64,000 bases of DNA, taken from assembly GCF_000243235.1 (NCBI RefSeq), contig NZ_JH594605.1, positions 314,660 through 378,659 on the forward strand. Direction: 5' to 3'. The position numbers and the translations under genes are program-made. The notes beneath the pieces were generated by a model that worked only from the letters and a program-made list of their open reading frames with translations, was not told where the DNA came from and made no database searches. The stretch is from Gillisia limnaea DSM 15749. Lineage in GTDB: Bacteria > Bacteroidota > Bacteroidia > Flavobacteriales > Flavobacteriaceae. Positions 1 through 64,000 of the stretch are shown one piece after another. Numbering within the stretch: position 1 is the stretch's first letter; every line of letters begins with the position of its first letter.

Positions 1-1163
1 CAGTTTGGAAAAAGTGCAAATAACGCAAATGGCAATGCGAGGGCCAGTCCAAAACCACCCATTCCAAAGGACAGCTGTATAGCTCCTCCATCACTGCTTA
101 AAGAACCACCTAGTAATGATCCCAGGATAGGTCCCGTACATGAGAAGGAAACCAGCGCCAAAGTAAGCGCCATAAAAAAGATCCCTACTATTCCACCAAC
201 ACTGGAAGCCTTATCATCCATTTTACTGCTCCAGGAAGTAGGTAGAGTGATCTCGTAATATCCAAAGAATGAAAACGCAAAAAATATAAAAATGACAAAA
301 AACACAATATTCAGAGTGACATTTGTGGATATGTTATTAAGGATTTCCGGGGCAACACTATCCAATAAATGGAACGGAAGACTTAGCAAAAGATAGATTA
401 GGAATATGAAAACCCCATACAAAATGGCATTTACAAGTCCTTTTTTACGTGTTCTCGCTCCTTTGGTGAAAAAGGAAACGGTAAGTGGGATCATTGGGAA
501 AACACAAGGGGTTAGAAGAGCAATTAATCCTCCTATAAATCCTAAAAAGAAAATATTCCAGTAAGTACTTCCTTCCTCCTTTTCCGGTTGATAGTTTTCC
601 CAACCCTGCATTTCAATATCTAGGGCTTTGGTTTTTTCTATATCAAGCGAAGTCACATCGGCATCTGCATAGCCTTTGATCGCTTTTTTTTCATTTACGG
701 AAAACTGAAATGGAGCTATATCCGGCGGAAGGCACTGCTCATCATCACATACCATAAATTCCACTTCCACTTCAATGTTGGCATCTTTGTCAAAAACCTT
801 TATTTCCTGAATAAAAACAGCTTCTTTGTCAAAGAATTTGATGTCCATTCCAAATACCTCATCATAAATAGCGGGAACATCGGGTTCCTTAGTGTTTCCT
901 ATAAGTTCGTAGGTATTTGCTGAAGAATTAAAGGTAAAGGTAGTAGGGATCGGCCCATCTTCATCCACTTCCTGAGAATATAAATGCCAACCTTTTTCCA
1001 GCCTGGCAGTAAATATAAGGTTGTAAATACTATCGTTTTTCTGTTCCAGTTTTGCATCCCAGGTTATGGGATCTGCGATTTGAGAATTGGGGGTACTAAA
1101 AACCTGAGCCTGAACAGAGAATAAAGCGATTATCAGAAAGGCCAGCGTCATTATGTATTTCAT
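1..1163 (-). CDS. dsbD: Thiol:disulfide interchange protein DsbD, C-terminus missing
   Basis: Partial: the first 387 residues are present and the gene runs off the left edge. It is a membrane protein that passes electrons from the cytoplasm to periplasmic disulfide substrates. Visible: signal peptide 1-20, an N-terminal periplasmic domain with the cysteine pair C139/C144 (motif CDDEQC), then membrane segments from about residue 203 with LTPCVFPMIP (C220) and a later SFSCTGPILG, the two redox cysteine motifs of the DsbD transmembrane core. The C-terminal thioredoxin domain would lie outside the window. The ATG overlaps the tilS stop as ATGA, so translation is probably coupled to tilS. Confidence 0.9.
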   Translation of the reverse strand, partial: MKYIMTLAFLIIALFSVQAQVFSTPNSQIADPITWDAKLEQKNDSIYNLIFTARLEKGWHLYSQEVDEDGPIPTTFTFNSSANTYELIGNTKEPDVPAIYDEVFGMDIKFFDKEAVFIQEIKVFDKDANIEVEVEFMVCDDEQCLPPDIAPFQFSVNEKKAIKGYADADVTSLDIEKTKALDIEMQGWENYQPEKEEGSTYWNIFFLGFIGGLIALLTPCVFPMIPLTVSFFTKGARTRKKGLVNAILYGVFIFLIYLLLSLPFHLLDSVAPEILNNISTNVTLNIVFFVIFIFFAFSFFGYYEITLPTSWSSKMDDKASSVGGIVGIFFMALTLALVSFSCTGPILGSLLGGSLSSDGGAIQLSFGMGGFGLALALPFALFALFPN

Positions 1164-2473
1164 ACGGAATAGGTAATTTTCAATATTTTATTTGAAGGAT
1201 CTTTAATGGCAAAACGTGCATCTGCCCTATGATTAACAACCCAAAGGATCTTATCTTGAGAGCAAAGCAACCAACAATTTTCCTTCTCGGGCAAAGATAA
1301 TTTTTTGTCTTTAAAAAAGTCGCTAATCTTCTTCTTTCCTTTCATTCCAAATGGATGGAAAATATCCCCTTCCTTCCATTTCCTTAAGGTTAGTGGATAC
1401 TTAAGGGTTTCCTGTGCTACATAAATACAATGTGTCCCCTTTTCCAAAATCTCTGTAACCTCCTCAAAAACAAAGGTCCCAATTGGAAGCATTACAATAT
1501 CATCTCCTTCTAGGATTTTATAAATTTTATTGTTTTTTTCTGAAGGAATCTCGGTAAGCAACAAAAAGTTTCGGTCTTTTATCAATCGGTGTGTAGCCGA
1601 AAATACCATTTTTCCCGGTTGTGCTTTTAAAAGACCATGAATATCATCCCATTCTGTAAAGCCGAAGGATCTCAGCAATTGATACAAAACAGCTTTTGTA
1701 TTTGGGATCTTCTCTAAAATTTCAATATTTAGTTTATACCCGTGCGCATCTTTTGAAACGATTTCAGAATACAGCAAACCTATATAATCTTCAACCAAGT
1801 TTAAACTTTCATTCAAATGTGACTGAGTTTGAGCAAAGCCTTCCAGCAACTGCGAATTAATTTCTTCCATAATGGGAATCACCTCCAGCCTGATCTTATT
1901 CCGAAGGTATTTTGGAGAAGCATTGCTGCTGTCCTCACGCCAGGGGATATTTTTCTCACGGGCATAGGATTCAATTTCCTTTCTTGAAAATTTTATCAAA
2001 GGCCTGATAATCTTCTCATTTTCAGTTCTAATCCCTGTTAATCCATCCAATCCCGTTCCACGAATGAGATTGATTAGAAACGTTTCCAGATTATCATTGG
2101 CATGATGTGCGGTAAGTATATAATCAAAATTTAGGGCAGCGCTCAATTCATTAAACCAGTTATAACGCAAATCCCGGGCTGCCATTTGAATGGAAACCTT
2201 GGCATCCTGGGCGTAGGCTTCAGTATCAAAATTTTCAGTAAAAACCTCTACATCAAGCGCATCTCCAAGATCCATAACAAAAGATTCATCGGCATCGCTT
2301 TCCTCTCCACGTAAATTAAAATTACAATGGGCAATAGAAAACTCCATTTTAGCACTTTTACATAAATGTACCAGCACAACGCTATCCAAACCACCACTTA
2401 CTGCGATCAATAATTTAGCGGTACTCAAATAGGGAAATTCTGATTTTATGAGGTTTTTGAAGGCTTTTTCCAT
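1160..2473 (-). CDS. tilS: tRNA(Ile)-lysidine synthase
   Basis: Converts C34 of the tRNA(Ile) CAU anticodon to lysidine using lysine and ATP, so that it reads AUA. The N-terminal PP-loop ATPase motif SGGLDS lies at residues 26-31, followed by the HHANDN segment and the RNKIRLEVIP segment typical of TilS; a TilS C-terminal domain occupies about 370-430. The frame stays open to an ATG at 2491, but a TATCTTTG -7 box (2481-2488, minus strand) sits between the two ATGs, so the ATG at 2473 is the likely start. The gene ends in a 4-base overlap with dsbD. Confidence 0.93.
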   Translation of the reverse strand: MEKAFKNLIKSEFPYLSTAKLLIAVSGGLDSVVLVHLCKSAKMEFSIAHCNFNLRGEESDADESFVMDLGDALDVEVFTENFDTEAYAQDAKVSIQMAARDLRYNWFNELSAALNFDYILTAHHANDNLETFLINLIRGTGLDGLTGIRTENEKIIRPLIKFSRKEIESYAREKNIPWREDSSNASPKYLRNKIRLEVIPIMEEINSQLLEGFAQTQSHLNESLNLVEDYIGLLYSEIVSKDAHGYKLNIEILEKIPNTKAVLYQLLRSFGFTEWDDIHGLLKAQPGKMVFSATHRLIKDRNFLLLTEIPSEKNNKIYKILEGDDIVMLPIGTFVFEEVTEILEKGTHCIYVAQETLKYPLTLRKWKEGDIFHPFGMKGKKKISDFFKDKKLSLPEKENCWLLCSQDKILWVVNHRADARFAIKDPSNKILKITYSV

Positions 2474-2480
2474 AGTCTTC

Positions 2481-2488
2481 CAAAGATA
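2481..2488 (-). promoter_or_regulatory. -7 promoter element of tilS
   Basis: TATCTTTG on the minus strand matches the Bacteroidota -7 consensus TAnnTTTG. It lies just upstream of the ATG at 2473, predicting a very short leader. No clear TTG -33 element was found. Confidence 0.5.
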
Positions 2489-2602
2489 CAAAAGCCATAG
2501 GAAATCTTTCTAAAAGGCCAGAAATTTAAATTTCTCCCACTGTAGGAATTAAAGTTTCACAGCAATTCCATGAATTAAAAATCCTGAATAAAAAATTGAA
2601 TA

Positions 2603-3913
2603 TTATCCTTTTAATACCTCACGCATTGCTTCTGATTTTAAAAGGCACTCTTCATATTCCTTTTCAGGAATCGATTTTGAGGTTATGGCACCACCAACAG
2701 AAAAGGAAACATATTTTCTTTCAGAATTATAAAGGATACTGCGAATAACCACATTAAAATCAAAATCACCTTCCGGGGTAAAATAACCAACCGCGCCACT
2801 ATATAAACCGCGTTTGGTTTCTTCCAGCTCCTCGATGATCTTCATTGCCGATATTTTTGGAGCTCCGGTCATACTTCCCATTGGAAAAGTTGCACGCAGA
2901 ACCTCCACCGTTGGAATTCCATCTTCCAATTCTGCCGAAACGGTCGAGATCATTTGATGCACCTGTTTAAATGAATACACACGGCACAATTCATCAACCT
3001 GCACACTTCCTCTTTTTGCGACTTTGGAAAGATCATTCCTAACTAAATCAACTATCATTACATTTTCCGATCGTTCCTTTAGATCATTGGAAAGCTCTAT
3101 GGCGATCTTTAAATCTTCCTCTAAATTTTCAGCTCTTTTAGCCGTTCCTTTGATAGGTTGCGAAAGAATTTCACTTCCAGATTTTTTCAAATAACGTTCC
3201 GGAGAAGCACACAGCAAATAATTACTCTCCAGTTTTAAAAATACCGCAAAGGGAGGAATGGAGATCTTATTCAAATTTTTGAAAATCTCAAAAGGTTCGA
3301 TCGTACGGTTTTCAGCAAAAAATTCCTGACAGAAATTGGCTTCATAAATATCTCCACGATGAATATGGGAAAGCATGTCATTTACTTTCTTCAAATACTG
3401 CTCCCTGGAAATTCTGGATTGTATTTCGGTTTTTTGGATTCCTGAAACCTCACTGTTTTCTTCTCTTTTTACAAAATTTTCTCCTTGATCTATTTGTTCA
3501 AAATCAACCTTCATTTCATCATCTACCATTTTTAAGTACCGAAAAATGGCTGTTTCACCTTTAAGCTGAATAACCTTGGCCGGCTGAAAAAAGTACAAAT
3601 CCGGAAAATGAAGATTGTCATAATTCCGGGAGGAAAGTTGCTCCACATCATTTTTCAGATCGTAGGAAAGATATCCAAAGATCCAATCTTTTGTAACTTC
3701 CTGATATTCCTGAAGTTTACTAAAACCCTTATGGAAATCTGTTTTTAAAACGGTAAAAGCCTGTACCGCTAAAACAGCGTCAAAATCACTGTGGGAGTGA
3801 TCATATTCGTTGCTGTCCAGCCATGCGATCTCATCAAACTGCCTACTCCATTCCAGCAATTTTTCCTTAAACTCCAGCGGGTTTTTTAAAATATACTCCT
3901 TAGTTGTACGCAC
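2603..3913 (-). CDS. pabB: Aminodeoxychorismate synthase component I
   Basis: Chorismate-binding enzyme that aminates chorismate towards 4-aminobenzoate (folate pathway). 436 residues: N-terminal TrpE/PabB region to about 140 and the chorismate-binding domain about 165-430. PIKGT at 253-257 carries the lysine (K255) that distinguishes PabB from anthranilate synthase TrpE, which has PIAGT. Other family motifs: DLVRNDL and FPMGSMTGAPK. The start is GTG, directly abutting the TAA of the upstream FMN reductase gene; no better in-frame ATG is near. No glutaminase (pabA) gene is seen next to it. Confidence 0.9.
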   Translation of the reverse strand: MRTTKEYILKNPLEFKEKLLEWSRQFDEIAWLDSNEYDHSHSDFDAVLAVQAFTVLKTDFHKGFSKLQEYQEVTKDWIFGYLSYDLKNDVEQLSSRNYDNLHFPDLYFFQPAKVIQLKGETAIFRYLKMVDDEMKVDFEQIDQGENFVKREENSEVSGIQKTEIQSRISREQYLKKVNDMLSHIHRGDIYEANFCQEFFAENRTIEPFEIFKNLNKISIPPFAVFLKLESNYLLCASPERYLKKSGSEILSQPIKGTAKRAENLEEDLKIAIELSNDLKERSENVMIVDLVRNDLSKVAKRGSVQVDELCRVYSFKQVHQMISTVSAELEDGIPTVEVLRATFPMGSMTGAPKISAMKIIEELEETKRGLYSGAVGYFTPEGDFDFNVVIRSILYNSERKYVSFSVGGAITSKSIPEKEYEECLLKSEAMREVLKG

Positions 3914-4450
3914 TTAGCTTTCAATTTCGTGTGCAAATGTAGTAAGCACATCTTCAATTCCCATATCCAAAACCTCGTTTTGAATGCTATTATTTCCAAA
4001 ATTCTCATTAAAAGATGGAAAACTAAAGCTTTCTATTACATTTCCTCCAAACCTGGGGAAAATTCCTTTTGTATATTCCAATGCGGAAGCAGCTCCTCTG
4101 GCCCCGGGAGAAGTACTCATGAGCAAGATCTTTTTATTTGCCAGGAAATTCCGGTCTATCCGGGAAAGCCAATCGATATAATTTTTAAAAAATGCGGAAA
4201 CCATTCCGTTGTGTTCATTTACCGAAATGATCAAGGCATCATTTTCAGAAATAAGATTTTTTAAGACCTGTACATTCACCGGGAAACCTTTTTCCTTTTC
4301 GTGATCTTTGCTAAATATTGGAACTTCGTACTCGGAAAGTTTAATGAGTTTTATTTCGTGCCCCTGAACTCTATTTACAACGTGAGTTAAAAATTGATGG
4401 TTGATAGAAGTACTGCTGTTGGAACCGGCAAATGCTAGGATGTTTTTCAT
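3914..4450 (-). CDS. NADPH-dependent FMN reductase family protein
   Basis: Flavodoxin-like oxidoreductase of 178 residues. The FMN phosphate-binding loop GSNSSTS is at 9-15, followed by a segment typical of the family (VNEHNGMVSAFFKNYIDWLSR) and a STSPGARGA loop. The physiological acceptor (quinone, chromate, azo dye or free flavin) cannot be read from sequence. First gene of a unit with pabB, whose GTG follows immediately. A TATTTTTG -7 box lies 20-27 bases upstream. Confidence 0.85.
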   Translation of the reverse strand: MKNILAFAGSNSSTSINHQFLTHVVNRVQGHEIKLIKLSEYEVPIFSKDHEKEKGFPVNVQVLKNLISENDALIISVNEHNGMVSAFFKNYIDWLSRIDRNFLANKKILLMSTSPGARGAASALEYTKGIFPRFGGNVIESFSFPSFNENFGNNSIQNEVLDMGIEDVLTTFAHEIES

Positions 4451-4470
4451 TTATTTTTTTAGATTGTCAT

Positions 4471-4478
4471 CAAAAATA
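4471..4478 (-). promoter_or_regulatory. -7 promoter element of the FMN reductase-pabB unit
   Basis: TATTTTTG on the minus strand fits TAnnTTTG, 20 bases before the ATG at 4450. No TTG at the usual distance was recognised. Confidence 0.4.
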
Positions 4479-4638
4479 ATTAAAAATATAGCTGAACTGC
4501 TGAAAATCTCTTTTTTTATGAATAGTTTAAGCCTTAAAATCAGTTGATTTTTAACCAGACAGAGGTTCAAAAAACAGCAAATTCATCCCTCGTGATTTAT
4601 TCCTCCCGATTTTTCTTAAAATCCTGAGATTCAAAAGG

Positions 4639-4646
4639 TATCTTTG
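4639..4646 (+). promoter_or_regulatory. -7 promoter element of the DEAD-box helicase gene
   Basis: TATCTTTG fits TAnnTTTG exactly. It contains a TTG that could be mistaken for a start codon (4644), which argues for the GTG start at 4671. Confidence 0.5.
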
Positions 4647-4670
4647 CAAATCAAAAAAAAACATTCATCC

Positions 4671-6020
4671 GTGACTTTTCATGATTTAAATTTAAATACC
4701 CCGCTATTAAACGCTTTGGAAGATCTAAAATTCCAAACACCAACTCCCATTCAGGAGCAGGCTTTTTCATCCATTATGTCCGGGAAGGATGTGGTAGGGA
4801 TTGCGCAAACCGGGACAGGAAAAACATTTGCCTATATGCTTCCCATTTTAAGGATGCTAAAATATTCTGAACAAAAAAATCCACGGGTGCTTGTCATGGT
4901 ACCTACGAGGGAATTGGCGGTTCAGGTGGCGGAGGAAATTGAAAAATTAACCAAATACATCAACACCAGAGTTGTAGCCATCTACGGTGGTGTAAACATA
5001 AATACCCAACATCAGGATTTGCTGCAGGGACAGGATATCGTGGTTGCAACTCCGGGAAGATTATATGATTTGGTATTACGCCGCGCACTTCAGCTAAAAT
5101 CAATACAAAAACTGGTAATAGATGAAGTAGATGTGATGCTGGATCTTGGCTTTAGATTTCAGATCATAAATATTTTGGAGCTTTTACCAGATAACAGGCA
5201 AAGCATCATGTTTTCAGCAACGATGACAGAGGCTGTGGAGGAATTAATCGACGAAAATTTTAAAACTCCTGAGAAAATATCGGTAGCGATAAGTGGTACC
5301 CCACTTGAAAACATTGAACAACGGGGCTATCTTATCCCAAATTTCCATACCAAAGTAAATTTTCTGCGGAAATTGCTGAAGGATAAAGAAACCTTTTCCC
5401 GTGTTTTGATCTTTGTAGCCTACAAAAGACTTGCCGACAGACTTTTTGAAATGTTGGCTGAAGAATTCTCAGAAGAATGTACGGTAATACATTCAAATAA
5501 AAGTCAGAATTACCGATTGAGAAGTATTCGCCAGTTTAGCGATGGATTTTGCAGGATTTTAGTGGCTACAGATGTTATGGCACGTGGGCTTGATATTGAA
5601 AGTGTATCCCACGTTATAAATTTTGATACGCCGGAATATCCTGAAAATTATATGCACAGGATTGGAAGAACCGGTCGAGCAGAAAAACAGGGGATTTCAA
5701 TTGTTTTAAGCACCGAAAAAGAAACTGAAAACCTCGAAAAGATCGAAAATTTGATGGATATGAAAGTTCCACAATTCGATCTTCCGGAAGATGTTGAAGT
5801 TTCGACGGTATTAATCCCGGAGGAACAACCCAAAATTGTTGAGATCAATAATCCCGGAAATAGGAAAAATGAGGATGCCCCCGGTCCTGCTTTTCATGAT
5901 AAGAGCGAAAAGAACCAAAAGGTAAACCTGGGAGGATCCTACAGAAGAGAGATCGCTAAAAAATACTCAAAACCTAAGACCAAAGGTGATAAGCATGCCA
6001 ACCGCAGAAGGAAAAAATAA
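4671..6020 (+). CDS. DEAD-box-family ATP-dependent RNA helicase
   Basis: RhlE/DeaD-like RNA helicase, 449 residues from the GTG start. Motifs: Q-motif PTPIQ, Walker A AQTGTGKT (45-52), PTRELA, TPGR, SAT, VATDVMARGLD and HRIGRTGR. Motif II reads DEVD instead of DEAD, a modest variant. The C-terminus is a basic, disordered tail (KKYSKPKTKGDKHANRRRKK) suited to RNA binding. The start was chosen because VTFHDLNLNTPLLNAL matches the usual N-terminus of these helicases and a -7 box covers the upstream TTG. It probably acts in ribosome assembly or RNA turnover; a more specific role cannot be assigned. Confidence 0.9.
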   Translation: MTFHDLNLNTPLLNALEDLKFQTPTPIQEQAFSSIMSGKDVVGIAQTGTGKTFAYMLPILRMLKYSEQKNPRVLVMVPTRELAVQVAEEIEKLTKYINTRVVAIYGGVNINTQHQDLLQGQDIVVATPGRLYDLVLRRALQLKSIQKLVIDEVDVMLDLGFRFQIINILELLPDNRQSIMFSATMTEAVEELIDENFKTPEKISVAISGTPLENIEQRGYLIPNFHTKVNFLRKLLKDKETFSRVLIFVAYKRLADRLFEMLAEEFSEECTVIHSNKSQNYRLRSIRQFSDGFCRILVATDVMARGLDIESVSHVINFDTPEYPENYMHRIGRTGRAEKQGISIVLSTEKETENLEKIENLMDMKVPQFDLPEDVEVSTVLIPEEQPKIVEINNPGNRKNEDAPGPAFHDKSEKNQKVNLGGSYRREIAKKYSKPKTKGDKHANRRRKK

Positions 6021-6025
6021 AACCG

Positions 6026-6898
6026 GTGTATCAAATTCAAAATGATTTTTTAAGTGTTGGGGTGCTCTCAAAAGGTGCAGAATTATGCAGCATAAAAAAC
6101 CTTCAAACAGACAAAGAATATATTTGGCAGGCTAATCCTGAAATATGGAACAGTCATGCACCAAACCTGTTCCCTATCATTGGAGCTTTAAAAAATGGAG
6201 AATTCCATTATAATAACCGGAGATATCAATTGCCTAAACACGGTATTGTAAGGAACAACAGTGATATTAAGCTAAAGGAACAGAAACCCGACTTCTTAAT
6301 TTTTAATCTGAAATATTCAGATGAAACTCTAAAAAATTATCCATTCAAATTCAATTTGGAAATAAAGTTTGAGTTAAAAGAGAAAACCCTTAGGGTTTCA
6401 CATAAAATTTCGAATTTAGATGAAAAGCCCATGTATTTCTCAGTTGGTGGTCATCCGGCATTTAATGCTCCACTTTATGAAAGGGAAACCTATGAAGATT
6501 ATTATTTGGAATTTGACCAAAACCAGGATTTGAACACCAACCTGTTGAATAAGGATGGTTTGATCTCTTCGGAAACTGTTGCAGTAATCCGGGACGATAA
6601 CAAAATTCAACTGCACCGGAATTTATTCGACAAAGACGCTTTAATTTTTAAAAATATCGAATCCAAAGAAGTGGCATTAAAGAGTAAAAAATCGGGAACA
6701 GTTTTAACTGTGGAATATAATGATTTTAAGGATTTAGGTATCTGGGCCAAACCAGGAGCTCCTTATGTTTGTATTGAACCCTGGATAGGATATGCAGATG
6801 TTGAAGGAACTACGCAGGATCTAAAAACAAAAGAAGGCATTATGGAATTAATGCCTTCTAAAACTTTTGATGCCTCTTACGTTATTACAATAGCCTAA
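6026..6898 (+). CDS. Aldose 1-epimerase family protein
   Basis: Galactose-mutarotase-fold protein of 290 residues with the conserved GGHPAFN motif and an internal NLFPIIG segment seen in LacX/YeaD-like epimerases. It would interconvert anomers of an aldose or phosphorylated hexose; the substrate is not evident. It starts with GTG five bases after the helicase stop, so the two genes are probably co-transcribed. Confidence 0.85.
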   Translation: MYQIQNDFLSVGVLSKGAELCSIKNLQTDKEYIWQANPEIWNSHAPNLFPIIGALKNGEFHYNNRRYQLPKHGIVRNNSDIKLKEQKPDFLIFNLKYSDETLKNYPFKFNLEIKFELKEKTLRVSHKISNLDEKPMYFSVGGHPAFNAPLYERETYEDYYLEFDQNQDLNTNLLNKDGLISSETVAVIRDDNKIQLHRNLFDKDALIFKNIESKEVALKSKKSGTVLTVEYNDFKDLGIWAKPGAPYVCIEPWIGYADVEGTTQDLKTKEGIMELMPSKTFDASYVITIA

Positions 6899-6916
6899 AG
6901 CAATTAGATGTATGAA

Positions 6917-7024
6917 TTAACTTCTGTTTTTCTTCTTCGCTTCTTTAGCTGCACGCTTTTCTTTCAATGTCAAAACCGGCTCTTTCTTTGCCGAGTTCTT
7001 TGAAGGGGATTTTTCTTTTGCCAT
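6917..7024 (-). CDS. Small basic protein, 35 residues, function unknown
   Basis: The minus-strand frame begins MAKEKSPSKNSAKKEP and continues to a KEKRAAKEAKKK tail before TAA. It is very lysine- and alanine-rich and would be a short charged helix with a disordered start. I recall similar tiny MAKEK/KEKR-type proteins in flavobacterial genomes but cannot verify this. It sits alone between convergent and minus-strand genes. Its composition fits nucleic-acid or ribosome association, which is inference only. Confidence 0.5.
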   Translation of the reverse strand: MAKEKSPSKNSAKKEPVLTLKEKRAAKEAKKKNRS

Positions 7025-7097
7025 GATTTTTATTATTAGAATGAACTTCTAAATGTAGTGAAAGTTTTAATTTAATGAAATTAATTATTCACTGAAA

Positions 7098-7535
7098 TTA
7101 ATTTTTAATTCCGGCTTTATCCAGTTCTTCATCGCGTATCCAGTTCAATATAAAAGTTGAAATACGACCAATTATTAAAGTTAAACCTCCAAAAATTGGT
7201 GGTAACAAAGTGAGCTTTAGTCCACCTCCAAGCAAAACCGGGTTCACATTATCCAAAGATTCAAATGCATCAAATATCTCAATAATACCTATTAACTGAC
7301 TGAACAGTCCGATTACCACTGCCAGTAAAGCTACTTGATTTACAAGGGAGACAGACTTTTTGAAAACATGAGATGGAGCTTTGAGTTTTATTGCTGCTCT
7401 TACAATAAAAAAAAGCATTAAAAAGAATAGTAGTAAAATAAAGGTCATCGATACTGGTCCGCCTTCCTGAATACGTGAATAGAGCGTTCCAAAAAATCCT
7501 CTTTGCTGTGCTAAGTAAAAAAATAATGAAATCAT
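7098..7535 (-). CDS. MotA/TolQ/ExbB proton channel-like membrane protein
   Basis: 145 residues with three membrane segments (about 25-47, 67-90 and 103-127). The spacing and the segment VVIGLFSQLIGIIEIFDAF resemble the last two helices of ExbB/TolQ-type stator proteins. It is shorter than canonical ExbB (about 220-250) and no ExbD/TolR partner lies next to it, so whether it forms a proton channel is uncertain. Confidence 0.6.
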   Translation of the reverse strand: MISLFFYLAQQRGFFGTLYSRIQEGGPVSMTFILLLFFLMLFFIVRAAIKLKAPSHVFKKSVSLVNQVALLAVVIGLFSQLIGIIEIFDAFESLDNVNPVLLGGGLKLTLLPPIFGGLTLIIGRISTFILNWIRDEELDKAGIKN

Positions 7536-7690
7536 AAGTATGTTTTATTAGTTAATATGATCAAACCTAAAATATAATTCAAAATGGTCTAAAATGACTT
7601 TAAAACTTGATAAATGGGCTCATTCAGGTCACTTTAACTCCCTGGAGAAAACCTGCCTGCTTCAGGCAATTACAACTAACTCCGTTCAAT

Positions 7691-9025
7691 TTAGAGTTTA
7701 TTAAATATTATTGGTTGATCGTCCGTATTAAATTTTAGCACACCGGTTTCTGGATAGAAATCTAAAATAATTCCTAATGCATCCAATGTAAACTGATGTT
7801 GTTTTGAAGGTGTTAGTTCCTTAAAATCAATATTGTCTTGCGAACCTGATAAGGTAATTCCAGCAGCTTTAAAAAATAATTTAAATGGGGCATCTTTAGA
7901 TTCATAGGTGCCTTCATATAACTTTAATTGCTCTGTTGTCAAACTGATCTTTTCAAAATTAGGAAGCACTATCGGTTTACCATTACTTGCTGCTAAAGCA
8001 GACAACATAATTCTCATTTTACTATAATCAAGAGCATTTGCAGTCAAGGCTATCGAGGTTTTATTTTTCGGTATATATAGGAGCATAGATTGAAATCCAT
8101 CAATGCCTCCTTCGCTTGCATATAAATCAGTTCCGTCCATATTTGCATAAAACAACCCATGACAAACTTCAGAATTATTGGAAGTTTTCATAATTCTCAA
8201 ACTAGAATCGGAAATCAAGTCCCCATTAAAAAGAACACTCATGAATTTTGTCAAATCAGATGAAGTTGAAATAATGGCACCTGCACCACCGGGATTAGAC
8301 ATGTCCGTTTCCTGACTAATTTTCCACAAACCATCTTCGTTGAAATAACCGCGACTTTCGTTGTTCTTCACCTCTATTGGTCCACAATATTTTGTATGAT
8401 TCAAACCTATATTATAAATAATACGTTCCTTCAAAGAAGTTGCATACGATCCTTCGTCCAGAGCTTCGATAATATAACCTAAAAGTATATAATTGGTATT
8501 GCTATATTCGGTTCGATCACCTGGTTCAAAATCTACCTTATGACTGGAAATCCTTGAAACCATCAACTTTTGATCAGAAGGCTCAATCATCCAGTTTGAA
8601 AAATCAGCATCATTTGTAATATTGAATAAACCACTACTATGATTAAGAAGATTTGAAATTTTAATGTTGGAAGCATTCGGGATTTTTGGGAAAAAGCGGG
8701 ATAAGGGAGTCTCCAATTTAAGTTTATTTTCATCCACCAATTGAAAAATCATAACTGCCGTGAAGGTTTTAGTAACTGAGCCAATTCTAAACCTGGTATC
8801 AGAATTGTTCCTCATTTTTTTAGAAATATCTAAATATCCAACAGATCTTGAGAAGATAACTTCATTATTCTTAGTGACATTTAGTGACCCCATTATTTTA
8901 TCATTATTTGACAAAATTGTGAGAAACTCCTCAAGTTGGTCAAAATTAGGCTCCTGAGCTAAGCAGCTTAAAGTACCAACTAATATCAAGAAAAATGATA
9001 ATACTTTCTTACTAATTAAAATCAT
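7691..9025 (-). CDS. Exported serine hydrolase, beta-lactamase/class C family
   Basis: 444 residues with an export signal (about 1-24, ending CLAQ; a lipoprotein is possible but the lipobox is poor). The catalytic SxxK motif is S83-V-T-K86, the second-shell YxN motif is YSN near residue 168, and the fold spans about 25-360. A C-terminal domain of about 80 residues (from EQLKLYEGTYES) resembles the lipocalin-like DUF3471 tail of such peptidases. The family includes D-Ala-D-Ala carboxypeptidases, D-aminopeptidases and esterases; no antibiotic resistance role is implied. Confidence 0.85.
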   Translation of the reverse strand: MILISKKVLSFFLILVGTLSCLAQEPNFDQLEEFLTILSNNDKIMGSLNVTKNNEVIFSRSVGYLDISKKMRNNSDTRFRIGSVTKTFTAVMIFQLVDENKLKLETPLSRFFPKIPNASNIKISNLLNHSSGLFNITNDADFSNWMIEPSDQKLMVSRISSHKVDFEPGDRTEYSNTNYILLGYIIEALDEGSYATSLKERIIYNIGLNHTKYCGPIEVKNNESRGYFNEDGLWKISQETDMSNPGGAGAIISTSSDLTKFMSVLFNGDLISDSSLRIMKTSNNSEVCHGLFYANMDGTDLYASEGGIDGFQSMLLYIPKNKTSIALTANALDYSKMRIMLSALAASNGKPIVLPNFEKISLTTEQLKLYEGTYESKDAPFKLFFKAAGITLSGSQDNIDFKELTPSKQHQFTLDALGIILDFYPETGVLKFNTDDQPIIFNKL

Positions 9026-9346
9026 AGTTATATTTTATTACTTGTTTCAAACATACCCATATAATTCATTCAATTTTAAATTTTGCGACCAACGGCGGAA
9101 TCCAGTCTGGATTCGACGGAATTGAATACTATGATTTTCATTTATTATAATGCTAAAAAAAATTAATTTTCAAACAACCTATTTCAGAAGGATACAATCT
9201 AATATTTGTTGTTAAATGCGAAAACTGATAAGTATTCTACCAATTCTTAATTGCGCCGCCTTTTCAAATGTTTTTCACCCTACTTAACCTGTAATCTGCC
9301 GCATAAATTTTCAGCAATGGATAATTAATTGCACTTTTATAGTTTA
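9026..9346 (+). other. Intergenic region with a 17-base palindrome
   Basis: Divergent spacer between the serine hydrolase and LytS genes. It holds a perfect dyad GAATCCAG-T-CTGGATTC at 9098-9114 inside a GC-rich patch (9088-9121) that looks like the dispersed repeats elsewhere in the window. No coding sequence was recognised. Confidence 0.5.
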
Positions 9347-10441
9347 ATGAAATCAGTAAAAACAATTTCTGAACTTGGTAAACGCCTATTTATCCACATA
9401 GTTTTGTGGATAATCGTGCTGCTTTTTTTCAGTTTCTTTTTTGGTATAGAGGGCGCAGATTTTCGAACCTTGCTCATATTTTCGGCATTTTTCCTTCCCG
9501 TTACTGCAGCTACCACTTATGCTTTCATTTATAATCTTATCCCAAATTACCTGCTTCCGAAACGCTATTTGAAATTCGGGATCTATTCTGTTTATACTTT
9601 CATAATTTCGGCGGTTTTTATTATTTTATCGGCTTTCTATGCGTTGGTTATCGTGTTGGGTTTAGAACTGAATGATCAATTTCCTGTTTCCAAAAACCTG
9701 TTTTACATCACGATCACGATTTACCTGGTGGTTGTGATAGCTTCGGCCTTCAATTTGTTGAAAAACAACTACGCTTCTGTAGCCAAAAATGAGGAGCTTA
9801 AAAACAGGATTCTGGAAGCACAGTTAAAACTGAAAGAACAGGAATTTCAATACTTAAAAATGCAGATCCATCCTCATTTTCTATTTAATACGCTAAATAC
9901 CATTTATGGTTTCAGTTTATCAAAAAATGAAAAAACACCTGAAATGATCCTCCAACTTTCAGATCTTCTGGATTACATTCTTTACCAAACCAAAAAACCA
10001 CTGGTAAAACTGGAAGATGAGATCAACCATATTGGGAATTATATTGCACTGGAAAAAAAACGCTTTCAGGATGCTTTGGAAATAGAATTTAATTACGGCA
10101 ACATTCCCGCTGCGGTTTATTTACCACCAATGCTCCTTCTTCCTTTTGTAGAGAACAGTTTTAAACACGGAAAAGGCAATGACGGAAAACTCAAAATATC
10201 GATCTGTATAAAATTAGAAGCCGAAAAACTTATTTTCAAAATTGTAAATTCGATCGAGAACAGTTCGGAAATTTCCCCAGGCAAAGGTATTGGTCTTCAG
10301 AATATTAAACGCAGATTGGATATTCTCTATGGCGATGATTACCAATTGAACATTGAGAATGATAAAGAATCCTTTCGTGTTTTGCTGAAAATTAAGAACC
10401 TCGGGGAAAATCTACGAGATATAGATTCAGAAATAATTTAA
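9347..10441 (+). CDS. LytS/YehU-family sensor histidine kinase
   Basis: 364 residues. Four N-terminal membrane helices (roughly 10-135) precede a short coiled coil and the His_kinase domain with MQIHPHFLFNTLN (phospho-accepting His). The ATPase part has LLLPFVENSFKHG (N-box) and GKGIGLQNIKRRL (G-box). The frame is open back to a TTG at 9329, but the ATG at 9347 is preferred. It pairs with the LytTR regulator that follows after 100 bases; that spacer contains a GC-rich repeat. The signal sensed is unknown. Confidence 0.9.
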   Translation: MKSVKTISELGKRLFIHIVLWIIVLLFFSFFFGIEGADFRTLLIFSAFFLPVTAATTYAFIYNLIPNYLLPKRYLKFGIYSVYTFIISAVFIILSAFYALVIVLGLELNDQFPVSKNLFYITITIYLVVVIASAFNLLKNNYASVAKNEELKNRILEAQLKLKEQEFQYLKMQIHPHFLFNTLNTIYGFSLSKNEKTPEMILQLSDLLDYILYQTKKPLVKLEDEINHIGNYIALEKKRFQDALEIEFNYGNIPAAVYLPPMLLLPFVENSFKHGKGNDGKLKISICIKLEAEKLIFKIVNSIENSSEISPGKGIGLQNIKRRLDILYGDDYQLNIENDKESFRVLLKIKNLGENLRDIDSEII

Positions 10442-10525
10442 AAATTCGAGACAACCCGATGGCTCGGGACAGGAAACCTGCCCGACGGTCAGGCGGGTTG
10501 AACCCTAAATGCGGGATTAAACTTA
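10442..10525 (+). repeat. GC-rich dispersed repeat, copy A
   Basis: Lies between lytS-like and lytTR-like genes. It has a CCCGA-TGGC-TCGGG hairpin (10455-10468), then a 25-base imperfect palindrome (10475-10499) identical to 11384-11408, then AACCCT-nAATG-nGGGATT. The direct repeat with copy B is evident by eye over about 84 bases. Confidence 0.75.
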
Positions 10526-10541
10526 GCAAAAACTCCAACTG

Positions 10542-11255
10542 ATGTCAAATAAAATTAGATGTATTATAGTGGACGACGAACCGGTGGCTTTGGACATTCT
10601 GGGAAATCATCTTTCCAAGATCGATAAGATAGAAATCCTGGGCAGATGTAGAAATGCTACCGAGGCTTTTAATATGATAAATACAAACAAAACCGACCTC
10701 ATTTTTCTGGATATCAATATGCCCGGCATTTCCGGAATTTCGTTTGCAAAGTCAATTGATAAGGATATCAAAATAATCTTTACCACTGCCTACAGGGAAT
10801 ATGCGATTGAAGGTTTCGATCTTCACGCTGTAGATTATCTTTTAAAACCAATATCTTTTAACCGTATATTGGACGCTGTGAATAATTTTCAGCAAAATCA
10901 TTTTAAAACAGTTCAGAACGACTCCAAAAATGAATCATTTGCTGAATTTATTTTTGTGAAAATTGATCGAAAAATGCACAAGATTGATTTTGACAAAATT
11001 CTCTGGATAGAAAGCCTGAGCGATTATTTAAAGATTGAAACCACCGAAGACACCAAAGTTACCCGTGAAACCATCTCTGGCCTCGAGTCGAAATTACCGG
11101 AATCGGAGTTTATAAGGATTCATCGCTCTTATATCGTCGCAATCAATAAAATTGAATCTTACTCCAGTGAAGAAGTGATTATTCAGAAAAAATCGATTCC
11201 AATAAGCCGAACTTATAAAGAGGATGTTTTGAAAAGGCTGGAAAAATATCATTAA
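10542..11255 (+). CDS. LytTR-family response regulator
   Basis: 237 residues: receiver domain 1-120 with D11/D12, phospho-acceptor D57 in FLDINMPG and the LKP lysine near 107, then a LytTR DNA-binding domain from about 135. The presumed partner is the histidine kinase immediately upstream. Its ATG follows the GC-rich repeat copy A by 17 bases, and a strong terminator begins at its stop codon. Confidence 0.92.
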   Translation: MSNKIRCIIVDDEPVALDILGNHLSKIDKIEILGRCRNATEAFNMINTNKTDLIFLDINMPGISGISFAKSIDKDIKIIFTTAYREYAIEGFDLHAVDYLLKPISFNRILDAVNNFQQNHFKTVQNDSKNESFAEFIFVKIDRKMHKIDFDKILWIESLSDYLKIETTEDTKVTRETISGLESKLPESEFIRIHRSYIVAINKIESYSSEEVIIQKKSIPISRTYKEDVLKRLEKYH

Positions 11256-11283
11256 AAAAACCTCCGCTCTGGAGGTTTTTTAT
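11255..11283 (+). terminator. Intrinsic terminator after the LytTR gene
   Basis: Stem AAAAAACCTCC (11255-11265) with GGAGGTTTTTT (11271-11281), loop GCTCT. The stem starts within the stop codon. Confidence 0.85.
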
Positions 11284-11341
11284 TATAAAGCAATCTAGGG
11301 GCCTGCCCACGAGGTATGTCCCTGCTATCGGGAGGATAATC

Positions 11342-11427
11342 CTTTTAAAAATTCAAGGCAACCCTAGAGCTATCGAGACGGGGAACCTGCCCGACGGTCA
11401 GGCGGGTTAAACCCTCAATGAGGGATT
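11342..11427 (+). repeat. GC-rich dispersed repeat, copy B
   Basis: Second copy of the element at 10442-10525, same orientation, with the 25-base core at 11384-11408 identical. It ends just before the lpdA stop. Together the two copies bracket the LytTR gene. Confidence 0.75.
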
Positions 11428-11430
11428 CAT

Positions 11431-12837
11431 TTAAATATGCATTGCCCTGTCTCCTGTCGCTGCCAGCGCTGCTTCTTTAACAGCTTCAGCATAGGTTGGA
11501 TGTGCGTGGCTCATTCTGGCGATATCTTCTGCAGAAGCTCTAAATTCCATCGCGGTAACTGCTTCGGTGATAAGATCGGCAACACGGGCTCCAATCATAT
11601 GCACTCCCAAAACTTCATCTGTATCGGCATTGGTCAAAATTTTCACAAATCCGTCGGTATCGCCACTCGCTCTGGAGCGTCCTAACGCACGCATCGGGAA
11701 TTTACCCTCTTTATAATTTACGCCGGCTTCTTTTAATTCTTCTTCAGTTTTCCCAACTGCAGAAACTTCCGGCCAGGTATAAACTACCCCGGGAATTAGA
11801 TTATAATCGATATGTGGTTTTTGTCCTGCAATAACTTCAGCAACAAAGGTTCCTTCTTCTTCCGCTTTATGAGCAAGCATTGCACCGCGAACAACATCTC
11901 CAATAGCATAAATGTTCCTGACATTGGTTTGCAAATGCTCATTTACTGTGATCATTCCGCGCTCTCCAATCTCAACTCCGGCAGCATTGGCATTTAAACC
12001 ATCGGTAAAAGGTCTTCTACCCACAGCTACCAAACAGTAATCTGCTTTAAATTCTACTTCATTGCCTTTCTTATCATCGGCTTTAATAATCACCTCATCT
12101 CCGCTTCTTTCAACAGATTTCACTTTGTGGCTCACATTTATGTTCATTCCCTGCTTTTTAAAGACCTTGTTAAGTTCTCTTGAAAGCGCTGCATCCATAG
12201 TAGGAATGATCCTGTCCATATATTCAATAACTGTAACTTCAGACCCTAAACGATTATAAACCTGTCCTAATTCCAGACCAATAACTCCTCCGCCTATCAC
12301 TATCATATGTTTTGGAATCTCCTTCAGCTTTAAGGCTTCTGTAGAGGTAATTACACGTTCCTTATCCAGTTTTATAAATGGCAAACTTGCAGGTTTTGAT
12401 CCGGTGGCAATAATGATATTTTTTGCTTCAATGGTTTCCGATTCGCCTTCGGTTTTATCGATAGTTACATGGGTTGAGTCTTTAAAAGAACCAACACCAT
12501 AAATAACATCGATTTTATTTTTATTCATTAAAAACTTTACGCCATCACAGGTTTGACTAACCACAGAAGATTTTCTCTTCATCATTTGTTCCAGGTTCAC
12601 TTTAACTTCCCCAGAAATATCTATCCCATGCTCTTCAAAGTGTTTTATGGCATCATCGTAGTGATGCGAAGAATCCAGTAAAGCCTTGCTAGGAATACAT
12701 CCTACATTTAAACAGGTTCCTCCTAAAGTTGAATATTTTTCAATAATTGCTGTTTTTAATCCCAGTTGTGCGCAACGAATTGCAGCTACATACCCACCGG
12801 GGCCAGATCCAATTATTACTACATCATATGTGCTCAT
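11431..12837 (-). CDS. lpdA: Dihydrolipoyl dehydrogenase
   Basis: E3 subunit of 2-oxoacid dehydrogenase complexes and the glycine cleavage system; it reoxidises dihydrolipoamide with NAD+ using FAD. 468 residues: FAD-binding GSGPGG near the N-terminus, redox disulfide GGTCLNVGCIPSK, NAD-binding GGGVIGLELG, and the C-terminal catalytic HAHPTYAE. The frame is open upstream to 12915, but a TTG-N20-TACTTTTG promoter lies inside that extension and MSTYDVVIIGSGPGG is the usual N-terminus. E1/E2 genes are not adjacent. Confidence 0.95.
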   Translation of the reverse strand: MSTYDVVIIGSGPGGYVAAIRCAQLGLKTAIIEKYSTLGGTCLNVGCIPSKALLDSSHHYDDAIKHFEEHGIDISGEVKVNLEQMMKRKSSVVSQTCDGVKFLMNKNKIDVIYGVGSFKDSTHVTIDKTEGESETIEAKNIIIATGSKPASLPFIKLDKERVITSTEALKLKEIPKHMIVIGGGVIGLELGQVYNRLGSEVTVIEYMDRIIPTMDAALSRELNKVFKKQGMNINVSHKVKSVERSGDEVIIKADDKKGNEVEFKADYCLVAVGRRPFTDGLNANAAGVEIGERGMITVNEHLQTNVRNIYAIGDVVRGAMLAHKAEEEGTFVAEVIAGQKPHIDYNLIPGVVYTWPEVSAVGKTEEELKEAGVNYKEGKFPMRALGRSRASGDTDGFVKILTNADTDEVLGVHMIGARVADLITEAVTAMEFRASAEDIARMSHAHPTYAEAVKEAALAATGDRAMHI

Positions 12838-12873
12838 AAATATATTTTTTTGATATTTTTTTTCAAAGAGACA

Positions 12874-12904
12874 CAAAAGTACGACTAAAATTGGCAATGA
12901 CCAA
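12874..12904 (-). promoter_or_regulatory. Promoter of lpdA
   Basis: Minus strand: TTG (12902-12904), 20-base spacer, TACTTTTG (12874-12881). This is a full match to the Bacteroidota TTG/TAnnTTTG promoter and leaves a leader of about 35 bases before ATG 12837. Confidence 0.7.
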
Positions 12905-12916
12905 TCCATCCTCACC

Positions 12917-12941
12917 CGGTACTGCTGAAAAAGCAGTACCG
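12917..12941. terminator. Hairpin downstream of the aldehyde dehydrogenase gene
   Basis: Perfect 10-bp stem CGGTACTGCT / AGCAGTACCG with loop GAAAA, followed by a small CTCC-TAAA-GGAG hairpin. No U-tract is present, so it may be a REP-like element or RNA 3'-end stabiliser rather than an intrinsic terminator. Confidence 0.45.
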
Positions 12942-13017
12942 ACTCCTAAAGGAGAGGTATGTAAAAAACCCCGAGACAAGGCTCAGGATAATTTTATGAA
13001 AAAGATATAAGAAAAAT

Positions 13018-14376
13018 CTATTCTTTCACGTAAACAACTTTCCTGTTCACGAACTCCATCATTCCGTCTTTTGCTAATTCCCGCCCATAACCGGAACGTT
13101 TGTTACCCCCAAAGGGTAATCTGGGATCAGATTTCACAAGTTCATTTACAAAATAGGCTCCATCACTAACCCTTTCGGCATATTCAATTGCTTTTGCAAT
13201 GTCCTTGGTAAAAACACTCACGCCCAATCCATATTTAGACTGTTCCGCTAAAGAAAATGCTTGATCTATACCTTTCGCTTTAATTATTGCAGCCAAAGGC
13301 CCAAATGTCTCTTCTTCAAATGCTGTCATTCCCGGTCTTACATTTCCAAGAATAGTTGGCTCGTGAAAGCAGTTATCCTGATCTCCGCCAAGCAGCAAGA
13401 TTGCGCCCTGAGAAATAGAATCCTGAACCTGGCGGTTAAGTTGATCTGCCAGATCTTTTCTTGCCAGCGGCCCTACCTGAGTATCGTCATCTTTCGTATC
13501 ACCGACTTTTAATTTGCTCACAGCATCTGTAAATTTGGTGACAAACTCATCATGAATAGATTCCAGAAGGATAAAACGTTTTGCGGCGATACAACTTTGG
13601 CCACAGTTGAGCATTCTTGCTGAAACTGCAGTTTTTACCGCCTGGTTAATGTCTGCATCTTCCAAAACTATGAAAGCATTATTGCCTCCGAGTTCCAACA
13701 GGCTTTTCTTTAAATACTTTCCCGCGATTTGTCCCACCGCAGATCCTGCCATCTCGCTTCCCGTAAGGGTAACGGCCTGTACAGCATCATGGGCAATGAT
13801 CTCTTCGGTTTGATCGTGATGTATTATTAAATTCTGGAAAACGCCTTCAGGATAACCGGCTTTGGTAAAAACATCTTCAATCATTTCAGCACAACCAAAA
13901 ACATTGGGAGCATGTTTTAAAAGTCCCGTGTTTCCGGCGGTTAAAGTGGGAGCCGCAAATCTCATTACCTGCCAGAACGGAAAATTCCACGGCATAATGG
14001 CCAGTACAGTCCCAATGGGATCGTGCCTTACGAAACTTTGTGCCGCATCGGTTTTCACAATTTCAGGTGCAAGAAATGATTCGGCATTTTCTGCATAATA
14101 ATCACACAGCCAGGCACACTTATTAACTTCAGCCCTGGATTCTGAAATAGGCTTTCCCATTTCAGAAGTGATCATCTGTGCATACTCCTCTACGTTGTCT
14201 CTTAGCACCTGCCCCGCTTTCCTTATCAATTGGGTGCGATGGGATAGCGGTTCTCTTTTCCAGCTTCTAAAAGCTTCTGCAGACTTTTCTAATTTTTCAT
14301 TTAGTTCGTTAACGCTAAGAGCGGTATACTCCCCTACCTGTTTTCCATTGTAAGGGTTAACACTGTGAAATTTCAT
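13018..14376 (-). CDS. gabD: NAD(P)-dependent succinate-semialdehyde dehydrogenase-like protein
   Basis: Aldehyde dehydrogenase of 452 residues. It has the Rossmann/catalytic features PWNFPFWQVMRFAAPTLTAGN, the general base in LELGGNNAF, and the catalytic cysteine in NCGQSCIAAKRF. This short form resembles the YneI/Sad and GabD succinate-semialdehyde dehydrogenases. Position at the end of a gene cluster starting with gabT supports oxidation of a 4-carbon semialdehyde to an acid. The exact substrate (succinate semialdehyde or an amidated aminoaldehyde) is inference. Confidence 0.85.
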   Translation of the reverse strand: MKFHSVNPYNGKQVGEYTALSVNELNEKLEKSAEAFRSWKREPLSHRTQLIRKAGQVLRDNVEEYAQMITSEMGKPISESRAEVNKCAWLCDYYAENAESFLAPEIVKTDAAQSFVRHDPIGTVLAIMPWNFPFWQVMRFAAPTLTAGNTGLLKHAPNVFGCAEMIEDVFTKAGYPEGVFQNLIIHHDQTEEIIAHDAVQAVTLTGSEMAGSAVGQIAGKYLKKSLLELGGNNAFIVLEDADINQAVKTAVSARMLNCGQSCIAAKRFILLESIHDEFVTKFTDAVSKLKVGDTKDDDTQVGPLARKDLADQLNRQVQDSISQGAILLLGGDQDNCFHEPTILGNVRPGMTAFEEETFGPLAAIIKAKGIDQAFSLAEQSKYGLGVSVFTKDIAKAIEYAERVSDGAYFVNELVKSDPRLPFGGNKRSGYGRELAKDGMMEFVNRKVVYVKE

Positions 14377-14480
14377 GATTTTTGTTATAAATTATAGGGA
14401 AATCTTCCCCTGTGAAATGAGGAGCACTGTAATGAAAACACACTACACAAATTCCTCATCATAAATTTTAAAATTCCTGT

Positions 14481-15740
14481 CTAATTCTTCCAGGAATCTG
14501 AATAGCCCGTACCCATTTTTGACCAGAAATCTGCAAGAACTTCCCAGGAGACTTCACCCCTGTTAAGCAGTTTTCCTCGTAAAGCCTCCAGTTGTTCTTT
14601 ATTTGCTGAAGGATTTGCCTGGGCCATAGCGTTGACAAGTGTGTTGGTCACAGTCTCCTGCCAGTCAACCCGAGTATGGGTTCCTTTCTTCATTGGCTGA
14701 TAAAATGCCTGAGCGGTTTCTAAAGGAACCTGTTCTTGTGTGCCGGTTACTTCCTGAACAACCTCAGCCTGATCATAGTTGATCAATTTGTATACTTCCT
14801 TAAAGTCTGCAAAAGTTTGCTTCACGCTTGCGTTTGGCCAGCGGGTCTCTACTGTTCCCTCTGCAGGGCGATAGACAGCTGTAAAAAGAGTTCCAAAACC
14901 TTCTTTGAACAAGGTGTTGTAAAGTGGCTTTTTAAGAAACGCATCTGCTACTGCCTGAGCCTTTATTCCCTTTTTAGTGAGCATCTTTTCAATGTACGCA
15001 GATCTTTCAATGGTTTTATTAAAAGCAGCATTCTCTGGCCAATCCACAGTTCCCTGGTGGTTAGTTGCAAATGCAGCATCTGTAACCACAGGTTCTCTAT
15101 CTGGCGCCATGCGTACGGTTTTATAAGCCCCTGTTTTATCAACTACAGTAACGTTGTAGGACATATGGGAGGGAATTCTAATTAAGGCCTCAACAGCCTC
15201 TTCTGCATTGCTGCAGAATTCAAGAACATATCTCAAAATAAAAGGAATTCCGAAACCAACACCTACCTCTTTTCTTCCACCAAAAGTTAGGGAAATTGCA
15301 AGGCCGTCCTCGTTCATTCCGTCTACAGCACCAATAAGGCAATCACTGGTGGCGATAACTTTCTTTCCATTCCAGGCACTTAGCAGTTGTGTACCTTCCA
15401 TAAGGTCTGGATGATAATCATAATTCCTTACCAGTTGTATCTCCTTTCCCGTAAGAACGGCCTGTGAACAGGCGCTAATGTAGGCCGGGGGTTGAAAACC
15501 CGTTAAAAAACGTGCAGCGACCTCATCTGCATTTACCAATTTGCATAGTCGCTGGTAGGTAGGCCACATTTCGGGCATATATTTTTTAAGAGCCTTTTGT
15601 GATGTCTTTAGGTCTGGAACATTTGCTGCTCCTTTTGAGTCAAACCAGGCTTTGTAGGCTGCCCAGTGGGTATTGTATAATTTTTGCCATTTTTTTCCCG
15701 GTTGGCCGGGTTCTGAAATTGCGTTGAAATGGAGTTGCAT
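14481..15740 (-). CDS. C45-family Ntn-hydrolase-type amide hydrolase / acyltransferase
   Basis: 419 residues. The core has the peptidase C45 (acyl-CoA:6-aminopenicillanate acyltransferase) pattern: candidate nucleophile C91 in ISACSQ, followed by LVRNYDY and IGAVDGMNEDGLAISLTFGG. Members of this family include carcinine/N-beta-alanyl-amine hydrolases (Tan) as well as fungal acyltransferases. Family Ntn hydrolases mature by self-cleavage before the Cys; residues 1-90 could be a propeptide. Its place after an ATP-grasp ligase suggests it removes an acyl or aminoacyl group that the ligase attaches. Substrate unknown. Confidence 0.75.
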   Translation of the reverse strand: MQLHFNAISEPGQPGKKWQKLYNTHWAAYKAWFDSKGAANVPDLKTSQKALKKYMPEMWPTYQRLCKLVNADEVAARFLTGFQPPAYISACSQAVLTGKEIQLVRNYDYHPDLMEGTQLLSAWNGKKVIATSDCLIGAVDGMNEDGLAISLTFGGRKEVGVGFGIPFILRYVLEFCSNAEEAVEALIRIPSHMSYNVTVVDKTGAYKTVRMAPDREPVVTDAAFATNHQGTVDWPENAAFNKTIERSAYIEKMLTKKGIKAQAVADAFLKKPLYNTLFKEGFGTLFTAVYRPAEGTVETRWPNASVKQTFADFKEVYKLINYDQAEVVQEVTGTQEQVPLETAQAFYQPMKKGTHTRVDWQETVTNTLVNAMAQANPSANKEQLEALRGKLLNRGEVSWEVLADFWSKMGTGYSDSWKN

Positions 15741-15843
15741 ATATTTATTTCCTCTTTATATTATTGTTGGATTGTTTTTTTTCTGAAATAACAGAGCCGG
15801 AAAAGTAGACTGAATTTTCCGGCCGGGCTGTTAAAAAATCTAT

Positions 15844-17805
15844 TTATTTCGTTAAACTACCAGAAAGTTTTGGCTTCTTTTTGTCCTCAACCATTTCAGC
15901 TTTGAACTGAGACCTTATAGCTTTGATCCAGTGCTTTGCACGGTTGTTCAGCCTGAAATCATCGGTCATCATCCTGCCCCGGGTCACCAGGATCCCCATA
16001 TCTGCCCCTTCATAAAGATAATCTCCTTTGCGGGTAATCCTTAAAAAGAAAGCTTCATTCTCATTTTCAACGGCTCTTCTATGGGTGTCCATTCTGTCAA
16101 ATTGTATATGCCCGGTATCATACATTCTCCATATCCCCGATTTTGGCGACTCGGTAACATATTCCACGGTATCTTCAGTATGCTTGATAATTAGCTGGCT
16201 CCAACCATCTATGTTATCCTGATGTGCCCATCTTTTGTTGATTGCTTCAATATCCAGTTCGTATTCAATATCCATCCATTCCAGGATATGGAACACAAAT
16301 AAAGGAGCATCTGCAAGTGCAAATACCGCGTGATTGGTTATAGAACTGGCACCGGTTACCCTTGGGTTAAGTTCCCCCAAATAGATCTCTCCGTTATCCT
16401 GATCTATAAGGAAATCAAGTTCAAAATATCCTTTATAACCCTCTTCCCTCAATTGGTTTCCAAAAAGCTGGGTGTTTTCAATCGCTTTCTGCCTTAATTC
16501 TGGAGTAAAGGCGTTGGGATAGATCTCATTCCCACACCAGCCACCTTCATAAGGAGTAAGCTCCTTAAACCCTACAAGTTCTGTCATAAGGGGTGCGACA
16601 ATAGTCCCGTGGCGTGTAACACAAGCCTCAATTGCAGAGCCTCTGCAACGAATACGCTTCATGATCTTCACCTCATCTTCAGCTTCGATCTCTTCTGCAT
16701 ATTTTTGATATTCTTCTTCGTTTGAAATAAAGAAGGTGGTATGTCCTGAATCCCCAAAAGGGGTCTGTATCACAAGTTGATTCCCCAAATGGCTGGAAAC
16801 TTCCCGCATATGTTCGTAGTCATTAACCTTGGAAAGCACATAAGGCACACAGGCAACTCCAGCTTTTTCCGCAATTCTGTTGGTGTTCACTTTATTATCA
16901 AGAAAAGTTCGCATTTCGGCTTTGGGAAACATAATTTCCAAACCTAATTTTTTAGCAAGCTCTTCTGTTTTTTCGTTAAACATAAGAAACATTGCTTTTC
17001 CTGCCCTACCATCTAAAGATCTGGTTTTTAAATAATCCTGAACTTCCGGATGTTGAAGTAAATAGTTGTTTATATCCTCAATTCCTTCAAAATCATCGTG
17101 CGGAATTTCTTGTTTCGGAGAAAATACGTTGGGATGCAATCCGTCAAAACATTCTATATACGTGATGAACTTGAAGCCTTTTATCCACTCATCGGCTCCT
17201 AAAAGGTTAAAGTTTGTGGCACTTATAAAATATAAAGGTTCTTCATTTTTGTGAAAAGACCTTCTTATGTCTGAAACCCCGCTTAATTCATAATTAACGG
17301 TTTCTTTTTTATTTCCTGAAGAACCCTTAGCTGCCGTTTTTGCTTTTGCACTGGAGGGTGAAGCACTTTTACCATCAGATTTCATTATATTTTTTGCAAT
17401 CTTTTTGGAAGAATTGTTCTCTTTGGCTTTGTTCTTACCCTTTCCTGCTCCAGAAGCTACTGTTTGATCAAACTCTTTAGCATTTAAAGTAGTAGACTCA
17501 TCTTTCTTCTGACCCTTATTTCTCGGGGAAGATTGAGCTTTTCCCTTATCCTTAGCGGCAGTTGAAGCAGCCGGCCTCTTTTCTTTATTTCCTGATGAAA
17601 CCGGAGTTTTGCCCCTTTGCGCGGTAGAATCTGCCGGTACAGATTCTTTTCCTTTTGGTTTCTTAACCTCCACGGTCTTAAAATCTTTATCCTTTTTGGT
17701 GCTGGTTTCAGGCTTTAAAGGTTCTTTAGCCGATTTTGTTTTAGTTTCTGCATTTTTATTTGAAGCTGCTCCCGATTTTGGAGTATTTGTTTTTTTAGTT
17801 GCCAT
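15844..17805 (-). CDS. ATP-grasp ligase with histone-H1-like N-terminal tail
   Basis: 653 residues. Residues 1-168 are a low-complexity, Lys/Ala/Ser/Thr/Pro-rich disordered tail like histone H1 or bacterial Hc1. After about residue 170 comes a folded enzyme: a pre-ATP-grasp region, then ATP-grasp from about 310, with a phosphate-loop-like PFGDSGHTT, and the metal-binding ELDFLID and LGELNPRVTGASS typical of carboxylate-amine ligases and biotin-carboxylase-like folds. It presumably activates a carboxylate with ATP and joins it to an amine. It starts 16 bases after the decarboxylase stop, so the pair is coupled. Substrates are not evident. Confidence 0.8.
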   Translation of the reverse strand: MATKKTNTPKSGAASNKNAETKTKSAKEPLKPETSTKKDKDFKTVEVKKPKGKESVPADSTAQRGKTPVSSGNKEKRPAASTAAKDKGKAQSSPRNKGQKKDESTTLNAKEFDQTVASGAGKGKNKAKENNSSKKIAKNIMKSDGKSASPSSAKAKTAAKGSSGNKKETVNYELSGVSDIRRSFHKNEEPLYFISATNFNLLGADEWIKGFKFITYIECFDGLHPNVFSPKQEIPHDDFEGIEDINNYLLQHPEVQDYLKTRSLDGRAGKAMFLMFNEKTEELAKKLGLEIMFPKAEMRTFLDNKVNTNRIAEKAGVACVPYVLSKVNDYEHMREVSSHLGNQLVIQTPFGDSGHTTFFISNEEEYQKYAEEIEAEDEVKIMKRIRCRGSAIEACVTRHGTIVAPLMTELVGFKELTPYEGGWCGNEIYPNAFTPELRQKAIENTQLFGNQLREEGYKGYFELDFLIDQDNGEIYLGELNPRVTGASSITNHAVFALADAPLFVFHILEWMDIEYELDIEAINKRWAHQDNIDGWSQLIIKHTEDTVEYVTESPKSGIWRMYDTGHIQFDRMDTHRRAVENENEAFFLRITRKGDYLYEGADMGILVTRGRMMTDDFRLNNRAKHWIKAIRSQFKAEMVEDKKKPKLSGSLTK

Positions 17806-17821
17806 AATTGTTGGTTTTAAA

Positions 17822-20563
17822 TTATTGAATAAGCTTTTTCTTTGTGTTACCCATAGACCCCATGGAGGTGACGGTTTTTTGTCTGTTCAGTACATTTTCC
17901 TTAAACAGCCTTAAACCCAGATCTGCACGGTAGCCGTGAATCTCTGAAACATCCAGTGCAGTTAGAAACCTTATAATCTCTTCACTCACTACCTGCCCCG
18001 GGACCAGTACCGGAAATCCGGGCGGATACGGAATGATAAAGGATGATGCTACCAAGGTTCTGTTCTCCATAACTTTAAGACATTGATCTATAGGAACATA
18101 TTCATAATTTTCCTCGTTGTAAGCCAAAAAGAATGCTTCCCTTATGTTCCCGCCGGGTACTCCTGGTACCGCCTGGAAAGAATGGTGGAAATAACTAAAA
18201 TCTGGCAATGGCGGAAAATCCTTTGTAAGGGAATGTATCCTTTCCTTGCGAATCTTGCTTTCCTTTTCGCTAAGGGAAAGGAATTCCTGGTCCAGCTCAT
18301 CTGCTATCTTTAGCAGGGCATTGGTAAGATAGGTAACACTTCCTCTGGTTGTCCCTATATTGGTCATAAATAACACCGTATTCCGCGAGGTTTTATTGAT
18401 CTGGATATTGAATTTATCCATTAAATACTTGTTCTTGAAGGTATCTCCATCTACCCCTGTCCGGCCTATGTGAAGCGTAATCTTGGTGGGATCCAGGACA
18501 AATTCATCTTTTTCCCAAGCGGTTTCCATACGACTCCAGCCTTCATTCTTGTTGTAGTATTCAGATAAACCAGATTCACGGTGTTCCTTCGGAATAAAAT
18601 GGCTTACCGTTAATACGTCAAAATATTTATTGAGCCGGGGATGGTCGTTAATCTTGGCACGTAAGACCATAGCCATTTCTATACTTTTTTCTACCAGTTC
18701 ATAACCTTCAAACTGTACCTGCCTTCTTCCGGCGTCCAGGGAGGCTAGCATTTGATAATTTGGAGAAGTAGAAGTATGGGTCATGTAAGCTTCCATAAAG
18801 GTGTTCTCACTTTTTCTTCTGAAATCTTCATCCCAGATATGAATCATGGATCCCTGCCTAAAACTCGATAAAGTTTTATGGGTACTCTGCGTGGAATAAA
18901 CCCTTATTCTTACTTTTTCCGGATCTGGAAGGCTTGAGATCTCATCCTTCTTTAAATTTTTAATATGGTCTGCATATTCTTCGCGGTAACTGTTACTCCT
19001 GTATTTATCATACAGCTTTTGAGCTACGAACATGCCTGTTCTTTGTTTATAATTATAAGTGAATCCTGCAAATGCAAACCAGGCCTCATCCCAAAGGAAG
19101 ATCATATCGGGTTTGATGGCCAGGATCTCCTGCATTACTTTTTCAACGTTGTACACAAGTCCATCAAAGGTGCAATTGGTTAGCAGCAACATTTTTACCA
19201 GGTCCAGTCTGCCCGCTTCTTTTAGTTTTAACAGTTTTTCTTTTATTTGCTTCAATGGCACCGCCCCATACATGGAATACTCTTCAATAGGATAGGAATC
19301 CAGATATACGGGATAAGCCCCTGCCAGCACCAGCCCGTAATGGTGAGATTTATGGCAATCCCTGTCAATAAGAATCACATCCCCGGGTTTTACAAGTGCC
19401 TGCACCACGATCTTATTTGCGGTGGAAGTTCCGTTGGTTACAAAGAAGGTGTTCTTTGACCCATAGGCATCACTGGCCATTTTTTGCGCCTTCTTCAGTG
19501 TTCCTGTGGGCTGAAGTAGGGAATCCAAACCACCTGTTGTCGAGGAAGTTTCTGCCAGGAACATATTCCGTCCGTAGAAATTTCCAAAATCATTAATCCA
19601 GCGTGATTTGAAAATGGAATTACCTCTTGAGATAGGCATCGCGTGGAAAATTCCGGTTGGCTTTTTACTGTATTCTTTTAATGCTGAAAAAAACGGAGTC
19701 TCATACCGCTCACAAATCCCTCTTAGAATGGTGAGGTGCAGTTCCTGAAGATCTTCAGTTCGGTAAAATATCCTTCTGAAATTTTTGAGCGTACTGTCTT
19801 TAAGGTTGCTTAAGGAAGTATCTGTAACATAATAAGTATCCAGTTCTGGCCTGAATTTTTTGATGAGTGTACCCAGGATAGGTCCAAGATCTGCTTGTGA
19901 CCGATTGGAAAAATCCAATTTCAGGACATTTTGAATAAAAGGTTTGACAAGCGGAGTGATCTTTTTTGAGTAATAAGGAGGTGCGTACCGCACTACTACC
20001 GCCTGAATATTTGCATTGAAAAGCAAAGCGATCATCGCATCTTCAAAAGAACGCTGTACCACAACACCATAGCCAAATTGCTCATTAGAATTTTGCATGG
20101 CCTTAAGATCCTGCCTTAATTTACTTTCCTCCAATGGAGAGATCTCCTCTATGAAAAGGACTTCAAAGTAATTTTTTTTAACTCCCTCTTGAGATTCTCT
20201 TTTTTCGGTTAGTTCTGCTACGGTTTCATCATCTTCAAGAAAATCTGGATTACTTCTATACCGGTCACTTACCAGGTTTTTGGTAATCTCGGTGATCTTG
20301 TGGGCCAGGGCGGTGTATTCCTGCCGGTCCAGCATTTGGGTGAGCGATAAAACCCGTGATACCCCGGGGAAAGCAAAATAACATTCAATACCTTCAATTT
20401 CCTTCAGCAGTTTCTGAAGATTCTGCTTATGGATTTTTTGTTCCGCAGAATTTCTGTTGCAGTTCGCTAGTTTGGTAGATTCGCTTTTTAACCGATTCCA
20501 AGATTCCACCCGAAGTTGAGCAATGTTATAATGTGTTGAAGAGGCTATTTTTTTATCTGGCAT
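17822..20563 (-). CDS. Orn/Lys/Arg decarboxylase family PLP enzyme, large form
   Basis: 913 residues, against roughly 710-760 for E. coli LdcI/AdiA. PLP-domain motifs: TNGTSTAN (376-383), DRDCHKS, the cofactor-contacting DEAW (492-495), Schiff-base lysine K563 in STQSTHK, and YMTHTSTSPNY. The C-terminus has PYPPGFPVLVPGQ. Differences from E. coli enzymes: a longer N-terminal region (first 300 residues) and an insert of about 40 residues at 510-551 between DEAW and STHK. It should decarboxylate a basic amino acid, but which one is not readable. It sits between the VOC gene (3 bases) and the ATP-grasp gene (16 bases). Confidence 0.85.
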   Translation of the reverse strand: MPDKKIASSTHYNIAQLRVESWNRLKSESTKLANCNRNSAEQKIHKQNLQKLLKEIEGIECYFAFPGVSRVLSLTQMLDRQEYTALAHKITEITKNLVSDRYRSNPDFLEDDETVAELTEKRESQEGVKKNYFEVLFIEEISPLEESKLRQDLKAMQNSNEQFGYGVVVQRSFEDAMIALLFNANIQAVVVRYAPPYYSKKITPLVKPFIQNVLKLDFSNRSQADLGPILGTLIKKFRPELDTYYVTDTSLSNLKDSTLKNFRRIFYRTEDLQELHLTILRGICERYETPFFSALKEYSKKPTGIFHAMPISRGNSIFKSRWINDFGNFYGRNMFLAETSSTTGGLDSLLQPTGTLKKAQKMASDAYGSKNTFFVTNGTSTANKIVVQALVKPGDVILIDRDCHKSHHYGLVLAGAYPVYLDSYPIEEYSMYGAVPLKQIKEKLLKLKEAGRLDLVKMLLLTNCTFDGLVYNVEKVMQEILAIKPDMIFLWDEAWFAFAGFTYNYKQRTGMFVAQKLYDKYRSNSYREEYADHIKNLKKDEISSLPDPEKVRIRVYSTQSTHKTLSSFRQGSMIHIWDEDFRRKSENTFMEAYMTHTSTSPNYQMLASLDAGRRQVQFEGYELVEKSIEMAMVLRAKINDHPRLNKYFDVLTVSHFIPKEHRESGLSEYYNKNEGWSRMETAWEKDEFVLDPTKITLHIGRTGVDGDTFKNKYLMDKFNIQINKTSRNTVLFMTNIGTTRGSVTYLTNALLKIADELDQEFLSLSEKESKIRKERIHSLTKDFPPLPDFSYFHHSFQAVPGVPGGNIREAFFLAYNEENYEYVPIDQCLKVMENRTLVASSFIIPYPPGFPVLVPGQVVSEEIIRFLTALDVSEIHGYRADLGLRLFKENVLNRQKTVTSMGSMGNTKKKLIQ

Positions 20564-20566
20564 ATA

Positions 20567-20971
20567 TTATTTTTTTGAATGTAGGGCAAGTTTGTTTCCT
20601 TCAGAATCTATGAAAATAGCAAAATACCCGGATTCTTCATTAATAAGGGTTTTAGTCATTACTATCCTTCCGCCGGCAGATTCCACGCGTTCCAGAACAA
20701 TATTTAGATCTTTACCGGCATTAAGATATAAAAGTGGACCGATAATTCCCGGAATGGAACCCGGACCTGCGACAATTGCTCCTCCAATTCCCTTTTCTGC
20801 GGGGAAGAACGCCATGGCATAATTATCATCAAAGTTTTTTTCCATGTCAATGTCATATATCTCATTATAGAAATCTACAGCTTGCTGAAAATTGATCGCA
20901 GGAATTTCAAACCAGCTTATATAATCCTTTAATTTTTCTTGTTTCTTTTTCTTTGATGACACTCCGCCCAT
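20567..20971 (-). CDS. VOC (glyoxalase/bleomycin-resistance fold) family protein
   Basis: 134 residues with the paired beta-alpha-beta-beta-beta pattern of the VOC superfamily: ISWFEIPAINFQQAVDFYNEIYD at the start and GYFAIFIDSEGNKLALHSKK at the end. Such PhnB/YdeE-like proteins can be metal enzymes or binding proteins. The start is followed by a basic stretch (SSKKKKQEKLK). It is tightly packed between the amidase and decarboxylase genes, so it likely acts in the same pathway. Confidence 0.8.
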   Translation of the reverse strand: MGGVSSKKKKQEKLKDYISWFEIPAINFQQAVDFYNEIYDIDMEKNFDDNYAMAFFPAEKGIGGAIVAGPGSIPGIIGPLLYLNAGKDLNIVLERVESAGGRIVMTKTLINEESGYFAIFIDSEGNKLALHSKK

Positions 20972-20986
20972 AGTTATATTTTTAGT

Positions 20987-21922
20987 TTATATTTCTCCGA
21001 ATCCTTTATATCCTGTGGGATTAACCGGAGGTTCATATTCGTGTTCCTGCATTTTTAATTTTGCCAGGGTATCAAGTTTGGTAGGCTTGATAAGAGGTCC
21101 CAGTGAATTAAGGTATGGCAAATGAGCACCGTGCTGGTAGATCCCAAATTGGCCTATATGGTCCCTGAAACTTTTTAAGGGTTGTCCTAATCTAAGCACT
21201 CCCAGTTCCCGGCTTCTTTTCACCCGGTCTATATTAAGTTCAAGCGGAAAGATCTCTTCATTTCCTTCGGCCTGATAAATCACCCGGCCATCTGGCCCGC
21301 AAACAAGTGATCTTCCATTACCTCCAGATTCGAGACCATTCACATCAAAAAAGTAACATTGGTTTACAGCGGCCATTGCGCGCACTATAGATAATTCAAT
21401 ATCCCTGTCTATGGTACCTGTCATTGTAGGATGGAGGATTACCTCGGCTCCCATCACAGCCAGCGTTCTAACCGTTTCTGGAAACCACATATCGTAACAT
21501 ATGGAAAGACCAAATCGGGCCACTCCCGGCACATCAAATACACAAAATTCAGATCCCGGGGTTACTCCAACTTCATAAGGATAGAACGGAAACATTTTTC
21601 GATACCTGGTAACTATTTCCCCTTCAGGATTAATTACGGTAGCCGTATTGTAGATATTTCCTTCACTTTTTTCAAATATGGATCCCGGTAATAACCAGAT
21701 CCCGTGCCTTTTGGCCATGGCCTGCATTTCCCTTTCAAAGTTTCCGGGGATTTCCTCTGCGGTATGTGTAAGCGGGCCATAAGCGCACAACTCGCTAAAA
21801 ACAATCATGTCTACCCATGGGTAGAGGCTCATTGTGATATTTATTTTCAGTTTCATCATTTCCACATTGGAAGCGACGGCTGAAACTTTCATTTGTATTC
21901 CTGCTATTGCAAATGGTGTCAT
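20987..21922 (-). CDS. Nitrilase-superfamily carbon-nitrogen hydrolase
   Basis: 311 residues with the full Glu-Lys-Cys catalytic set: E44 in FSELCAYGP, K109 in YRKMFPFYPYE and C142 in LSICYDMWFPE. Superfamily members hydrolyse amides, nitriles or N-carbamoyl groups, e.g. N-carbamoylputrescine amidase in arginine-derived polyamine routes. The C-terminal 40 residues (KLKMQEHEYEPPVNPTGYKG) form a tail beyond the core fold. Clustered with decarboxylase and gabT, an amidase or carbamoyl-amine role is plausible but unproven. Confidence 0.85.
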   Translation of the reverse strand: MTPFAIAGIQMKVSAVASNVEMMKLKINITMSLYPWVDMIVFSELCAYGPLTHTAEEIPGNFEREMQAMAKRHGIWLLPGSIFEKSEGNIYNTATVINPEGEIVTRYRKMFPFYPYEVGVTPGSEFCVFDVPGVARFGLSICYDMWFPETVRTLAVMGAEVILHPTMTGTIDRDIELSIVRAMAAVNQCYFFDVNGLESGGNGRSLVCGPDGRVIYQAEGNEEIFPLELNIDRVKRSRELGVLRLGQPLKSFRDHIGQFGIYQHGAHLPYLNSLGPLIKPTKLDTLAKLKMQEHEYEPPVNPTGYKGFGEI

Positions 21923-22037
21923 TCTCTTTTGATATTATTTTTGTTTATAAATACTGCAGGGTTTCATTAATCAAGTTAATATTCCACCCACGGGGAATTC
22001 ACGGCAGAATGAACCACCGCATCATAGTTCCTAATTA

Positions 22038-23345
22038 TTATACATTTTTTCTAATCTGGTCTTCCAGGATATCGAGTCCCTTATTCAATTGTTCATCTGT
22101 GATTACAAGAGGAGAAAGAATCCGTATCACATTCTTAAAAGTTCCCGCGCTAAGAAGGATTAACCCCTCATCTGCACATCCTTTAACGATCTTGTCGCAA
22201 AGCTCTGTGTTTGGTTTCCCGGGATCATTATTTTTCACAAATTCAATCCCGATCATAGCTCCTATTCCGCGAACATCGCCTATATCTGAAATCTCCTTTT
22301 TAAGATTTTCCAATCGGTCTGTAACCACTTTTCCAATATGAAGTGCCCGTTCATTTAAATTGTTGTCCTTCATATATTGAATTGTAGCCAATGCCGCAGC
22401 ACAGCACACGGGACTTCCTATATAAGTACCTCCAATAGTTCCAGGACCTGCAGCATCCATGATCTCTGCCCGCCCCAAAACCGCAGCAATAGGTAATCCA
22501 GATCCAAGGGATTTGGCGTAGGTGCTTATATCTGGCTGCACGTTGTAATGTTGCCAGCTCGCCCAATGGCCCGTACGACAAAATCCGCTTTGGATCTCAT
22601 CCATGATCAGCAATACCCCGTGTTCATCACAAAAGGTACGCAGCCCTTCAAGATATTTTTGAGGCACAGGATTAAATCCACCTTCCCCTTGTATGGGTTC
22701 AATAATGATAGCAGCAACGCTGTTAATATCAACAATGCTATGAGCACTTTCCTTAAGCCTGTTTAGCTCATTTCCCACAAATTCTTCCATATCCTGGTTC
22801 CCGTGGAACTTGTAAAAATTGGGAAAAGGAATCCTGTAAACTTCCGGAGCAAAAGGCCCGGATGAAGTTTTATAATTCACTTTACTGGTAAGGCTCATTG
22901 CCATTAATGTACGGCCGTGGTATGCTTCGCTAAAACATAATACAGCAGGCCTTTTTGTAGCCTGACGGGCAATTTTGATGGCATTCTCAACAGCTTCTGC
23001 TCCTGTACTTATAAGCATGGCCTTGGTTTTCTCTCCATGGGGAAGGATCTCTGCGAGTTCCTCACAAAGTTTTATGTAGGGCTCATAGGTTACAACATTG
23101 AAACTGGTGTGCAGATATTTCCCTGCCTGTTCACGAATGGCTTCTACCACAGGTTCAGGACAATGCCCTGCATTTACGACGCCTATCCCCCCGGCAAAAT
23201 CTATTAATTCCCGGCCATCTACATCTGTTATTATTGCTCCTTTTGCATGTTTTACGGTAGCAGTATTAAAAATACCTACACCATTGGCGACTATATTTTT
23301 CCTCCTGTCAAGGAGCGCTTGTGATTGGGTTTGTTGTTCTGTCAT
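22038..23345 (-). CDS. gabT: 4-aminobutyrate aminotransferase-like class III PLP enzyme
   Basis: 435 residues, strongly like E. coli GabT: DFAGGIGVVNAGH, STGAEAVENAIKIAR, EAYHGRT, IIEPIQGEGGF, and the PLP lysine in TYAKSLGSGLPIAAVLGR. It transfers the terminal amino group of GABA (or a related omega-amine) to 2-oxoglutarate, producing a semialdehyde for the dehydrogenase at the other end of the cluster. First gene of the seven-gene run, preceded by a terminator-like structured leader. Confidence 0.9.
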   Translation of the reverse strand: MTEQQTQSQALLDRRKNIVANGVGIFNTATVKHAKGAIITDVDGRELIDFAGGIGVVNAGHCPEPVVEAIREQAGKYLHTSFNVVTYEPYIKLCEELAEILPHGEKTKAMLISTGAEAVENAIKIARQATKRPAVLCFSEAYHGRTLMAMSLTSKVNYKTSSGPFAPEVYRIPFPNFYKFHGNQDMEEFVGNELNRLKESAHSIVDINSVAAIIIEPIQGEGGFNPVPQKYLEGLRTFCDEHGVLLIMDEIQSGFCRTGHWASWQHYNVQPDISTYAKSLGSGLPIAAVLGRAEIMDAAGPGTIGGTYIGSPVCCAAALATIQYMKDNNLNERALHIGKVVTDRLENLKKEISDIGDVRGIGAMIGIEFVKNNDPGKPNTELCDKIVKGCADEGLILLSAGTFKNVIRILSPLVITDEQLNKGLDILEDQIRKNV

Positions 23346-23363
23346 ATAAAATTTAAGTTGTAG

Positions 23364-23444
23364 ATAAAAAAAGGCTCGAAGGAATCCTAAAATTGCTGTT
23401 TAAAATGGAAAAGCCCGTGCTTTTTAGAACAGCAATCGAGGCTT
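23364..23444 (-). promoter_or_regulatory. Structured leader/attenuator-like hairpin before gabT
   Basis: On the minus-strand RNA three nested helices stack: outer 23436-23444 with 23371-23379 (one mismatch), middle TTGCTGTT/AACAGCAA (23428-23435 with 23393-23400), inner AAAAGC/GCTTTT (23419-23424 with 23409-23414). A run of seven U follows (complement of A at 23366-23372). It looks like an intrinsic terminator, yet only about 20 bases remain before the gabT ATG, too few for another promoter. Either it attenuates the gabT operon or it ends lrp transcription. Confidence 0.55.
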
Positions 23445-23617
23445 AATATACAAAAAATACATATAAATTGCAACTAATCTTGCCATTGACAGGCATTTTA
23501 GAAGGATTGAAGAAAATTATGGCGTTAGAAAAATAAATATAAAAAAACTATGGATTGCTTCGGAAAGGTTTTCTAAAGTCTGAAAAACAAGTGTTCAATC
23601 AAATAAAAATATGGAAC

Positions 23618-24076
23618 TTATAAAGGCAAGGCTGTTGTACTTTTTACCGAACTGATTATAAAAGTACTTTGGGTACTTCCTATATGTTCAAGATTTGTAA
23701 GCTTGGTAAGCATAAATTCCCGGTAGGCCTCCATATCCTTTACCCGCACTTTCAAAATATAATCATATTCCCCGCTTACATGGTAACATTCCAGTACTTC
23801 CGGTAGTTTTACAACTTCCGCTTCAAATTGAATAACATTGCTTTTAGTGTGTTGCACTAGCTTTATTTGGGTTAAAACCATAAAAGCTTTTTCTATTTTA
23901 TCTGGTTTAACCAGTGCCACGTAGTCGGAAATCACTCCATTCCGCTCCAACCGCTTTATGCGTTCAAAAACAGCAGTAACCGAAAGACTTAAACCATTAG
24001 AAAGCTCTTTATTGGTGATCTTGCTATTCTTTTGTAATTTCTGAAGGATTTTTTTGTCGGTATTATCCAGGTGCAT
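23618..24076 (-). CDS. Lrp/AsnC-family transcriptional regulator
   Basis: 152 residues: N-terminal winged helix-turn-helix (LDNTDKKILQKLQKNSKITNKELSNGLSLSVTAVFERIKRLE) and a C-terminal RAM ligand-binding domain (YHVSGEYDYILKVRVKDMEAYREF). The frame is open to a TTG at 24103; ATG 24076 gives the standard Lrp N-terminus. It lies upstream of gabT on the same strand and divergent from the Cys/Met lyase, so either or both neighbours could be its targets. Lrp proteins usually sense amino acids. Confidence 0.9.
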   Translation of the reverse strand: MHLDNTDKKILQKLQKNSKITNKELSNGLSLSVTAVFERIKRLERNGVISDYVALVKPDKIEKAFMVLTQIKLVQHTKSNVIQFEAEVVKLPEVLECYHVSGEYDYILKVRVKDMEAYREFMLTKLTNLEHIGSTQSTFIISSVKSTTALPL

Positions 24077-24182
24077 CTGAAGAAAATTTTTCACTTTATT
24101 CAAACGAAGATAGTCTTAATAAGAATATTAATCTAATTTTATTATTTTTTATAGATTAATAATCTGAAAATATAATAACCTA

Positions 24183-24213
24183 TTGACTTTTGATCTTATT
24201 TTTCCGTATTTTG
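24183..24213 (+). promoter_or_regulatory. Probable promoter of the Cys/Met lyase gene
   Basis: TTG (24183-24185), 21-base spacer, then TATTTTG (24207-24213), one base short of TAnnTTTG. It precedes ATG 24237. Confidence 0.35.
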
Positions 24214-24236
24214 AGGATCAATCTAATCTAATTATT

Positions 24237-25451
24237 ATGAAATACAAACCAGCAGACCACATCCAGGATCTTCAATATTTTGGAGAATTTGGAGGCGTAA
24301 ACCCTTCTATATCCGACTCTTCCACTTACACATTCCTTTCTGCAAAAACCATGTTCGATACCTTTGAAGGGAATGCAGATGGATGTTATCTCTACTCAAG
24401 ACATTCTTCTCCTTCCAATCTCTACCTGGGAGAAGCTCTTGCAGCGATGGAAGGAACAGAAACCGCCAATGTTGCTGCATCGGGAATGGGAGCAATCACA
24501 GGTGCCCTTTTACAACTTTGTATGGCAGGAGATCATGTTGTTTCCAGCCGGACTATATACGGAGGGACTTATGCCTTTTTAAAGAATTTTGCTCCACGTT
24601 TAAATATTGAAACCACCTTTGTGGATATCACAAAACTCGATCTTGTAGAAGCTGCGATTAATGAAGACACCAAAGTTTTGTATTGCGAATCTGTGAGCAA
24701 CCCGTTGCTGGAAGTGGCCGATATTGAAGGCTTGTCTAAAATCGCAAAAAAACATAATATACCGCTGGTAGTTGACAATACATTTTCCCCTTTATCCATA
24801 ACGCCTAGCCAACTGGGTGCCGATATTGTTATTCACAGCCTTACAAAATTCATTAACGGAAGCAGTGATACCGTAGGTGGTGTAACCTGTGGAACACAGG
24901 ATTTCATCAACGCTCTTAGAAGTGTGAATGATGGAGCAAATATGTTGCTGGGTCCTACTATGGATAGTATGCGTTCTGCTTCTATTTTAAAGAATATGAG
25001 AACTTTGCATATCCGAATGAAGCAACATAGTAAAAATGCGATGTATCTGGCTCAAAAGTTTGAAGCAGATGGATTCCGTACCGTATATCCCGGTCTTCCC
25101 TCCCACCCAAGCCACGAGCTTTTCAAAAAGATGATGAATCCCGATTATGGTTTTGGCGGCATGTTGACCTTAGATGTTGGTAACATCGATAAAGCGAATG
25201 AATTGATGGAATTAATGCAGGAAGAAAACCTTGGATATTTAGCGGTAAGTTTAGGGTTTTACAAAACTCTTTTTAGCGCTCCCGGAAGTTCCACTTCTTC
25301 GGAAATTCCTGAAGAAGAACAAATCGAGATGGGATTGAGCAATGGATTGATTCGGTTTTCAATTGGTTTGGATAATGATATAGAAAGAACTTACCAAATG
25401 ATGAAAAACTGTATGAGAAAGGTTGGTTTATTGGAAACTCAAAAAGTATAA
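24237..25451 (+). CDS. Cys/Met-metabolism PLP-dependent enzyme, methionine gamma-lyase-like
   Basis: 404 residues of the trans-sulfuration family: YSRHSSPSN, ASGMGAITGALLQL, CESVSNPLLEVADI, VVDNTFSPL and the PLP lysine in VIHSLTKFINGSSDTVGG. Family members are gamma-lyases or synthases acting on methionine, cystathionine or O-acyl-homoserine; the divergent Lrp gene favours a catabolic methionine gamma-lyase role, which is inference. The frame is open to 24183, but that TTG falls in the promoter. Confidence 0.85.
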   Translation: MKYKPADHIQDLQYFGEFGGVNPSISDSSTYTFLSAKTMFDTFEGNADGCYLYSRHSSPSNLYLGEALAAMEGTETANVAASGMGAITGALLQLCMAGDHVVSSRTIYGGTYAFLKNFAPRLNIETTFVDITKLDLVEAAINEDTKVLYCESVSNPLLEVADIEGLSKIAKKHNIPLVVDNTFSPLSITPSQLGADIVIHSLTKFINGSSDTVGGVTCGTQDFINALRSVNDGANMLLGPTMDSMRSASILKNMRTLHIRMKQHSKNAMYLAQKFEADGFRTVYPGLPSHPSHELFKKMMNPDYGFGGMLTLDVGNIDKANELMELMQEENLGYLAVSLGFYKTLFSAPGSSTSSEIPEEEQIEMGLSNGLIRFSIGLDNDIERTYQMMKNCMRKVGLLETQKV

Positions 25452-25480
25452 GCACATTTACTTTTAATCAAGGAGGATAA

Positions 25481-25536
25481 AAAAGCGCATTTTTTGGAAA
25501 AGATATTTTCTGAAAATGCGCTTTCTTTTGTTTTTT
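25481..25536 (+). terminator. Intrinsic terminator after the Cys/Met lyase gene
   Basis: Perfect 12-bp stem AAAGCGCATTTT (25482-25493) with AAAATGCGCTTT (25513-25524), followed by a T-rich tract. Confidence 0.85.
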
Positions 25537-25649
25537 AAATTTTCTGAATTGCAAAAAATATTCCTGACTAATTTATTTTTTCAGCCTGCTTATTGCCTTA
25601 TTTAATGCCGCATTTAAGGTTTAAATCCACGCCACGGTAGCTTACGGGA

Positions 25650-25683
25650 TTCCCGAAATGGATTTCATTCAACCGGGCTTGCC
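25650..25683 (-). repeat. GGCAAGCCCG-type dispersed repeat, copy 1
   Basis: Read on the minus strand it begins GGCAAGCCCG and contains TGAATGAAAT then ATTTCGGG; about 28 of 34 positions match the plus-strand copy at 40293-40327. Confidence 0.6.
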
Positions 25684-25771
25684 AAGGGGTTCTTAATTTA
25701 AAGAATTTTATTTTCACACTTGCTCAATTTCCTTTAAAATCGTAACATTACGACCCAAAACAAATAATTTA

Positions 25772-27250
25772 ATGGACGGCCAGACCAATTCCCCTGAAAA
25801 TGAACCAATAACAGAAAACAAAGAATTAAATATTTGGGAAGCATTGATCCCGGTAATCGCACTTATTGCAATGCTGGCTTTCAACGTTTTTGTTTTTGGG
25901 GATGATGCCCTTGGGGGATCAAATCAATTCATTTTATTATTGGGCGGCGCAGTCGCAGCTATTGTAGGATATTTTAATAAAGTAAAGTACAATAAGATGA
26001 TCGATGAAGTTGCGAACAACGTACAAAGCACCACCGGGGCAATTTTGATCTTACTAATGGTTGGCTCACTTGCCGGAACCTGGATGATTAGCGGGATCAT
26101 TCCAACAATGATCTATTATGGGTTACAAATCCTGAATCCCACTATTTTCCTGGCGGCCTGTGTTATTATTTGTTCTGTTATTTCTATCGCCACCGGAAGT
26201 AGCTGGACAACTTCTGCTACCGTAGGTATTGCACTTATAGGAATTGCGGAGGCTTTGGACATTTCTGTTGGAATGACTGCCGGCGCTATCCTTTCCGGAG
26301 CATATTTTGGAGATAAACTCTCACCTTTAAGCGACACCACTAACCTTGCTCCTGCAATGGCCGGAACCGATTTATTTACGCACATTCGTTATATGCTCCT
26401 TACAACCGTTCCTACCATTACAATCACTATTATTATTTTTATTATTATAGGTCTCAACCTTGACATTTCGGGAGATACAGACACTTCCGCTATTTTAAGT
26501 TCAATTGAGTCTTCCTTTACCATATCTCCCTGGTTATTTTTGGTTCCTTTGGTGGTAATTCTCTTAATTGTTAAAAAAACATCGCCTCTTATAGCACTTC
26601 TTATTGGGACGTTACTTGGGGCTGCTGCAGCATTGATCTTTCAACCAGATCTGGTTGCTCAAATTGCCGGTGTCACAAACTTGGATTTCATAAGTGGCTA
26701 CAAAGGAGTAATGCAAGCTATTACCGTAGAAACTTCTGTTTTAACCGATAATGAAGACTTAAACGACCTTTTTTCCTCCGGAGGTATGGCGGGAATGCTT
26801 GGAACCATCTGGCTCATCATTTGTGCGATGGTTTTTGGCGGGATTATGGAAGCTATAGGAGCTTTGGCAACTATTAGCCGGGCTTTGTTAAATATGTTTC
26901 ATACTACTTTTGGATTGTTTGCAAGTACGGTTTTTAGCTGCCTGGCTCTAAATGTAACCGCGTCAGATCAATATTTGGCCATTGTAGTTCCCGGGAAAAT
27001 GTTTGCCAAAGCTTACAAGGATAAAGGTCTTGCTCCTGAAAATTTAAGTCGTACGCTGGAAGATTCCGGAACGGTTACTTCAGTATTGGTTCCCTGGAAT
27101 ACCTGTGGCGCATATCATAGCGGAGTACTTGGAGTTCCAACATTATCATATGCAGGTTATGCCTTTTTCAATTATTTAAGCCCATTTATGACCCTAATAT
27201 TCGCAGCTTTCAGCATCAAAATAAAACAACTTACTACTAAAACCGCTTAA
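25772..27250 (+). CDS. nhaC: NhaC-family Na+/H+ antiporter
   Basis: 492 residues, about 11-12 membrane helices after a 24-residue hydrophilic start. Family signatures: SIATGSSWTTSATVGIALIGIA, SGAYFGDKLSPLSDTTNLAPAMAG, and VTASDQYLAIVVPGKMF. NhaC relatives exchange Na+ for H+, or couple organic anions (MleN). Marine flavobacteria often have several. It follows the Cys/Met lyase gene in the same direction but is separated from it by a terminator. Confidence 0.88.
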   Translation: MDGQTNSPENEPITENKELNIWEALIPVIALIAMLAFNVFVFGDDALGGSNQFILLLGGAVAAIVGYFNKVKYNKMIDEVANNVQSTTGAILILLMVGSLAGTWMISGIIPTMIYYGLQILNPTIFLAACVIICSVISIATGSSWTTSATVGIALIGIAEALDISVGMTAGAILSGAYFGDKLSPLSDTTNLAPAMAGTDLFTHIRYMLLTTVPTITITIIIFIIIGLNLDISGDTDTSAILSSIESSFTISPWLFLVPLVVILLIVKKTSPLIALLIGTLLGAAAALIFQPDLVAQIAGVTNLDFISGYKGVMQAITVETSVLTDNEDLNDLFSSGGMAGMLGTIWLIICAMVFGGIMEAIGALATISRALLNMFHTTFGLFASTVFSCLALNVTASDQYLAIVVPGKMFAKAYKDKGLAPENLSRTLEDSGTVTSVLVPWNTCGAYHSGVLGVPTLSYAGYAFFNYLSPFMTLIFAAFSIKIKQLTTKTA

Positions 27251-27382
27251 AATTTAAACTTCTTAAAATCTTCTCCGGTTTAAAAAAATATATTTCATTT
27301 CTTTAATTATTCACGATAGATACCCACTATTCTTGGATAAGAATTTAAAATTTTATAGGCATTAACAAGATCGATGATTTCA

Positions 27383-27390
27383 TATATTTG
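27383..27390 (+). promoter_or_regulatory. -7 promoter element of the peroxiredoxin operon
   Basis: TATATTTG, an exact TAnnTTTG match, 37 bases before ATG 27428. It excludes the in-frame ATG at 27374. No TTG at standard spacing. Confidence 0.55.
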
Positions 27391-27427
27391 CACGGAAAAT
27401 AAACAAACAATTAAACATAAATTTAGT

Positions 27428-28066
27428 ATGGCTTTAGTAGGAAGAAAATTTCCAAATTTAAGTGTGAATGCAATTGATGAAATGGGTGATACCTTTAAGT
27501 TAAATGTTCTTGAAGAAGCTCAAAAAAACAATAAAAAAGTATTATTATTTTGGTACCCAAAGGATTTTACATTCGTTTGTCCAACTGAACTACACGCTTT
27601 TCAGGAGGCTTCAAAAGAATTCGAAAAAAGAAACGTACTGGTTATTGGCGCATCCTGTGATACTGCCGAAGTTCACTTTGCCTGGTTAAATACTGCAAAG
27701 GATAATGGTGGGATTGAAGGTGTTAAATACCCAATACTTGCTGATTCTAACAGAAACCTTAGCTCTCAGCTTGGTATCCTTGATATTACCAATGAGCAAT
27801 ATGATGAAGAAACTGGAGCAGTTACTGTAGAAGGAGACAATGTAACCTACCGCGCCACCTACCTTATTGATGAAGAAGGAACTATTTTCCACGAAAGTGT
27901 AAATCATATGCCGCTTGGAAGAAATGTTAAGGAATTTATTAGATTGATCGATGCTTATACGCACGTTCAGGAAAAAGGAGAGGTTTGCCCGGCGAACTGG
28001 GAAGAAGGTAAAGAAGGAATGAACGCAGATCGTGAAGGAGTAGCTTCTTACCTTAGTTTAAACTAA
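27428..28066 (+). CDS. Typical 2-Cys peroxiredoxin
   Basis: AhpC/Prx1-type peroxidase, 212 residues from the chosen start MALVGRKFPNL. Peroxidatic cysteine C51 in DFTFVCPTE, resolving cysteine in GEVCPANW. It reduces H2O2 and organic or nitrogen peroxides; the thioredoxin-like protein encoded 11 bases downstream is the likely reductant. First gene of a three-gene peroxide-defence operon ending at the hairpin at 28642. Confidence 0.95.
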   Translation: MALVGRKFPNLSVNAIDEMGDTFKLNVLEEAQKNNKKVLLFWYPKDFTFVCPTELHAFQEASKEFEKRNVLVIGASCDTAEVHFAWLNTAKDNGGIEGVKYPILADSNRNLSSQLGILDITNEQYDEETGAVTVEGDNVTYRATYLIDEEGTIFHESVNHMPLGRNVKEFIRLIDAYTHVQEKGEVCPANWEEGKEGMNADREGVASYLSLN

Positions 28067-28077
28067 AAAAACAAAAA

Positions 28078-28392
28078 ATGGTTAAGGAATTAGAACAAGA
28101 TAATTTAAAAGAAATAGTTGCAGAAAATGGAACTGTAGTTGTTCAATATATGGCTGGATGGTGTGGTAACTGCAGAGTTATGAAGCCGAAGTTCAAAAAA
28201 CTGGCAGGGGAAAATGAGCAGTCAACTTTTTTGATGGTAGATGCTGAAAAATTTCCTGAATCCAGAAAAATGGCCAATGTAGATAATCTTCCAACTTTTG
28301 CAACATTTAAAAACGGAAGTTTAGTGAATCAGGTTCAAACCAATAAATTTGAACTATTAAAAGATCTAGTAAATGAAGTTGCCAGTAATTAG
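28078..28392 (+). CDS. Thioredoxin-family protein with WCGNC active site
   Basis: 104 residues, thioredoxin fold with the active site AGWCGNCRVMKP. The canonical residue between the cysteines' glycine and the second Cys is proline (CGPC); here it is asparagine, which should shift the redox potential. The cis-proline is present in NLPTFATF. The last 20 bases overlap the next gene. It probably serves the peroxiredoxin upstream. Confidence 0.92.
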   Translation: MVKELEQDNLKEIVAENGTVVVQYMAGWCGNCRVMKPKFKKLAGENEQSTFLMVDAEKFPESRKMANVDNLPTFATFKNGSLVNQVQTNKFELLKDLVNEVASN

Positions 28393-28621
28393 ACATTTGC
28401 AGCGTAACAATGATGCAGAAAAACTGCAAAATACCATCGATGTTTTAGAGAGTTTTACAGAACACAGATCTGTTTCAGATGAAGAAATGGATGTTGTTGG
28501 AGAATTGATCACCAACTTGTGCGGTGCTATAGAAGTCCATAAAATGATTGAAGATGGAGATTCTGAAATGGACGCTGCCAATAATTTTGTAAAAAAGGTA
28601 ATGGGATCTATCGATCGCTAA
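28373..28621 (+). CDS. DUF6952 family protein
   Basis: 82 residues, all-helical and acidic, with the characteristic IRHLQ start and the VVGELITNLCGAIEVHKMI core that I recognise as the small Bacteroidota family DUF6952. Function unknown. The gene overlaps the thioredoxin gene by 20 bases and in related genomes is usually found between peroxiredoxin/thioredoxin and tpx, which suggests a role in peroxide defence. Confidence 0.8.
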   Translation: MKLPVIRHLQRNNDAEKLQNTIDVLESFTEHRSVSDEEMDVVGELITNLCGAIEVHKMIEDGDSEMDAANNFVKKVMGSIDR

Positions 28622-28641
28622 AACCTAAAGCTTAATAGCTT

Positions 28642-28685
28642 ACAATGGCTGTTTTTAGAAATAAAAACGGCCATTGTTGTTTTTA
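28642..28685 (+). terminator. Intrinsic terminator after the peroxiredoxin operon
   Basis: 16-bp stem (28642-28657 with 28662-28677, one G-U pair) and a T-rich tail; core ACAATGGC / GCCATTGT. Confidence 0.85.
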
Positions 28686-28753
28686 TGATAATTTTAATAA
28701 ATCCCTGTAACATAAGCATTAAATTTAGATTCTAAATAAAAAAGCCTAATACA

Positions 28754-29254
28754 ATGTCTCAAATAACATTAAAAGATAAAAAAGTAAACACATATGGGAG
28801 CTTACCTGTGGTTGGTGAAAAAGCACCTCACTTTGAATTGGTACGATCTGATCTTTCAGCGGCTACCCTAAAAGATTTTAAAGGAAAAAGGCTTATTTTA
28901 AATATTTTTCCAAGCATTGACACCAATGTTTGCGCCACTTCTGTTAGGAACTTTAATGAAAAAGCTTCCACCTTGAAGAATACTGACGTCTTATGTATTT
29001 CAAGAGACCTTCCTTTTGCACAAAAAAGATTTGTTGACGATTCGGGATTAAAAAATGTGACCAATCTTTCTGATTTTCGCCAAGGTGATTTCGGGAAGGA
29101 TTATGGCGTCGAAATGATGGATGGACCAATGGCCGGACTTCTTTCCAGAGCTGTAATTGTTTTAGATGAAGAAGGAAAAGTGATTCATACACAACAAGTA
29201 CCGGATATTTCTCAGGAACCTGATTACCTCGCAGCTCTTAAGCCGCTTTTATAA
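28754..29254 (+). CDS. tpx: Thiol peroxidase, atypical 2-Cys peroxiredoxin
   Basis: 166 residues. Peroxidatic cysteine in SIDTNVCATSVRNFN and resolving cysteine in LCISRDLPFAQKRF, the Tpx arrangement. It removes alkyl and hydrogen peroxides with thioredoxin. The TAA stop overlaps the ATG of dgkA by one base (TAATG). Confidence 0.95.
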   Translation: MSQITLKDKKVNTYGSLPVVGEKAPHFELVRSDLSAATLKDFKGKRLILNIFPSIDTNVCATSVRNFNEKASTLKNTDVLCISRDLPFAQKRFVDDSGLKNVTNLSDFRQGDFGKDYGVEMMDGPMAGLLSRAVIVLDEEGKVIHTQQVPDISQEPDYLAALKPLL

Positions 29255-29634
29255 TGCGGGATAGTTACCTTGGTAAAAGAATACGGGGAGGAGGATATGC
29301 TTTTAAAGGAGCCTGGATTTTAATTAAGAGCGAACACAGTATTCAGGTTCAGGTAGGTATTGCAGTTTTAATAACTGGTGTTGGATTTTATTTTGATATC
29401 TCAAAATTCGATTGGATGTTTCAGTTTTTCGCGATTGGCCTGGTTTTAAGTGCCGAAGGTCTTAACAGCGCAGTAGAAGGAATTGCAGATTTTGTGCATC
29501 CGGATTTTCATACAAAAATTGGATATATTAAAGATGTGGCAGCAGGGGCTGTCCTATTTGCAGCCCTTACTGCCGTTATCATCGCAGGGTTCATTTATCT
29601 CCCGTACCTTTTCCCAAATCTTTTCCTACAATAA
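29254..29634 (+). CDS. dgkA: Diacylglycerol kinase family protein (DgkA-like)
   Basis: 126 residues with a hydrophilic N-terminus (GKRIRGGGYAFKGAWILIKSEHSIQVQ) and three membrane helices. LVLSAEGLNSAVEGIAD matches the catalytic E-x-x-N-(T/S)-A-x-E motif of DgkA/undecaprenol kinase, and HTKIGYIKDVAAGAVLF follows. It phosphorylates a lipid alcohol in the inner membrane. Translation is coupled to tpx by a one-base overlap. Confidence 0.9.
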   Translation: MRDSYLGKRIRGGGYAFKGAWILIKSEHSIQVQVGIAVLITGVGFYFDISKFDWMFQFFAIGLVLSAEGLNSAVEGIADFVHPDFHTKIGYIKDVAAGAVLFAALTAVIIAGFIYLPYLFPNLFLQ

Positions 29635-30429
29635 AAAGCTTTTATTACTTATACAGTATACCTGCGGGACTTTTATTCTTCGTTTTTAAGCACATAATAG
29701 TCATGTTTTATATGGCACCATCCTAAATCTTGTAAGGCAAAATTTTAGTTAAGCGTTGATCAAGAATTCTATAGTTTTTAGTCCCTTGATATTCTTTTGA
29801 AGGATTATATTTTCGCGTCAAATGATTTTGTTGAATCGTTTACACTTCTCATTGAAAGATACTGAGCGATAGATCGCTCCTTTATATACTCCTAATTGGC
29901 CACAATATTGAAACCTTAATTTTACTGCTAAGACTTCCGGATATTAACTTTCCGCATATGGTTATAATCCAAAAAAAAGCCTATAACCTGTTAATTTTAT
30001 GCTATTAATTTAATTTTAATTCACAGATCTTTTCCTTTAGTAAAATTGTATCTCCCACCTCCCAGAACAGTTTACTCTCAATTTTTTGCGAAGAATTAAA
30101 TTTCATAAATATAATGACAGAAGGTATTCAATGAAAACGGCATTCTTAGTAAACCAAAAGTGTAAATAATGATTTTTAATCTGTACCTACTTTGGAGAAG
30201 TTTCCCGAAATATTGAAAAAACCTGGTTCTTTTTCAAAATCTATAAACCTAATATTCAATTTGATACGCAGAATAAACTACTGATAAATATCATTGTTAA
30301 TAATCTTGAATTATCTTAATTTTATTCTGTACAATAGTTATTGGATAAAAATTGCTTCGAAACCCAATCTTGTATAATCTCCCCATTAAGAATTTATAGT
30401 AATTTATTAATAACTAAATATTTATAATC
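29635..30429 (+). other. Long AT-rich non-coding region
   Basis: About 0.8 kb without a convincing gene, between dgkA and the stress island. It holds a perfect dyad GAGCGAT-AG-ATCGCTC (29864-29879) and, at its end, the Crp/Fnr-type promoter of the PepSY-like gene (30282-30324). A 33-codon minus-strand frame at 30005-30106 was considered too weak to call. Possibly a decayed gene region or an unrecognised RNA. Confidence 0.4.
30282..30324 (+). promoter_or_regulatory. Crp/Fnr-type box plus -7 element, PepSY-like gene
   Basis: Dyad TGAT-AAAT-ATCA (30282-30293), 23 bases, then TAATTTTA (30317-30324). No TTG -33 element. Same geometry as five other promoters in the island; leader about 100 bases. 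Confidence 0.6.
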
Positions 30430-30927
30430 ATGAAAAGGATCTTACTTGGTTTATTTATTTTTGGTTTGACCACCCAAGCCTACGCTCAGGTAACAGAGTT
30501 ACCTGAGATTAAAATTGTAGCCGTAAACTACAAGTATCTTGATGCTGCTGGAGAAGAAGATGTGGCAGAACCGGTGAAATTATTACAACGGGAAGCAGCA
30601 ACTTTCAATTTGAAAAATTCAGAATATTACCAGGATGATTATGACACTTATTTCATTTCGTTTTTCATTCCTCAAGGTAAAATCCTTGCCTCTTATGATA
30701 GAGATGGTAAATTATTAAGAACTGCCGAAAAATTTAAGGACATAGCACTCCCAAAAGCAGTTTCTACAGCCGTTGCAAAAAGATTTCCTGGATGGAGCGT
30801 TTCTAAGGATGTTTATTTGGTAAGTTATCATGAAGCCAAAGGAGCCTCTAAAACATACAAACTCTTACTGGAAAACGGAGATAAGCGAATGAGGATCAAA
30901 ACAGACGAAAAAGGAAATTTCCTTTAG
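30430..30927 (+). CDS. Exported PepSY-like domain protein
   Basis: 165 residues with a signal peptide (1-19, ending AYAQ). The C-terminal half (ISFFIPQGKILASYDRDGKLLRTAEKFKDIALPKAVSTAVAKRFPGWSVSK) has the repeated strand-strand-helix pattern of PepSY-like periplasmic proteins. Such proteins may inhibit or bind proteases or peptidoglycan, but no function can be assigned. First gene of the stress island; its upstream region has a Crp/Fnr-type box and it ends at a strong hairpin. Confidence 0.7.
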   Translation: MKRILLGLFIFGLTTQAYAQVTELPEIKIVAVNYKYLDAAGEEDVAEPVKLLQREAATFNLKNSEYYQDDYDTYFISFFIPQGKILASYDRDGKLLRTAEKFKDIALPKAVSTAVAKRFPGWSVSKDVYLVSYHEAKGASKTYKLLLENGDKRMRIKTDEKGNFL

Positions 30928-30984
30928 TCCTTTGTATACTTATAATTATTAAAAAAGGCCAAACTTTAAAATTTTGGTTGGTAA

Positions 30985-31013
30985 AGAGGCTGTCTAAAAA
31001 GGCGGTCTCTTTC
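30985..31013 (+). terminator. Terminator hairpin, copy 1 of an inverted pair
   Basis: 26-base hairpin at 30985-31010 (10-bp stem with G-U pairs, loop TAAAAA) followed by T-rich sequence. Read on the other strand, 40612-40637 is the same 26-mer with one difference. Confidence 0.65.
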
Positions 31014-31103
31014 TTGAATTCCAACAACTTACTACTTTTAAATTGTCTAAAAACATCATTGAAGATTTGGTTTCATTTTATGCAAAAAATAAAATTAAAC
31101 CTC

Positions 31104-31146
31104 TGATATATATCATCTTATGATTTCCGGTTTTACACTAATTTCA
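31104..31146 (+). promoter_or_regulatory. Crp/Fnr-type box plus -7 element, hsp20
   Basis: Perfect dyad TGAT-ATAT-ATCA (31104-31115), 23 bases, TAATTTCA (31139-31146). Leader about 37 bases. Confidence 0.65.
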
Positions 31147-31187
31147 GTATGTAATATAAAAATTATTAATTTTTAAAACCTAAAATC

Positions 31188-31673
31188 ATGTCATTAGTTA
31201 AATCAAGCAAACGCCGTTCTCCTATTGCTGGGGAATCACTTATGTCTCAAGATCCTTTTTTTTCAGATCTGATGGATACCCGCAGAGGCATCTTTAATTT
31301 AAACCGGATCTTTAATGGAGATTTTGAAAATGATCTAAATTTGATCCCTGCGCTTAATGTAAAGGACAACAAAAAAAATTACGAGGTTCTATTAGCCGTG
31401 CCCGGACTAACCAAGAATGACTTTAATATCACCGTAGATGATGGTATTTTGACTATTTCTGCTGAAAAAGAGGCAAAAACAGAAGAAGAAAAAGAAGGAT
31501 TTGTAAGGAAGGAATTTAGTTACAATTCATTTTCTAGGTCAATGATTCTACCAGATTCAGTTGACGAGGATAAAGATATTAAAGCCCAATATCAGGATGG
31601 TGTCCTAAAGTTGACCCTTCACAAAAAAGAAGGAGCTAAGCCAAAAAGTCCTAAAAAAGTGAATGTGTCTTAA
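31188..31673 (+). CDS. Hsp20/alpha-crystallin small heat shock protein
   Basis: 161 residues: N-terminal arm to about 55, alpha-crystallin domain about 56-145 (IPALNVKDNKKNYEVLLAVPGL ... DGVLKLTLHKK) and a short basic tail. It is an ATP-independent holdase. The canonical C-terminal IXI motif is not visible; the tail reads SPKKVNVS, with VNV in the equivalent place. Monocistronic: own Crp/Fnr-type promoter and a 14-bp terminator. Confidence 0.93.
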   Translation: MSLVKSSKRRSPIAGESLMSQDPFFSDLMDTRRGIFNLNRIFNGDFENDLNLIPALNVKDNKKNYEVLLAVPGLTKNDFNITVDDGILTISAEKEAKTEEEKEGFVRKEFSYNSFSRSMILPDSVDEDKDIKAQYQDGVLKLTLHKKEGAKPKSPKKVNVS

Positions 31674-31678
31674 ATAAG

Positions 31679-31720
31679 AAAGGTGATTGAAAAGAAATAA
31701 TTTCAATCACCTTTTTATTT
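31679..31720 (+). terminator. Intrinsic terminator after hsp20
   Basis: Perfect 14-bp stem AAAGGTGATTGAAA (31679-31692) with TTTCAATCACCTTT (31701-31714), followed by T-rich sequence. It can also serve the convergent WG-repeat gene. Confidence 0.85.
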
Positions 31721-31728
31721 TTTGTTGA

Positions 31729-32358
31729 TTATATTTTATGAATCTCCCATTTTTTTTGGGGACTTTTTACAGCAATTAAATTCTCACTCACCCATCGCGC
31801 TTCAATTCGTGGTGCTTCCCTTAATTTCTCTCTGGAGACCGCTACCGGAAAAGGACCGGCTAGATATTGCTTCACTTCTCCTTCCCTGTCTATTAAAACA
31901 ACATCGTACTTATAGGATTTAATTGTGATATCCAAAAGATCATTCCTTCCTAAAGATTTCTCTTCTATTTTTAAAGCCAATGCTTGTCCGTTTTTGAAGT
32001 TGGAAACATTTAGGAATTCCGGTTCAATAACTGTCTTCCCCGAAGAATCTATAAATCCATAATACGGAATTTCGTCGGTAACCTTTTTAATTATAATCCT
32101 GCCATCATACATGCCCGGGAATTGCTGAGAAGCCACCCCAACATCGGTTTTAGAAGAGGTCTTTTCATTATGAATTAAATCATTCCTGAAATTAACTGTT
32201 AATTCTCCCTGAGAATTTAAAAACCCCCATTTATTATTTTTTAAAACCGGGATGTGACCTTCATTTGCCGGACCAATAAATTCGAGATCCTGAATTACCT
32301 GTGAAAAAGTGAGTAACGGAATCATAAGAAAAACCGTTACCAGCAGTACTAATTTCAT
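31729..32358 (-). CDS. Exported WG-repeat protein
   Basis: 209 residues with a signal peptide (1-19, ending TFSQ). Two WG (KWG) repeats are visible: NNKWGFLNSQGELTVN and YYGFIDSSGKTVIEPEF, about 60 residues apart. WG-repeat proteins are common in Bacteroidota, are thought to bind proteins or ligands, and have no catalytic motif. Divergent from the first universal stress gene; a Crp/Fnr-type box lies at exactly the island's standard distance on its strand. Confidence 0.75.
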   Translation of the reverse strand: MKLVLLVTVFLMIPLLTFSQVIQDLEFIGPANEGHIPVLKNNKWGFLNSQGELTVNFRNDLIHNEKTSSKTDVGVASQQFPGMYDGRIIIKKVTDEIPYYGFIDSSGKTVIEPEFLNVSNFKNGQALALKIEEKSLGRNDLLDITIKSYKYDVVLIDREGEVKQYLAGPFPVAVSREKLREAPRIEARWVSENLIAVKSPQKKWEIHKI

Positions 32359-32384
32359 TTTTATTAAATTTTAATATTCATTAA

Positions 32385-32427
32385 GAAAATTACGGTTCTT
32401 TCTTTTAATAGAAAATGATAAACATCA
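32385..32427 (-). promoter_or_regulatory. Crp/Fnr-type box plus -7 element, WG-repeat gene
   Basis: Minus strand: dyad TGAT-GTTT-ATCA (32416-32427), 23 bases, TAATTTTC (32385-32392). Leader about 20 bases to ATG 32358. Facing the other way the spacing to a -7 box is poorer, so this box is assigned to the minus strand. Confidence 0.55.
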
Positions 32428-32490
32428 TACTTTCATACACGTGAAGTTTCGCGTTTGCCTTATTTAACTAGTTCAAAGCCCGCGCTAAAC

Positions 32491-32533
32491 TGATATTGGT
32501 CATAGTTTTAAGGGTCATTTCGCAATAACTTTA
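32491..32533 (+). promoter_or_regulatory. Crp/Fnr-type box plus -7 element, first usp gene
   Basis: TGAT-ATTG-GTCA (32491-32502), 23 bases, TAACTTTA (32526-32533). Leader about 15 bases to ATG 32552. Confidence 0.6.
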
Positions 32534-32551
32534 TTGTAAACAAATTTTATA

Positions 32552-33409
32552 ATGATGAGAAAGATAGTGGTTCCAACAGATTTTTCGAAAAACGCATTCA
32601 ATGCCCTCAAATATGCCGTAGAGTTATTTAAATATGAAAAATGTGAAATTTTCATATTACACGCTTTTGCCGATGAGGTTTACGACGACATGTCTATAAA
32701 TAACCAGGCTTTATTAGAGGACTTAAAAGACAGCGTTCAGGTAAAATCGGAAAAAGAAATTGCCCAGATCATTTTAGATATCAAAGAATATTCTCCAAAT
32801 CCTCACCATCATTTTAAATCAATTTCTGAATTTGGTTCGCTTGTAGATGAGATCAACGAAGTAGTGAACGAAGAAAATGCCGATATCATTATAATGGGAA
32901 CCAGGGGTAAAACAAATTATCAGCATATAACCTTTGGAACCAATACCCTTCAGGTAATTAAATATGTGCATTGTCCGGTTCTTTCGATCCCGGAAAATTA
33001 TGAATTTAAAACACCCAAAAACTTCCTCTTCCCTACAAATTATATGATCCCCTATCAAAAAAGGGAATTAAAACTGGTAGCTGATTTATCCAGCGCCTAC
33101 CAGGCTATTATTCATCTATTATACATTTCTGAATTTCCTGTAGAGAGTTTCCGGCAAAAGGACAACCAATTATTCCTAAAGGAACAATTCTATGAAACCG
33201 GTTTTAAATTTCATAGGGGCGAAGAAACGGATAAGATAAAAGCCATTAATAAAAACATTGGCTCATTGAACATAGATCTTTTGATTATGGTCAATTCCCG
33301 ATACACTTATTTAGAAACTATTTTATCAGGATCTACCATCGACATTATTGGCTTACAGCCCAAAATCCCATTTTTAATACTTCAGAATTTCTATCGGCAA
33401 ATAACTTAA
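32552..33409 (+). CDS. Universal stress protein, tandem-domain, copy 1
   Basis: 285 residues, two UspA domains (about 1-145 and 155-280). The first has the ATP-binding pattern G-x2-G-x9-G-(S/T): GTRGKTNYQHITFGTN. The second lacks this loop, so it is probably a structural or regulatory half. It starts ATGATG; either codon can serve. It leads a run of three closely spaced usp genes (gaps 51 and 2 bases) under a Crp/Fnr-type promoter. Confidence 0.9.
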   Translation: MMRKIVVPTDFSKNAFNALKYAVELFKYEKCEIFILHAFADEVYDDMSINNQALLEDLKDSVQVKSEKEIAQIILDIKEYSPNPHHHFKSISEFGSLVDEINEVVNEENADIIIMGTRGKTNYQHITFGTNTLQVIKYVHCPVLSIPENYEFKTPKNFLFPTNYMIPYQKRELKLVADLSSAYQAIIHLLYISEFPVESFRQKDNQLFLKEQFYETGFKFHRGEETDKIKAINKNIGSLNIDLLIMVNSRYTYLETILSGSTIDIIGLQPKIPFLILQNFYRQIT

Positions 33410-33460
33410 ATCTCACAAAACCGTTGGATTGATTTTAAGATTTATTTAAAAAAATAAAAG

Positions 33461-34312
33461 ATGAAAAAAATACTTTTACCTACCGATTTTTCCGATAATG
33501 CGTTTAATGCCATAAAATACGCTGTACAACTTTTTGAGAACGAAGCGTGCATTTTCTACCTTTTAAACACCTATACGCCGGTGCTTTACGACACCGAACA
33601 TATTCTTTATAGCCCTTCTCAATTAAGTCTTGACGAAATTTATAAGAATAATTCCCTAAAAGGATTGAAGAGAGTTGAAAAAAAGTTGAAGCGAGAATTT
33701 CATAATCCCAAACATACTATAGAGAAGGTTTCGTCCTTTAATCTACTTAATGAAGAGATTCTGGAACAGGTGAAAGAAAAAGAAATAGACCTTGTAATAA
33801 TGGGTACTCAAGGCGCAACTGGTGCCGAAGAAATCTTGTTTGGAACCCACACCGTTCATGCCATAAAAAAAACCAAAGTGCCTCTTCTGGCTATCCCTTC
33901 CGATTTTGAGTTCGTTCAGCCAAAAAACATTCTTTTCCCTACAGATTATGATATTAATTATACCACTAAACATTTACAACTTCTGAAAGAGCTGGCTTAT
34001 ACTTATAACTTCGAGATACATATTCTACATGTGATTTTTGGGCGACAGCTTGAAGAGAAGCAGGAATACTCTAAAAAAATACTGGTTGACTATTTTAAAG
34101 AAACACGCAATCAATTTTATAGTATTGAAAAAAATACCGTTACAGAAGGGATCTACGATTTTCAGAAAGAGAATTCCATCGATCTGTTAGCAATGATTAG
34201 CAACAAACATTCATTTTTTGAAAACCTGCTTTTCAGGCCGGTAATAAATGACATTGGATTTCACGTAAAGATTCCGTTTTTGGTAATTCCTTCTGGAAAA
34301 TATAATTCTTAA
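33461..34312 (+). CDS. Universal stress protein, tandem-domain, copy 2
   Basis: 283 residues. ATP loop in domain 1: GTQGATGAEEILFGTH. Domain 2 is degenerate but has the NKHSFFENLLF motif shared with copies 3 and 4. No promoter box was seen in the 51-base gap from copy 1, so it is probably co-transcribed. Ends two bases before copy 3. Confidence 0.9.
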   Translation: MKKILLPTDFSDNAFNAIKYAVQLFENEACIFYLLNTYTPVLYDTEHILYSPSQLSLDEIYKNNSLKGLKRVEKKLKREFHNPKHTIEKVSSFNLLNEEILEQVKEKEIDLVIMGTQGATGAEEILFGTHTVHAIKKTKVPLLAIPSDFEFVQPKNILFPTDYDINYTTKHLQLLKELAYTYNFEIHILHVIFGRQLEEKQEYSKKILVDYFKETRNQFYSIEKNTVTEGIYDFQKENSIDLLAMISNKHSFFENLLFRPVINDIGFHVKIPFLVIPSGKYNS

Positions 34313-34314
34313 CC

Positions 34315-35163
34315 ATGAAAAACATCCTTCTTCCTACAGATTTTTCAGAAAACGCCTGGAATTCGACGCTTTACGCGATAAATTTGTATAAAGAGGAATC
34401 TTGCCGTTTTTTTTTAATGACTTCATATAATGTAAATGGTTATTATGAAAACAGTATGATGGATCCCGTTCCGGCAAAAGAGGAATCGATAAAAGTTAAA
34501 GCAAATTCAGAAGAAAAGCTAAACCGACTTTGTGAAATTATTAAAGAACGCTCTTCAAATCCTAAGCATACATTCAAATGTGTTGCCTTAAATAAAACCT
34601 TAATAGATTCTATAAAACATGAGCTCAACCAGCATGCATTTGATATTATTCTCATAGGCACACAGGGATCCACGGGAGCTTATGAAGTAATTTTTGGCAG
34701 TAATACGATTCAAATATTGAATGAGATAAAAAACTGCCCTATTCTTGCAGTTCCATCCAATGTATATTTTAAGGTCCTAAAAGAGATCGTATTGGCCACT
34801 AGTTATAAAATCGAACATTCCAGTGATGATCTTAAATACCTTATTCAACTTGCCAAACAAAATAATTCTGCGATTCGGATACTTCACATAGAAGAATCCG
34901 GGGGGATTAGTATCTCTCAAAAACATAACAAAAACCATCTGGAGTCTTGTTTAAAAGAGATTGAACATAGCGCTCATTCTTTGGCTCACGTAAGTATTCC
35001 TATAGGAATTTATTGTTTTACCGAAAGCAGAGGAAGTGATATGATCGTATTTATTAATAAAAAGCACAATTTTTTAGAAAACTTACTTTTTAAGCCTCTC
35101 TATAAAGATTTAGGGAATTATTCCAGGATTCCCTTACTCGTTTTACACCGTTCCAATGAATAA
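34315..35163 (+). CDS. Universal stress protein, tandem-domain, copy 3
   Basis: 282 residues. ATP loop in domain 1: GTQGSTGAYEVIFGSN. Domain 2 ends with NKKHNFLENLLFKPLYKDLG, aligned with the same region of copies 2 and 4. Start codon two bases after the stop of copy 2. Confidence 0.9.
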   Translation: MKNILLPTDFSENAWNSTLYAINLYKEESCRFFLMTSYNVNGYYENSMMDPVPAKEESIKVKANSEEKLNRLCEIIKERSSNPKHTFKCVALNKTLIDSIKHELNQHAFDIILIGTQGSTGAYEVIFGSNTIQILNEIKNCPILAVPSNVYFKVLKEIVLATSYKIEHSSDDLKYLIQLAKQNNSAIRILHIEESGGISISQKHNKNHLESCLKEIEHSAHSLAHVSIPIGIYCFTESRGSDMIVFINKKHNFLENLLFKPLYKDLGNYSRIPLLVLHRSNE

Positions 35164-35186
35164 GCTTTAAAAACATTAAAGAGATG

Positions 35187-35229
35187 TGACTGTTGTCATA
35201 TTCCCCGTAAGATCAACAAATTACCTTTA
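35187..35229 (+). promoter_or_regulatory. Crp/Fnr-type box plus -7 element, fourth usp gene
   Basis: TGAC-TGTT-GTCA (35187-35198; the dyad extends imperfectly to 35184-35201), 23 bases, TACCTTTA (35222-35229). Leader about 17 bases. Confidence 0.6.
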
Positions 35230-35250
35230 TACTACTAAACTAATAAAGTG

Positions 35251-36108
35251 ATGAGAAAGAATATATTAATACCAACCGATTTTTCCAAAAATTCGTGGAA
35301 CGCTTTAAATTATGCTTTGAGTTTATTTAAAGATGACAAATGTACGTTCTACCTGTTAAATGCATTTCAACTATATTATTTCACAACAGACAGCCTTATT
35401 GTTCCTGAGCCGGGAGAACCTAATTATGAAAAAGCCAAAGAAGCATCTGAGATTGGGCTTGAAAAAACAATAGATGGAATCACATCCAGAGGAGGTACCG
35501 AAGAACATAGATTTGAAATTATTTCTACCTATAATTCTGTTTTGGAAGCCGTAAGGACTGTTATCGATAAAAATGATATAGAATTAGTGATAATGGGTAC
35601 CAAAGGTGAAAATGACCCTACAAGTAAACTGTATGGTAGTAGTGCAGTGGATGTTATGGAGAAAGTATATGATTGTCCAGTTATCGTCATTCCGGAAAAC
35701 GTGAGCTATCAGGAGGAAAAGAGAAAAGAAGTTGTATTTGCTACCAATTTTAAAACTGCTTACAAGCGTCGAGAATTAGAGAACCTGGTTGATATCGCAA
35801 AAAAAATGAAGGCAGCAATTAGGGTGCTACATATTCAGGAAGTAGATAAATTAAGCAAGGAGCAGGGGAAAAATAAAGAGGACCTGCAGGAATATTTGGG
35901 TGATGTGGTTCACACATTTCATACATTAACCGATATTAAAGTAGCCCCCGGGATTCATTCCTTTATAGAAAGCAGAGATAGTGATCTCCTGGCACTTATC
36001 AATAAAAAGCATAGTTTTTTAAACAGCATATTTACAAAATCCCTGGTAAAAGAAATTGGATATAAACCTCAGGTCCCTGTTCTGGTGATGCATAATATAA
36101 AAGATTAG
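35251..36108 (+). CDS. Universal stress protein, tandem-domain, copy 4
   Basis: 285 residues from ATG 35251 (a GTG directly upstream at 35248 is also in frame). ATP loop: GTKGENDPTSKLYGSS. Domain 2 has NKKHSFLNSIFTKSLVKEIG. Own Crp/Fnr-type promoter. The following ATP-cone gene has no recognisable promoter of this type and may belong to the same transcript. Confidence 0.9.
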   Translation: MRKNILIPTDFSKNSWNALNYALSLFKDDKCTFYLLNAFQLYYFTTDSLIVPEPGEPNYEKAKEASEIGLEKTIDGITSRGGTEEHRFEIISTYNSVLEAVRTVIDKNDIELVIMGTKGENDPTSKLYGSSAVDVMEKVYDCPVIVIPENVSYQEEKRKEVVFATNFKTAYKRRELENLVDIAKKMKAAIRVLHIQEVDKLSKEQGKNKEDLQEYLGDVVHTFHTLTDIKVAPGIHSFIESRDSDLLALINKKHSFLNSIFTKSLVKEIGYKPQVPVLVMHNIKD

Positions 36109-36251
36109 AGTAACCAACTAAGTAAATCCCTCAATCAGGTTTGCACGGGACCATTCCTCAATCTATTAAACATGAAGAAATAAAAATATTATTCAGGCAT
36201 TTTGAGGATAAATTAAAAATTCAAATTAGCAGAATTCAAATATTATAAAAT

Positions 36252-37094
36252 ATGACCGTCCGGAATCTCCATATTATAAAAGCTTCAGGGGAAAAAGATG
36301 TTTTTTCTGTTGAAAAAGTCAAGGCTTCCCTAAGAAAGTCTGGAGCAGATGAGGAAGTTATAAGTGATATACTTAGCAATTTGGAGGATGAATTATATGA
36401 CGGGATTTCTACAAAGGAGATCTATAACCGGGCTTTCAATCTTTTGAAGAAAAGGAACCGGTCATTTGCCTCCCGGTATAAGTTGAAAAATGCTATTTAT
36501 GAACTGGGTCCCACAGGATTTCCTTTTGAAAAATTCATTGCTTCAATTTTAAAACACAGCGGATTTAAAGTTGAGGTTGGAAAAATTGTACAGGGAATTT
36601 GTGTTACCCATGAACTGGATGTTATCGCCAGAAAAGATAAGGAGAAAAATTTATTTGAATGTAAGTTTCATACCGAACCAGGCAAAGCCTGTGATGTAAA
36701 AATTCCACTATATATTCACAGCAGATTTCGGGACATTCAAAATTTTTTGGATAAAAACCATCCTGGCACCCCGGCCTTTAAAGGCTGGCTGGTCACAAAT
36801 ACAAGATTTACTGAAGATGCCCGGAAATATGGAAAATGTGTAGGCCTGAATTTGTTGAGCTGGGATTTCCCCAAAGGAAATGCTTTGAAAGACAGGATAG
36901 ATCATACGGGCTTGTATCCTATTACAGTTTCTACCTTGCTTTCTGCCAGAGAGAAGCAATTCCTCTTGAGCAGAGATGTAGTATTGTGTAAAGAATTGAT
37001 AGATGATAAATTTTACCTGGATCATTTAGGTATATCCGAAGGAAGAAAATCCAGGATTTTAAAAGAGATGGAGATGCTTTGTAAGGTATCCTAA
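36252..37094 (+). CDS. ATP-cone domain fused to PD-(D/E)XK nuclease-like domain
   Basis: 280 residues. Residues about 5-85 form an ATP-cone (IIKASGEKDVFSVEKVKASLRKSGADEEVI ... YNRAFNLLKKRNRSFASRYKLKNAI), the nucleotide-sensing domain of ribonucleotide reductases and NrdR. Residues about 90-205 look like an Mrr-type restriction endonuclease fold with D123 in ELDVIA and the E-x-K signature E136-C-K138. The C-terminal 70 residues are helical and unassigned. A nucleotide-gated nuclease is inference. It lies between usp4 and the MBL-fold gene, 143 and 109 bases away. Confidence 0.75.
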   Translation: MTVRNLHIIKASGEKDVFSVEKVKASLRKSGADEEVISDILSNLEDELYDGISTKEIYNRAFNLLKKRNRSFASRYKLKNAIYELGPTGFPFEKFIASILKHSGFKVEVGKIVQGICVTHELDVIARKDKEKNLFECKFHTEPGKACDVKIPLYIHSRFRDIQNFLDKNHPGTPAFKGWLVTNTRFTEDARKYGKCVGLNLLSWDFPKGNALKDRIDHTGLYPITVSTLLSAREKQFLLSRDVVLCKELIDDKFYLDHLGISEGRKSRILKEMEMLCKVS

Positions 37095-37203
37095 AACCAA
37101 TTCGGAGCCAAGTTCTCCTGGAGAATAAAAACAAGACATCTCGTTAATTATTTTGCAGAAAGTGGGTAAATCGACCCCTCTTGTGAGATTAAAATATTCA
37201 GTT

Positions 37204-38577
37204 ATGAGTTTAGAAATAAAAATTCACTTTTTAGGAGCCTCAGGCACGGTTACAGGGTCCAAATTTATTTTGGAAACGCCCGGATTCAACATTATGGTAG
37301 ACTGTGGAATGTTCCAGGGATTAAAGGAATTGAGAAACCTAAACTGGGAACCATTCCCATTCCCACCAGATAAAATTGATATAATCCTGCTCACTCATGG
37401 ACATTTAGACCACTCCGGTTATTTACCAAGGTTGGTAGCACAAGGTTTCAAGGGAAAAATAATGGGGACTGCCCCTAGTCTGGCTATCGCTTCAATTATT
37501 CTTTTAGACAGCGCCAAAATCCAGGAAGAACAGGCCCAACAAGCAAATGAAGAAGGCTATTCTATCCACACACCGGCTTTACCGCTTTATTCCTTAGAGG
37601 ATGCAGAAAATGCGATTCGACTATTTAAATCTGTAGAGCCAGGTAAATGGTCTAACATTCATCCTGATATTAAATTCAGACTGGAAAAAAACGGACATAT
37701 TATTGGAGCAACCTATATAGAGTTAGATATCCTTGGAAAAATCTTTCTGTTCTCGGGAGATATAGGACAGGAAAAAGATCAATTACTGGATCCTCCAAAA
37801 CCTCCTGAATGGGGCGATTATATATTCCTGGAAAGCACGTATGGCAATAGATTACATCCTGAAGATAATTCTGATGAAATTCTAACAAATGCTATTAATG
37901 AGACCATAAATAATAACTCAATTTTAATAATCCCAAGTTTTGCGGTAGAAAGGCTTCAAACCTTAATGCATAAATTGTGGCAACTTTACAATAAAAATAA
38001 AATTCCAAAGATTCCCATTTTTATCGATAGCCCAATGGGAAACAAAGTATTTGAGGTGTTTGAACGTTTTCCTTCCTGGCATAAACTCAATAAGGATGAC
38101 CTGGCAGCAATGAAAAATCATTTTAACGTTATAACATCCTATAAAGATACCTGGAAAACAATAGACGATAAAAGAGCTAAAGCTGTAATTGCAGGAAGCG
38201 GAATGGTTAGTGGCGGAAGGGTTCTTACGTATCTAAGGTATTTTATAGATAAACCTGAAACAACCGTTTTACTGGTGGGATTTCAGGCAGAAGGAACCCG
38301 GGGAAGGCAACTTCTTGAAGGAAACCAGGAGATCAAAATATTTGGAAAATACTGTGAGGTGAATGCTAAAATAAAAACGATTGAAAGTCTCTCTGCCCAT
38401 GCAGATCAGAAAGGTCTAATCGATTGGTTGGGAAAAATAAAAAACATCCCGGAAAAGGTGTTTTTGATCCATGGAGAGCCCACTTCCCTGGATGCTTTAA
38501 GAGTGAAAATCAAAGATACCTACCATTGGCAGGTACATATTCCACATTTAAAAGAAATCATAAACATTAAGCTTTAA
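37204..38577 (+). CDS. MBL-fold metallohydrolase with beta-CASP and RNA-specificity domains
   Basis: 457 residues, RNase J/CPSF73-like. Metal motif LTHGHLDHSG in the N-terminal metallo-beta-lactamase part, then a beta-CASP region (SFAVERLQTLMHKLW, DSPMGNKVFEVF), AGSGMVSGGR, and the C-terminal SAHADQKGLIDWL and FLIHGEP motifs. Predicted zinc-dependent RNase or phosphodiesterase. The upstream frame is open to TTG 37153, but MSLEIKIHFLGASGTVTGS is the usual start. In many bacteria such genes sit next to universal stress and anaerobic genes. Confidence 0.88.
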   Translation: MSLEIKIHFLGASGTVTGSKFILETPGFNIMVDCGMFQGLKELRNLNWEPFPFPPDKIDIILLTHGHLDHSGYLPRLVAQGFKGKIMGTAPSLAIASIILLDSAKIQEEQAQQANEEGYSIHTPALPLYSLEDAENAIRLFKSVEPGKWSNIHPDIKFRLEKNGHIIGATYIELDILGKIFLFSGDIGQEKDQLLDPPKPPEWGDYIFLESTYGNRLHPEDNSDEILTNAINETINNNSILIIPSFAVERLQTLMHKLWQLYNKNKIPKIPIFIDSPMGNKVFEVFERFPSWHKLNKDDLAAMKNHFNVITSYKDTWKTIDDKRAKAVIAGSGMVSGGRVLTYLRYFIDKPETTVLLVGFQAEGTRGRQLLEGNQEIKIFGKYCEVNAKIKTIESLSAHADQKGLIDWLGKIKNIPEKVFLIHGEPTSLDALRVKIKDTYHWQVHIPHLKEIINIKL

Positions 38578-38592
38578 AATTTTTTTAAATCC

Positions 38593-38635
38593 TGATAATT
38601 ATCATTTAAATTTTCGCTTTAAAAATTTAATTTTA
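38593..38635 (+). promoter_or_regulatory. Crp/Fnr-type box plus -7 element, helical protein operon
   Basis: Perfect dyad TGAT-AATT-ATCA (38593-38604), 23 bases, TAATTTTA (38628-38635). Leader about 20 bases. Confidence 0.65.
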
Positions 38636-38659
38636 GAAGGAAAAACAAATTTTAGCGCC

Positions 38660-39079
38660 ATGGTTGTATCAGAAAAAGATAATTCATTTTATAGTGAAAA
38701 GCGGCTCAAAAAAAACCAATTGGAACTATTACATTGGAAAAATCTGTTAACATATAATTCTGAAGAAATAAGTTTCCTCATGCTCTTTTTAAATGTAGAA
38801 ATTTTCAAACCCGGTATTCCCAATTTATTTGAAAATTTAAAGAAATACTTAAACAGCGTGGAAAATATAAAATCCCAGAATTTCCGATTTTTTAAACCGG
38901 TAGAAAAAAAATTGAAAATGCTGAAGGACGCCATAGAGAATGATAAGGATTCCGAAGAAAATTTCATTTCAGATTTTGAGAACTTAAGAAACGATATTGA
39001 GAATTATTTTGAAAAATTCTACGATCTCAAGCTTGAAATTTTCCATTATACCGGGAATCTTTTAAAACAAAACGAATAA
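38660..39079 (+). CDS. Uncharacterised helical protein, paralogue 1 of 3
   Basis: 139 residues, no signal peptide, strongly predicted helical/coiled-coil, Lys/Glu-rich. Pattern shared with the two following genes: an L-x-W-K-x-x-L start, E-x-x-FL-x-x-(F/L)L-x-x-E-x-F-x-P, a central K/L-rich helix and a terminal FYDLKLEIFHYTGNLLK. No family recognised. Leads a probable three-gene operon under a Crp/Fnr-type promoter. Confidence 0.7.
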   Translation: MVVSEKDNSFYSEKRLKKNQLELLHWKNLLTYNSEEISFLMLFLNVEIFKPGIPNLFENLKKYLNSVENIKSQNFRFFKPVEKKLKMLKDAIENDKDSEENFISDFENLRNDIENYFEKFYDLKLEIFHYTGNLLKQNE

Positions 39080-39113
39080 TATGTATCAATGCAAAATACC
39101 TGAGACAACTTAA

Positions 39114-39569
39114 ATGAAAAACATTATGGATACACCAAAACAAAATTTTAGGTACGTGGAATGGAAAAGTTCTGACGAAATGCATTATTCCTGTTTGCAA
39201 TGGATATCCGAGTTAAACTTTATAAAAGATGAACAGATCTTCTTTCAGGATATGTTAAAAGAATACACCGTGCCTATTCTGGAATCTCACTTGCTGGAAG
39301 AAGCAAAAACTCTGATTTTCAAATTAACCGATTCTGAAAAGCAAGTTGAAAATTTAATGAAAGAAACAACAAAACATCGAAACGGTTTACAAGTATTGGT
39401 AGATGGTATTGACCAACCGAACCAGGAAAAGGAATATAGGGAAGAGCACAGGAGTTTATTAAAACAAGTAAATAATTTTTCCATTCAGTATCAATCTCTA
39501 AAAAAGGATATTTTTAATACGGTTTCCAGGGCTTTGAAACAGCAAAAACAAAAAAAACTATTGAGTTGA
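39114..39569 (+). CDS. Uncharacterised helical protein, paralogue 2 of 3
   Basis: 151 residues, the most divergent of the three: CLQWISELNFIKDEQIFFQDMLKEYTVPIL at the start and YQSLKKDIFNTVSRALKQQKQKK at the end align with the others in spacing. Soluble, helical and highly charged. It begins 34 bases after paralogue 1. Confidence 0.7.
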   Translation: MKNIMDTPKQNFRYVEWKSSDEMHYSCLQWISELNFIKDEQIFFQDMLKEYTVPILESHLLEEAKTLIFKLTDSEKQVENLMKETTKHRNGLQVLVDGIDQPNQEKEYREEHRSLLKQVNNFSIQYQSLKKDIFNTVSRALKQQKQKKLLS

Positions 39570-39648
39570 GCTAAGAACCGATTTTTAGCATTAATATTAT
39601 CCACAAAATCTGTACATAATTTAGTTTGAACAGTTAATATTTCTAATC

Positions 39649-40068
39649 ATGGCAACAATGAGCTTTTCCCAAAAATCTGCGAATGAAAAAGACGTTGAAG
39701 AACTCGAAAACGACACCCTAAATTGGGATAAAACTCTGCAAACCCTTACGGATGAACTGTTGTTTTTAAAACATCTCCTAGCCTCAGAAGTTTTTCAACC
39801 CATTAACCCGGATACTTCCGAGAAGGTAAAATCTTACACCGAAGATCTTGAAGATCTAAAAACCGAAAAGATTGAAGTACAACTCGCATTAAGAAATCAT
39901 AAAAATGACCTCAATGGAATGTTGGAATGTGAAGATATAAGTTGTGAAATTTTTTATAAAACCCAGCATCAGGAACTTCTTAACAGCTTAAAGGAACTTT
40001 TGGCGAACTTCAAAGACTTAAAACTTAAGATTTTTAACTTTAGCATTCCATTTCTTAAAAAAAATTGA
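39649..40068 (+). CDS. Uncharacterised helical protein, paralogue 3 of 3
   Basis: 139 residues: LNWDKTLQTLTDELLFLKHLLASEVFQPINP near the start and FKDLKLKIFNFSIPFLKKN at the end closely match paralogue 1. No membrane segment or export signal. Probably a coiled-coil bundle; function unknown. Confidence 0.7.
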   Translation: MATMSFSQKSANEKDVEELENDTLNWDKTLQTLTDELLFLKHLLASEVFQPINPDTSEKVKSYTEDLEDLKTEKIEVQLALRNHKNDLNGMLECEDISCEIFYKTQHQELLNSLKELLANFKDLKLKIFNFSIPFLKKN

Positions 40069-40418
40069 AGCACTCAGGGGAGGTTCACGAAAAATAAAAA
40101 ATGAAGAAACATCTAAAACCTCAACGAAATTCTGCCCAAAAGTGAAGAGTTAAACGCTCTCCTTTTTACACGTACCATAATATTCTCTAGCCTCTTTCCA
40201 CTGTCCAATTTTAGACCTAAGAAAAATTTCTCCGGGCAAGCCCGCGGAGCATTTTAATGGAACATGTTTTAAACTTTAAATTTCACTAGTTAGGCAAGCC
40301 CGTCTGAATGAAATTGATTTCGGGCAAGCCTCAAGTATTTACCCATTTAGAATAAAAAAGGCCCCTAGACCCCTTCAAATTAGACAACCTGCTGTTTAAC
40401 GAAAGATTATAAATAAAT
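40069..40418 (+). other. Intergenic region with dispersed repeats
   Basis: Holds three GGGCAAGCC/GGCAAGCCCG units (about 40237-40246, 40293-40302, 40322-40330), the last two forming the repeat at 40293-40327. No gene seen. Confidence 0.5.
40293..40327 (+). repeat. GGCAAGCCCG-type dispersed repeat, copy 2
   Basis: Plus-strand copy of the repeat at 25650-25683 (opposite orientation), ending in a further GGGCAAGCC unit. Confidence 0.6.
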
Positions 40419-40606
40419 TTATTCTATTATTTTATTTTCTTCGCCAGAAGTAATATTTACCAACTCTTCCACAGGATCTCATTCAATTACTTCCTCTTTT
40501 ATAACGGGAGATTGCATAATTTCTGTTTGAGTAACTTCAGTAGTTTCTTCACAGGTAGTAAAAAACTAAAAGCTTAAAATTATTTCAGGACATTCTCCTT
40601 TAGCAA
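40419..40606 (-). pseudogene. Decayed small lipoprotein gene
   Basis: Minus-strand frame ending in TAA at 40419 reads IILSF-stop-FFTTCEETTEVTQTEIM ... KEEVIE-stop-DPVEELVNITSGEEN. The hydrophobic segment followed by TTC and an acidic, Thr/Glu-rich tail looks like a lipoprotein signal and mature start. Two in-frame stops (TAG, TGA) and no start codon indicate a remnant. Small size makes this tentative. Confidence 0.4.
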
Positions 40607-40611
40607 AAAAA

Positions 40612-40637
40612 AGAGACTGCCTTTTTAGACAGCCTCT
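40612..40637 (-). terminator. Terminator hairpin, copy 2 of an inverted pair
   Basis: Minus strand: the same 26-base hairpin as 30985-31010 with one difference, followed by eight T. It lies 33 bases after the VWA lipoprotein stop. Confidence 0.75.
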
Positions 40638-40669
40638 GATTAAAATTAGTATTCCTTTGAAATTATAAT

Positions 40670-42247
40670 TTACAGCTCAAATCCAAGATCCTGTAATGCC
40701 TCAATAATTAAATCAAGATAATATTGAGGAGTACTTCCATCAAGCACATCATATTCGTACCCTATTTCGGTACGGTCTGAAAGTCCAAAAGCCCCTGCAT
40801 AATTTCCTGAACCATTTTGTATATACTCTATAAACTTTTTAAAATTAAGCCCGGCCTGATTCTCATTCTCTACCTGAAAGACCACACCGCTGTATGAATT
40901 AACCGCAAAGGATGCAAGCCTGCTCCTAAACGCCGTGATATCGGCATCAAAGGCGCCAGTCCTGTTGGAAGTCTCATCCCAGCTAGAGAAACCAGCGTGA
41001 TAAACAGATTGAGCTTCATCTTGGAATACCAGGGAGATGACATTACCTGTAGGTGTATCACCTTCAATATTAAGGAACTGGAAGGTTCTTTCTGAACCAT
41101 TCGAGACCACCTGGACTTTTTCGTCATAAAGAACCTCATCATTATCATACAAAGGAAGTAAAGCCGCTTTTAATAGATTACTTCGCATGTCCTGTAACGG
41201 AGAAAGGGTGGAATTCATTGAACCCGAAGAATCAAAATAAATATAAATCTCAGTATCCCTATCTATTACAGGCGGTTGTGTATTTGGTTCTCCAAATAAA
41301 TTTGGAGAATCTGAGGTTCCACAGCCATATCTTAGGTGGTAATATTCTGAATCATCATCCCCAATGTGCAGGCTCCTTACATCTCCATCTGTAATTACCC
41401 CTTCTCTAATAATGCTTTCTGTAACTTCACCATAGGCATCTGAGTTTAAAAGAGTGATCTGGAAATAATACTCATCATCTCCGGCAGAATCTGGTAAAGC
41501 AAAACAAACAGGACTGGAAGCATATTCTCCAAGGTCATTGAGTTCTACTGTACTGGTTACATCGCTGTAAAGAACAGCGCCCATTTGCCCATCACTGTAA
41601 TTCCATACGTCCACGCTGTAAGCAGCAGGATAATGCCTGCCAGATTCATCGCAGTAATTTCCGAAAATACAAAACTGAATGGCCTGGGTTGGATCAAGCT
41701 GGAAGAAAAGATAACCATACTCATTTACCATTCTATCATCAAGACAAAGCACGCTTACATCAACATATTTCTTAACACCGGCCCCAAGGCTAATATCAAG
41801 TGGCAGTGGATTGTCAACTAAGGATGCCAATTCACTTCCGGCTAAAGGGGCTACCCAAATAACCGTACCATCCATTGAATGAACAGTGAAATAATCCAGA
41901 GAATAATCTCCCGCGGAAAGTTGCAACTCTGTAACTTCCTTGGTGAATAGTTGCCCTGCTACCAGGTCAATCCTGAAAGGGGTACCTTCTGCACCTACCA
42001 CGTCTACTCCCCCGCTGCTAAGTATAATTTCAACGTATACCACAGCATCCTCAGAACAAGCCGGGATATCTCCAATTGCTTGTTTAAGGGAATTGCGGTT
42101 GATGTTAAGATCATCAAGCATGGCTCCAAATGAAAGTGTTGCTTTCTCATTTTCTAAAGAAGCCAAACCATCCTCCTCTCTACTACAAGAAGAAAAGATT
42201 AAAGCAAACATTACTAAAAAAATTGTGTAAAATTTTAAATTTCTCAT
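40670..42247 (-). CDS. Lipoprotein with von Willebrand factor A-like domain
   Basis: 525 residues from ATG 42247, which gives a good lipoprotein signal (MRNLKFYTIFLVMFALIFSSC, Cys about 21). Residues about 30-320 are beta-rich without a recognised family. From about 345 a VWA-like domain begins with the MIDAS motif DSSGSM; it continues to the C-terminus. The frame extends upstream to 42301 without a better signal. Probably an outer-membrane-anchored adhesion or binding protein; ligand unknown. Confidence 0.7.
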   Translation of the reverse strand: MRNLKFYTIFLVMFALIFSSCSREEDGLASLENEKATLSFGAMLDDLNINRNSLKQAIGDIPACSEDAVVYVEIILSSGGVDVVGAEGTPFRIDLVAGQLFTKEVTELQLSAGDYSLDYFTVHSMDGTVIWVAPLAGSELASLVDNPLPLDISLGAGVKKYVDVSVLCLDDRMVNEYGYLFFQLDPTQAIQFCIFGNYCDESGRHYPAAYSVDVWNYSDGQMGAVLYSDVTSTVELNDLGEYASSPVCFALPDSAGDDEYYFQITLLNSDAYGEVTESIIREGVITDGDVRSLHIGDDDSEYYHLRYGCGTSDSPNLFGEPNTQPPVIDRDTEIYIYFDSSGSMNSTLSPLQDMRSNLLKAALLPLYDNDEVLYDEKVQVVSNGSERTFQFLNIEGDTPTGNVISLVFQDEAQSVYHAGFSSWDETSNRTGAFDADITAFRSRLASFAVNSYSGVVFQVENENQAGLNFKKFIEYIQNGSGNYAGAFGLSDRTEIGYEYDVLDGSTPQYYLDLIIEALQDLGFEL

Positions 42248-42939
42248 AATTAAAATATTTAGATTAGTTAATTTATTTAAAATTAAACTTTTAGAAGTCA
42301 AAGTTTAATAGGTGAAAACCCTCAGTTTTGCTAAAATTTTAAGATTAACAGGGAAAACACTTTAAGATTTCTTTTAAAAACCAGTTTTATTTTGTTAAAA
42401 TTTAGTTTTAAGAGTAGTTAGAAACCAGTTATAAATTTAACATCTTACTACCAGGTAGTAAAATTTTGTTGCTTACTAAGATTCCGTCCATAATCATTGT
42501 AAAAAGGATTGAATTTCAACTTCATTCTCGCCTCCCAGTGCAACATACTCCCTCGAAAACTGACATAATTACAGGATACCGCCATGGAGTCACTAAATTG
42601 TCTTATATTATAAGATTAAATAGATGCTACAATTTTCTTATTACAATTTTCAACTTGTTTAAGTGCAATTTATTCAATCTTGAATTTTCTGAATTCGCTC
42701 TTGTATAGCAATAACAGTAGTTCACAGTGTTTATTTATCATATATTCATCTCCCCTTTTTAAGCAAACATTCATTCTATTCCAATTTTTTCAGAATAAAA
42801 TGTATCAGATAACCAGTTTTTCCGTCCCTTTCAAGGATTTCTTTTACAAAAACAGCGGGATAGTATGGTCTTTGGAGATATAGAACAAAAGAAACTAGGT
42901 TTAAAACCCAGTTATTTGTAATTAATCAAAAAATAGATA
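42248..42939 (+). other. Intergenic region with 17-base palindrome
   Basis: Divergent spacer between the VWA lipoprotein gene and proC. It contains the perfect dyad TTACTACC-A-GGTAGTAA (42445-42461) and repeated AAACCAGTT words (42380, 42422). An 80-codon plus-strand frame (42466-42708) has no coding character. Confidence 0.5.
42445..42461. promoter_or_regulatory. Candidate operator palindrome
   Basis: TTACTACC-A-GGTAGTAA, 8-bp arms around one base, about 200 bases upstream of the VWA lipoprotein start. It could bind a dimeric regulator; no other copy noticed. Confidence 0.3.
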
Positions 42940-43746
42940 ATGAGAGTATTAGTAATTGGAGCAGGAAACATGGGATTAACATATGCGGAAGGCATGTCAA
43001 AATCTACATTATTAAACCGGCACAATTTGATGATATATGATAAGTCTCCGGAATTGATAGAGTCGTTAAGCAAAATAGACTACTTTGATGTTTATGAAGA
43101 TATTGAAAAGTGTTTGCCAACGGCAGATGTAGTTTTTCTTGCCGTAAAACCTTATCACTGTGAAGGATTGTTTAGTGACATAAAATCATTGGTAAATAAA
43201 GAGCAGGTTATTGTTTCCATAATGGCAGGAGTTACCATTAAAACGATTCAGGAAGGTCTTGATCTAAAAAAGGTAGTTCGAGCAATGCCAAATTTGCCTG
43301 CACAGGTCGGGAAAGGGGTAACATCCTATACCGCCACCGATGAAGTTTCGAGAATTGAATTATTAACGATTAGGAACCTTTTGGATACCACAGGAGATTC
43401 GATCAAAGTGGAAAATGAAAATTTTATTGATGCATCTACCGGGATTTCAGGAAGTGGACCGGCTTATGTTTTTTATTTTATGCAATCTATGTTGGAAGCT
43501 GCCCTAAAAATGGGATTCTCTAAAAATGATTCCAAAATTTTGGTTAGCAAAACATTTGAAGGAGCGGTAGAATTATTCAACCAATCTGATCTTTCCCCGG
43601 AATCCTGGATGGACCGGGTTGCCTCCAAAGGTGGAACTACAAGGGCTGCACTGGATTCCATGGATGATAATAATGTAAAGGAATTGATAAAAGAAGCAGC
43701 ATACGCAGCGTTTGACAGAGCCGTAGAACTTGGAAAAGATAAGTAA
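42940..43746 (+). CDS. proC: Pyrroline-5-carboxylate reductase
   Basis: 268 residues. Last step of proline synthesis, reducing pyrroline-5-carboxylate with NAD(P)H. Rossmann motif GAGNMG at 7-12, VFLAVKPYH, RAMPNLPAQVGKG, and the C-terminal ISGSGPAYVFYFMQSM ... VASKGGTTRAALDSM. Stop overlaps the proB ATG by one base (TAATG). The order proC-proB-proA makes a complete pathway from glutamate. Confidence 0.95.
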   Translation: MRVLVIGAGNMGLTYAEGMSKSTLLNRHNLMIYDKSPELIESLSKIDYFDVYEDIEKCLPTADVVFLAVKPYHCEGLFSDIKSLVNKEQVIVSIMAGVTIKTIQEGLDLKKVVRAMPNLPAQVGKGVTSYTATDEVSRIELLTIRNLLDTTGDSIKVENENFIDASTGISGSGPAYVFYFMQSMLEAALKMGFSKNDSKILVSKTFEGAVELFNQSDLSPESWMDRVASKGGTTRAALDSMDDNNVKELIKEAAYAAFDRAVELGKDK

Positions 43747-44546
43747 TGGAAGAGCTTTTTAGAAAAGAAAGACAAATGGAAAAAAGGAGAATAGTTGTGA
43801 AAGTTGGAACCAATGTAATGACCAACAAGGACAATAGAATTTTAGGACCAGTATTAAACAATCTGGTAGAACAAATAGCCACTTTATATGAAGAGGATAT
43901 CATGGTGGTGCTGGTTTCCTCGGGATCGGCAATAGCAGGAAAAGAGATCCTTGGCGAAATAAGCATAACAGATCCCGCCAAAAGAAGACAGGTGTACTCT
44001 GCCGTTGGACAACCAAGAATGATGCGGCATTACTACAGCATTTTCCATAATTTTGGAATGCGCTGTGCCCAGGTTTTGGCTACAAAAAGAGATTTCACAC
44101 CAGGAATACACCGGGAAAATATGATAAATTGTTATGAATCTTTGTTAGCTGAAGGGATAATTCCAATTGCCAATGAAGATGATGCGGTTTCTGTAACCAT
44201 GTCCATGTTTTCTGACAATGATGAACTGGCAAGCCTGGTAGCTGAGCTTATAAATGCCGATGCGCTTATTATTTTAAGCGATACCGATGGGCTGTTTACC
44301 GGTCATCCAGATGACGATAAATCAGAAAAACTGAACAAGGTTCAAATAGATGAAAATGTTGAAAAATATATTCAGGAATCAGGCAAAGGTGAAGGTGAAG
44401 GCCGAGGAGGCATGGAGTCCAAAATTAAAATAGCAAAAAGTACAGCGGCAAAAAATATTCCTACCTACATCGCTAATGGAAAACAAAAAAATGTGATCCT
44501 TGACATCGTTGCAGGAAAACCTGTAGGAACAAAATTTACAGCCTGA
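43746..44546 (+). CDS. proB: Glutamate 5-kinase
   Basis: 266 residues, amino-acid kinase fold without the C-terminal PUA domain found in E. coli ProB. Motifs: VVKVGTNVMT, LVSSGSAIAGKE, ANEDDAVS, LILSDTDGLFTG and GRGGMESKI. It phosphorylates glutamate, the feedback-controlled step of proline synthesis. An alternative start at 43776 (MEKRRIVVKVG) is equally conventional; the TAATG overlap with proC favours 43746. Confidence 0.93.
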   Translation: MEELFRKERQMEKRRIVVKVGTNVMTNKDNRILGPVLNNLVEQIATLYEEDIMVVLVSSGSAIAGKEILGEISITDPAKRRQVYSAVGQPRMMRHYYSIFHNFGMRCAQVLATKRDFTPGIHRENMINCYESLLAEGIIPIANEDDAVSVTMSMFSDNDELASLVAELINADALIILSDTDGLFTGHPDDDKSEKLNKVQIDENVEKYIQESGKGEGEGRGGMESKIKIAKSTAAKNIPTYIANGKQKNVILDIVAGKPVGTKFTA

Positions 44547-44584
44547 TTGAAAAATCAAAATATTTAAATTTTAAAAACATCAAA

Positions 44585-45784
44585 ATGAAGTTATTAAAGA
44601 CAAAAGTTAAGAATAGCGTTTTAAAATCTATGATGAAAATCCTTGATGTAAGGCGCGAAGAAATAATCAAGGCAAATAAAGCCGACCTGGAGGCTTTCGG
44701 TGAAACCGAAGGTGCTATGTTTGATAGGTTGATCTTAAATGATAAGAAAGTTGATGGGATGATTTTGTCTATTAAAGAAGTGATGGATCAGGATGATCCT
44801 GTTGGGCAAACTATTTCACACAGAATTTTAGACAGTGGTCTTGATATCACCAATAAAACCGCACCTTTCGGGAATATAATGATCATTTATGAGTCCCGAC
44901 CGGATGTTACAATAGAAGCTGCCGTACTTGCTTTTAAAGCTAATAATAAGATCTTTCTTAAGGGAGGGAAAGAAGCGATAAGAAGCAATGAACTTCTGGT
45001 AGCTTGTTGGCATGAAGCTTTAAAAGAAAACGGACTGGACACTAACTGGGTCGAGTTATTGAATTTGAACCGAAAAGAAACTCAGGAATTTTTAAAAAAT
45101 CCTCCAGTTCAATTGGATTTAATCGTTCCCCGTGGAGGCGAAAGATTGATTGCATTCGTAAAAGAACATGCTACCGGAGCAGTATTGGTTAGCGGAAGAG
45201 GCAATAATTTCCTGTATGTATCACCCGAAGCAGATTTTGAAATTGCCAAAAAAGTGATTTTAAACGCTAAAACCGATAAAATCTCCGGTTGTAATGCTTT
45301 AGATAAAGTCTTAATAGATAATAAACTTCCTGATTATGAAAATAAACTGAAGGAACTTCAGCTTATGATGAAGGAACATAAGGTTGAAATTCTGGTAGAT
45401 GATGAAGTAAGCAACGTACTAAAAGATGAATCTAAAATTCCGGGAGAAGACACCTGGCACGAAGAATTCCTTTCTATGAAAATAGCCCTTGGTGCTGTAG
45501 ATGGCTTGGATGATGCCATTGACAAAATAAATCATTTTTCTGGAGGACATTCCGCAGTTATTATTACAAAAAATAAGGAAGAAGCTCTTGAATTTATGCA
45601 ACAGGTAGATAGTGCCGCTGTTTATCATAATGCCTCTACCCGCTTTACCGATGGCGGACAAATGGGCGTGGGAGCAGAACTTGCCATAAGCACAGATAAA
45701 TTACACCATCGTGGTCCTTTGGGGCTTAAACAACTAGTTACCAATAAATATTTTGTACTGGGAGATGGTCACATTAGAGAATAA
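44585..45784 (+). CDS. proA: Glutamate-5-semialdehyde dehydrogenase
   Basis: 399 residues. Reduces gamma-glutamyl phosphate with NADPH. Family motifs: GNIMIIYESRPDVTIEAA, FLKGGKEA, LIVPRGG, the catalytic cysteine in KISGCNALDKVL and NASTRFTDGGQMGVGAE. Third gene of the pro operon, ending at a bidirectional terminator. Confidence 0.95.
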   Translation: MKLLKTKVKNSVLKSMMKILDVRREEIIKANKADLEAFGETEGAMFDRLILNDKKVDGMILSIKEVMDQDDPVGQTISHRILDSGLDITNKTAPFGNIMIIYESRPDVTIEAAVLAFKANNKIFLKGGKEAIRSNELLVACWHEALKENGLDTNWVELLNLNRKETQEFLKNPPVQLDLIVPRGGERLIAFVKEHATGAVLVSGRGNNFLYVSPEADFEIAKKVILNAKTDKISGCNALDKVLIDNKLPDYENKLKELQLMMKEHKVEILVDDEVSNVLKDESKIPGEDTWHEEFLSMKIALGAVDGLDDAIDKINHFSGGHSAVIITKNKEEALEFMQQVDSAAVYHNASTRFTDGGQMGVGAELAISTDKLHHRGPLGLKQLVTNKYFVLGDGHIRE

Positions 45785-45805
45785 TATGTGCATTTTATTA
45801 TAAGG

Positions 45806-45838
45806 AAAAATGGCTGCCGATTGGCAGCCATTTTTTTG
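45806..45838. terminator. Bidirectional terminator between proA and the nuclease gene
   Basis: 12-bp stem AAAATGGCTGCC (45807-45818) with GGCAGCCATTTT (45823-45834), loop GATT; T-run on the plus strand and a T-rich run on the minus strand. Confidence 0.85.
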
Positions 45839-45855
45839 ATTAATATGAACTTGTT

Positions 45856-48800
45856 CTAATATTTGATGATTTTTAAAGGCTCACTTTCAAAACCATTGCC
45901 CTCAATAACGACCAAATAAATACCTGGCATAATTCTACCAAGGTTTATTGGAAAATCTGTAGATCCTTTTTGTAAAGAAATATTTTGTTCAGATATTCTA
46001 TTTCCGCTTAAGTTATATACTGTAAGAGATGCTTTGTGTTTACCTGCACTTTTCACTCGTACAACAGAATATCCCGCAGTTGGATTTGGAGAAACGGCTA
46101 TTTCTTCCACGATTATTTCATTTGCACTTTCACAAGATCCTAATACGGCTCCGTTTCTAAGTAGCGCTGTAACTGCATTTGGAGAAACACACATAGCTTT
46201 TCCCTTAAAACAAAGGGAAATTTTTTGATTTCCTCTTCCATTCCCACATGAAATATTTTCAACTTCTATAGTAGTTTCAGCAGATATCCTGCATCCGTTA
46301 ACATCTGTTACTTCCAGTGTATAAACATCTGTATTACCAGGGCAAACTGATATGCTTTCTGAAATTTCCCCGGTACTCCATAAATAGGTATATGGCGCTA
46401 CACCCCCGGAAATTTCAATAGGTTGTAGTGTTGTACAAGTGGTGTCATACCCTGAATATACCTTTTGGTCTTCCATTAGTAAAACAAGGGTTTCCGCCTC
46501 ATTTACAGTAACTTCTGTGGTTACAATTGTTCCTAGATAATCTGTAACAGTAACATTGTAATTCCCAGCTGACAAAGCTTTAGCGGTTTGAGTATCCTGT
46601 CCATCACTCCAGTTATAGGTATATGGTGCAATCCCTCCACTCACCTCTACTTTGGCGGTACCTGTTGCACTACCATTGCAAGTAGCATCTTTTGAAGTCA
46701 CCGTACCTAACGTAAATGCTTTGTGCTTAAGTCTTACAGATACCGGAAAATGGTCTGATGCAGTGTACACATATTCGCTGTTATAAAATTCGTAATGTAC
46801 CCGAGCAGATCTGTCAATATAATTATTTGTCAACTCACTAGTTACTATAACATGATCTATCATATCATCATAGTTTCCAACCGCATATGACCTGTAACCT
46901 TCTTCGCTCAAAATAGCGGTAAGAACAGAATAATTCTCTGTGTCACTGGTATAATTTATATAGCTGGAAACTGTGGTATTAACATTAGATACGGTGAAAT
47001 CTACATCATCGTTATAATCACCCAATATCATTACCTTCTCATTGGGGAAATATAGATCCAAAGAATCCTTAAGGACCTCAACATCATATTTCCTCATATC
47101 ATATCTTCCCTGTGCACCGGTACTTCCGTTTGCCCTGGCGTGAAGTGCAACAAACTTCATTTCCTCAGTATGTCCATCTATAGTAACAATGGCTTCCATT
47201 AAAAACGGCAACCTTCCGCTCGCGTAAAATCTATCGGCACTTTCGGGATAATCCTGCAGTAAGGAACCATCACCATCATAGAAAGGATGAACAGATTTAA
47301 ACATAGCTCTGGAATTGGTAACCGAAACAGTTTCGGCATTATAAATAAATCCAACCTTTTGACCTCCCGGACTATCAGGATACGAGGTAGCTTCAGAAAG
47401 AATAAAATCATATCCTTCCATTTCAGAAACCATTTGTGCAAAAAGAACCTCATCGGAAATTTCCTGCACGGCAATTACATCAGCATCAAGTTCAAGTAAA
47501 ATAGCTTTCACGGCTTCTTTTTGAATCTCGTCTGAATTTTCCTTTCCGGCAGAAGGTGCATTCTTTTCATCTCCAAACCATTCAATATTCCAGGTTACCG
47601 CATCAAAAGTAACCTCTTTTGAAATTTCAGATCCCGGAAAAGTAGGATCATAATCATCGGCACAGGGAAGGTCTTCTCCATTGCGGGGTTGTAACTGGTT
47701 GATCATTCTAAATCTACCAACCACACCAATAACCTCTGCACAAACATTGGGCTGAAGTTTTCCAACAAGGTCATTTACAGATGCGTTGATCCTTAATTCC
47801 CCTTCCCCACTTGCATCTTTTACCAGGTAATTTGAATTACCGAAGAAAAGCTGTCCCGGGCCTGGGAAAACCATATCTGTGATCTTCACCAACTGCCCGC
47901 GATGTTCTTCCATTTGTGCCAGAGTGATGCTTTTAGGCTCGATAGGCTCATTGGAAACACCCAGATATTCTACGGCTTCAACATCTGATATTTGTACAAG
48001 ATCATTAAAAACTGCTCTTGTTCCTGTAACCTTTAAACGATCACCAATTTTATAAAGTCCCTGCTCTGTAACAAGATTTCCAAAAACTGCGATTCCGCCG
48101 GTTTCATCCTGAATATATGCTGTATTGCCAAATTCAGAAGCAACAGTTAAAGTACCCGAAATACTTACTTTGGTTCCAACTGCCGATGCTCTTACTTCAG
48201 CAATATTTTCAGGATTGATAATTTCCGGTTCCGGTTCAAGCTCCACAATAGAGGCTCCCAGCGTCTGGTTGGTATTTACTGCGCCAAATGTATTGGTCAT
48301 AGCTACCTGCCAGGTAAAATCTTCATAGTTAAATCCGGCACCACCTAATTGAAGGGAATAACCCACCGGCACTCCATTTTCTTCAACTCCAACGTCCACA
48401 CTTTCCATTCCGGCAGCCGGACCATTGGTAGCAGTAAATACTCCCTCATAGCTTAAAAACTGTAAGACCTCATCACCTTTCACAAGAGCAAAGCCATCTG
48501 GTGCCCCGTTTTGGATACCTGAGTAGTAGAATTCTTTTGTTCCGTAACCGGATTGCTGATTTTCCAGAATACCTTCTAGATTGATAGTTCCATAAGATCC
48601 CCCACCATTTCCATTGTAGAAAATAATGCTGTATTCTGAAAGATCTAACCCTGCAGTTCCTGCTACTTCAATTCCTTCACCTGTATCTGAACCTGCTGTA
48701 TCATAGTGAAATTCATTTATGAACAATATCGGCTCAGGTGAAAGAAAAGTTTGAGCGGTATTTACAGCTCCAAAAGTACTTTGAGCTTCCGGGGCCCAGG

Positions 48801-49845
48801 TGAAATCTTCATAATAAGACCCTTCGCCTGTTAACTGAAGCGAATATCCCACCGGGGTTGAACTTCCCTCTTCCACTCCGATATCTTTACTTGTCATTCC
48901 TGATGCAGCACCGGAAGTAGCAACCATCTCTCCTTCATAGCTCAAAAACTGGATTACCTCATCTCCTTTTACCAGGGCCAATCCATCCGGTGCTCCATTT
49001 TGTAAACCAGAAGCAGAAAAATTCAATGTTCCGTAACCATTTTGTTGATCAGGAAAGATTCCTTCAAGTTCGATCGTACCATAAACTGTTCCACCGTTTC
49101 CATTATATAAAAGCACACTATAACCAGAAAGGTCTGTTCCTGCGGTTCCTGCTATTTCAAAGCCTTCATCTACATCTGCTCCTGCATTATCATAATGCAT
49201 TTCATTGATGAAAACCACATCTACTGCAGGTGCAGGAGGCAGTTCCGGTTCGGGTTCCGGTTCAGGCTCCGGCTCTGGTTCTACAGGATCTCCACCAAAA
49301 CTCTGGTTATTATTTAAAGTACCAAATGTATTTTGTGCTTCAGGCTGCCAGGTGAATTGAGAATATTCCTGACCTTCCCCGACAAGTTGCAGGGAATAGC
49401 CTATTGGAGTGCTTGCTCCTTCTTCTACTCCAACATCTACACTGGTCATTCCTGCTGCGGGACCGTTTGCGGCGGTCATCACACCTTCATAACTCAGGAA
49501 CTGTATCACGTCCTCTCCTTTCACAAGAGCAAAGCCATCTGGTGCCCCGTTTTGAAGTCCGTTAACAGCAAAATTCAGTACATTGGTTCCAAATCCGTTT
49601 TGTTGATCCGGGATTATTCCGGAAAGTTGGTTGGTTCCATAAGTACTGTTGTTACTTCCGTTATATAGAATAATACTATACGCCGAAAGATCTGTGCCGG
49701 CAGGACCGGCAATTTCAATCGCTTCACCTTCATCTGTACCTACATTATCATAATGAAATTCATTGATAAAGACAGATTGGGCAGCAAGTAAGTTGGTAAA
49801 AAATAAAAAGGCGAGTACGCCTAAAAAGTGTAGTTTTTGTTTCAT
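45856..49845 (-). CDS. Secreted T9SS nuclease-fold protein with three N-terminal repeats
   Basis: 1329 residues. Signal peptide 1-22; three repeats of about 160 residues (about 24-185, 210-370, 373-530), each starting (V/L)FINE(F/M)HYDN and ending W-P-E-A-Q-x-TFG-like, resembling lamin-tail (LTD) domains; a Pro-Glu linker of six PE units at about 192-205; an OB-fold region about 545-735 (VSISGTLTVASEFGNTAYIQD); an endonuclease/exonuclease/phosphatase domain about 748-1040 (WNIEWFGDE, VIAVQEI, ILGDYND, ASDHFPVSVRL); two SprB-type repeats (1043-1195); and a type A T9SS sorting domain at the end. Predicted extracellular DNase or phosphodiesterase for nucleic-acid scavenging. Confidence 0.88.
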   Translation of the reverse strand: MKQKLHFLGVLAFLFFTNLLAAQSVFINEFHYDNVGTDEGEAIEIAGPAGTDLSAYSIILYNGSNNSTYGTNQLSGIIPDQQNGFGTNVLNFAVNGLQNGAPDGFALVKGEDVIQFLSYEGVMTAANGPAAGMTSVDVGVEEGASTPIGYSLQLVGEGQEYSQFTWQPEAQNTFGTLNNNQSFGGDPVEPEPEPEPEPEPELPPAPAVDVVFINEMHYDNAGADVDEGFEIAGTAGTDLSGYSVLLYNGNGGTVYGTIELEGIFPDQQNGYGTLNFSASGLQNGAPDGLALVKGDEVIQFLSYEGEMVATSGAASGMTSKDIGVEEGSSTPVGYSLQLTGEGSYYEDFTWAPEAQSTFGAVNTAQTFLSPEPILFINEFHYDTAGSDTGEGIEVAGTAGLDLSEYSIIFYNGNGGGSYGTINLEGILENQQSGYGTKEFYYSGIQNGAPDGFALVKGDEVLQFLSYEGVFTATNGPAAGMESVDVGVEENGVPVGYSLQLGGAGFNYEDFTWQVAMTNTFGAVNTNQTLGASIVELEPEPEIINPENIAEVRASAVGTKVSISGTLTVASEFGNTAYIQDETGGIAVFGNLVTEQGLYKIGDRLKVTGTRAVFNDLVQISDVEAVEYLGVSNEPIEPKSITLAQMEEHRGQLVKITDMVFPGPGQLFFGNSNYLVKDASGEGELRINASVNDLVGKLQPNVCAEVIGVVGRFRMINQLQPRNGEDLPCADDYDPTFPGSEISKEVTFDAVTWNIEWFGDEKNAPSAGKENSDEIQKEAVKAILLELDADVIAVQEISDEVLFAQMVSEMEGYDFILSEATSYPDSPGGQKVGFIYNAETVSVTNSRAMFKSVHPFYDGDGSLLQDYPESADRFYASGRLPFLMEAIVTIDGHTEEMKFVALHARANGSTGAQGRYDMRKYDVEVLKDSLDLYFPNEKVMILGDYNDDVDFTVSNVNTTVSSYINYTSDTENYSVLTAILSEEGYRSYAVGNYDDMIDHVIVTSELTNNYIDRSARVHYEFYNSEYVYTASDHFPVSVRLKHKAFTLGTVTSKDATCNGSATGTAKVEVSGGIAPYTYNWSDGQDTQTAKALSAGNYNVTVTDYLGTIVTTEVTVNEAETLVLLMEDQKVYSGYDTTCTTLQPIEISGGVAPYTYLWSTGEISESISVCPGNTDVYTLEVTDVNGCRISAETTIEVENISCGNGRGNQKISLCFKGKAMCVSPNAVTALLRNGAVLGSCESANEIIVEEIAVSPNPTAGYSVVRVKSAGKHKASLTVYNLSGNRISEQNISLQKGSTDFPINLGRIMPGIYLVVIEGNGFESEPLKIIKY

Positions 49846-50075
49846 TTGTTAGGGTTTTTTTACAGGCGCTAAGAAAGTGCTTTTTTATAAAAAACTCTTT
49901 AAGAATTCATTAAGGGAGTGTTAACAATGTAGGAGCTAAATTTTTTATTTTTAGAAACTCTTATAGAGCCTTTAAAATAGATTTCTTTAACTTTTAGGAA
50001 TATTTAAGAAAGAGGTCCGGTATAATTATCTGCAAAAATGTAACTTCCCGCCTCAAAGAATATTAAGAGTTTGAT

Positions 50076-51953
50076 ATGAAAAAATTAATTTATTTCATGG
50101 CAGTACTTACTGTCACTTATAGTTGTAAAACCACTCAGGATCTCGAAAAAATCACACCCCAACCTGTAGTTGTAAATCTCGATTTGGTAAATGTAAAAAA
50201 TGATAAAGTAAAGGTTACCGTAGATCCTGGTAAATTAACAGGTGCTCAAACCACGTTTTATATTCCAAGGACCGTTCCCGGTACTTATTCTGTAGATAAT
50301 TACGGCAAATTTATTGAAAATATGAAGGCCTTTGATTACCTGGGAAAAGAGCTTTTGGTTGCACAAAAGGATGACAGTTCATGGTTGATCGATAATGCTG
50401 AAAATCTGGATAAGATAACCTATTGGGTAAACGATTCTTTTGATGTGGAAGGAGAGGAAGGAATATTTTCCCCGGCCGGAACAAACATTGAAAAAGATAA
50501 AAACTTCATGCTTAACCTCCACGGTTTTGTTGGTTATTTTGAAAATTTGACAGAACAACCCTATAAATTAGTTATCAACAGGCCAACCGGGCTTATTGCG
50601 GGAAGCAGCTTAAAGGTTTCCAATACGACTTCCCAACAGGGTTCTCCGGCAGCTACAATAGATTCCTACAACACCAAAAGATATTTTGAAGTTGTGGACA
50701 ATCCAATAATGTATTCCAAACCTGATACAACTTCTATAAGTGTGGAGGGGATGAAGGTTTTATTGAATGTGTATTCCCCTAATGAAGTATATTCTACAAA
50801 GGACATTAAAGCCGGAGTTGAGGAAATGATATCGGCTCAAAAAGAATTTTTGGGCGAGATCGATAACACTTCCAACTATGCCATTTTATTATACCTTTCA
50901 GATCCGGAGGAAATGGATGCCCGAGGCTTTGGCGCATTAGAACACCATACTTCAACCGTTGTGGTTCTCCCGGAGACAATGCCTTTAGACGCCTTAAAAA
51001 CTACCATGACAGATGTTGTTTCTCATGAATTCTTTCATATCCTAACCCCTTTAAATATTCATTCGAACGAGATTCACTATTTCGATTACAACGAGCCAAA
51101 AATGTCTAAGCATTTGTGGATGTATGAAGGAGTTACAGAATATTTCGCAAATCTTTTTCAGGTAAACCAAGATTTAATCAGCAATGATGATTTTTATGAT
51201 CGTATGTCTGATAAGATTGAAAGTTCGAAAAATTTCGACGATAGCATTCCGTTTACCATAATGAGCGAAAACATCTTGGAAGGACCCTATAAAAGTGATT
51301 ATTACAATGTGTACCTTAAAGGAGCTCTTATTGGGATGGCTCTGGACATAAGGTTAAGGGAACTCAGCAATGGCGATATGGGTATTTTGGATATGATGAA
51401 AAAATTATCTGAAAAATATGGAAAGAACAAGCCCTTTGAGGACGATGCGTTAATTCCTGTAATTGTTTCCCTAACCTATCCTGAAATACAGGAATTTTTT
51501 GATACCTACGTTAGTGGCGCTACTCCTATTCCATATGCTGAATTTTTAGAAAAGGTTGGAGTTAATTATGAAAACACTGAAGTTAACACCTCATATTTCA
51601 TCAAAGGACAAGTTCCATATATAGATGGCGATCCGGAAACAGGTGTTCTTTTCTTCAGAAAAAATATCACCTTAAATTCATTCCTTAAGCAATTGGGGGT
51701 AGAGAATGGAGATGTTATTAAATCTGTAAATGATGCTGACTATAACATTGAAAATGTTTATGAATTGGTAATGAAATCCCAATCCTGGGCAGAAGGTGAG
51801 GATATAAAAATGACTCTTAAAAGAGATGGTGAAGAAATAATTCTCAACGGAAAGATTACTCAACCCACAGACAGCCAAATCAAACTTAGAGAAGTAAACC
51901 TTCCTGAAAACGACCCAAAAGTTCAATTGAGGAAAGCCTGGTTAAAAAATTAA
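50076..51953 (+). CDS. M61-family metallopeptidase with PDZ domain
   Basis: 625 residues. An export signal ends at about residue 17 (TYSC, possible lipoprotein). Beta-sandwich N-domain, then the gluzincin zinc site HEFFH in VVSHEFFHILTPLNIHS, with the third ligand glutamate in MYEGVTEYFANL. A PDZ domain covers about 515-600 (GVENGDVIKSVNDADYNIENVYELV). The family is glycyl-aminopeptidase-like, acting in the periplasm or at the outer membrane. It ends at a 16-bp hairpin. Confidence 0.88.
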   Translation: MKKLIYFMAVLTVTYSCKTTQDLEKITPQPVVVNLDLVNVKNDKVKVTVDPGKLTGAQTTFYIPRTVPGTYSVDNYGKFIENMKAFDYLGKELLVAQKDDSSWLIDNAENLDKITYWVNDSFDVEGEEGIFSPAGTNIEKDKNFMLNLHGFVGYFENLTEQPYKLVINRPTGLIAGSSLKVSNTTSQQGSPAATIDSYNTKRYFEVVDNPIMYSKPDTTSISVEGMKVLLNVYSPNEVYSTKDIKAGVEEMISAQKEFLGEIDNTSNYAILLYLSDPEEMDARGFGALEHHTSTVVVLPETMPLDALKTTMTDVVSHEFFHILTPLNIHSNEIHYFDYNEPKMSKHLWMYEGVTEYFANLFQVNQDLISNDDFYDRMSDKIESSKNFDDSIPFTIMSENILEGPYKSDYYNVYLKGALIGMALDIRLRELSNGDMGILDMMKKLSEKYGKNKPFEDDALIPVIVSLTYPEIQEFFDTYVSGATPIPYAEFLEKVGVNYENTEVNTSYFIKGQVPYIDGDPETGVLFFRKNITLNSFLKQLGVENGDVIKSVNDADYNIENVYELVMKSQSWAEGEDIKMTLKRDGEEIILNGKITQPTDSQIKLREVNLPENDPKVQLRKAWLKN

Positions 51954-51989
51954 GAAGAGTGAATTCCTTAATTGGAATTCACTCTTCTT
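51952..51989 (+). terminator. Terminator-like hairpin after the M61 peptidase gene
   Basis: Perfect 16-bp stem (51952-51967 with 51974-51989, loop TTAATT) starting in the stop codon; the U-tract is poor. Confidence 0.6.
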
Positions 51990-52186
51990 AATTGATTTTA
52001 ATAAATAATAGCTGGTGTATTTCAGGGGCTATTATTTATTTCACCGAATTCCCCCGGGGTAGAAACAAAAAATCTATTTCTATCCCTTATAAAAATTGAA
52101 TAAACCAATATTTTTAGTTTTTAAATAAAGATCCTATTCGTAACTTAACAGGCCTATCAATAAAAGTCCACGGAAACACTTCATAA

Positions 52187-54187
52187 ATGGAAATACCTAT
52201 TCTTAAAGACATTGTAATAATTTTAGGATTATCTATTTTTATTATTTTATTATTTCAAAAAATCAAGGTCCCTTCTCTTCTGGGATTTTTACTAGCGGGA
52301 ATTATTGCAGGCCCGTATGCTTTTAATTTAATAAGTTCCCAACACGAGGTGGAACTGCTTTCTGAAATAGGAATTATATTCCTGTTGTTCATTATTGGGA
52401 TAGAACTATCCTTAAAAGGATTGGCTGCAATTAAGAAAACAATTCTTTTAGGTGGTGGAATGCAGGTGGGAGGAACTATTTTAATCACTGCCGTAGTGTC
52501 TTATTTTCTTGGTATACCCATCAATTCTGGGGTCTTTATAGGTTTCCTGTTTGCTTTAAGCAGTACTGCGATCGTACTGAAGATCCTCCAGGAAAAAGGA
52601 GAAGTAACCTCCCCACATGGGCGTGTAGCTGTTGCAATCCTGATATTCCAGGATATTATAGTGGTTCCAATGATGTTGCTCACTCCCCTATTGGCCGGAA
52701 AATCTGATAATATTTGGGAAACGGTTGGAATTCTTCTTATAAAAATAGTGGGAGTTGGAATTGTAATTTTTCTACTGGCAATTTATATAGTGCCACGAAT
52801 TTTTAAAATGGTGGTAAAAACCAAGAACCGTGAACTATTTATCCTCACTACAATTGTATTCTGCTTTGCGGTGGCCTGGCTAACCTCCTCTGTTGGTCTA
52901 TCGCTGGCATTAGGAGCCTTTTTCGCGGGGCTCATAATTTCTGAATCAGATTACAGTCACCAGGCAACAGCGAATGTGTTACCCTTTAGGGAAATCTTTA
53001 TAAGTTTCTTTTTCATTTCTGTAGGTTCCCTGCTTAATCTAAACTTTTTCATCAATAACATCCTGTATATACTATTGCTGGTAATAGGTGTGATCATTTT
53101 GAAAATGTTAATAATTGCCATTACAGTACTTAGTTTAAAATACCCGGCCAGAACCGTATTTATGACTGTGTTTGCCCTCTTTCAGGTAGGGGAATTTTCT
53201 TTGCTTTTATCTACGGTGGGAGTTCAAAATGATCTGTTACCGGAAAATATATATCAATACTTTTTAGCAATCTCGATAATTACGATGGGCCTTACTCCCT
53301 TTTTGATGAATCTTGCCCCGAAGATCACGTATTTCCTCGTAAAATTACCAATTCCTACCAATGTTAGAAAACGACTGAACAATGTTAAAAGAGTTCACCA
53401 AAATCAGCAAACCCCTGAAGAAGAACTTTCAGACCACCTGGTAATCATAGGATATGGGATCAATGGAAAGAATATTTCTAAAGCCGCCAAAAATGCTAAA
53501 ATCCCTTATATCATCATAGATCTTGAACCGGATTCTTTCCACGATGCCAAAAACGCCGGAGAACCAATTGTATTTGGAGATGCCACGAATCCCGTTATTT
53601 TGAAACATGTACACGTTCAGGAAGCCAGAGTTGTTGTAATCGCTATTTCAGATCCCGATGCCACGAAGAAAATAATCAACGGAATAAGGGAATTGAGTCA
53701 AACTGCCTGTGTTATTGTGCGAACCAGGTACGTAAAAGAAATTGAAGAAAATATTCGGTTGGGTGCCGATGAAGTAATTCCGGAGGAATTTGAAACTTCC
53801 ATAGAGATCTTTAGTCGGGTACTACGAAAATACCTTATCCCCCATAATGAAATCCAGGATTTTATTAACCACGTGCGCTCTTCAGATTATGAAATGCTAA
53901 CTACCATCAAAGGAGGCGCGCATACACCTGCCTATCAACATCTCCATATTCCCAATAAAGAAATTGTCACTTTAAGTGTGCAACGGGGAAATAATAATAT
54001 TGTTGGAAAAACAATAGAACAATCTGGCATTGGCAAGAATTATGGGGTAACTGTTCTTACCATAAAGAGAGGAACTCATTACATTACCAATATTACCAAT
54101 ACTACTGTAATTGAACAGGGAGATCTTCTTTATCTCTTCGGAAATCCTGTAAACATCAATCAACTTAACCAATTAATTTCTTTGTAA
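52187..54187 (+). CDS. Kef-type monovalent cation:proton antiporter (CPA2) with RCK domains
   Basis: 666 residues. Residues about 1-385 form 12-13 membrane helices of the Na+/H+ exchanger fold (FLLAGIIAGPYAF, LALGAFFAGLIISESDY). From about 417 a TrkA-N/RCK domain with Rossmann motif GYGINGKNIS, then a TrkA-C domain (about 580-664, ending VIEQGDLLYLFGNP). Likely K+ or Na+ efflux gated by a nucleotide. Confidence 0.9.
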   Translation: MEIPILKDIVIILGLSIFIILLFQKIKVPSLLGFLLAGIIAGPYAFNLISSQHEVELLSEIGIIFLLFIIGIELSLKGLAAIKKTILLGGGMQVGGTILITAVVSYFLGIPINSGVFIGFLFALSSTAIVLKILQEKGEVTSPHGRVAVAILIFQDIIVVPMMLLTPLLAGKSDNIWETVGILLIKIVGVGIVIFLLAIYIVPRIFKMVVKTKNRELFILTTIVFCFAVAWLTSSVGLSLALGAFFAGLIISESDYSHQATANVLPFREIFISFFFISVGSLLNLNFFINNILYILLLVIGVIILKMLIIAITVLSLKYPARTVFMTVFALFQVGEFSLLLSTVGVQNDLLPENIYQYFLAISIITMGLTPFLMNLAPKITYFLVKLPIPTNVRKRLNNVKRVHQNQQTPEEELSDHLVIIGYGINGKNISKAAKNAKIPYIIIDLEPDSFHDAKNAGEPIVFGDATNPVILKHVHVQEARVVVIAISDPDATKKIINGIRELSQTACVIVRTRYVKEIEENIRLGADEVIPEEFETSIEIFSRVLRKYLIPHNEIQDFINHVRSSDYEMLTTIKGGAHTPAYQHLHIPNKEIVTLSVQRGNNNIVGKTIEQSGIGKNYGVTVLTIKRGTHYITNITNTTVIEQGDLLYLFGNPVNINQLNQLISL

Positions 54188-54281
54188 ATAACCATTTTAA
54201 TTTACAACTGCTGTATTGAAATTGGTTACATTTATATAGCCTTTGGGCCTTGAATAAAATTTTCAATTTAAATTTTAAATT

Positions 54282-54593
54282 ATGAAATTAAAACCTTTAG
54301 CAGCATTTTTAATGATCGCAATTTTCTTCTCTTCGTGTGGAGAAAAAACCGATGTAGTTGAATCTGGAACATACAGCGGTATTGTAGACAAGGTTGAACC
54401 CTCAAAAACGGAGATCTATGTGAAAACTTCAGACGATAAAACCCTGGAGCTCTATTTCACAGATAACACCCGCCTTACCCGTAATGGAGAAAGCGTTGAG
54501 TTCTCACAATTAGAAGAGGGCCAACAGGTTGAGGTTGATGTTGAAAAAACAGGAAAACGCCTTGACCCCTTAGCAGTACGAATTCTGGATTAA
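54282..54593 (+). CDS. Small lipoprotein, OB-like
   Basis: 103 residues with a clear lipoprotein signal (LMIAIFFSSCGE, Cys about 20). The mature part is beta-rich (TYSGIVDKVEPSKTEIYVKTSDDKTLELYFTDNT) and resembles a small OB-fold or copper-tolerance-type periplasmic domain; no firm family. Co-transcribed with the DUF2231 gene one base later. Confidence 0.65.
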   Translation: MKLKPLAAFLMIAIFFSSCGEKTDVVESGTYSGIVDKVEPSKTEIYVKTSDDKTLELYFTDNTRLTRNGESVEFSQLEEGQQVEVDVEKTGKRLDPLAVRILD

Positions 54594-54594
54594 C

Positions 54595-55083
54595 ATGGAA
54601 CAATTACCGGATTTTTGGCGAACAGAGGTCTTACATCCTCTGTTCGTCCATTTCCCTATTGCACTGCTTATTATCGCTACGTTTTTTAAAATTGCTTCAG
54701 TTTGGGGTATAGGTAAATTTCTGGAATTACCTGGAACTATTTTATTGATTATTGGAACAATAGGTGGCTGGCTCGCAATCTATACCGGTAACCTGGCTGA
54801 TGGAATTGTTTCAAGGACACTATGCGATCCTACAGTCTTAAAAGCTCATGAAAACAATGGGTATACCATGATCTGGCTTTTTACAGCCGCTCTTGTTTTA
54901 GATTTATTTTACCAGAATAATCGCTTTAAATTTAAGCGGGTAGAGTTAAAAGGTTTTGTGATACTCTTAATGATCATTGGTTCCGGATATTTAGGTTATG
55001 TGGGGCATTTAGGTGCTAAACTAGTATACCAGCAGGCTGCCGGGGTTTATATACCTTCCGGTAACTGTGCAGAATTTAATTGA
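54595..55083 (+). CDS. DUF2231 family membrane protein
   Basis: 162 residues, four membrane helices. The opening LHPLFVHFPIALLIIATFFKI and later AHENNGYTMIWLF are DUF2231 signatures; conserved histidines (HP, VHFP, AHE, GHLGAK) could bind haem, as in related cytochrome-like membrane proteins. Function unknown. Starts one base after the lipoprotein stop. Confidence 0.8.
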   Translation: MEQLPDFWRTEVLHPLFVHFPIALLIIATFFKIASVWGIGKFLELPGTILLIIGTIGGWLAIYTGNLADGIVSRTLCDPTVLKAHENNGYTMIWLFTAALVLDLFYQNNRFKFKRVELKGFVILLMIIGSGYLGYVGHLGAKLVYQQAAGVYIPSGNCAEFN

Positions 55084-55192
55084 TTTTTTTATTCTAAAAA
55101 TCAAAACCTCCTGGACTAATCAATAAGATAGATAAAACGAAAAATAGCGCTGGTGAGATTTAAGCACAGAAGTCAATAAATCTATACTGAGT

Positions 55193-57454
55193 TTAATCTT
55201 GGAAGGATACTTTTGTAGGTACTGAATAGAGTTCAGAAAAGGTGATTTTTCCGGTTTGACGGTTAAAAAAAGCAGAAGCCATGCCTATCCTTCCTTGCCC
55301 GATCTCGGTTTTTAAATAATTGTTTTCAGAAACAATCCTTCTTTTAGATTCTTCCAGATTCCATTGCGTTATAGTGTCGGCAACTTCAAAGATTTTTTCC
55401 ATCACAATATCCTGTGCAGAAATATTCAGCGCTTTAACTGCATCTTCAATCAACGGACTTATGTAGGATATCCTCCCTTGCATAAAATCCTTCAAAGCTT
55501 CAGCATAAATTTTGTTTGCCGAATTTCCCATTAAAAGAATGAATTTTGCGCCTTGTTTTTTACAGGCTACTTCAATACTTCTTATAACTTCCTGATCTGC
55601 CAAATTCCCTGCTGTCCTAATGGGAATCAAATCTCCAATCCCGGTATTCATTAGAACGTTCAATGGCTCCCGCATGTCTATACAGTTTAAAACTGTTGCC
55701 AGCGGAGGTGCATTTATGAAGTCCATAAGTTCCTTATTCCTGAGTCTTCTGGAAACCAATTTCCCATCTATATAGCGCTGATTCCCTTCTTTCATGTACT
55801 CAAAGATCTCCTCTGGAGTAGATTTTTCCTTGGATTCCTGAATTTCCCCTTTTACAAACTCCAGTTCTTTTCCTACCGAATATTTCTCTTTTAATCCAAT
55901 AATACTCAAATTGATGTCGTGTTCTTTAGCAAAAGTATCTTCAAAATCTTCAAAGATTTCCAGCACGTCATGATCTATATAACTTGCAAATGTGGCATCA
56001 ATGATCACGGTAGATTTTGGAGGTACATTCCAAAGAGTGTTTTTAATAGAAGCTTTATTAAAAAAGGATACTTCATTTGCCAATTCCAAACGGATAGTTT
56101 CTCCTTTAAAAATCTTGGTGTTCTCTATAAAAAAGGCATTGTGATAATTGCTACGCAGCAAAAAGAAAATACTTACAAGGGATCCTATAAATATTCCAAT
56201 AAGAAGATCGGTTAAAATAATAGCGACTACCGTAACCACAAAAGGAATGAATTGATTCCATCCTTTTTTAAACATAGTCAAAACTACATCCCAGGAAGCT
56301 AATTTATAACCTATAACCAGTAAAATAGCTGCTAAGCTTGAGAGCGGAATAAGATTCAAAATAGAACTAAGGAACAAAACACTAAGCAAAAGAAAAACGC
56401 CATGTAAAATTGTAGATAACTTGGTTTCATTCCCCGCGTTTATATTCACGGAACTTCTTACTATAACAGATGTTATAGGAATACCTCCAACAAGACCTGT
56501 TATGGTATTTCCTATCCCCTGCGCCACCAATTCTCTATTGGGAGGAGTTTTTCGCTTGTGTGGGTCAATCTCATCTGCGGCTTCAATAGCAAGCAAACTG
56601 GCAATAGAAGCGATTAAAGTAATGGTTATAGCCACTCCCCATACCTCGGGATTTGTTATGGCTGAAAAATCAGGAAAAGTTAGAAGCTCGGAAAAATGAT
56701 CAATTTTTGGAATATTAACCAAATGTGCCGAATTAAGATGTAAAGACGGCATGATATATTCAAAAATAAAATTGAGCAATACCCCTAAAATTACTACCAC
56801 TAAGGCAGGTGGAAGTAATTTGAAATTTTTCAACGGGGATCTATCCCAGAATATCATAATCGCAAGTGATAGTCCGGATATTAGAAGAGCTCCTGCCGTG
56901 AGAGAATCTATAAAATTCCAAAATGCAGGTTGCACTTGACTTAAAAATCCAATGTCTGGATCCAGGTAACTCTCTACGGTTGCTTCTATTCCAAGGGCGT
57001 AAGGAATTTGGGCGATAATTAGGATAATTCCTATGGCTGCAAGTAATCCTTTAATAATATTAGAAGGCATATAATCTGCGATAAGACCAGCCTTAAGAAT
57101 CCCTAAAACAAACTGAAAGATTCCCCCCAAAACCACCGCCATTAAAAAAACTTCAAAACTTCCCAGTGAGGCTATTGAAGCCAGCACCACCGCCGTTAGA
57201 CTGGCAGCAGGACCACTTACGCTTACCGAGGACATGCTAACACTTCCTATCACAAGACCTCCAACTATTCCGGAGATCAATCCAGAAAGAAGCGGCGCGC
57301 CACTTGCTAGTGCTATTCCAAGACAAAGCGGAAGCGCAACTAAAAACACTACGATACTGGCAGGGATGTCCTTATTCAGACTTGAAAAGAGAGGTTTCCG
57401 AGGGTTGAGTTCAACCTTACTAACTATGTTATTAAAACTAGGAATCTTTTTCAA
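55193..57454 (-). CDS. SulP-family anion transporter fused to degenerate carbonic anhydrase domain
   Basis: 753 residues. Residues about 25-435: SulP membrane core (DIPASIVVFLVALPLCLGIALASGAPL). About 465-540: STAS-like domain (VIIDATFASYIDHDVLEIF). About 560-735: beta-carbonic-anhydrase-like domain in which CIDMRE keeps the Cys/Asp/Arg of CxDxR, but the usual G-H-S-x-C-G reads G-N-S-A-N-K, so the His and second Cys zinc ligands are both Asn. The CA part is therefore probably non-catalytic. Start is TTG; no in-frame ATG is near. Likely bicarbonate or sulfate/Na+ symport. Confidence 0.85.
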   Translation of the reverse strand: MKKIPSFNNIVSKVELNPRKPLFSSLNKDIPASIVVFLVALPLCLGIALASGAPLLSGLISGIVGGLVIGSVSMSSVSVSGPAASLTAVVLASIASLGSFEVFLMAVVLGGIFQFVLGILKAGLIADYMPSNIIKGLLAAIGIILIIAQIPYALGIEATVESYLDPDIGFLSQVQPAFWNFIDSLTAGALLISGLSLAIMIFWDRSPLKNFKLLPPALVVVILGVLLNFIFEYIMPSLHLNSAHLVNIPKIDHFSELLTFPDFSAITNPEVWGVAITITLIASIASLLAIEAADEIDPHKRKTPPNRELVAQGIGNTITGLVGGIPITSVIVRSSVNINAGNETKLSTILHGVFLLLSVLFLSSILNLIPLSSLAAILLVIGYKLASWDVVLTMFKKGWNQFIPFVVTVVAIILTDLLIGIFIGSLVSIFFLLRSNYHNAFFIENTKIFKGETIRLELANEVSFFNKASIKNTLWNVPPKSTVIIDATFASYIDHDVLEIFEDFEDTFAKEHDINLSIIGLKEKYSVGKELEFVKGEIQESKEKSTPEEIFEYMKEGNQRYIDGKLVSRRLRNKELMDFINAPPLATVLNCIDMREPLNVLMNTGIGDLIPIRTAGNLADQEVIRSIEVACKKQGAKFILLMGNSANKIYAEALKDFMQGRISYISPLIEDAVKALNISAQDIVMEKIFEVADTITQWNLEESKRRIVSENNYLKTEIGQGRIGMASAFFNRQTGKITFSELYSVPTKVSFQD

Positions 57455-57586
57455 AAGAAGGGGATGATTAGTTGCCGGAAACCTGAGCTCCTGTCAACAA
57501 GTTAAAAAATAAGCTATAAAAATAATAAATTAAATACTAAGAACCATCCCAATCCCATTTTGACCCAGAAATATTAATTTTTTTTT

Positions 57587-57694
57587 TTGATATCCCGGAT
57601 TAGCGTTTGTATTCTTTTTATTGTGGCAATTGGAGCAACACTGCTTAGTTATATTAAAATCTTCATAGATGAAGGCTTCAATCAAAAAAAATAA
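57587..57694 (+). CDS. Possible single-helix membrane microprotein
   Basis: TTG-initiated 35-codon frame: a short basic start (ISR), the hydrophobic helix VCILFIVAIGATLLSYIKIF and a tail DEGFNQKK, ending in TAA 57692-57694. It lies in the divergent spacer 39 bases before the S10 peptidase gene. It looks like a membrane anchor, but a gene remnant or chance is possible. Confidence 0.3.
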   Translation: MISRISVCILFIVAIGATLLSYIKIFIDEGFNQKK

Positions 57695-57732
57695 CTTATT
57701 TTTCAATCCTTAAAATCATCTTAAACGTACTT

Positions 57733-59217
57733 ATGAAATTTTTATCCCTCCTAATTTTCAGTATAGCATCCATTGGTCTTTATGCCCAAAAAATAGAACT
57801 CCCGGTAGATACTATGGTTGTTACAAATCATTCGGTTACCATCAATGGAAAAAACATCAATTACACAGCACAAACCGGGACTCAACCTGTTTGGGATGAA
57901 GCCGGAAAACCAGTGGCGAGTTTATTTTACACATACTATAAGCGCAGCGATATCAAAAACACAGAAAACCGTCCTCTGGTAATTTCTTTTAATGGAGGGC
58001 CTGGATCGGCTTCTGTTTGGATGCATATTGCCTACACAGGCCCCCGGGTTTTAAAGATCGATGATGAAGGTTTCCCTGTGCAACCCTATGGTTTAAAGGA
58101 AAATCCCTATTCTATTTTGGATGTAGCGGATATTGTTTATGTAAATCCTGTAAATACAGGATATTCCAGATTGATAGAAAAGGAAGATGAAAAAGCGGAT
58201 AGAAAAGATTTCTTTGGAGTCCAGGCAGATATTAAATACCTGGCCGGATGGTTAAACACCTTTGTAACCCGGAAAAACAGATGGTTATCCCCAAAATATT
58301 TAATTGGTGAAAGTTATGGAACCACCAGAGTGTCAGGTTTAGCACTGGAATTGCAAAACAGCCAGTGGATGTATTTAAATGGAGTGATCCTGGTTTCCCC
58401 TACCGAAATGGGAGTTAACCGGGAAGGTCCTGTAGAAATCGCGAACAGGCTTCCTTATTTTGCTGCCGCTGCATGGTATCATAAAAAATTACCTTCGGCT
58501 TTGCAAAATAAGGACCTGGAAGAATTACTAGCTGAAGCTGAAGAATTTACCATTAATACAGTATTACCTGCTTTAATTAAAGGTGGATTTACTTCAGAAG
58601 AAAAAAAGCAGGAGATCGCTTCAAAAATGGCTTATTACTCTGGCATAGAGGAAAAAGTTTTCCTGCAAAACAATCTTGATGTTCCATTCCGGTATTTCTG
58701 GAAAGAACTGATGAGGGAAAGCGGTGGTTATACCATAGGACGTCTTGATTCCAGATACCTGGGGATAGATGCGAAAGTCGCCGGAGATTCCCCAGATTAT
58801 AATGCTGAACTCACTTCCTGGCTGCATTCCTTCACCCCTGCCATCAATTATTACCTACAGGAAGAATTGAAGTTTAAAACCGATATTAAATACAATATGT
58901 TCGGACCAGTTCATCCCTGGGATAGAAGCGGTGACAACACCGGTGAAAATCTAAGGCAGGCTATGGCTCAAAACCCAAATTTAGATGTATTGGTACAATC
59001 CGGTTATTTTGACGGCGCTACCACCTATTTTAATGCAAAATATACCATGTGGCAACTGGATCCCAGTGGTAAAATGCGGGATAGATTGAGTTTTAAAGGC
59101 TACAGGAGTGGACATATGATGTACTTAAGAAGTGAAGATCTTAAAAATGCCAATGAGGATATACGGGACTTTATAGAAAATTCTCTTCCCAAAGCAGGGG
59201 ATTCAGCTAAATATTAA
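57733..59217 (+). CDS. S10-family serine carboxypeptidase-like protein
   Basis: 494 residues with a signal peptide (1-19, ending LYAQ). Alpha/beta-hydrolase fold of the S10 family: oxyanion segment FNGGPGSASVWMH, nucleophile in GESYGTTR, and the late histidine in YRSGHMMYLR. Predicted periplasmic or secreted exo-peptidase releasing C-terminal residues. Monocistronic, with a terminator shared with thrC. Confidence 0.9.
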   Translation: MKFLSLLIFSIASIGLYAQKIELPVDTMVVTNHSVTINGKNINYTAQTGTQPVWDEAGKPVASLFYTYYKRSDIKNTENRPLVISFNGGPGSASVWMHIAYTGPRVLKIDDEGFPVQPYGLKENPYSILDVADIVYVNPVNTGYSRLIEKEDEKADRKDFFGVQADIKYLAGWLNTFVTRKNRWLSPKYLIGESYGTTRVSGLALELQNSQWMYLNGVILVSPTEMGVNREGPVEIANRLPYFAAAAWYHKKLPSALQNKDLEELLAEAEEFTINTVLPALIKGGFTSEEKKQEIASKMAYYSGIEEKVFLQNNLDVPFRYFWKELMRESGGYTIGRLDSRYLGIDAKVAGDSPDYNAELTSWLHSFTPAINYYLQEELKFKTDIKYNMFGPVHPWDRSGDNTGENLRQAMAQNPNLDVLVQSGYFDGATTYFNAKYTMWQLDPSGKMRDRLSFKGYRSGHMMYLRSEDLKNANEDIRDFIENSLPKAGDSAKY

Positions 59218-59240
59218 ATAATTTCAGTTTCCTGAATAAA

Positions 59241-59280
59241 TAAAACCCTGCAGGTTAAGTAGCCAGCAGGGTTTTATATT
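59241..59280. terminator. Bidirectional terminator between S10 peptidase gene and thrC
   Basis: 11-bp stem TAAAACCCTGC (59241-59251) with GCAGGGTTTTA (59266-59276) and T-rich flank. Confidence 0.75.
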
Positions 59281-60576
59281 TTAACTTAATAAGTAGGCTT
59301 TCAGTTCCTCATAGGTTTTAATTTCAAAAGACTTTTTCTCTTCTTTCATTTGTGAACGAATCACGGCAGGAATCTCTATTTTTTCCTGAATAGCTGCTTC
59401 TACCGTGTCCAGAAATTTAACCGGGTGAGCAGTTTCCAAAAAAGTACCGTGAAATCCATTATTTTCCTTTAAAAAGGACTTTAATCCCAAATATCCCACG
59501 GCACCATGGGGATCCATGACATAGCCGGTTTTTTTAAACATTTCTGCGATTGCCTCACTGGTAGCAGTATCATCAAAACTATAACCGGATAAAACCTCCT
59601 GTAGATTCCCGAATTTATTCTGAAAAAGCTCCAGTATCCTTACAAAATTACTTGGATTTCCAACATCCATGGCATTGGACAGGGTTTGAATACTGGATCT
59701 GGGTTCAAATTTTTCTGTTTGAAGAAAGCGTTCTACTACATTATTTACATTATTGGCTGCAATGAAATGATCTATTGGAAGCCCCATTTCCCTCGCTAAA
59801 AGTCCGGCACAAATATTTCCGAAATTCCCACTTGGGACAGAAAACACCAGTTTTTCATCTTTTTCCATCAATTGCTGATATGCCAAAAAGTAGTAAAACA
59901 TCTGCGGTAACCAACGGGCTACATTTATGGAATTTGCCGAAGTCAACCTTCTTTTTTCCTGAATTTCCTCATCTAAAAATGCCAGTTTTACCATCTCCTG
60001 GCAATCATCAAAAACCCCGTCCACTTCGAGAGCGGTAATATTCCTGCCTAAGGTAGTGAGCTGTTTTTCCTGGATTAGACTTACTTTCCCTTTAGGATAA
60101 AGGATCACTACCTCTATCCCTTCAACATCAAAAAATCCATTGGCTACAGCTCCTCCTGTATCTCCGGAGGTAGCAACCAATACGGTGATCTTCCCCAAAT
60201 TATCCCTTTTTATGAAATAACCAAGACATCCGGCCATAAACCGGGCGCCCACATCCTTAAAAGCCAACGTAGGCCCGTGAAATAACTCCAGAACACTTGT
60301 GTCTTCTGTAAGTTCTACCACCGGAAATTCAAAATCCAACGTGGTGTCTATGATCTGTTTTAATTCAGCTTCCGGGATCTCATCTCCCACATATCCTTTA
60401 ATCACTTCAAACGCAATCTCATATTTTGACTTAGATTTAAAGTTTTCAAAGAAAGATGGTGGAAGCTTATTTATTTCCTGCGGAAAGTACAAACCTCTGT
60501 CCGGAGCCAGACCTTTCAGGACGGCATTTTCAAAATTTGAATTCTGACTTTTATCGTTTAAACTGAAATAGTTCAT
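59281..60576 (-). CDS. thrC: Threonine synthase
   Basis: 431 residues. PLP enzyme converting O-phosphohomoserine to threonine. YFSLNDKS start, LKGLAPDRGLYFP, the PLP lysine in PTLAFKDVGARF, VATSGDTGGAVANGF and SVPSGNFGNI. Last gene of the thr operon; the 95-base gap to thrB holds a CCCGAGCTATCGGG hairpin. Confidence 0.95.
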   Translation of the reverse strand: MNYFSLNDKSQNSNFENAVLKGLAPDRGLYFPQEINKLPPSFFENFKSKSKYEIAFEVIKGYVGDEIPEAELKQIIDTTLDFEFPVVELTEDTSVLELFHGPTLAFKDVGARFMAGCLGYFIKRDNLGKITVLVATSGDTGGAVANGFFDVEGIEVVILYPKGKVSLIQEKQLTTLGRNITALEVDGVFDDCQEMVKLAFLDEEIQEKRRLTSANSINVARWLPQMFYYFLAYQQLMEKDEKLVFSVPSGNFGNICAGLLAREMGLPIDHFIAANNVNNVVERFLQTEKFEPRSSIQTLSNAMDVGNPSNFVRILELFQNKFGNLQEVLSGYSFDDTATSEAIAEMFKKTGYVMDPHGAVGYLGLKSFLKENNGFHGTFLETAHPVKFLDTVEAAIQEKIEIPAVIRSQMKEEKKSFEIKTYEELKAYLLS

Positions 60577-60671
60577 CTGTTTATTTTATTGTTTTAGAGG
60601 ACACCCGAGCTATCGGGAGCAACATCCTTATAAACATTCCCTGTGTGAGAAAATATTCCAATGGATGTTTA
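60577..60671 (-). repeat. thrC-thrB spacer with REP-like hairpin
   Basis: Contains CCCGA-GCTA-TCGGG at about 60605-60618, the same hairpin type as inside the GC-rich repeat at 10455-10468. Probably a dispersed element within the operon. Confidence 0.45.
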
Positions 60672-61592
60672 TCAAATTATTTTTATTCCTGTTGTGTTTA
60701 TCTTTGAAAGATGAAGATCAAAATCGATTGCCTTCTGCTGGTAAAATTCCTGAAGGCCGATTTTTACTTTTTCAGCCGATTCCTCGCCCCTGCACATGGC
60801 ATAAACCGAAGGTCCAGATCCGGAAATCCCGAAGCCCAATGCTCCCTTCTCCAGTGCGATTTGTTTTAATTCGTGAAAAAACGGGATTAGAATAGATCTC
60901 ACTGGTTCAACGATTTCATCTACCAAACTCCGACCAAAAAGATCGTAATCCTTTTCATATAGAGCACTTACCAAAGCACCTAAATTCCCCCACTGACTAA
61001 TAGCACTTTTAAGGGAAACTTGTTGCCTTATCACGGCTCTTGAATCTTTGGTCTTAAGTTCAATTAACGGATGCAGCACAACCACCCGCAATTCCGGAAG
61101 GCTTGGTAAGCTCAAAACTTCCAGAGGCTCATAACTTTTAACAAGGGTAAAACCACCCAGCAATGCAGGAGCTACATTATCCGCATGTGGATTTCCACTT
61201 GCCAGCCGTTCCCCTTCCATTGCAAAAGGGATTAGCTGGTGTGGGGTAAAGGGTTCATCCAGCAACTTGTTAATCGCAAACACAACTCCTGCAGAGCTTG
61301 CAGCACTGCTGCCAATACCACTTCCTGCCTTGATATTCTTGGTGATCTCAATATCGAAACCCTGACTGCTTTTTAATTGCTGAAGTAAAGCCATTGCAGA
61401 AACCCCGGCCACATTCATTTCTGTTTCCATTGGAAGCTCCTGCCCAAGAATCTTTGTTATCCTTATCGTATTCAGTTCGTTTTTCCGAATGATCATTTCA
61501 TCTCCTACATTCTCCAGACAACAACCCAAAACATCAAAACCACAGGATAGGTTAGCCACCGTTGCAGGGGCAAATATTTTTAGTTCTTCCAT
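60672..61592 (-). CDS. thrB: Homoserine kinase
   Basis: 306 residues, GHMP kinase. FAPATVANLSCGFDVLGC start, the ATP loop GSGIGSSAASSAG, and GFGISGSGPSVYAMC near the C-terminus. Phosphorylates homoserine for thrC. Starts two bases after the thrA stop (TAG). Confidence 0.95.
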   Translation of the reverse strand: MEELKIFAPATVANLSCGFDVLGCCLENVGDEMIIRKNELNTIRITKILGQELPMETEMNVAGVSAMALLQQLKSSQGFDIEITKNIKAGSGIGSSAASSAGVVFAINKLLDEPFTPHQLIPFAMEGERLASGNPHADNVAPALLGGFTLVKSYEPLEVLSLPSLPELRVVVLHPLIELKTKDSRAVIRQQVSLKSAISQWGNLGALVSALYEKDYDLFGRSLVDEIVEPVRSILIPFFHELKQIALEKGALGFGISGSGPSVYAMCRGEESAEKVKIGLQEFYQQKAIDFDLHLSKINTTGIKII

Positions 61593-61594
61593 CC

Positions 61595-64000
61595 CTATTT
61601 TTTTCCAATTCTTATGATGTCTGCAAATATCCCCGAAGCGGTAACATCTGCCCCGGCTCCGGCTCCTTTTACAATAAGCGGTTGAACACTATACCTATCA
61701 GTGAAAAACAGGACAATATTATCGCTGCCGTTCAAATTATAGAATGGATGCTCTGGCCCCACCTGCTGCAATCCAACTTTTGCTTTCCCATTTTCAAGTT
61801 GGGCCACATATTTTAACTGGGCCTTATTTTGCGCTGCACTTTGATACAATTCCCTGAACTGGTATTCATCTTTCTCAAGGAAATCAAAAAATTCCTCGTT
61901 GGTTTTTGTATTGAGACTTTCTTCAGAAAGGAAATTATCCTTCTCAATTTCATCCAGTTCCATCTCTAATCCGCTCACTCTGGAAAGGATCAAAATTTTT
62001 CGGGCCACATCGATTCCACTTAGATCAATTTTTGGGTCCGGCTCGGTATAGCCTTCCTTCATGGCCTCTTCCACTATTTTATAGAAAGGTTCTTCTCCCT
62101 TATAATTATTGAATACAAAGTTAAGACTTCCCGAAAGCACAGCCTGTATTTTTTGGATTCTGTCCCCGGAATCCACAAGGTTTTTCAAGGTGTCAATTAT
62201 AGGCAAGCCTGCTCCCACGTTGGTTTCGTATAAAAATGTAGCACCGTATTCCCTGGAAAGATCAATCAATTTCTCATAGTTTGAAAAATCATCAGCACAG
62301 GCAATTTTGTTACAGGTAACTACAGAAATAGAATTTGCCAGATAATTTTTATACGTAGATGCAATTACTGGACTTGCCGTATTATCTACAAAAATGCTAT
62401 TTCGAAAATTCAACTCCTTTACCTTTTCAAAAAATGCATCCTGACTTGTTTCCTCCCCTTGCTCTAAAAGGTTCTTCCAGTTTTCCAGGTCTATCCCGTT
62501 TTCATCAAAGATCATTTTCCGGGAATTTGAAAGTCCAAGGATTCTTACTTTTAAACGGAGTTTCTCCAGCAGGTAAATTTCCTGCCGTTTCAATTGTTCA
62601 ATTAATTTTCCACCTACATTCCCCACCCCGGTGATAAAAAGGTTGAGTTCTTTTGATGGAACCTCAAAAAAGGTTTCATGAAGTGTATTCAGTGCTTTTG
62701 TAACATCCTTCTTAGCGATCACGGCAGAAATATTTCTTTCTGAAGATCCCTGTGCAATTGCCCTTATGTTGATGTTGTTGTTCCCCAACGCACTAAAAAG
62801 TTTTCCGCTTAAGCCGTGATGACTCTTCATCCGGTCTCCTACCAGGGCTATAATTGCCACATCATCTTCAATTTGGATAGGGTTTATCCTTTTGTTCCGG
62901 ATCTCCGCTTCAAAGGCTTCATCCAATGCCAATTTTGCAGCCGGAGCCTCGTCATCTTTCACGGCGATGCAAATACTGTGTTCAGAAGAGGCTTGTGTTA
63001 TTAAAACCACATTGATATTTTCCTGGTGCATAACTTCAAAAAATCTTTTTGAGAACCCCGGGATGCCAATCATTCCGCTACCCTCAATATTTACAAGACT
63101 TATATTGTCAATATGAGTAATTCCGGTAACCCATCTAAAATTATGTTTTCCAGATTTTGAGATCAGAGTTCCTTCCTCCTCAGGGCTGAAGGTGTTTTTT
63201 ACTAGAATTTCTATTTGCTTTTCCAGCAGTGGCTGCAGCGTTGGTGGATAAATTACTTTAGCTCCAAAATGAGATAATTCCATAGCTTCCTCATAAGACA
63301 CATTTTTAAGAGGATATGCCTGCGGAACGATCCGTGGGTTTGCAGTGTACATTCCGTTAACATCGGTATAAATGTATAGACGGGGAACATTAAGAGCTGC
63401 AGCGAGAATAGCAGCAGTAAAATCGGATCCTCCGCGTCCTAAAGTACTGGGTACTCCCTCATCATTTTTGGCAATAAATCCCGGAACCACATATAATTTC
63501 GATCGGTTGTCAGCAAAGAAACTTTCTATATTTTTATTGGTTTTGGGATAGTTAACCTGGATCTTATCATTGGTGTTCTTACAAACGATCAATTCCCTTG
63601 AATCTACCGATAAAGCGGCTATTCCCAGGCTTTTAAAATACTCGGCGATAATTAGGGAAGAAAGGATCTCTCCAAATCCCGCGACCATATTTCTGGTCCT
63701 GTTGGAAAGCTCATTTAAGAGATAAACCCCTTCATATAAAGTTTCAAGACGATTAAATTCCGTTTTAATCCTACTCAAAATTCCGCTTTGTGCATTCACG
63801 GGAATCAATTCTTTAATAGCTTCCAAATGTCTTGTTTCATTTTTCTGAAGAATTTCCTTGTAGCTAAGATCTTCCCTGGAAGCCATAAGGGCCATTAAGA
63901 TAAGGTCATCTGTTACACCGCCAAAAGCAGAAAATACCGTGATGGTAGTATCGTCTTTTAAGTGTTTTTGAATACAGGCTGCTACTAATTTTATTCTTTC
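61595..64000 (-). CDS. thrA: Bifunctional aspartate kinase/homoserine dehydrogenase, N-terminus missing
   Basis: Partial: the frame runs off the right edge without a start. The visible first residues are ERIKLVAACIQKH, leading to TVFSAFGGVTDDLIL, so only the very N-terminus (KFGGSS region) is lost. 801 residues remain: aspartokinase with LGRGGSDFTAAILAAAL, two ACT regulatory domains (around GSGMIGIPGF and VALVGDRM), and homoserine dehydrogenase (GVGNVGGKLIEQL, NKIACADD, NVGAGLPIID, DLSGIDVARKILIL). First and third steps of threonine/methionine synthesis. Confidence 0.95.
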   Translation of the reverse strand, partial: ERIKLVAACIQKHLKDDTTITVFSAFGGVTDDLILMALMASREDLSYKEILQKNETRHLEAIKELIPVNAQSGILSRIKTEFNRLETLYEGVYLLNELSNRTRNMVAGFGEILSSLIIAEYFKSLGIAALSVDSRELIVCKNTNDKIQVNYPKTNKNIESFFADNRSKLYVVPGFIAKNDEGVPSTLGRGGSDFTAAILAAALNVPRLYIYTDVNGMYTANPRIVPQAYPLKNVSYEEAMELSHFGAKVIYPPTLQPLLEKQIEILVKNTFSPEEEGTLISKSGKHNFRWVTGITHIDNISLVNIEGSGMIGIPGFSKRFFEVMHQENINVVLITQASSEHSICIAVKDDEAPAAKLALDEAFEAEIRNKRINPIQIEDDVAIIALVGDRMKSHHGLSGKLFSALGNNNINIRAIAQGSSERNISAVIAKKDVTKALNTLHETFFEVPSKELNLFITGVGNVGGKLIEQLKRQEIYLLEKLRLKVRILGLSNSRKMIFDENGIDLENWKNLLEQGEETSQDAFFEKVKELNFRNSIFVDNTASPVIASTYKNYLANSISVVTCNKIACADDFSNYEKLIDLSREYGATFLYETNVGAGLPIIDTLKNLVDSGDRIQKIQAVLSGSLNFVFNNYKGEEPFYKIVEEAMKEGYTEPDPKIDLSGIDVARKILILSRVSGLEMELDEIEKDNFLSEESLNTKTNEEFFDFLEKDEYQFRELYQSAAQNKAQLKYVAQLENGKAKVGLQQVGPEHPFYNLNGSDNIVLFFTDRYSVQPLIVKGAGAGADVTASGIFADIIRIGKK

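Follow-up and report, generated by a model that had tools for sequence, protein, structure and literature searches.

Six promoters in a 64,000-nucleotide stretch of the Gillisia limnaea DSM 15749 genome (the window, meaning the whole stretch of DNA that was analysed) appear to be class II sites of a genome-wide low-oxygen regulon, most likely read by receiver-Crp/Fnr fusion proteins working with a heme-PAS kinase. This reading comes from sequence comparison, and its parts differ in strength. The best-supported part is that a Crp/Fnr-type activator acts from -41.5; the regulator is probably a receiver-Crp/Fnr fusion instead of a plain Crp/Fnr protein, and the kinase paired with the fusion is a probable oxygen sensor. 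In this genome the hybrid regulator appears to have taken the place of the customary FNR-like oxygen regulator.

Each promoter consists of a TGAY-N4-RTCA dyad followed after 23 bases by a -7 box, and each lies ahead of an ORF (forward strand unless noted). The site at 30282..30324 (dyad 30282-30293, -7 box 30317-30324, score 30.8) precedes the gene for a PepSY-like exported protein (30430..30927; Pfam match below cut-off), and that at 31104..31146 (dyad 31104-31115, -7 box 31139-31146, score 21.0) precedes the gene for an Hsp20 small heat-shock protein (31188..31673). On the reverse strand, the site at 32385..32427 (dyad 32416-32427, -7 box 32385-32392, score 22.0) lies ahead of a WG-repeat protein gene (31729..32358). 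Three universal stress protein (Usp) genes, usp1 (32552..33409), usp2 (33461..34312) and usp3 (34315..35163), follow the site at 32491..32533 (dyad 32491-32502, -7 box 32526-32533, score 32.0), and a fourth, usp4 (35248..36108), follows the site at 35187..35229 (dyad 35187-35198, -7 box 35222-35229, score 22.2). The last site, at 38593..38635 (dyad 38593-38604, -7 box 38628-38635, score 29.7), precedes the gene for helical protein 1 (38660..39079; a weak DUF1488 match falls below cut-off, and "helical" is the label of the original prediction), with hel2 (39114-39569) and then hel3 (39649-40068) downstream. A gene encoding ATP-cone and Mrr-like endonuclease domains (36252..37094), perhaps part of the usp4 unit, and one for an MBL/beta-CASP/RMMBL hydrolase of the RNA-processing type (37153..38577) carry no site of their own. 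Gillisia limnaea DSM 15749 is a marine-type bacterium.

The original prediction had placed the six sites at these positions, and all six were confirmed there. The dyad alone is unremarkable in the window, since its 7 matches compare with 4.01 expected, and the seventh dyad, which falls within usp1 at 33282, is not followed by a -7 box after 23 bases. The full pattern TGAY-N4-RTCA/N23/TAnnTTY has 6 matches against 0.04 expected per window, a count reached in 0 of 100 shuffles. Among the 14 oriented dyads of the window, TAnnTTY stands at spacing 23 in six and at any other spacing from 5 to 59 in at most one. The predicted +1 lies 14-101 bases from the start codon at all six sites, the usp4 distance being measured from its ATG.

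The architecture recurs in this genome and across genera. In the stretches of the same genome that were covered, the box stood at spacing 23 for 23 of 186 oriented dyads; the other spacings from 0 to 59 averaged 1.5 and peaked at 9 (spacing 0), and reversed-dyad controls gave 0 of 20. Most of these stretches had been picked for holding a flanked dyad, with spacing and box unselected. In 80 loci of receiver-Crp/Fnr fusion regulators from relatives, spacing 23 occurred 274 times out of 846, compared with a mean of 7.4 at other spacings. A peak at spacing 0 (64 in the relatives' loci, 9 in own-genome DNA) was considered as a second promoter type and set aside, as the T-rich flank after the dyad probably explains it.

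The sigma-A box of Flavobacterium psychrophilum was mapped at -12 to -5 (PMC9723704). Because the -7 box was placed in this register, the TGAT-N4-ATCA-like dyad is centred at -41.5 from the predicted start, the class II position of FNR-type promoters, and the proposed centre-to-start distance of about 41.5 fits. The -35 to -29 segment is T-rich, and the claimed lack of a TTG -33 box holds for most sites and fails for some, with TTG present there in 26 of 192 non-redundant sites. The site is asymmetric, having T after RTCA in 98% and A or C before TGAY in 94%. A division into two site classes by the base before TGAY was rejected, as usp targets (55 C, 31 A; 7 sites with G or T left out) and cco/hemN targets (28 C, 17 A) did not differ (Fisher p 0.85).

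A Crp/Fnr-family regulator had been proposed for the whole island. The Crp/Fnr-type reading stands, but the regulon is genome-wide and not confined to the island, with about 25-30 promoters found so far including the six in the window; the ATP-cone and MBL genes, which have no site of their own, would be putative members only. Further targets include nrfH and ccoS, and weaker sites with imperfect boxes lie at nirK (TTTTTTTG) and at a FixI-like ATPase gene (CACATTTG); the NrfH, CcoS and Cu nitrite reductase proteins exceed their NCBIfam cut-offs. These genes, together with the FixL/DosP-like kinase described below, support the suggested low-oxygen link. Five strict sites (TAnnTTY) lie in the 40 kb surrounding the two fusion genes, together with a sixth in which the box reads TAnnTTA. 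Among another 15 dyad loci, one (L012) fits the strict pattern but has a matrix score of only 8.6.

The genome encodes six HTH_Crp_2 proteins over cut-off, two of which are response regulators composed of a receiver, a cNMP-like domain and a Crp helix-turn-helix, with the receiver Asp and Lys in place. The E-S-x-I-R recognition helix seen in the FNR-like protein of Flavobacterium occurs in these two fusions only, the E and R places being taken in the remaining four by Q/S, A/R, V/R or A/S. That one-piece protein (P0001) gave no match at 1e-36 in this genome, the best being 5.5e-23, and no protein here combines an N-terminal CxxC with an FNR-type helix in about 230 aa, the helix-bearing proteins having a receiver instead. 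P0001 itself scores 81 bits with the NCBIfam Fnr model, whose cut-off is 228. The first fusion gene (contig C2) forms one operon with a histidine kinase of FixL-type domain order, in which a PAS domain with the heme His and Arg is followed by HisKA and HATPase; the partner, however, has HTH_Crp_2 in place of a LuxR-type helix-turn-helix. Among the kinases compared, the heme His is present in 79/79 and the Arg in 72/79, the kinase of this genome included; all 82 of 82 fusion proteins retain Asp and Lys in the receiver as well as E, I and R in the helix. Among the matches listed for open-licence PubMed Central titles and abstract starts, no receiver-Crp/Fnr response regulator in Bacteroidota was found; a Crp/Fnr homologue of a Flavobacteriales bin is treated as MalR-like in the available part of PMC8510549.

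The sites also co-occur with the candidate regulator. At least one site was found in 78 of the 80 relatives' fusion loci, and in 73 of the 80 a site lies 1-200 bases behind the fusion gene, the next ORF matching Usp in all 73. Sites were counted per genome with a 48-position model of fixed spacing, with cut-offs of <1e-70 (class) or <1e-60 (family) for the fusion and about 3e-37 (class) or 1e-36 (family) for the FNR-like protein. In 119 Flavobacteriaceae genomes, of which 107 had a model match at E 0.03, the median number of sites was 12 with the fusion only, 6 with the FNR-like protein only, 18 with both (33 genomes) and 0 with neither; the fusion-genome counts may be favoured, since the sites used to build the model (R1) lay no more than 10 kb from a fusion gene. 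Every one of the 27 family genomes with the fusion alone had at least 6 sites, and a genome from the same genus as the present one (G284) likewise carries only the fusion, while 11 of the 14 family genomes with neither regulator had no match. Across the wider class, the model found no match in 25 of the 64 genomes that have only the fusion. Genomes absent from the match tables were counted as lacking a match, the co-occurrence tests ignore phylogeny, and Infernal ran with its stricter filters in searches covering more than 40 genomes. An exception is G306, a family genome counted as having neither regulator but with 9 matches, among them good sites at usp and other genes. Four stretches and two search loci of G306, which cover its HTH_Crp proteins in part, yielded neither an FNR-like gene nor a fusion gene; as the assembly has 130 contigs, a gene may be missing from it. 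A comparison of dyads with a reversed-pattern control in each genome (52 vs 1 in G017, which has no fusion) was abandoned, since the control varies with base composition.

Of four Flavobacterium-like stretches with the FNR-like gene, three (L167, L169 and L170, not L168) show the same architecture next to that gene, and cbb3 genes carry the sites in these genomes. As this layout is apparently recognised there by the FNR-like protein, the motif by itself does not point to the fusion protein as its reader.

It is unlikely, although worth weighing, that the signal is not oxygen and that the kinase, perhaps with a heme-free PAS, senses redox, NO, light or metabolite state over a general energy-stress regulon. 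The kinase PAS has only moderate similarity to known heme PAS domains (best E 8.7e-15), and Usp, Hsp20, OsmC and NhaA are general stress genes. However, 13 of the 14 PDB sequences matching below 1e-10 are named DosP, FixL, heme PAS or YddU, which we take to be DosP (the other is a multi-sensor kinase), the heme His is invariant, and nrfH and ccoS are among the targets. We regard as improbable a reader among the four ordinary Crp/Fnr proteins (L018, L019, L020 and L021), with the fusions merely lying among the targets. All four exceed the HTH_Crp_2 cut-off and Crp/Fnr proteins often have related half-sites in common, but in no case does the recognition helix combine E with R, the 3-kb loci around their genes hold no strict site whereas both fusion loci have sites, and every fusion-only family genome has them. 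Repression from the dyads by a Crp/Fnr-type protein at -41.5 is very improbable: position alone does not separate it from activation, but the exact class II distance, the mostly absent TTG box and the kinds of target fit activation, and cbb3 oxidase, whose genes bear the sites in Flavobacterium-like genomes, rises under oxygen limitation in F. psychrophilum (PMC9723704, available part). Chance in AT-rich intergenic DNA can be dismissed almost entirely, for although the dyad alone is not enriched, the model is AT-rich and a 0.5-Mb genome with neither regulator (G024) has 5 model matches, this reading is refuted by the window pattern count and the relatives' spacing counts, and most family genomes with neither regulator lack a match.

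The preferred reading, a fusion driven by a heme-PAS kinase, has parts in common with several known systems. Class II promoters of E. coli FNR have a TGAT-N4-ATCA core, and the present sites resemble such promoters in core, in centre at -41.5 and in cbb3 and nitrite reductase targets; they differ in a sigma-A box of TAnnTTTG rather than TATAAT and in the T after the right half-site. The reader here would differ from P0001 in being a receiver fusion without the N-terminal CxxC. The FixL-FixJ-FixK chain of rhizobia and Burkholderia likewise joins a heme-PAS kinase, a response regulator and a Crp/Fnr-type output on respiration and stress genes. FixJ, whose output domain is of the LuxR/NarL type, makes a separate FixK, whereas here receiver and Crp/Fnr module are in one chain, which would remove a transcription step. 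DosR has a NarL-type DNA-binding domain, in contrast to the Crp/Fnr-type module here. As far as the available text of PMC5069765 goes, DosR/DevR of Mycobacterium and OsdR of Streptomyces are response regulators that with heme kinases control Usp and heat-shock genes on oxygen loss, an arrangement that would have a counterpart here in the predicted heme-type kinase and response regulator; the Usp and Hsp20 genes of the window have a promoter architecture in common. Besides six Usp genes, the Burkholderia lxa (low-oxygen-activated) locus encodes a heat-shock protein, a zinc alcohol dehydrogenase and an MBL-family protein (PMC6127331, available part). In the window, four Usp genes occur with those for Hsp20 and an MBL protein, and an alcohol dehydrogenase gene outside it has a weak site (score 18.2). 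The regulator proposed for lxa is Anr/FixK-like, in another phylum and with another promoter type.

From these comparisons we infer binding, phosphorylation, a heme, O2 as the signal, and activation rather than repression. A Crp/Fnr-type dimer would bind TGAY-N4-RTCA at -41.5, adjoining the sigma factor on TAnnTTTG, and would recruit polymerase, substituting for a good -33 element. The kinase would be switched on when its heme loses O2; by passing a phosphoryl group to the receiver Asp it would activate the fused FNR-like module, and this would turn on Usp, Hsp20, ribonuclease-like and anaerobic-respiration genes. The fusion would act in the stead of the one-piece FNR-like protein that Flavobacterium has. 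On the best reading of the sequences, the heme-PAS kinase/REC-FNR pair may have taken over the class II regulon to drive an lxa/DosR-like hypoxia programme.

We lean slightly towards a family-wide replacement of the regulator with the promoter kept, the -41.5 sites being served across Flavobacteriaceae by the one-piece FNR-like protein and by the kinase-driven REC-FNR fusion. If true, 27 of the 119 sampled genomes would depend on the fusion alone for the regulon, the sites being more numerous in the 33 with both; the FixL-FixJ-FixK chain would be condensed to two proteins, and the family would offer a natural series for how regulons change sensor without changing promoters. If the overall reading is right, a regulator, a sensor and a regulon would be assigned to a promoter class of most Flavobacteriaceae sampled, giving a tangible example of sensors being exchanged while the DNA code stays constant. 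A Usp/Hsp20 hypoxia programme resembling those of DosR and lxa would also be placed in a third phylum, where it would work through another type of DNA-binding module.

Seven TGAY-N4-RTCA dyads occur in the window, an ordinary count against 4.01 expected. Six of them are followed after exactly 23 bases by the box TAnnTTY, an arrangement expected 0.04 times, and all six pairs lie where the original prediction had placed them (30282-38635), serving the PepSY-like, Hsp20, WG-repeat, usp1-3, usp4 and helical protein 1 genes. None of 100 shuffles attained six full-pattern matches, and spacing 23 was unique, as the other spacings from 5 to 59 gave at most one match each for the 14 oriented dyads of the window. 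The seventh dyad lies within usp1 and has no box. An ORF lies downstream of each of the six, with the predicted start 14-101 bases 5' of the start codon. In Flavobacterium psychrophilum, the sigma-A box TAnnTTTG spans -12 to -5 (PMC9723704); because this register places the first T of the box at -12, the dyad centre falls at -41.5, in agreement with the class II position originally proposed.

The predicted pattern recurs across the 3.97-Mb, two-contig genome. The dyad was found 231 times in the whole genome versus 103 times for a reversed control, and the flanked form MTGAYNNNNRTCAT 52 + 44 versus 15 + 18 times. Stretches were fetched around dyad places, and 347 kb, window included, was scanned with a weight matrix trained solely on 181 sites from relatives. 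Scores of ≥21.0, ≥16.7 and >12 were reached by 25, 30 and 34 sites, respectively; the genome thus holds at least 25 sites scoring ≥21.0, a lower bound because ~3.6 Mb lies outside the matrix scan. A Markov-1 null of equal length gave zero sites >12, a comparison that flatters the dyad part, the stretches being dyad-chosen, with spacing and box unselected. In the fetched DNA the box stood at spacing 23 for 23 of 186 oriented dyads, versus a mean of 1.5 at other spacings. R1, a 48-position fixed-spacing site model, gave 22 matches at E ≤0.1 in the whole genome. No site was seen at C1:266099 or C1:313097 on the first contig within the small search loci read there. On the second contig, C2:338991-354224 carries CTGACTTCAATCAT or CTGACTTTAATCAT five times, in two groups with ~410-base steps within a group, and these repeats inflate the dyad count.

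Site-bearing genes include additional Usp genes and those for an NhaA antiporter, OsmC, a fasciclin-domain protein, cytochrome c and an outer-membrane barrel, while NrfH (TIGR03153) and CcoS (TIGR00847), both above cut-off, also lie downstream of sites. Weaker or imperfect sites accompany copper nitrite reductase (TIGR02376, above cut-off), a FixI-like P-type ATPase, a YceI protein, an alcohol dehydrogenase and a duplicated ArsR gene. Taken together, the targets look like a programme of low-oxygen respiration and stress protection. By the ORF rule, four of the 34 places had no ORF behind them: two lie in the fetched stretch L024 (scores 30.1 and 22.3), and the remaining two are weak. At C2:3314676 and C2:3323204 (L133), two ArsR-family genes have the same protein sequence and the same weak sites, and the segment is therefore duplicated.

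Within the window, a gene for a protein with ATP-cone and Mrr-like endonuclease domains (36252-37094) adjoins the Usp genes and has no site of its own. The MBL/beta-CASP/RMMBL protein at 37153-38577 has type VII Cas14 as its best NCBIfam model (378 bits, cut-off 800), followed by archaeal aCPSF1 (261 bits, cut-off 580), both below cut-off; it is an RNA-processing type enzyme within the stress island. Three small proteins are encoded in a row at 38660-40068, the first with a weak DUF1488 match below cut-off. A DUF1488 protein is also listed in the Burkholderia lxa table (PMC6127331).

Six proteins of the genome match HTH_Crp_2 above cut-off; a seventh match is short and scores under it. Among these six are two response regulators of 347-348 aa in which a receiver, a cNMP-binding-like domain and HTH_Crp_2 are fused. 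The first fusion gene overlaps that of a 416-aa PAS histidine kinase, and downstream of the fusion gene come a strict site (TGAY-N4-RTCA-N23-TAnnTTY) and then a usp gene. The surroundings of the two fusion genes, 40 kb in all, contain five strict sites plus another whose box reads TAnnTTA; the 20 kb surrounding the second gene has three strict ones and one with TAnnTTA. The second fusion (L024:10193-11239, contig C2) has a long branch, and no kinase ORF was noticed alongside. No strict site occurs in the 3-kb loci around the four remaining HTH_Crp_2 proteins, and one of 15 other dyad loci has the strict pattern (L012, matrix score just 8.6). In FNR and CRP, the recognition-helix E and R residues read TGA. 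In an alignment with P0001, a one-piece FNR-like protein from a Flavobacterium-like genome, both residues are retained by just two of the six, the fusions (E-S-L-I-R versus E-S-C-I-R in P0001), the other four having Q/S, A/R, V/R and A/S. In a tree, the Crp modules of the fusions cluster with three FNR-like proteins, away from the four other paralogues, a join that may be false as long branches meet there. P0001 had no match in this genome at 1e-36, and one at 5.5e-23 only. The reader of the window sites is probably not a one-piece FNR.

Among the named-genome matches listed, the closest to the fusion is from Gillisia lutea (78%). Conservation in relatives was evident in the best 80 of 557 loci encoding a fusion relative (named genomes, ≤10 kb each side): the box lay at spacing 23 for 274 of 846 oriented dyads, versus 64 at spacing 0, 19 at 24, ≤16 elsewhere and a mean of 7.4 for other spacings, and for none of 108 reversed-dyad controls. 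All of these loci except L055 and L056 had at least one site (78/80), and 73 had one 1-200 bases past the fusion stop, the next ORF matching a Usp reference in 73/73. From 192 non-redundant sites (<70% identity; ≤12 from Gillisia limnaea itself) the consensus was AnM-TGAY-WWWT-RTCA-T-W-TTTT and TAnTTTTR. Across the same 80 loci, 320 sites scored ≥20 and 307 had an ORF behind by rule, of which 69 resembled no reference protein and 238 did (E 1e-4): Usp 120, CcoS 30, a 128-aa protein with no Pfam match 25, a small membrane protein 21, FixI-like ATPase 12, HemN-like 9, WG 7, helical proteins 2 and 3 together 4, Hsp20 3, PepSY 1, others 6 and helical protein 1 none. By these similarity counts, the promoter is therefore found at relatives of each window target kind, with few cases for Hsp20, PepSY and the helical proteins. 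At G054:C1:1599632-1600661, in another genome, the fusion is split into adjacent receiver and Crp ORFs with a model match directly behind.

Of four stretches from family genomes that lack the fusion, three (L167, L169 and L170, not L168) share the architecture, with sites variously at the genes of the FixI-like ATPase, FixS/CcoS, the operon for cbb3 oxidase, or a radical SAM gene of HemN-like type. These sites adjoin a gene for an FNR-like protein of ~228 aa with an N-terminal CxxC, named by similarity, NCBIfam Fnr being its best model but below cut-off. The label Flavobacterium-like, a probable affiliation, is applied to genomes G062, G125, G175 and G196. Across 119 family genomes (118 genera), R1 matches at E ≤0.03 had a median of 12 (range 6-28) in 27 genomes with the fusion only, 6 (0-22) in 45 with the FNR-like protein only, 18 (5-34) in 33 with both, and 0 in 14 with neither, 11 of these being without a match; R1 was trained on sites near fusion genes, and genome tallies ignore phylogeny. 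The exceptions are G203 (1 match), which encodes a more distant FNR relative with 32% identity to P0001, G294 (2) and G306 (9), the last with good sites at usp and other genes and neither regulator found in the parts read (L189, L190). The link was weaker when 197 genomes were sampled across the class: median 1 with the fusion only (64 genomes, 25 without a match), 3 with the FNR-like protein only (44, 7 without), 6 with both (32, 0 without) and 0 with neither (57, 33 without). Composition and motif drift may account for this, and the data also allow distant fusions to read other sites.

The kinase PAS domain matched 15 PDB sequences at E <1e-3, named DosP, FixL, heme PAS sensor or YddU, with one FixL chimera and one multi-sensor kinase. 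The heme-ligand histidine aligns with a histidine of the kinase PAS. A kinase ORF precedes the fusion gene in 78 of the best 80 of 557 loci; in L029 and L037, the two lacking one, the locus begins close before the fusion gene. Among the kinases of these loci plus that of Gillisia limnaea, the heme His (79/79), Arg (72/79) and phospho-acceptor His (79/79) are retained, and 82/82 fusion sequences from listed relatives and this genome share the receiver Asp and Lys together with E, I and R of the helix. The kinase PAS probably binds heme.

The best reading is that an O2-heme kinase phosphorylates the fusion, leading to class II activation. On loss of O2 from the PAS heme, the kinase would phosphorylate the fusion, whose FNR-like module would then activate class II promoters both in the Usp/Hsp20 island and at anaerobic respiration genes; for the window promoters we infer that the regulator activates, that it is phosphorylated and that oxygen is the signal. 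The system is not FixLJ, because its output domain is of Crp type. In F. psychrophilum, cbb3 oxidase and heme synthesis genes are up under oxygen limitation (PMC9723704), and these are gene kinds with sites in the Flavobacterium-like stretches. The window programme resembles the Burkholderia lxa locus, where six Usp, a heat-shock protein, an MBL protein and an alcohol dehydrogenase occur and a FixK/Anr-like regulator is proposed (PMC6127331); it also resembles the DosR regulon (PMC5069765). No account of a one-chain receiver-FNR reader or of regulator exchange was found in the open-licence literature searched. Two features are unusual: the proposed reader, a single receiver-FNR chain serving promoters of FNR type, and the apparent exchange of regulators across genomes.
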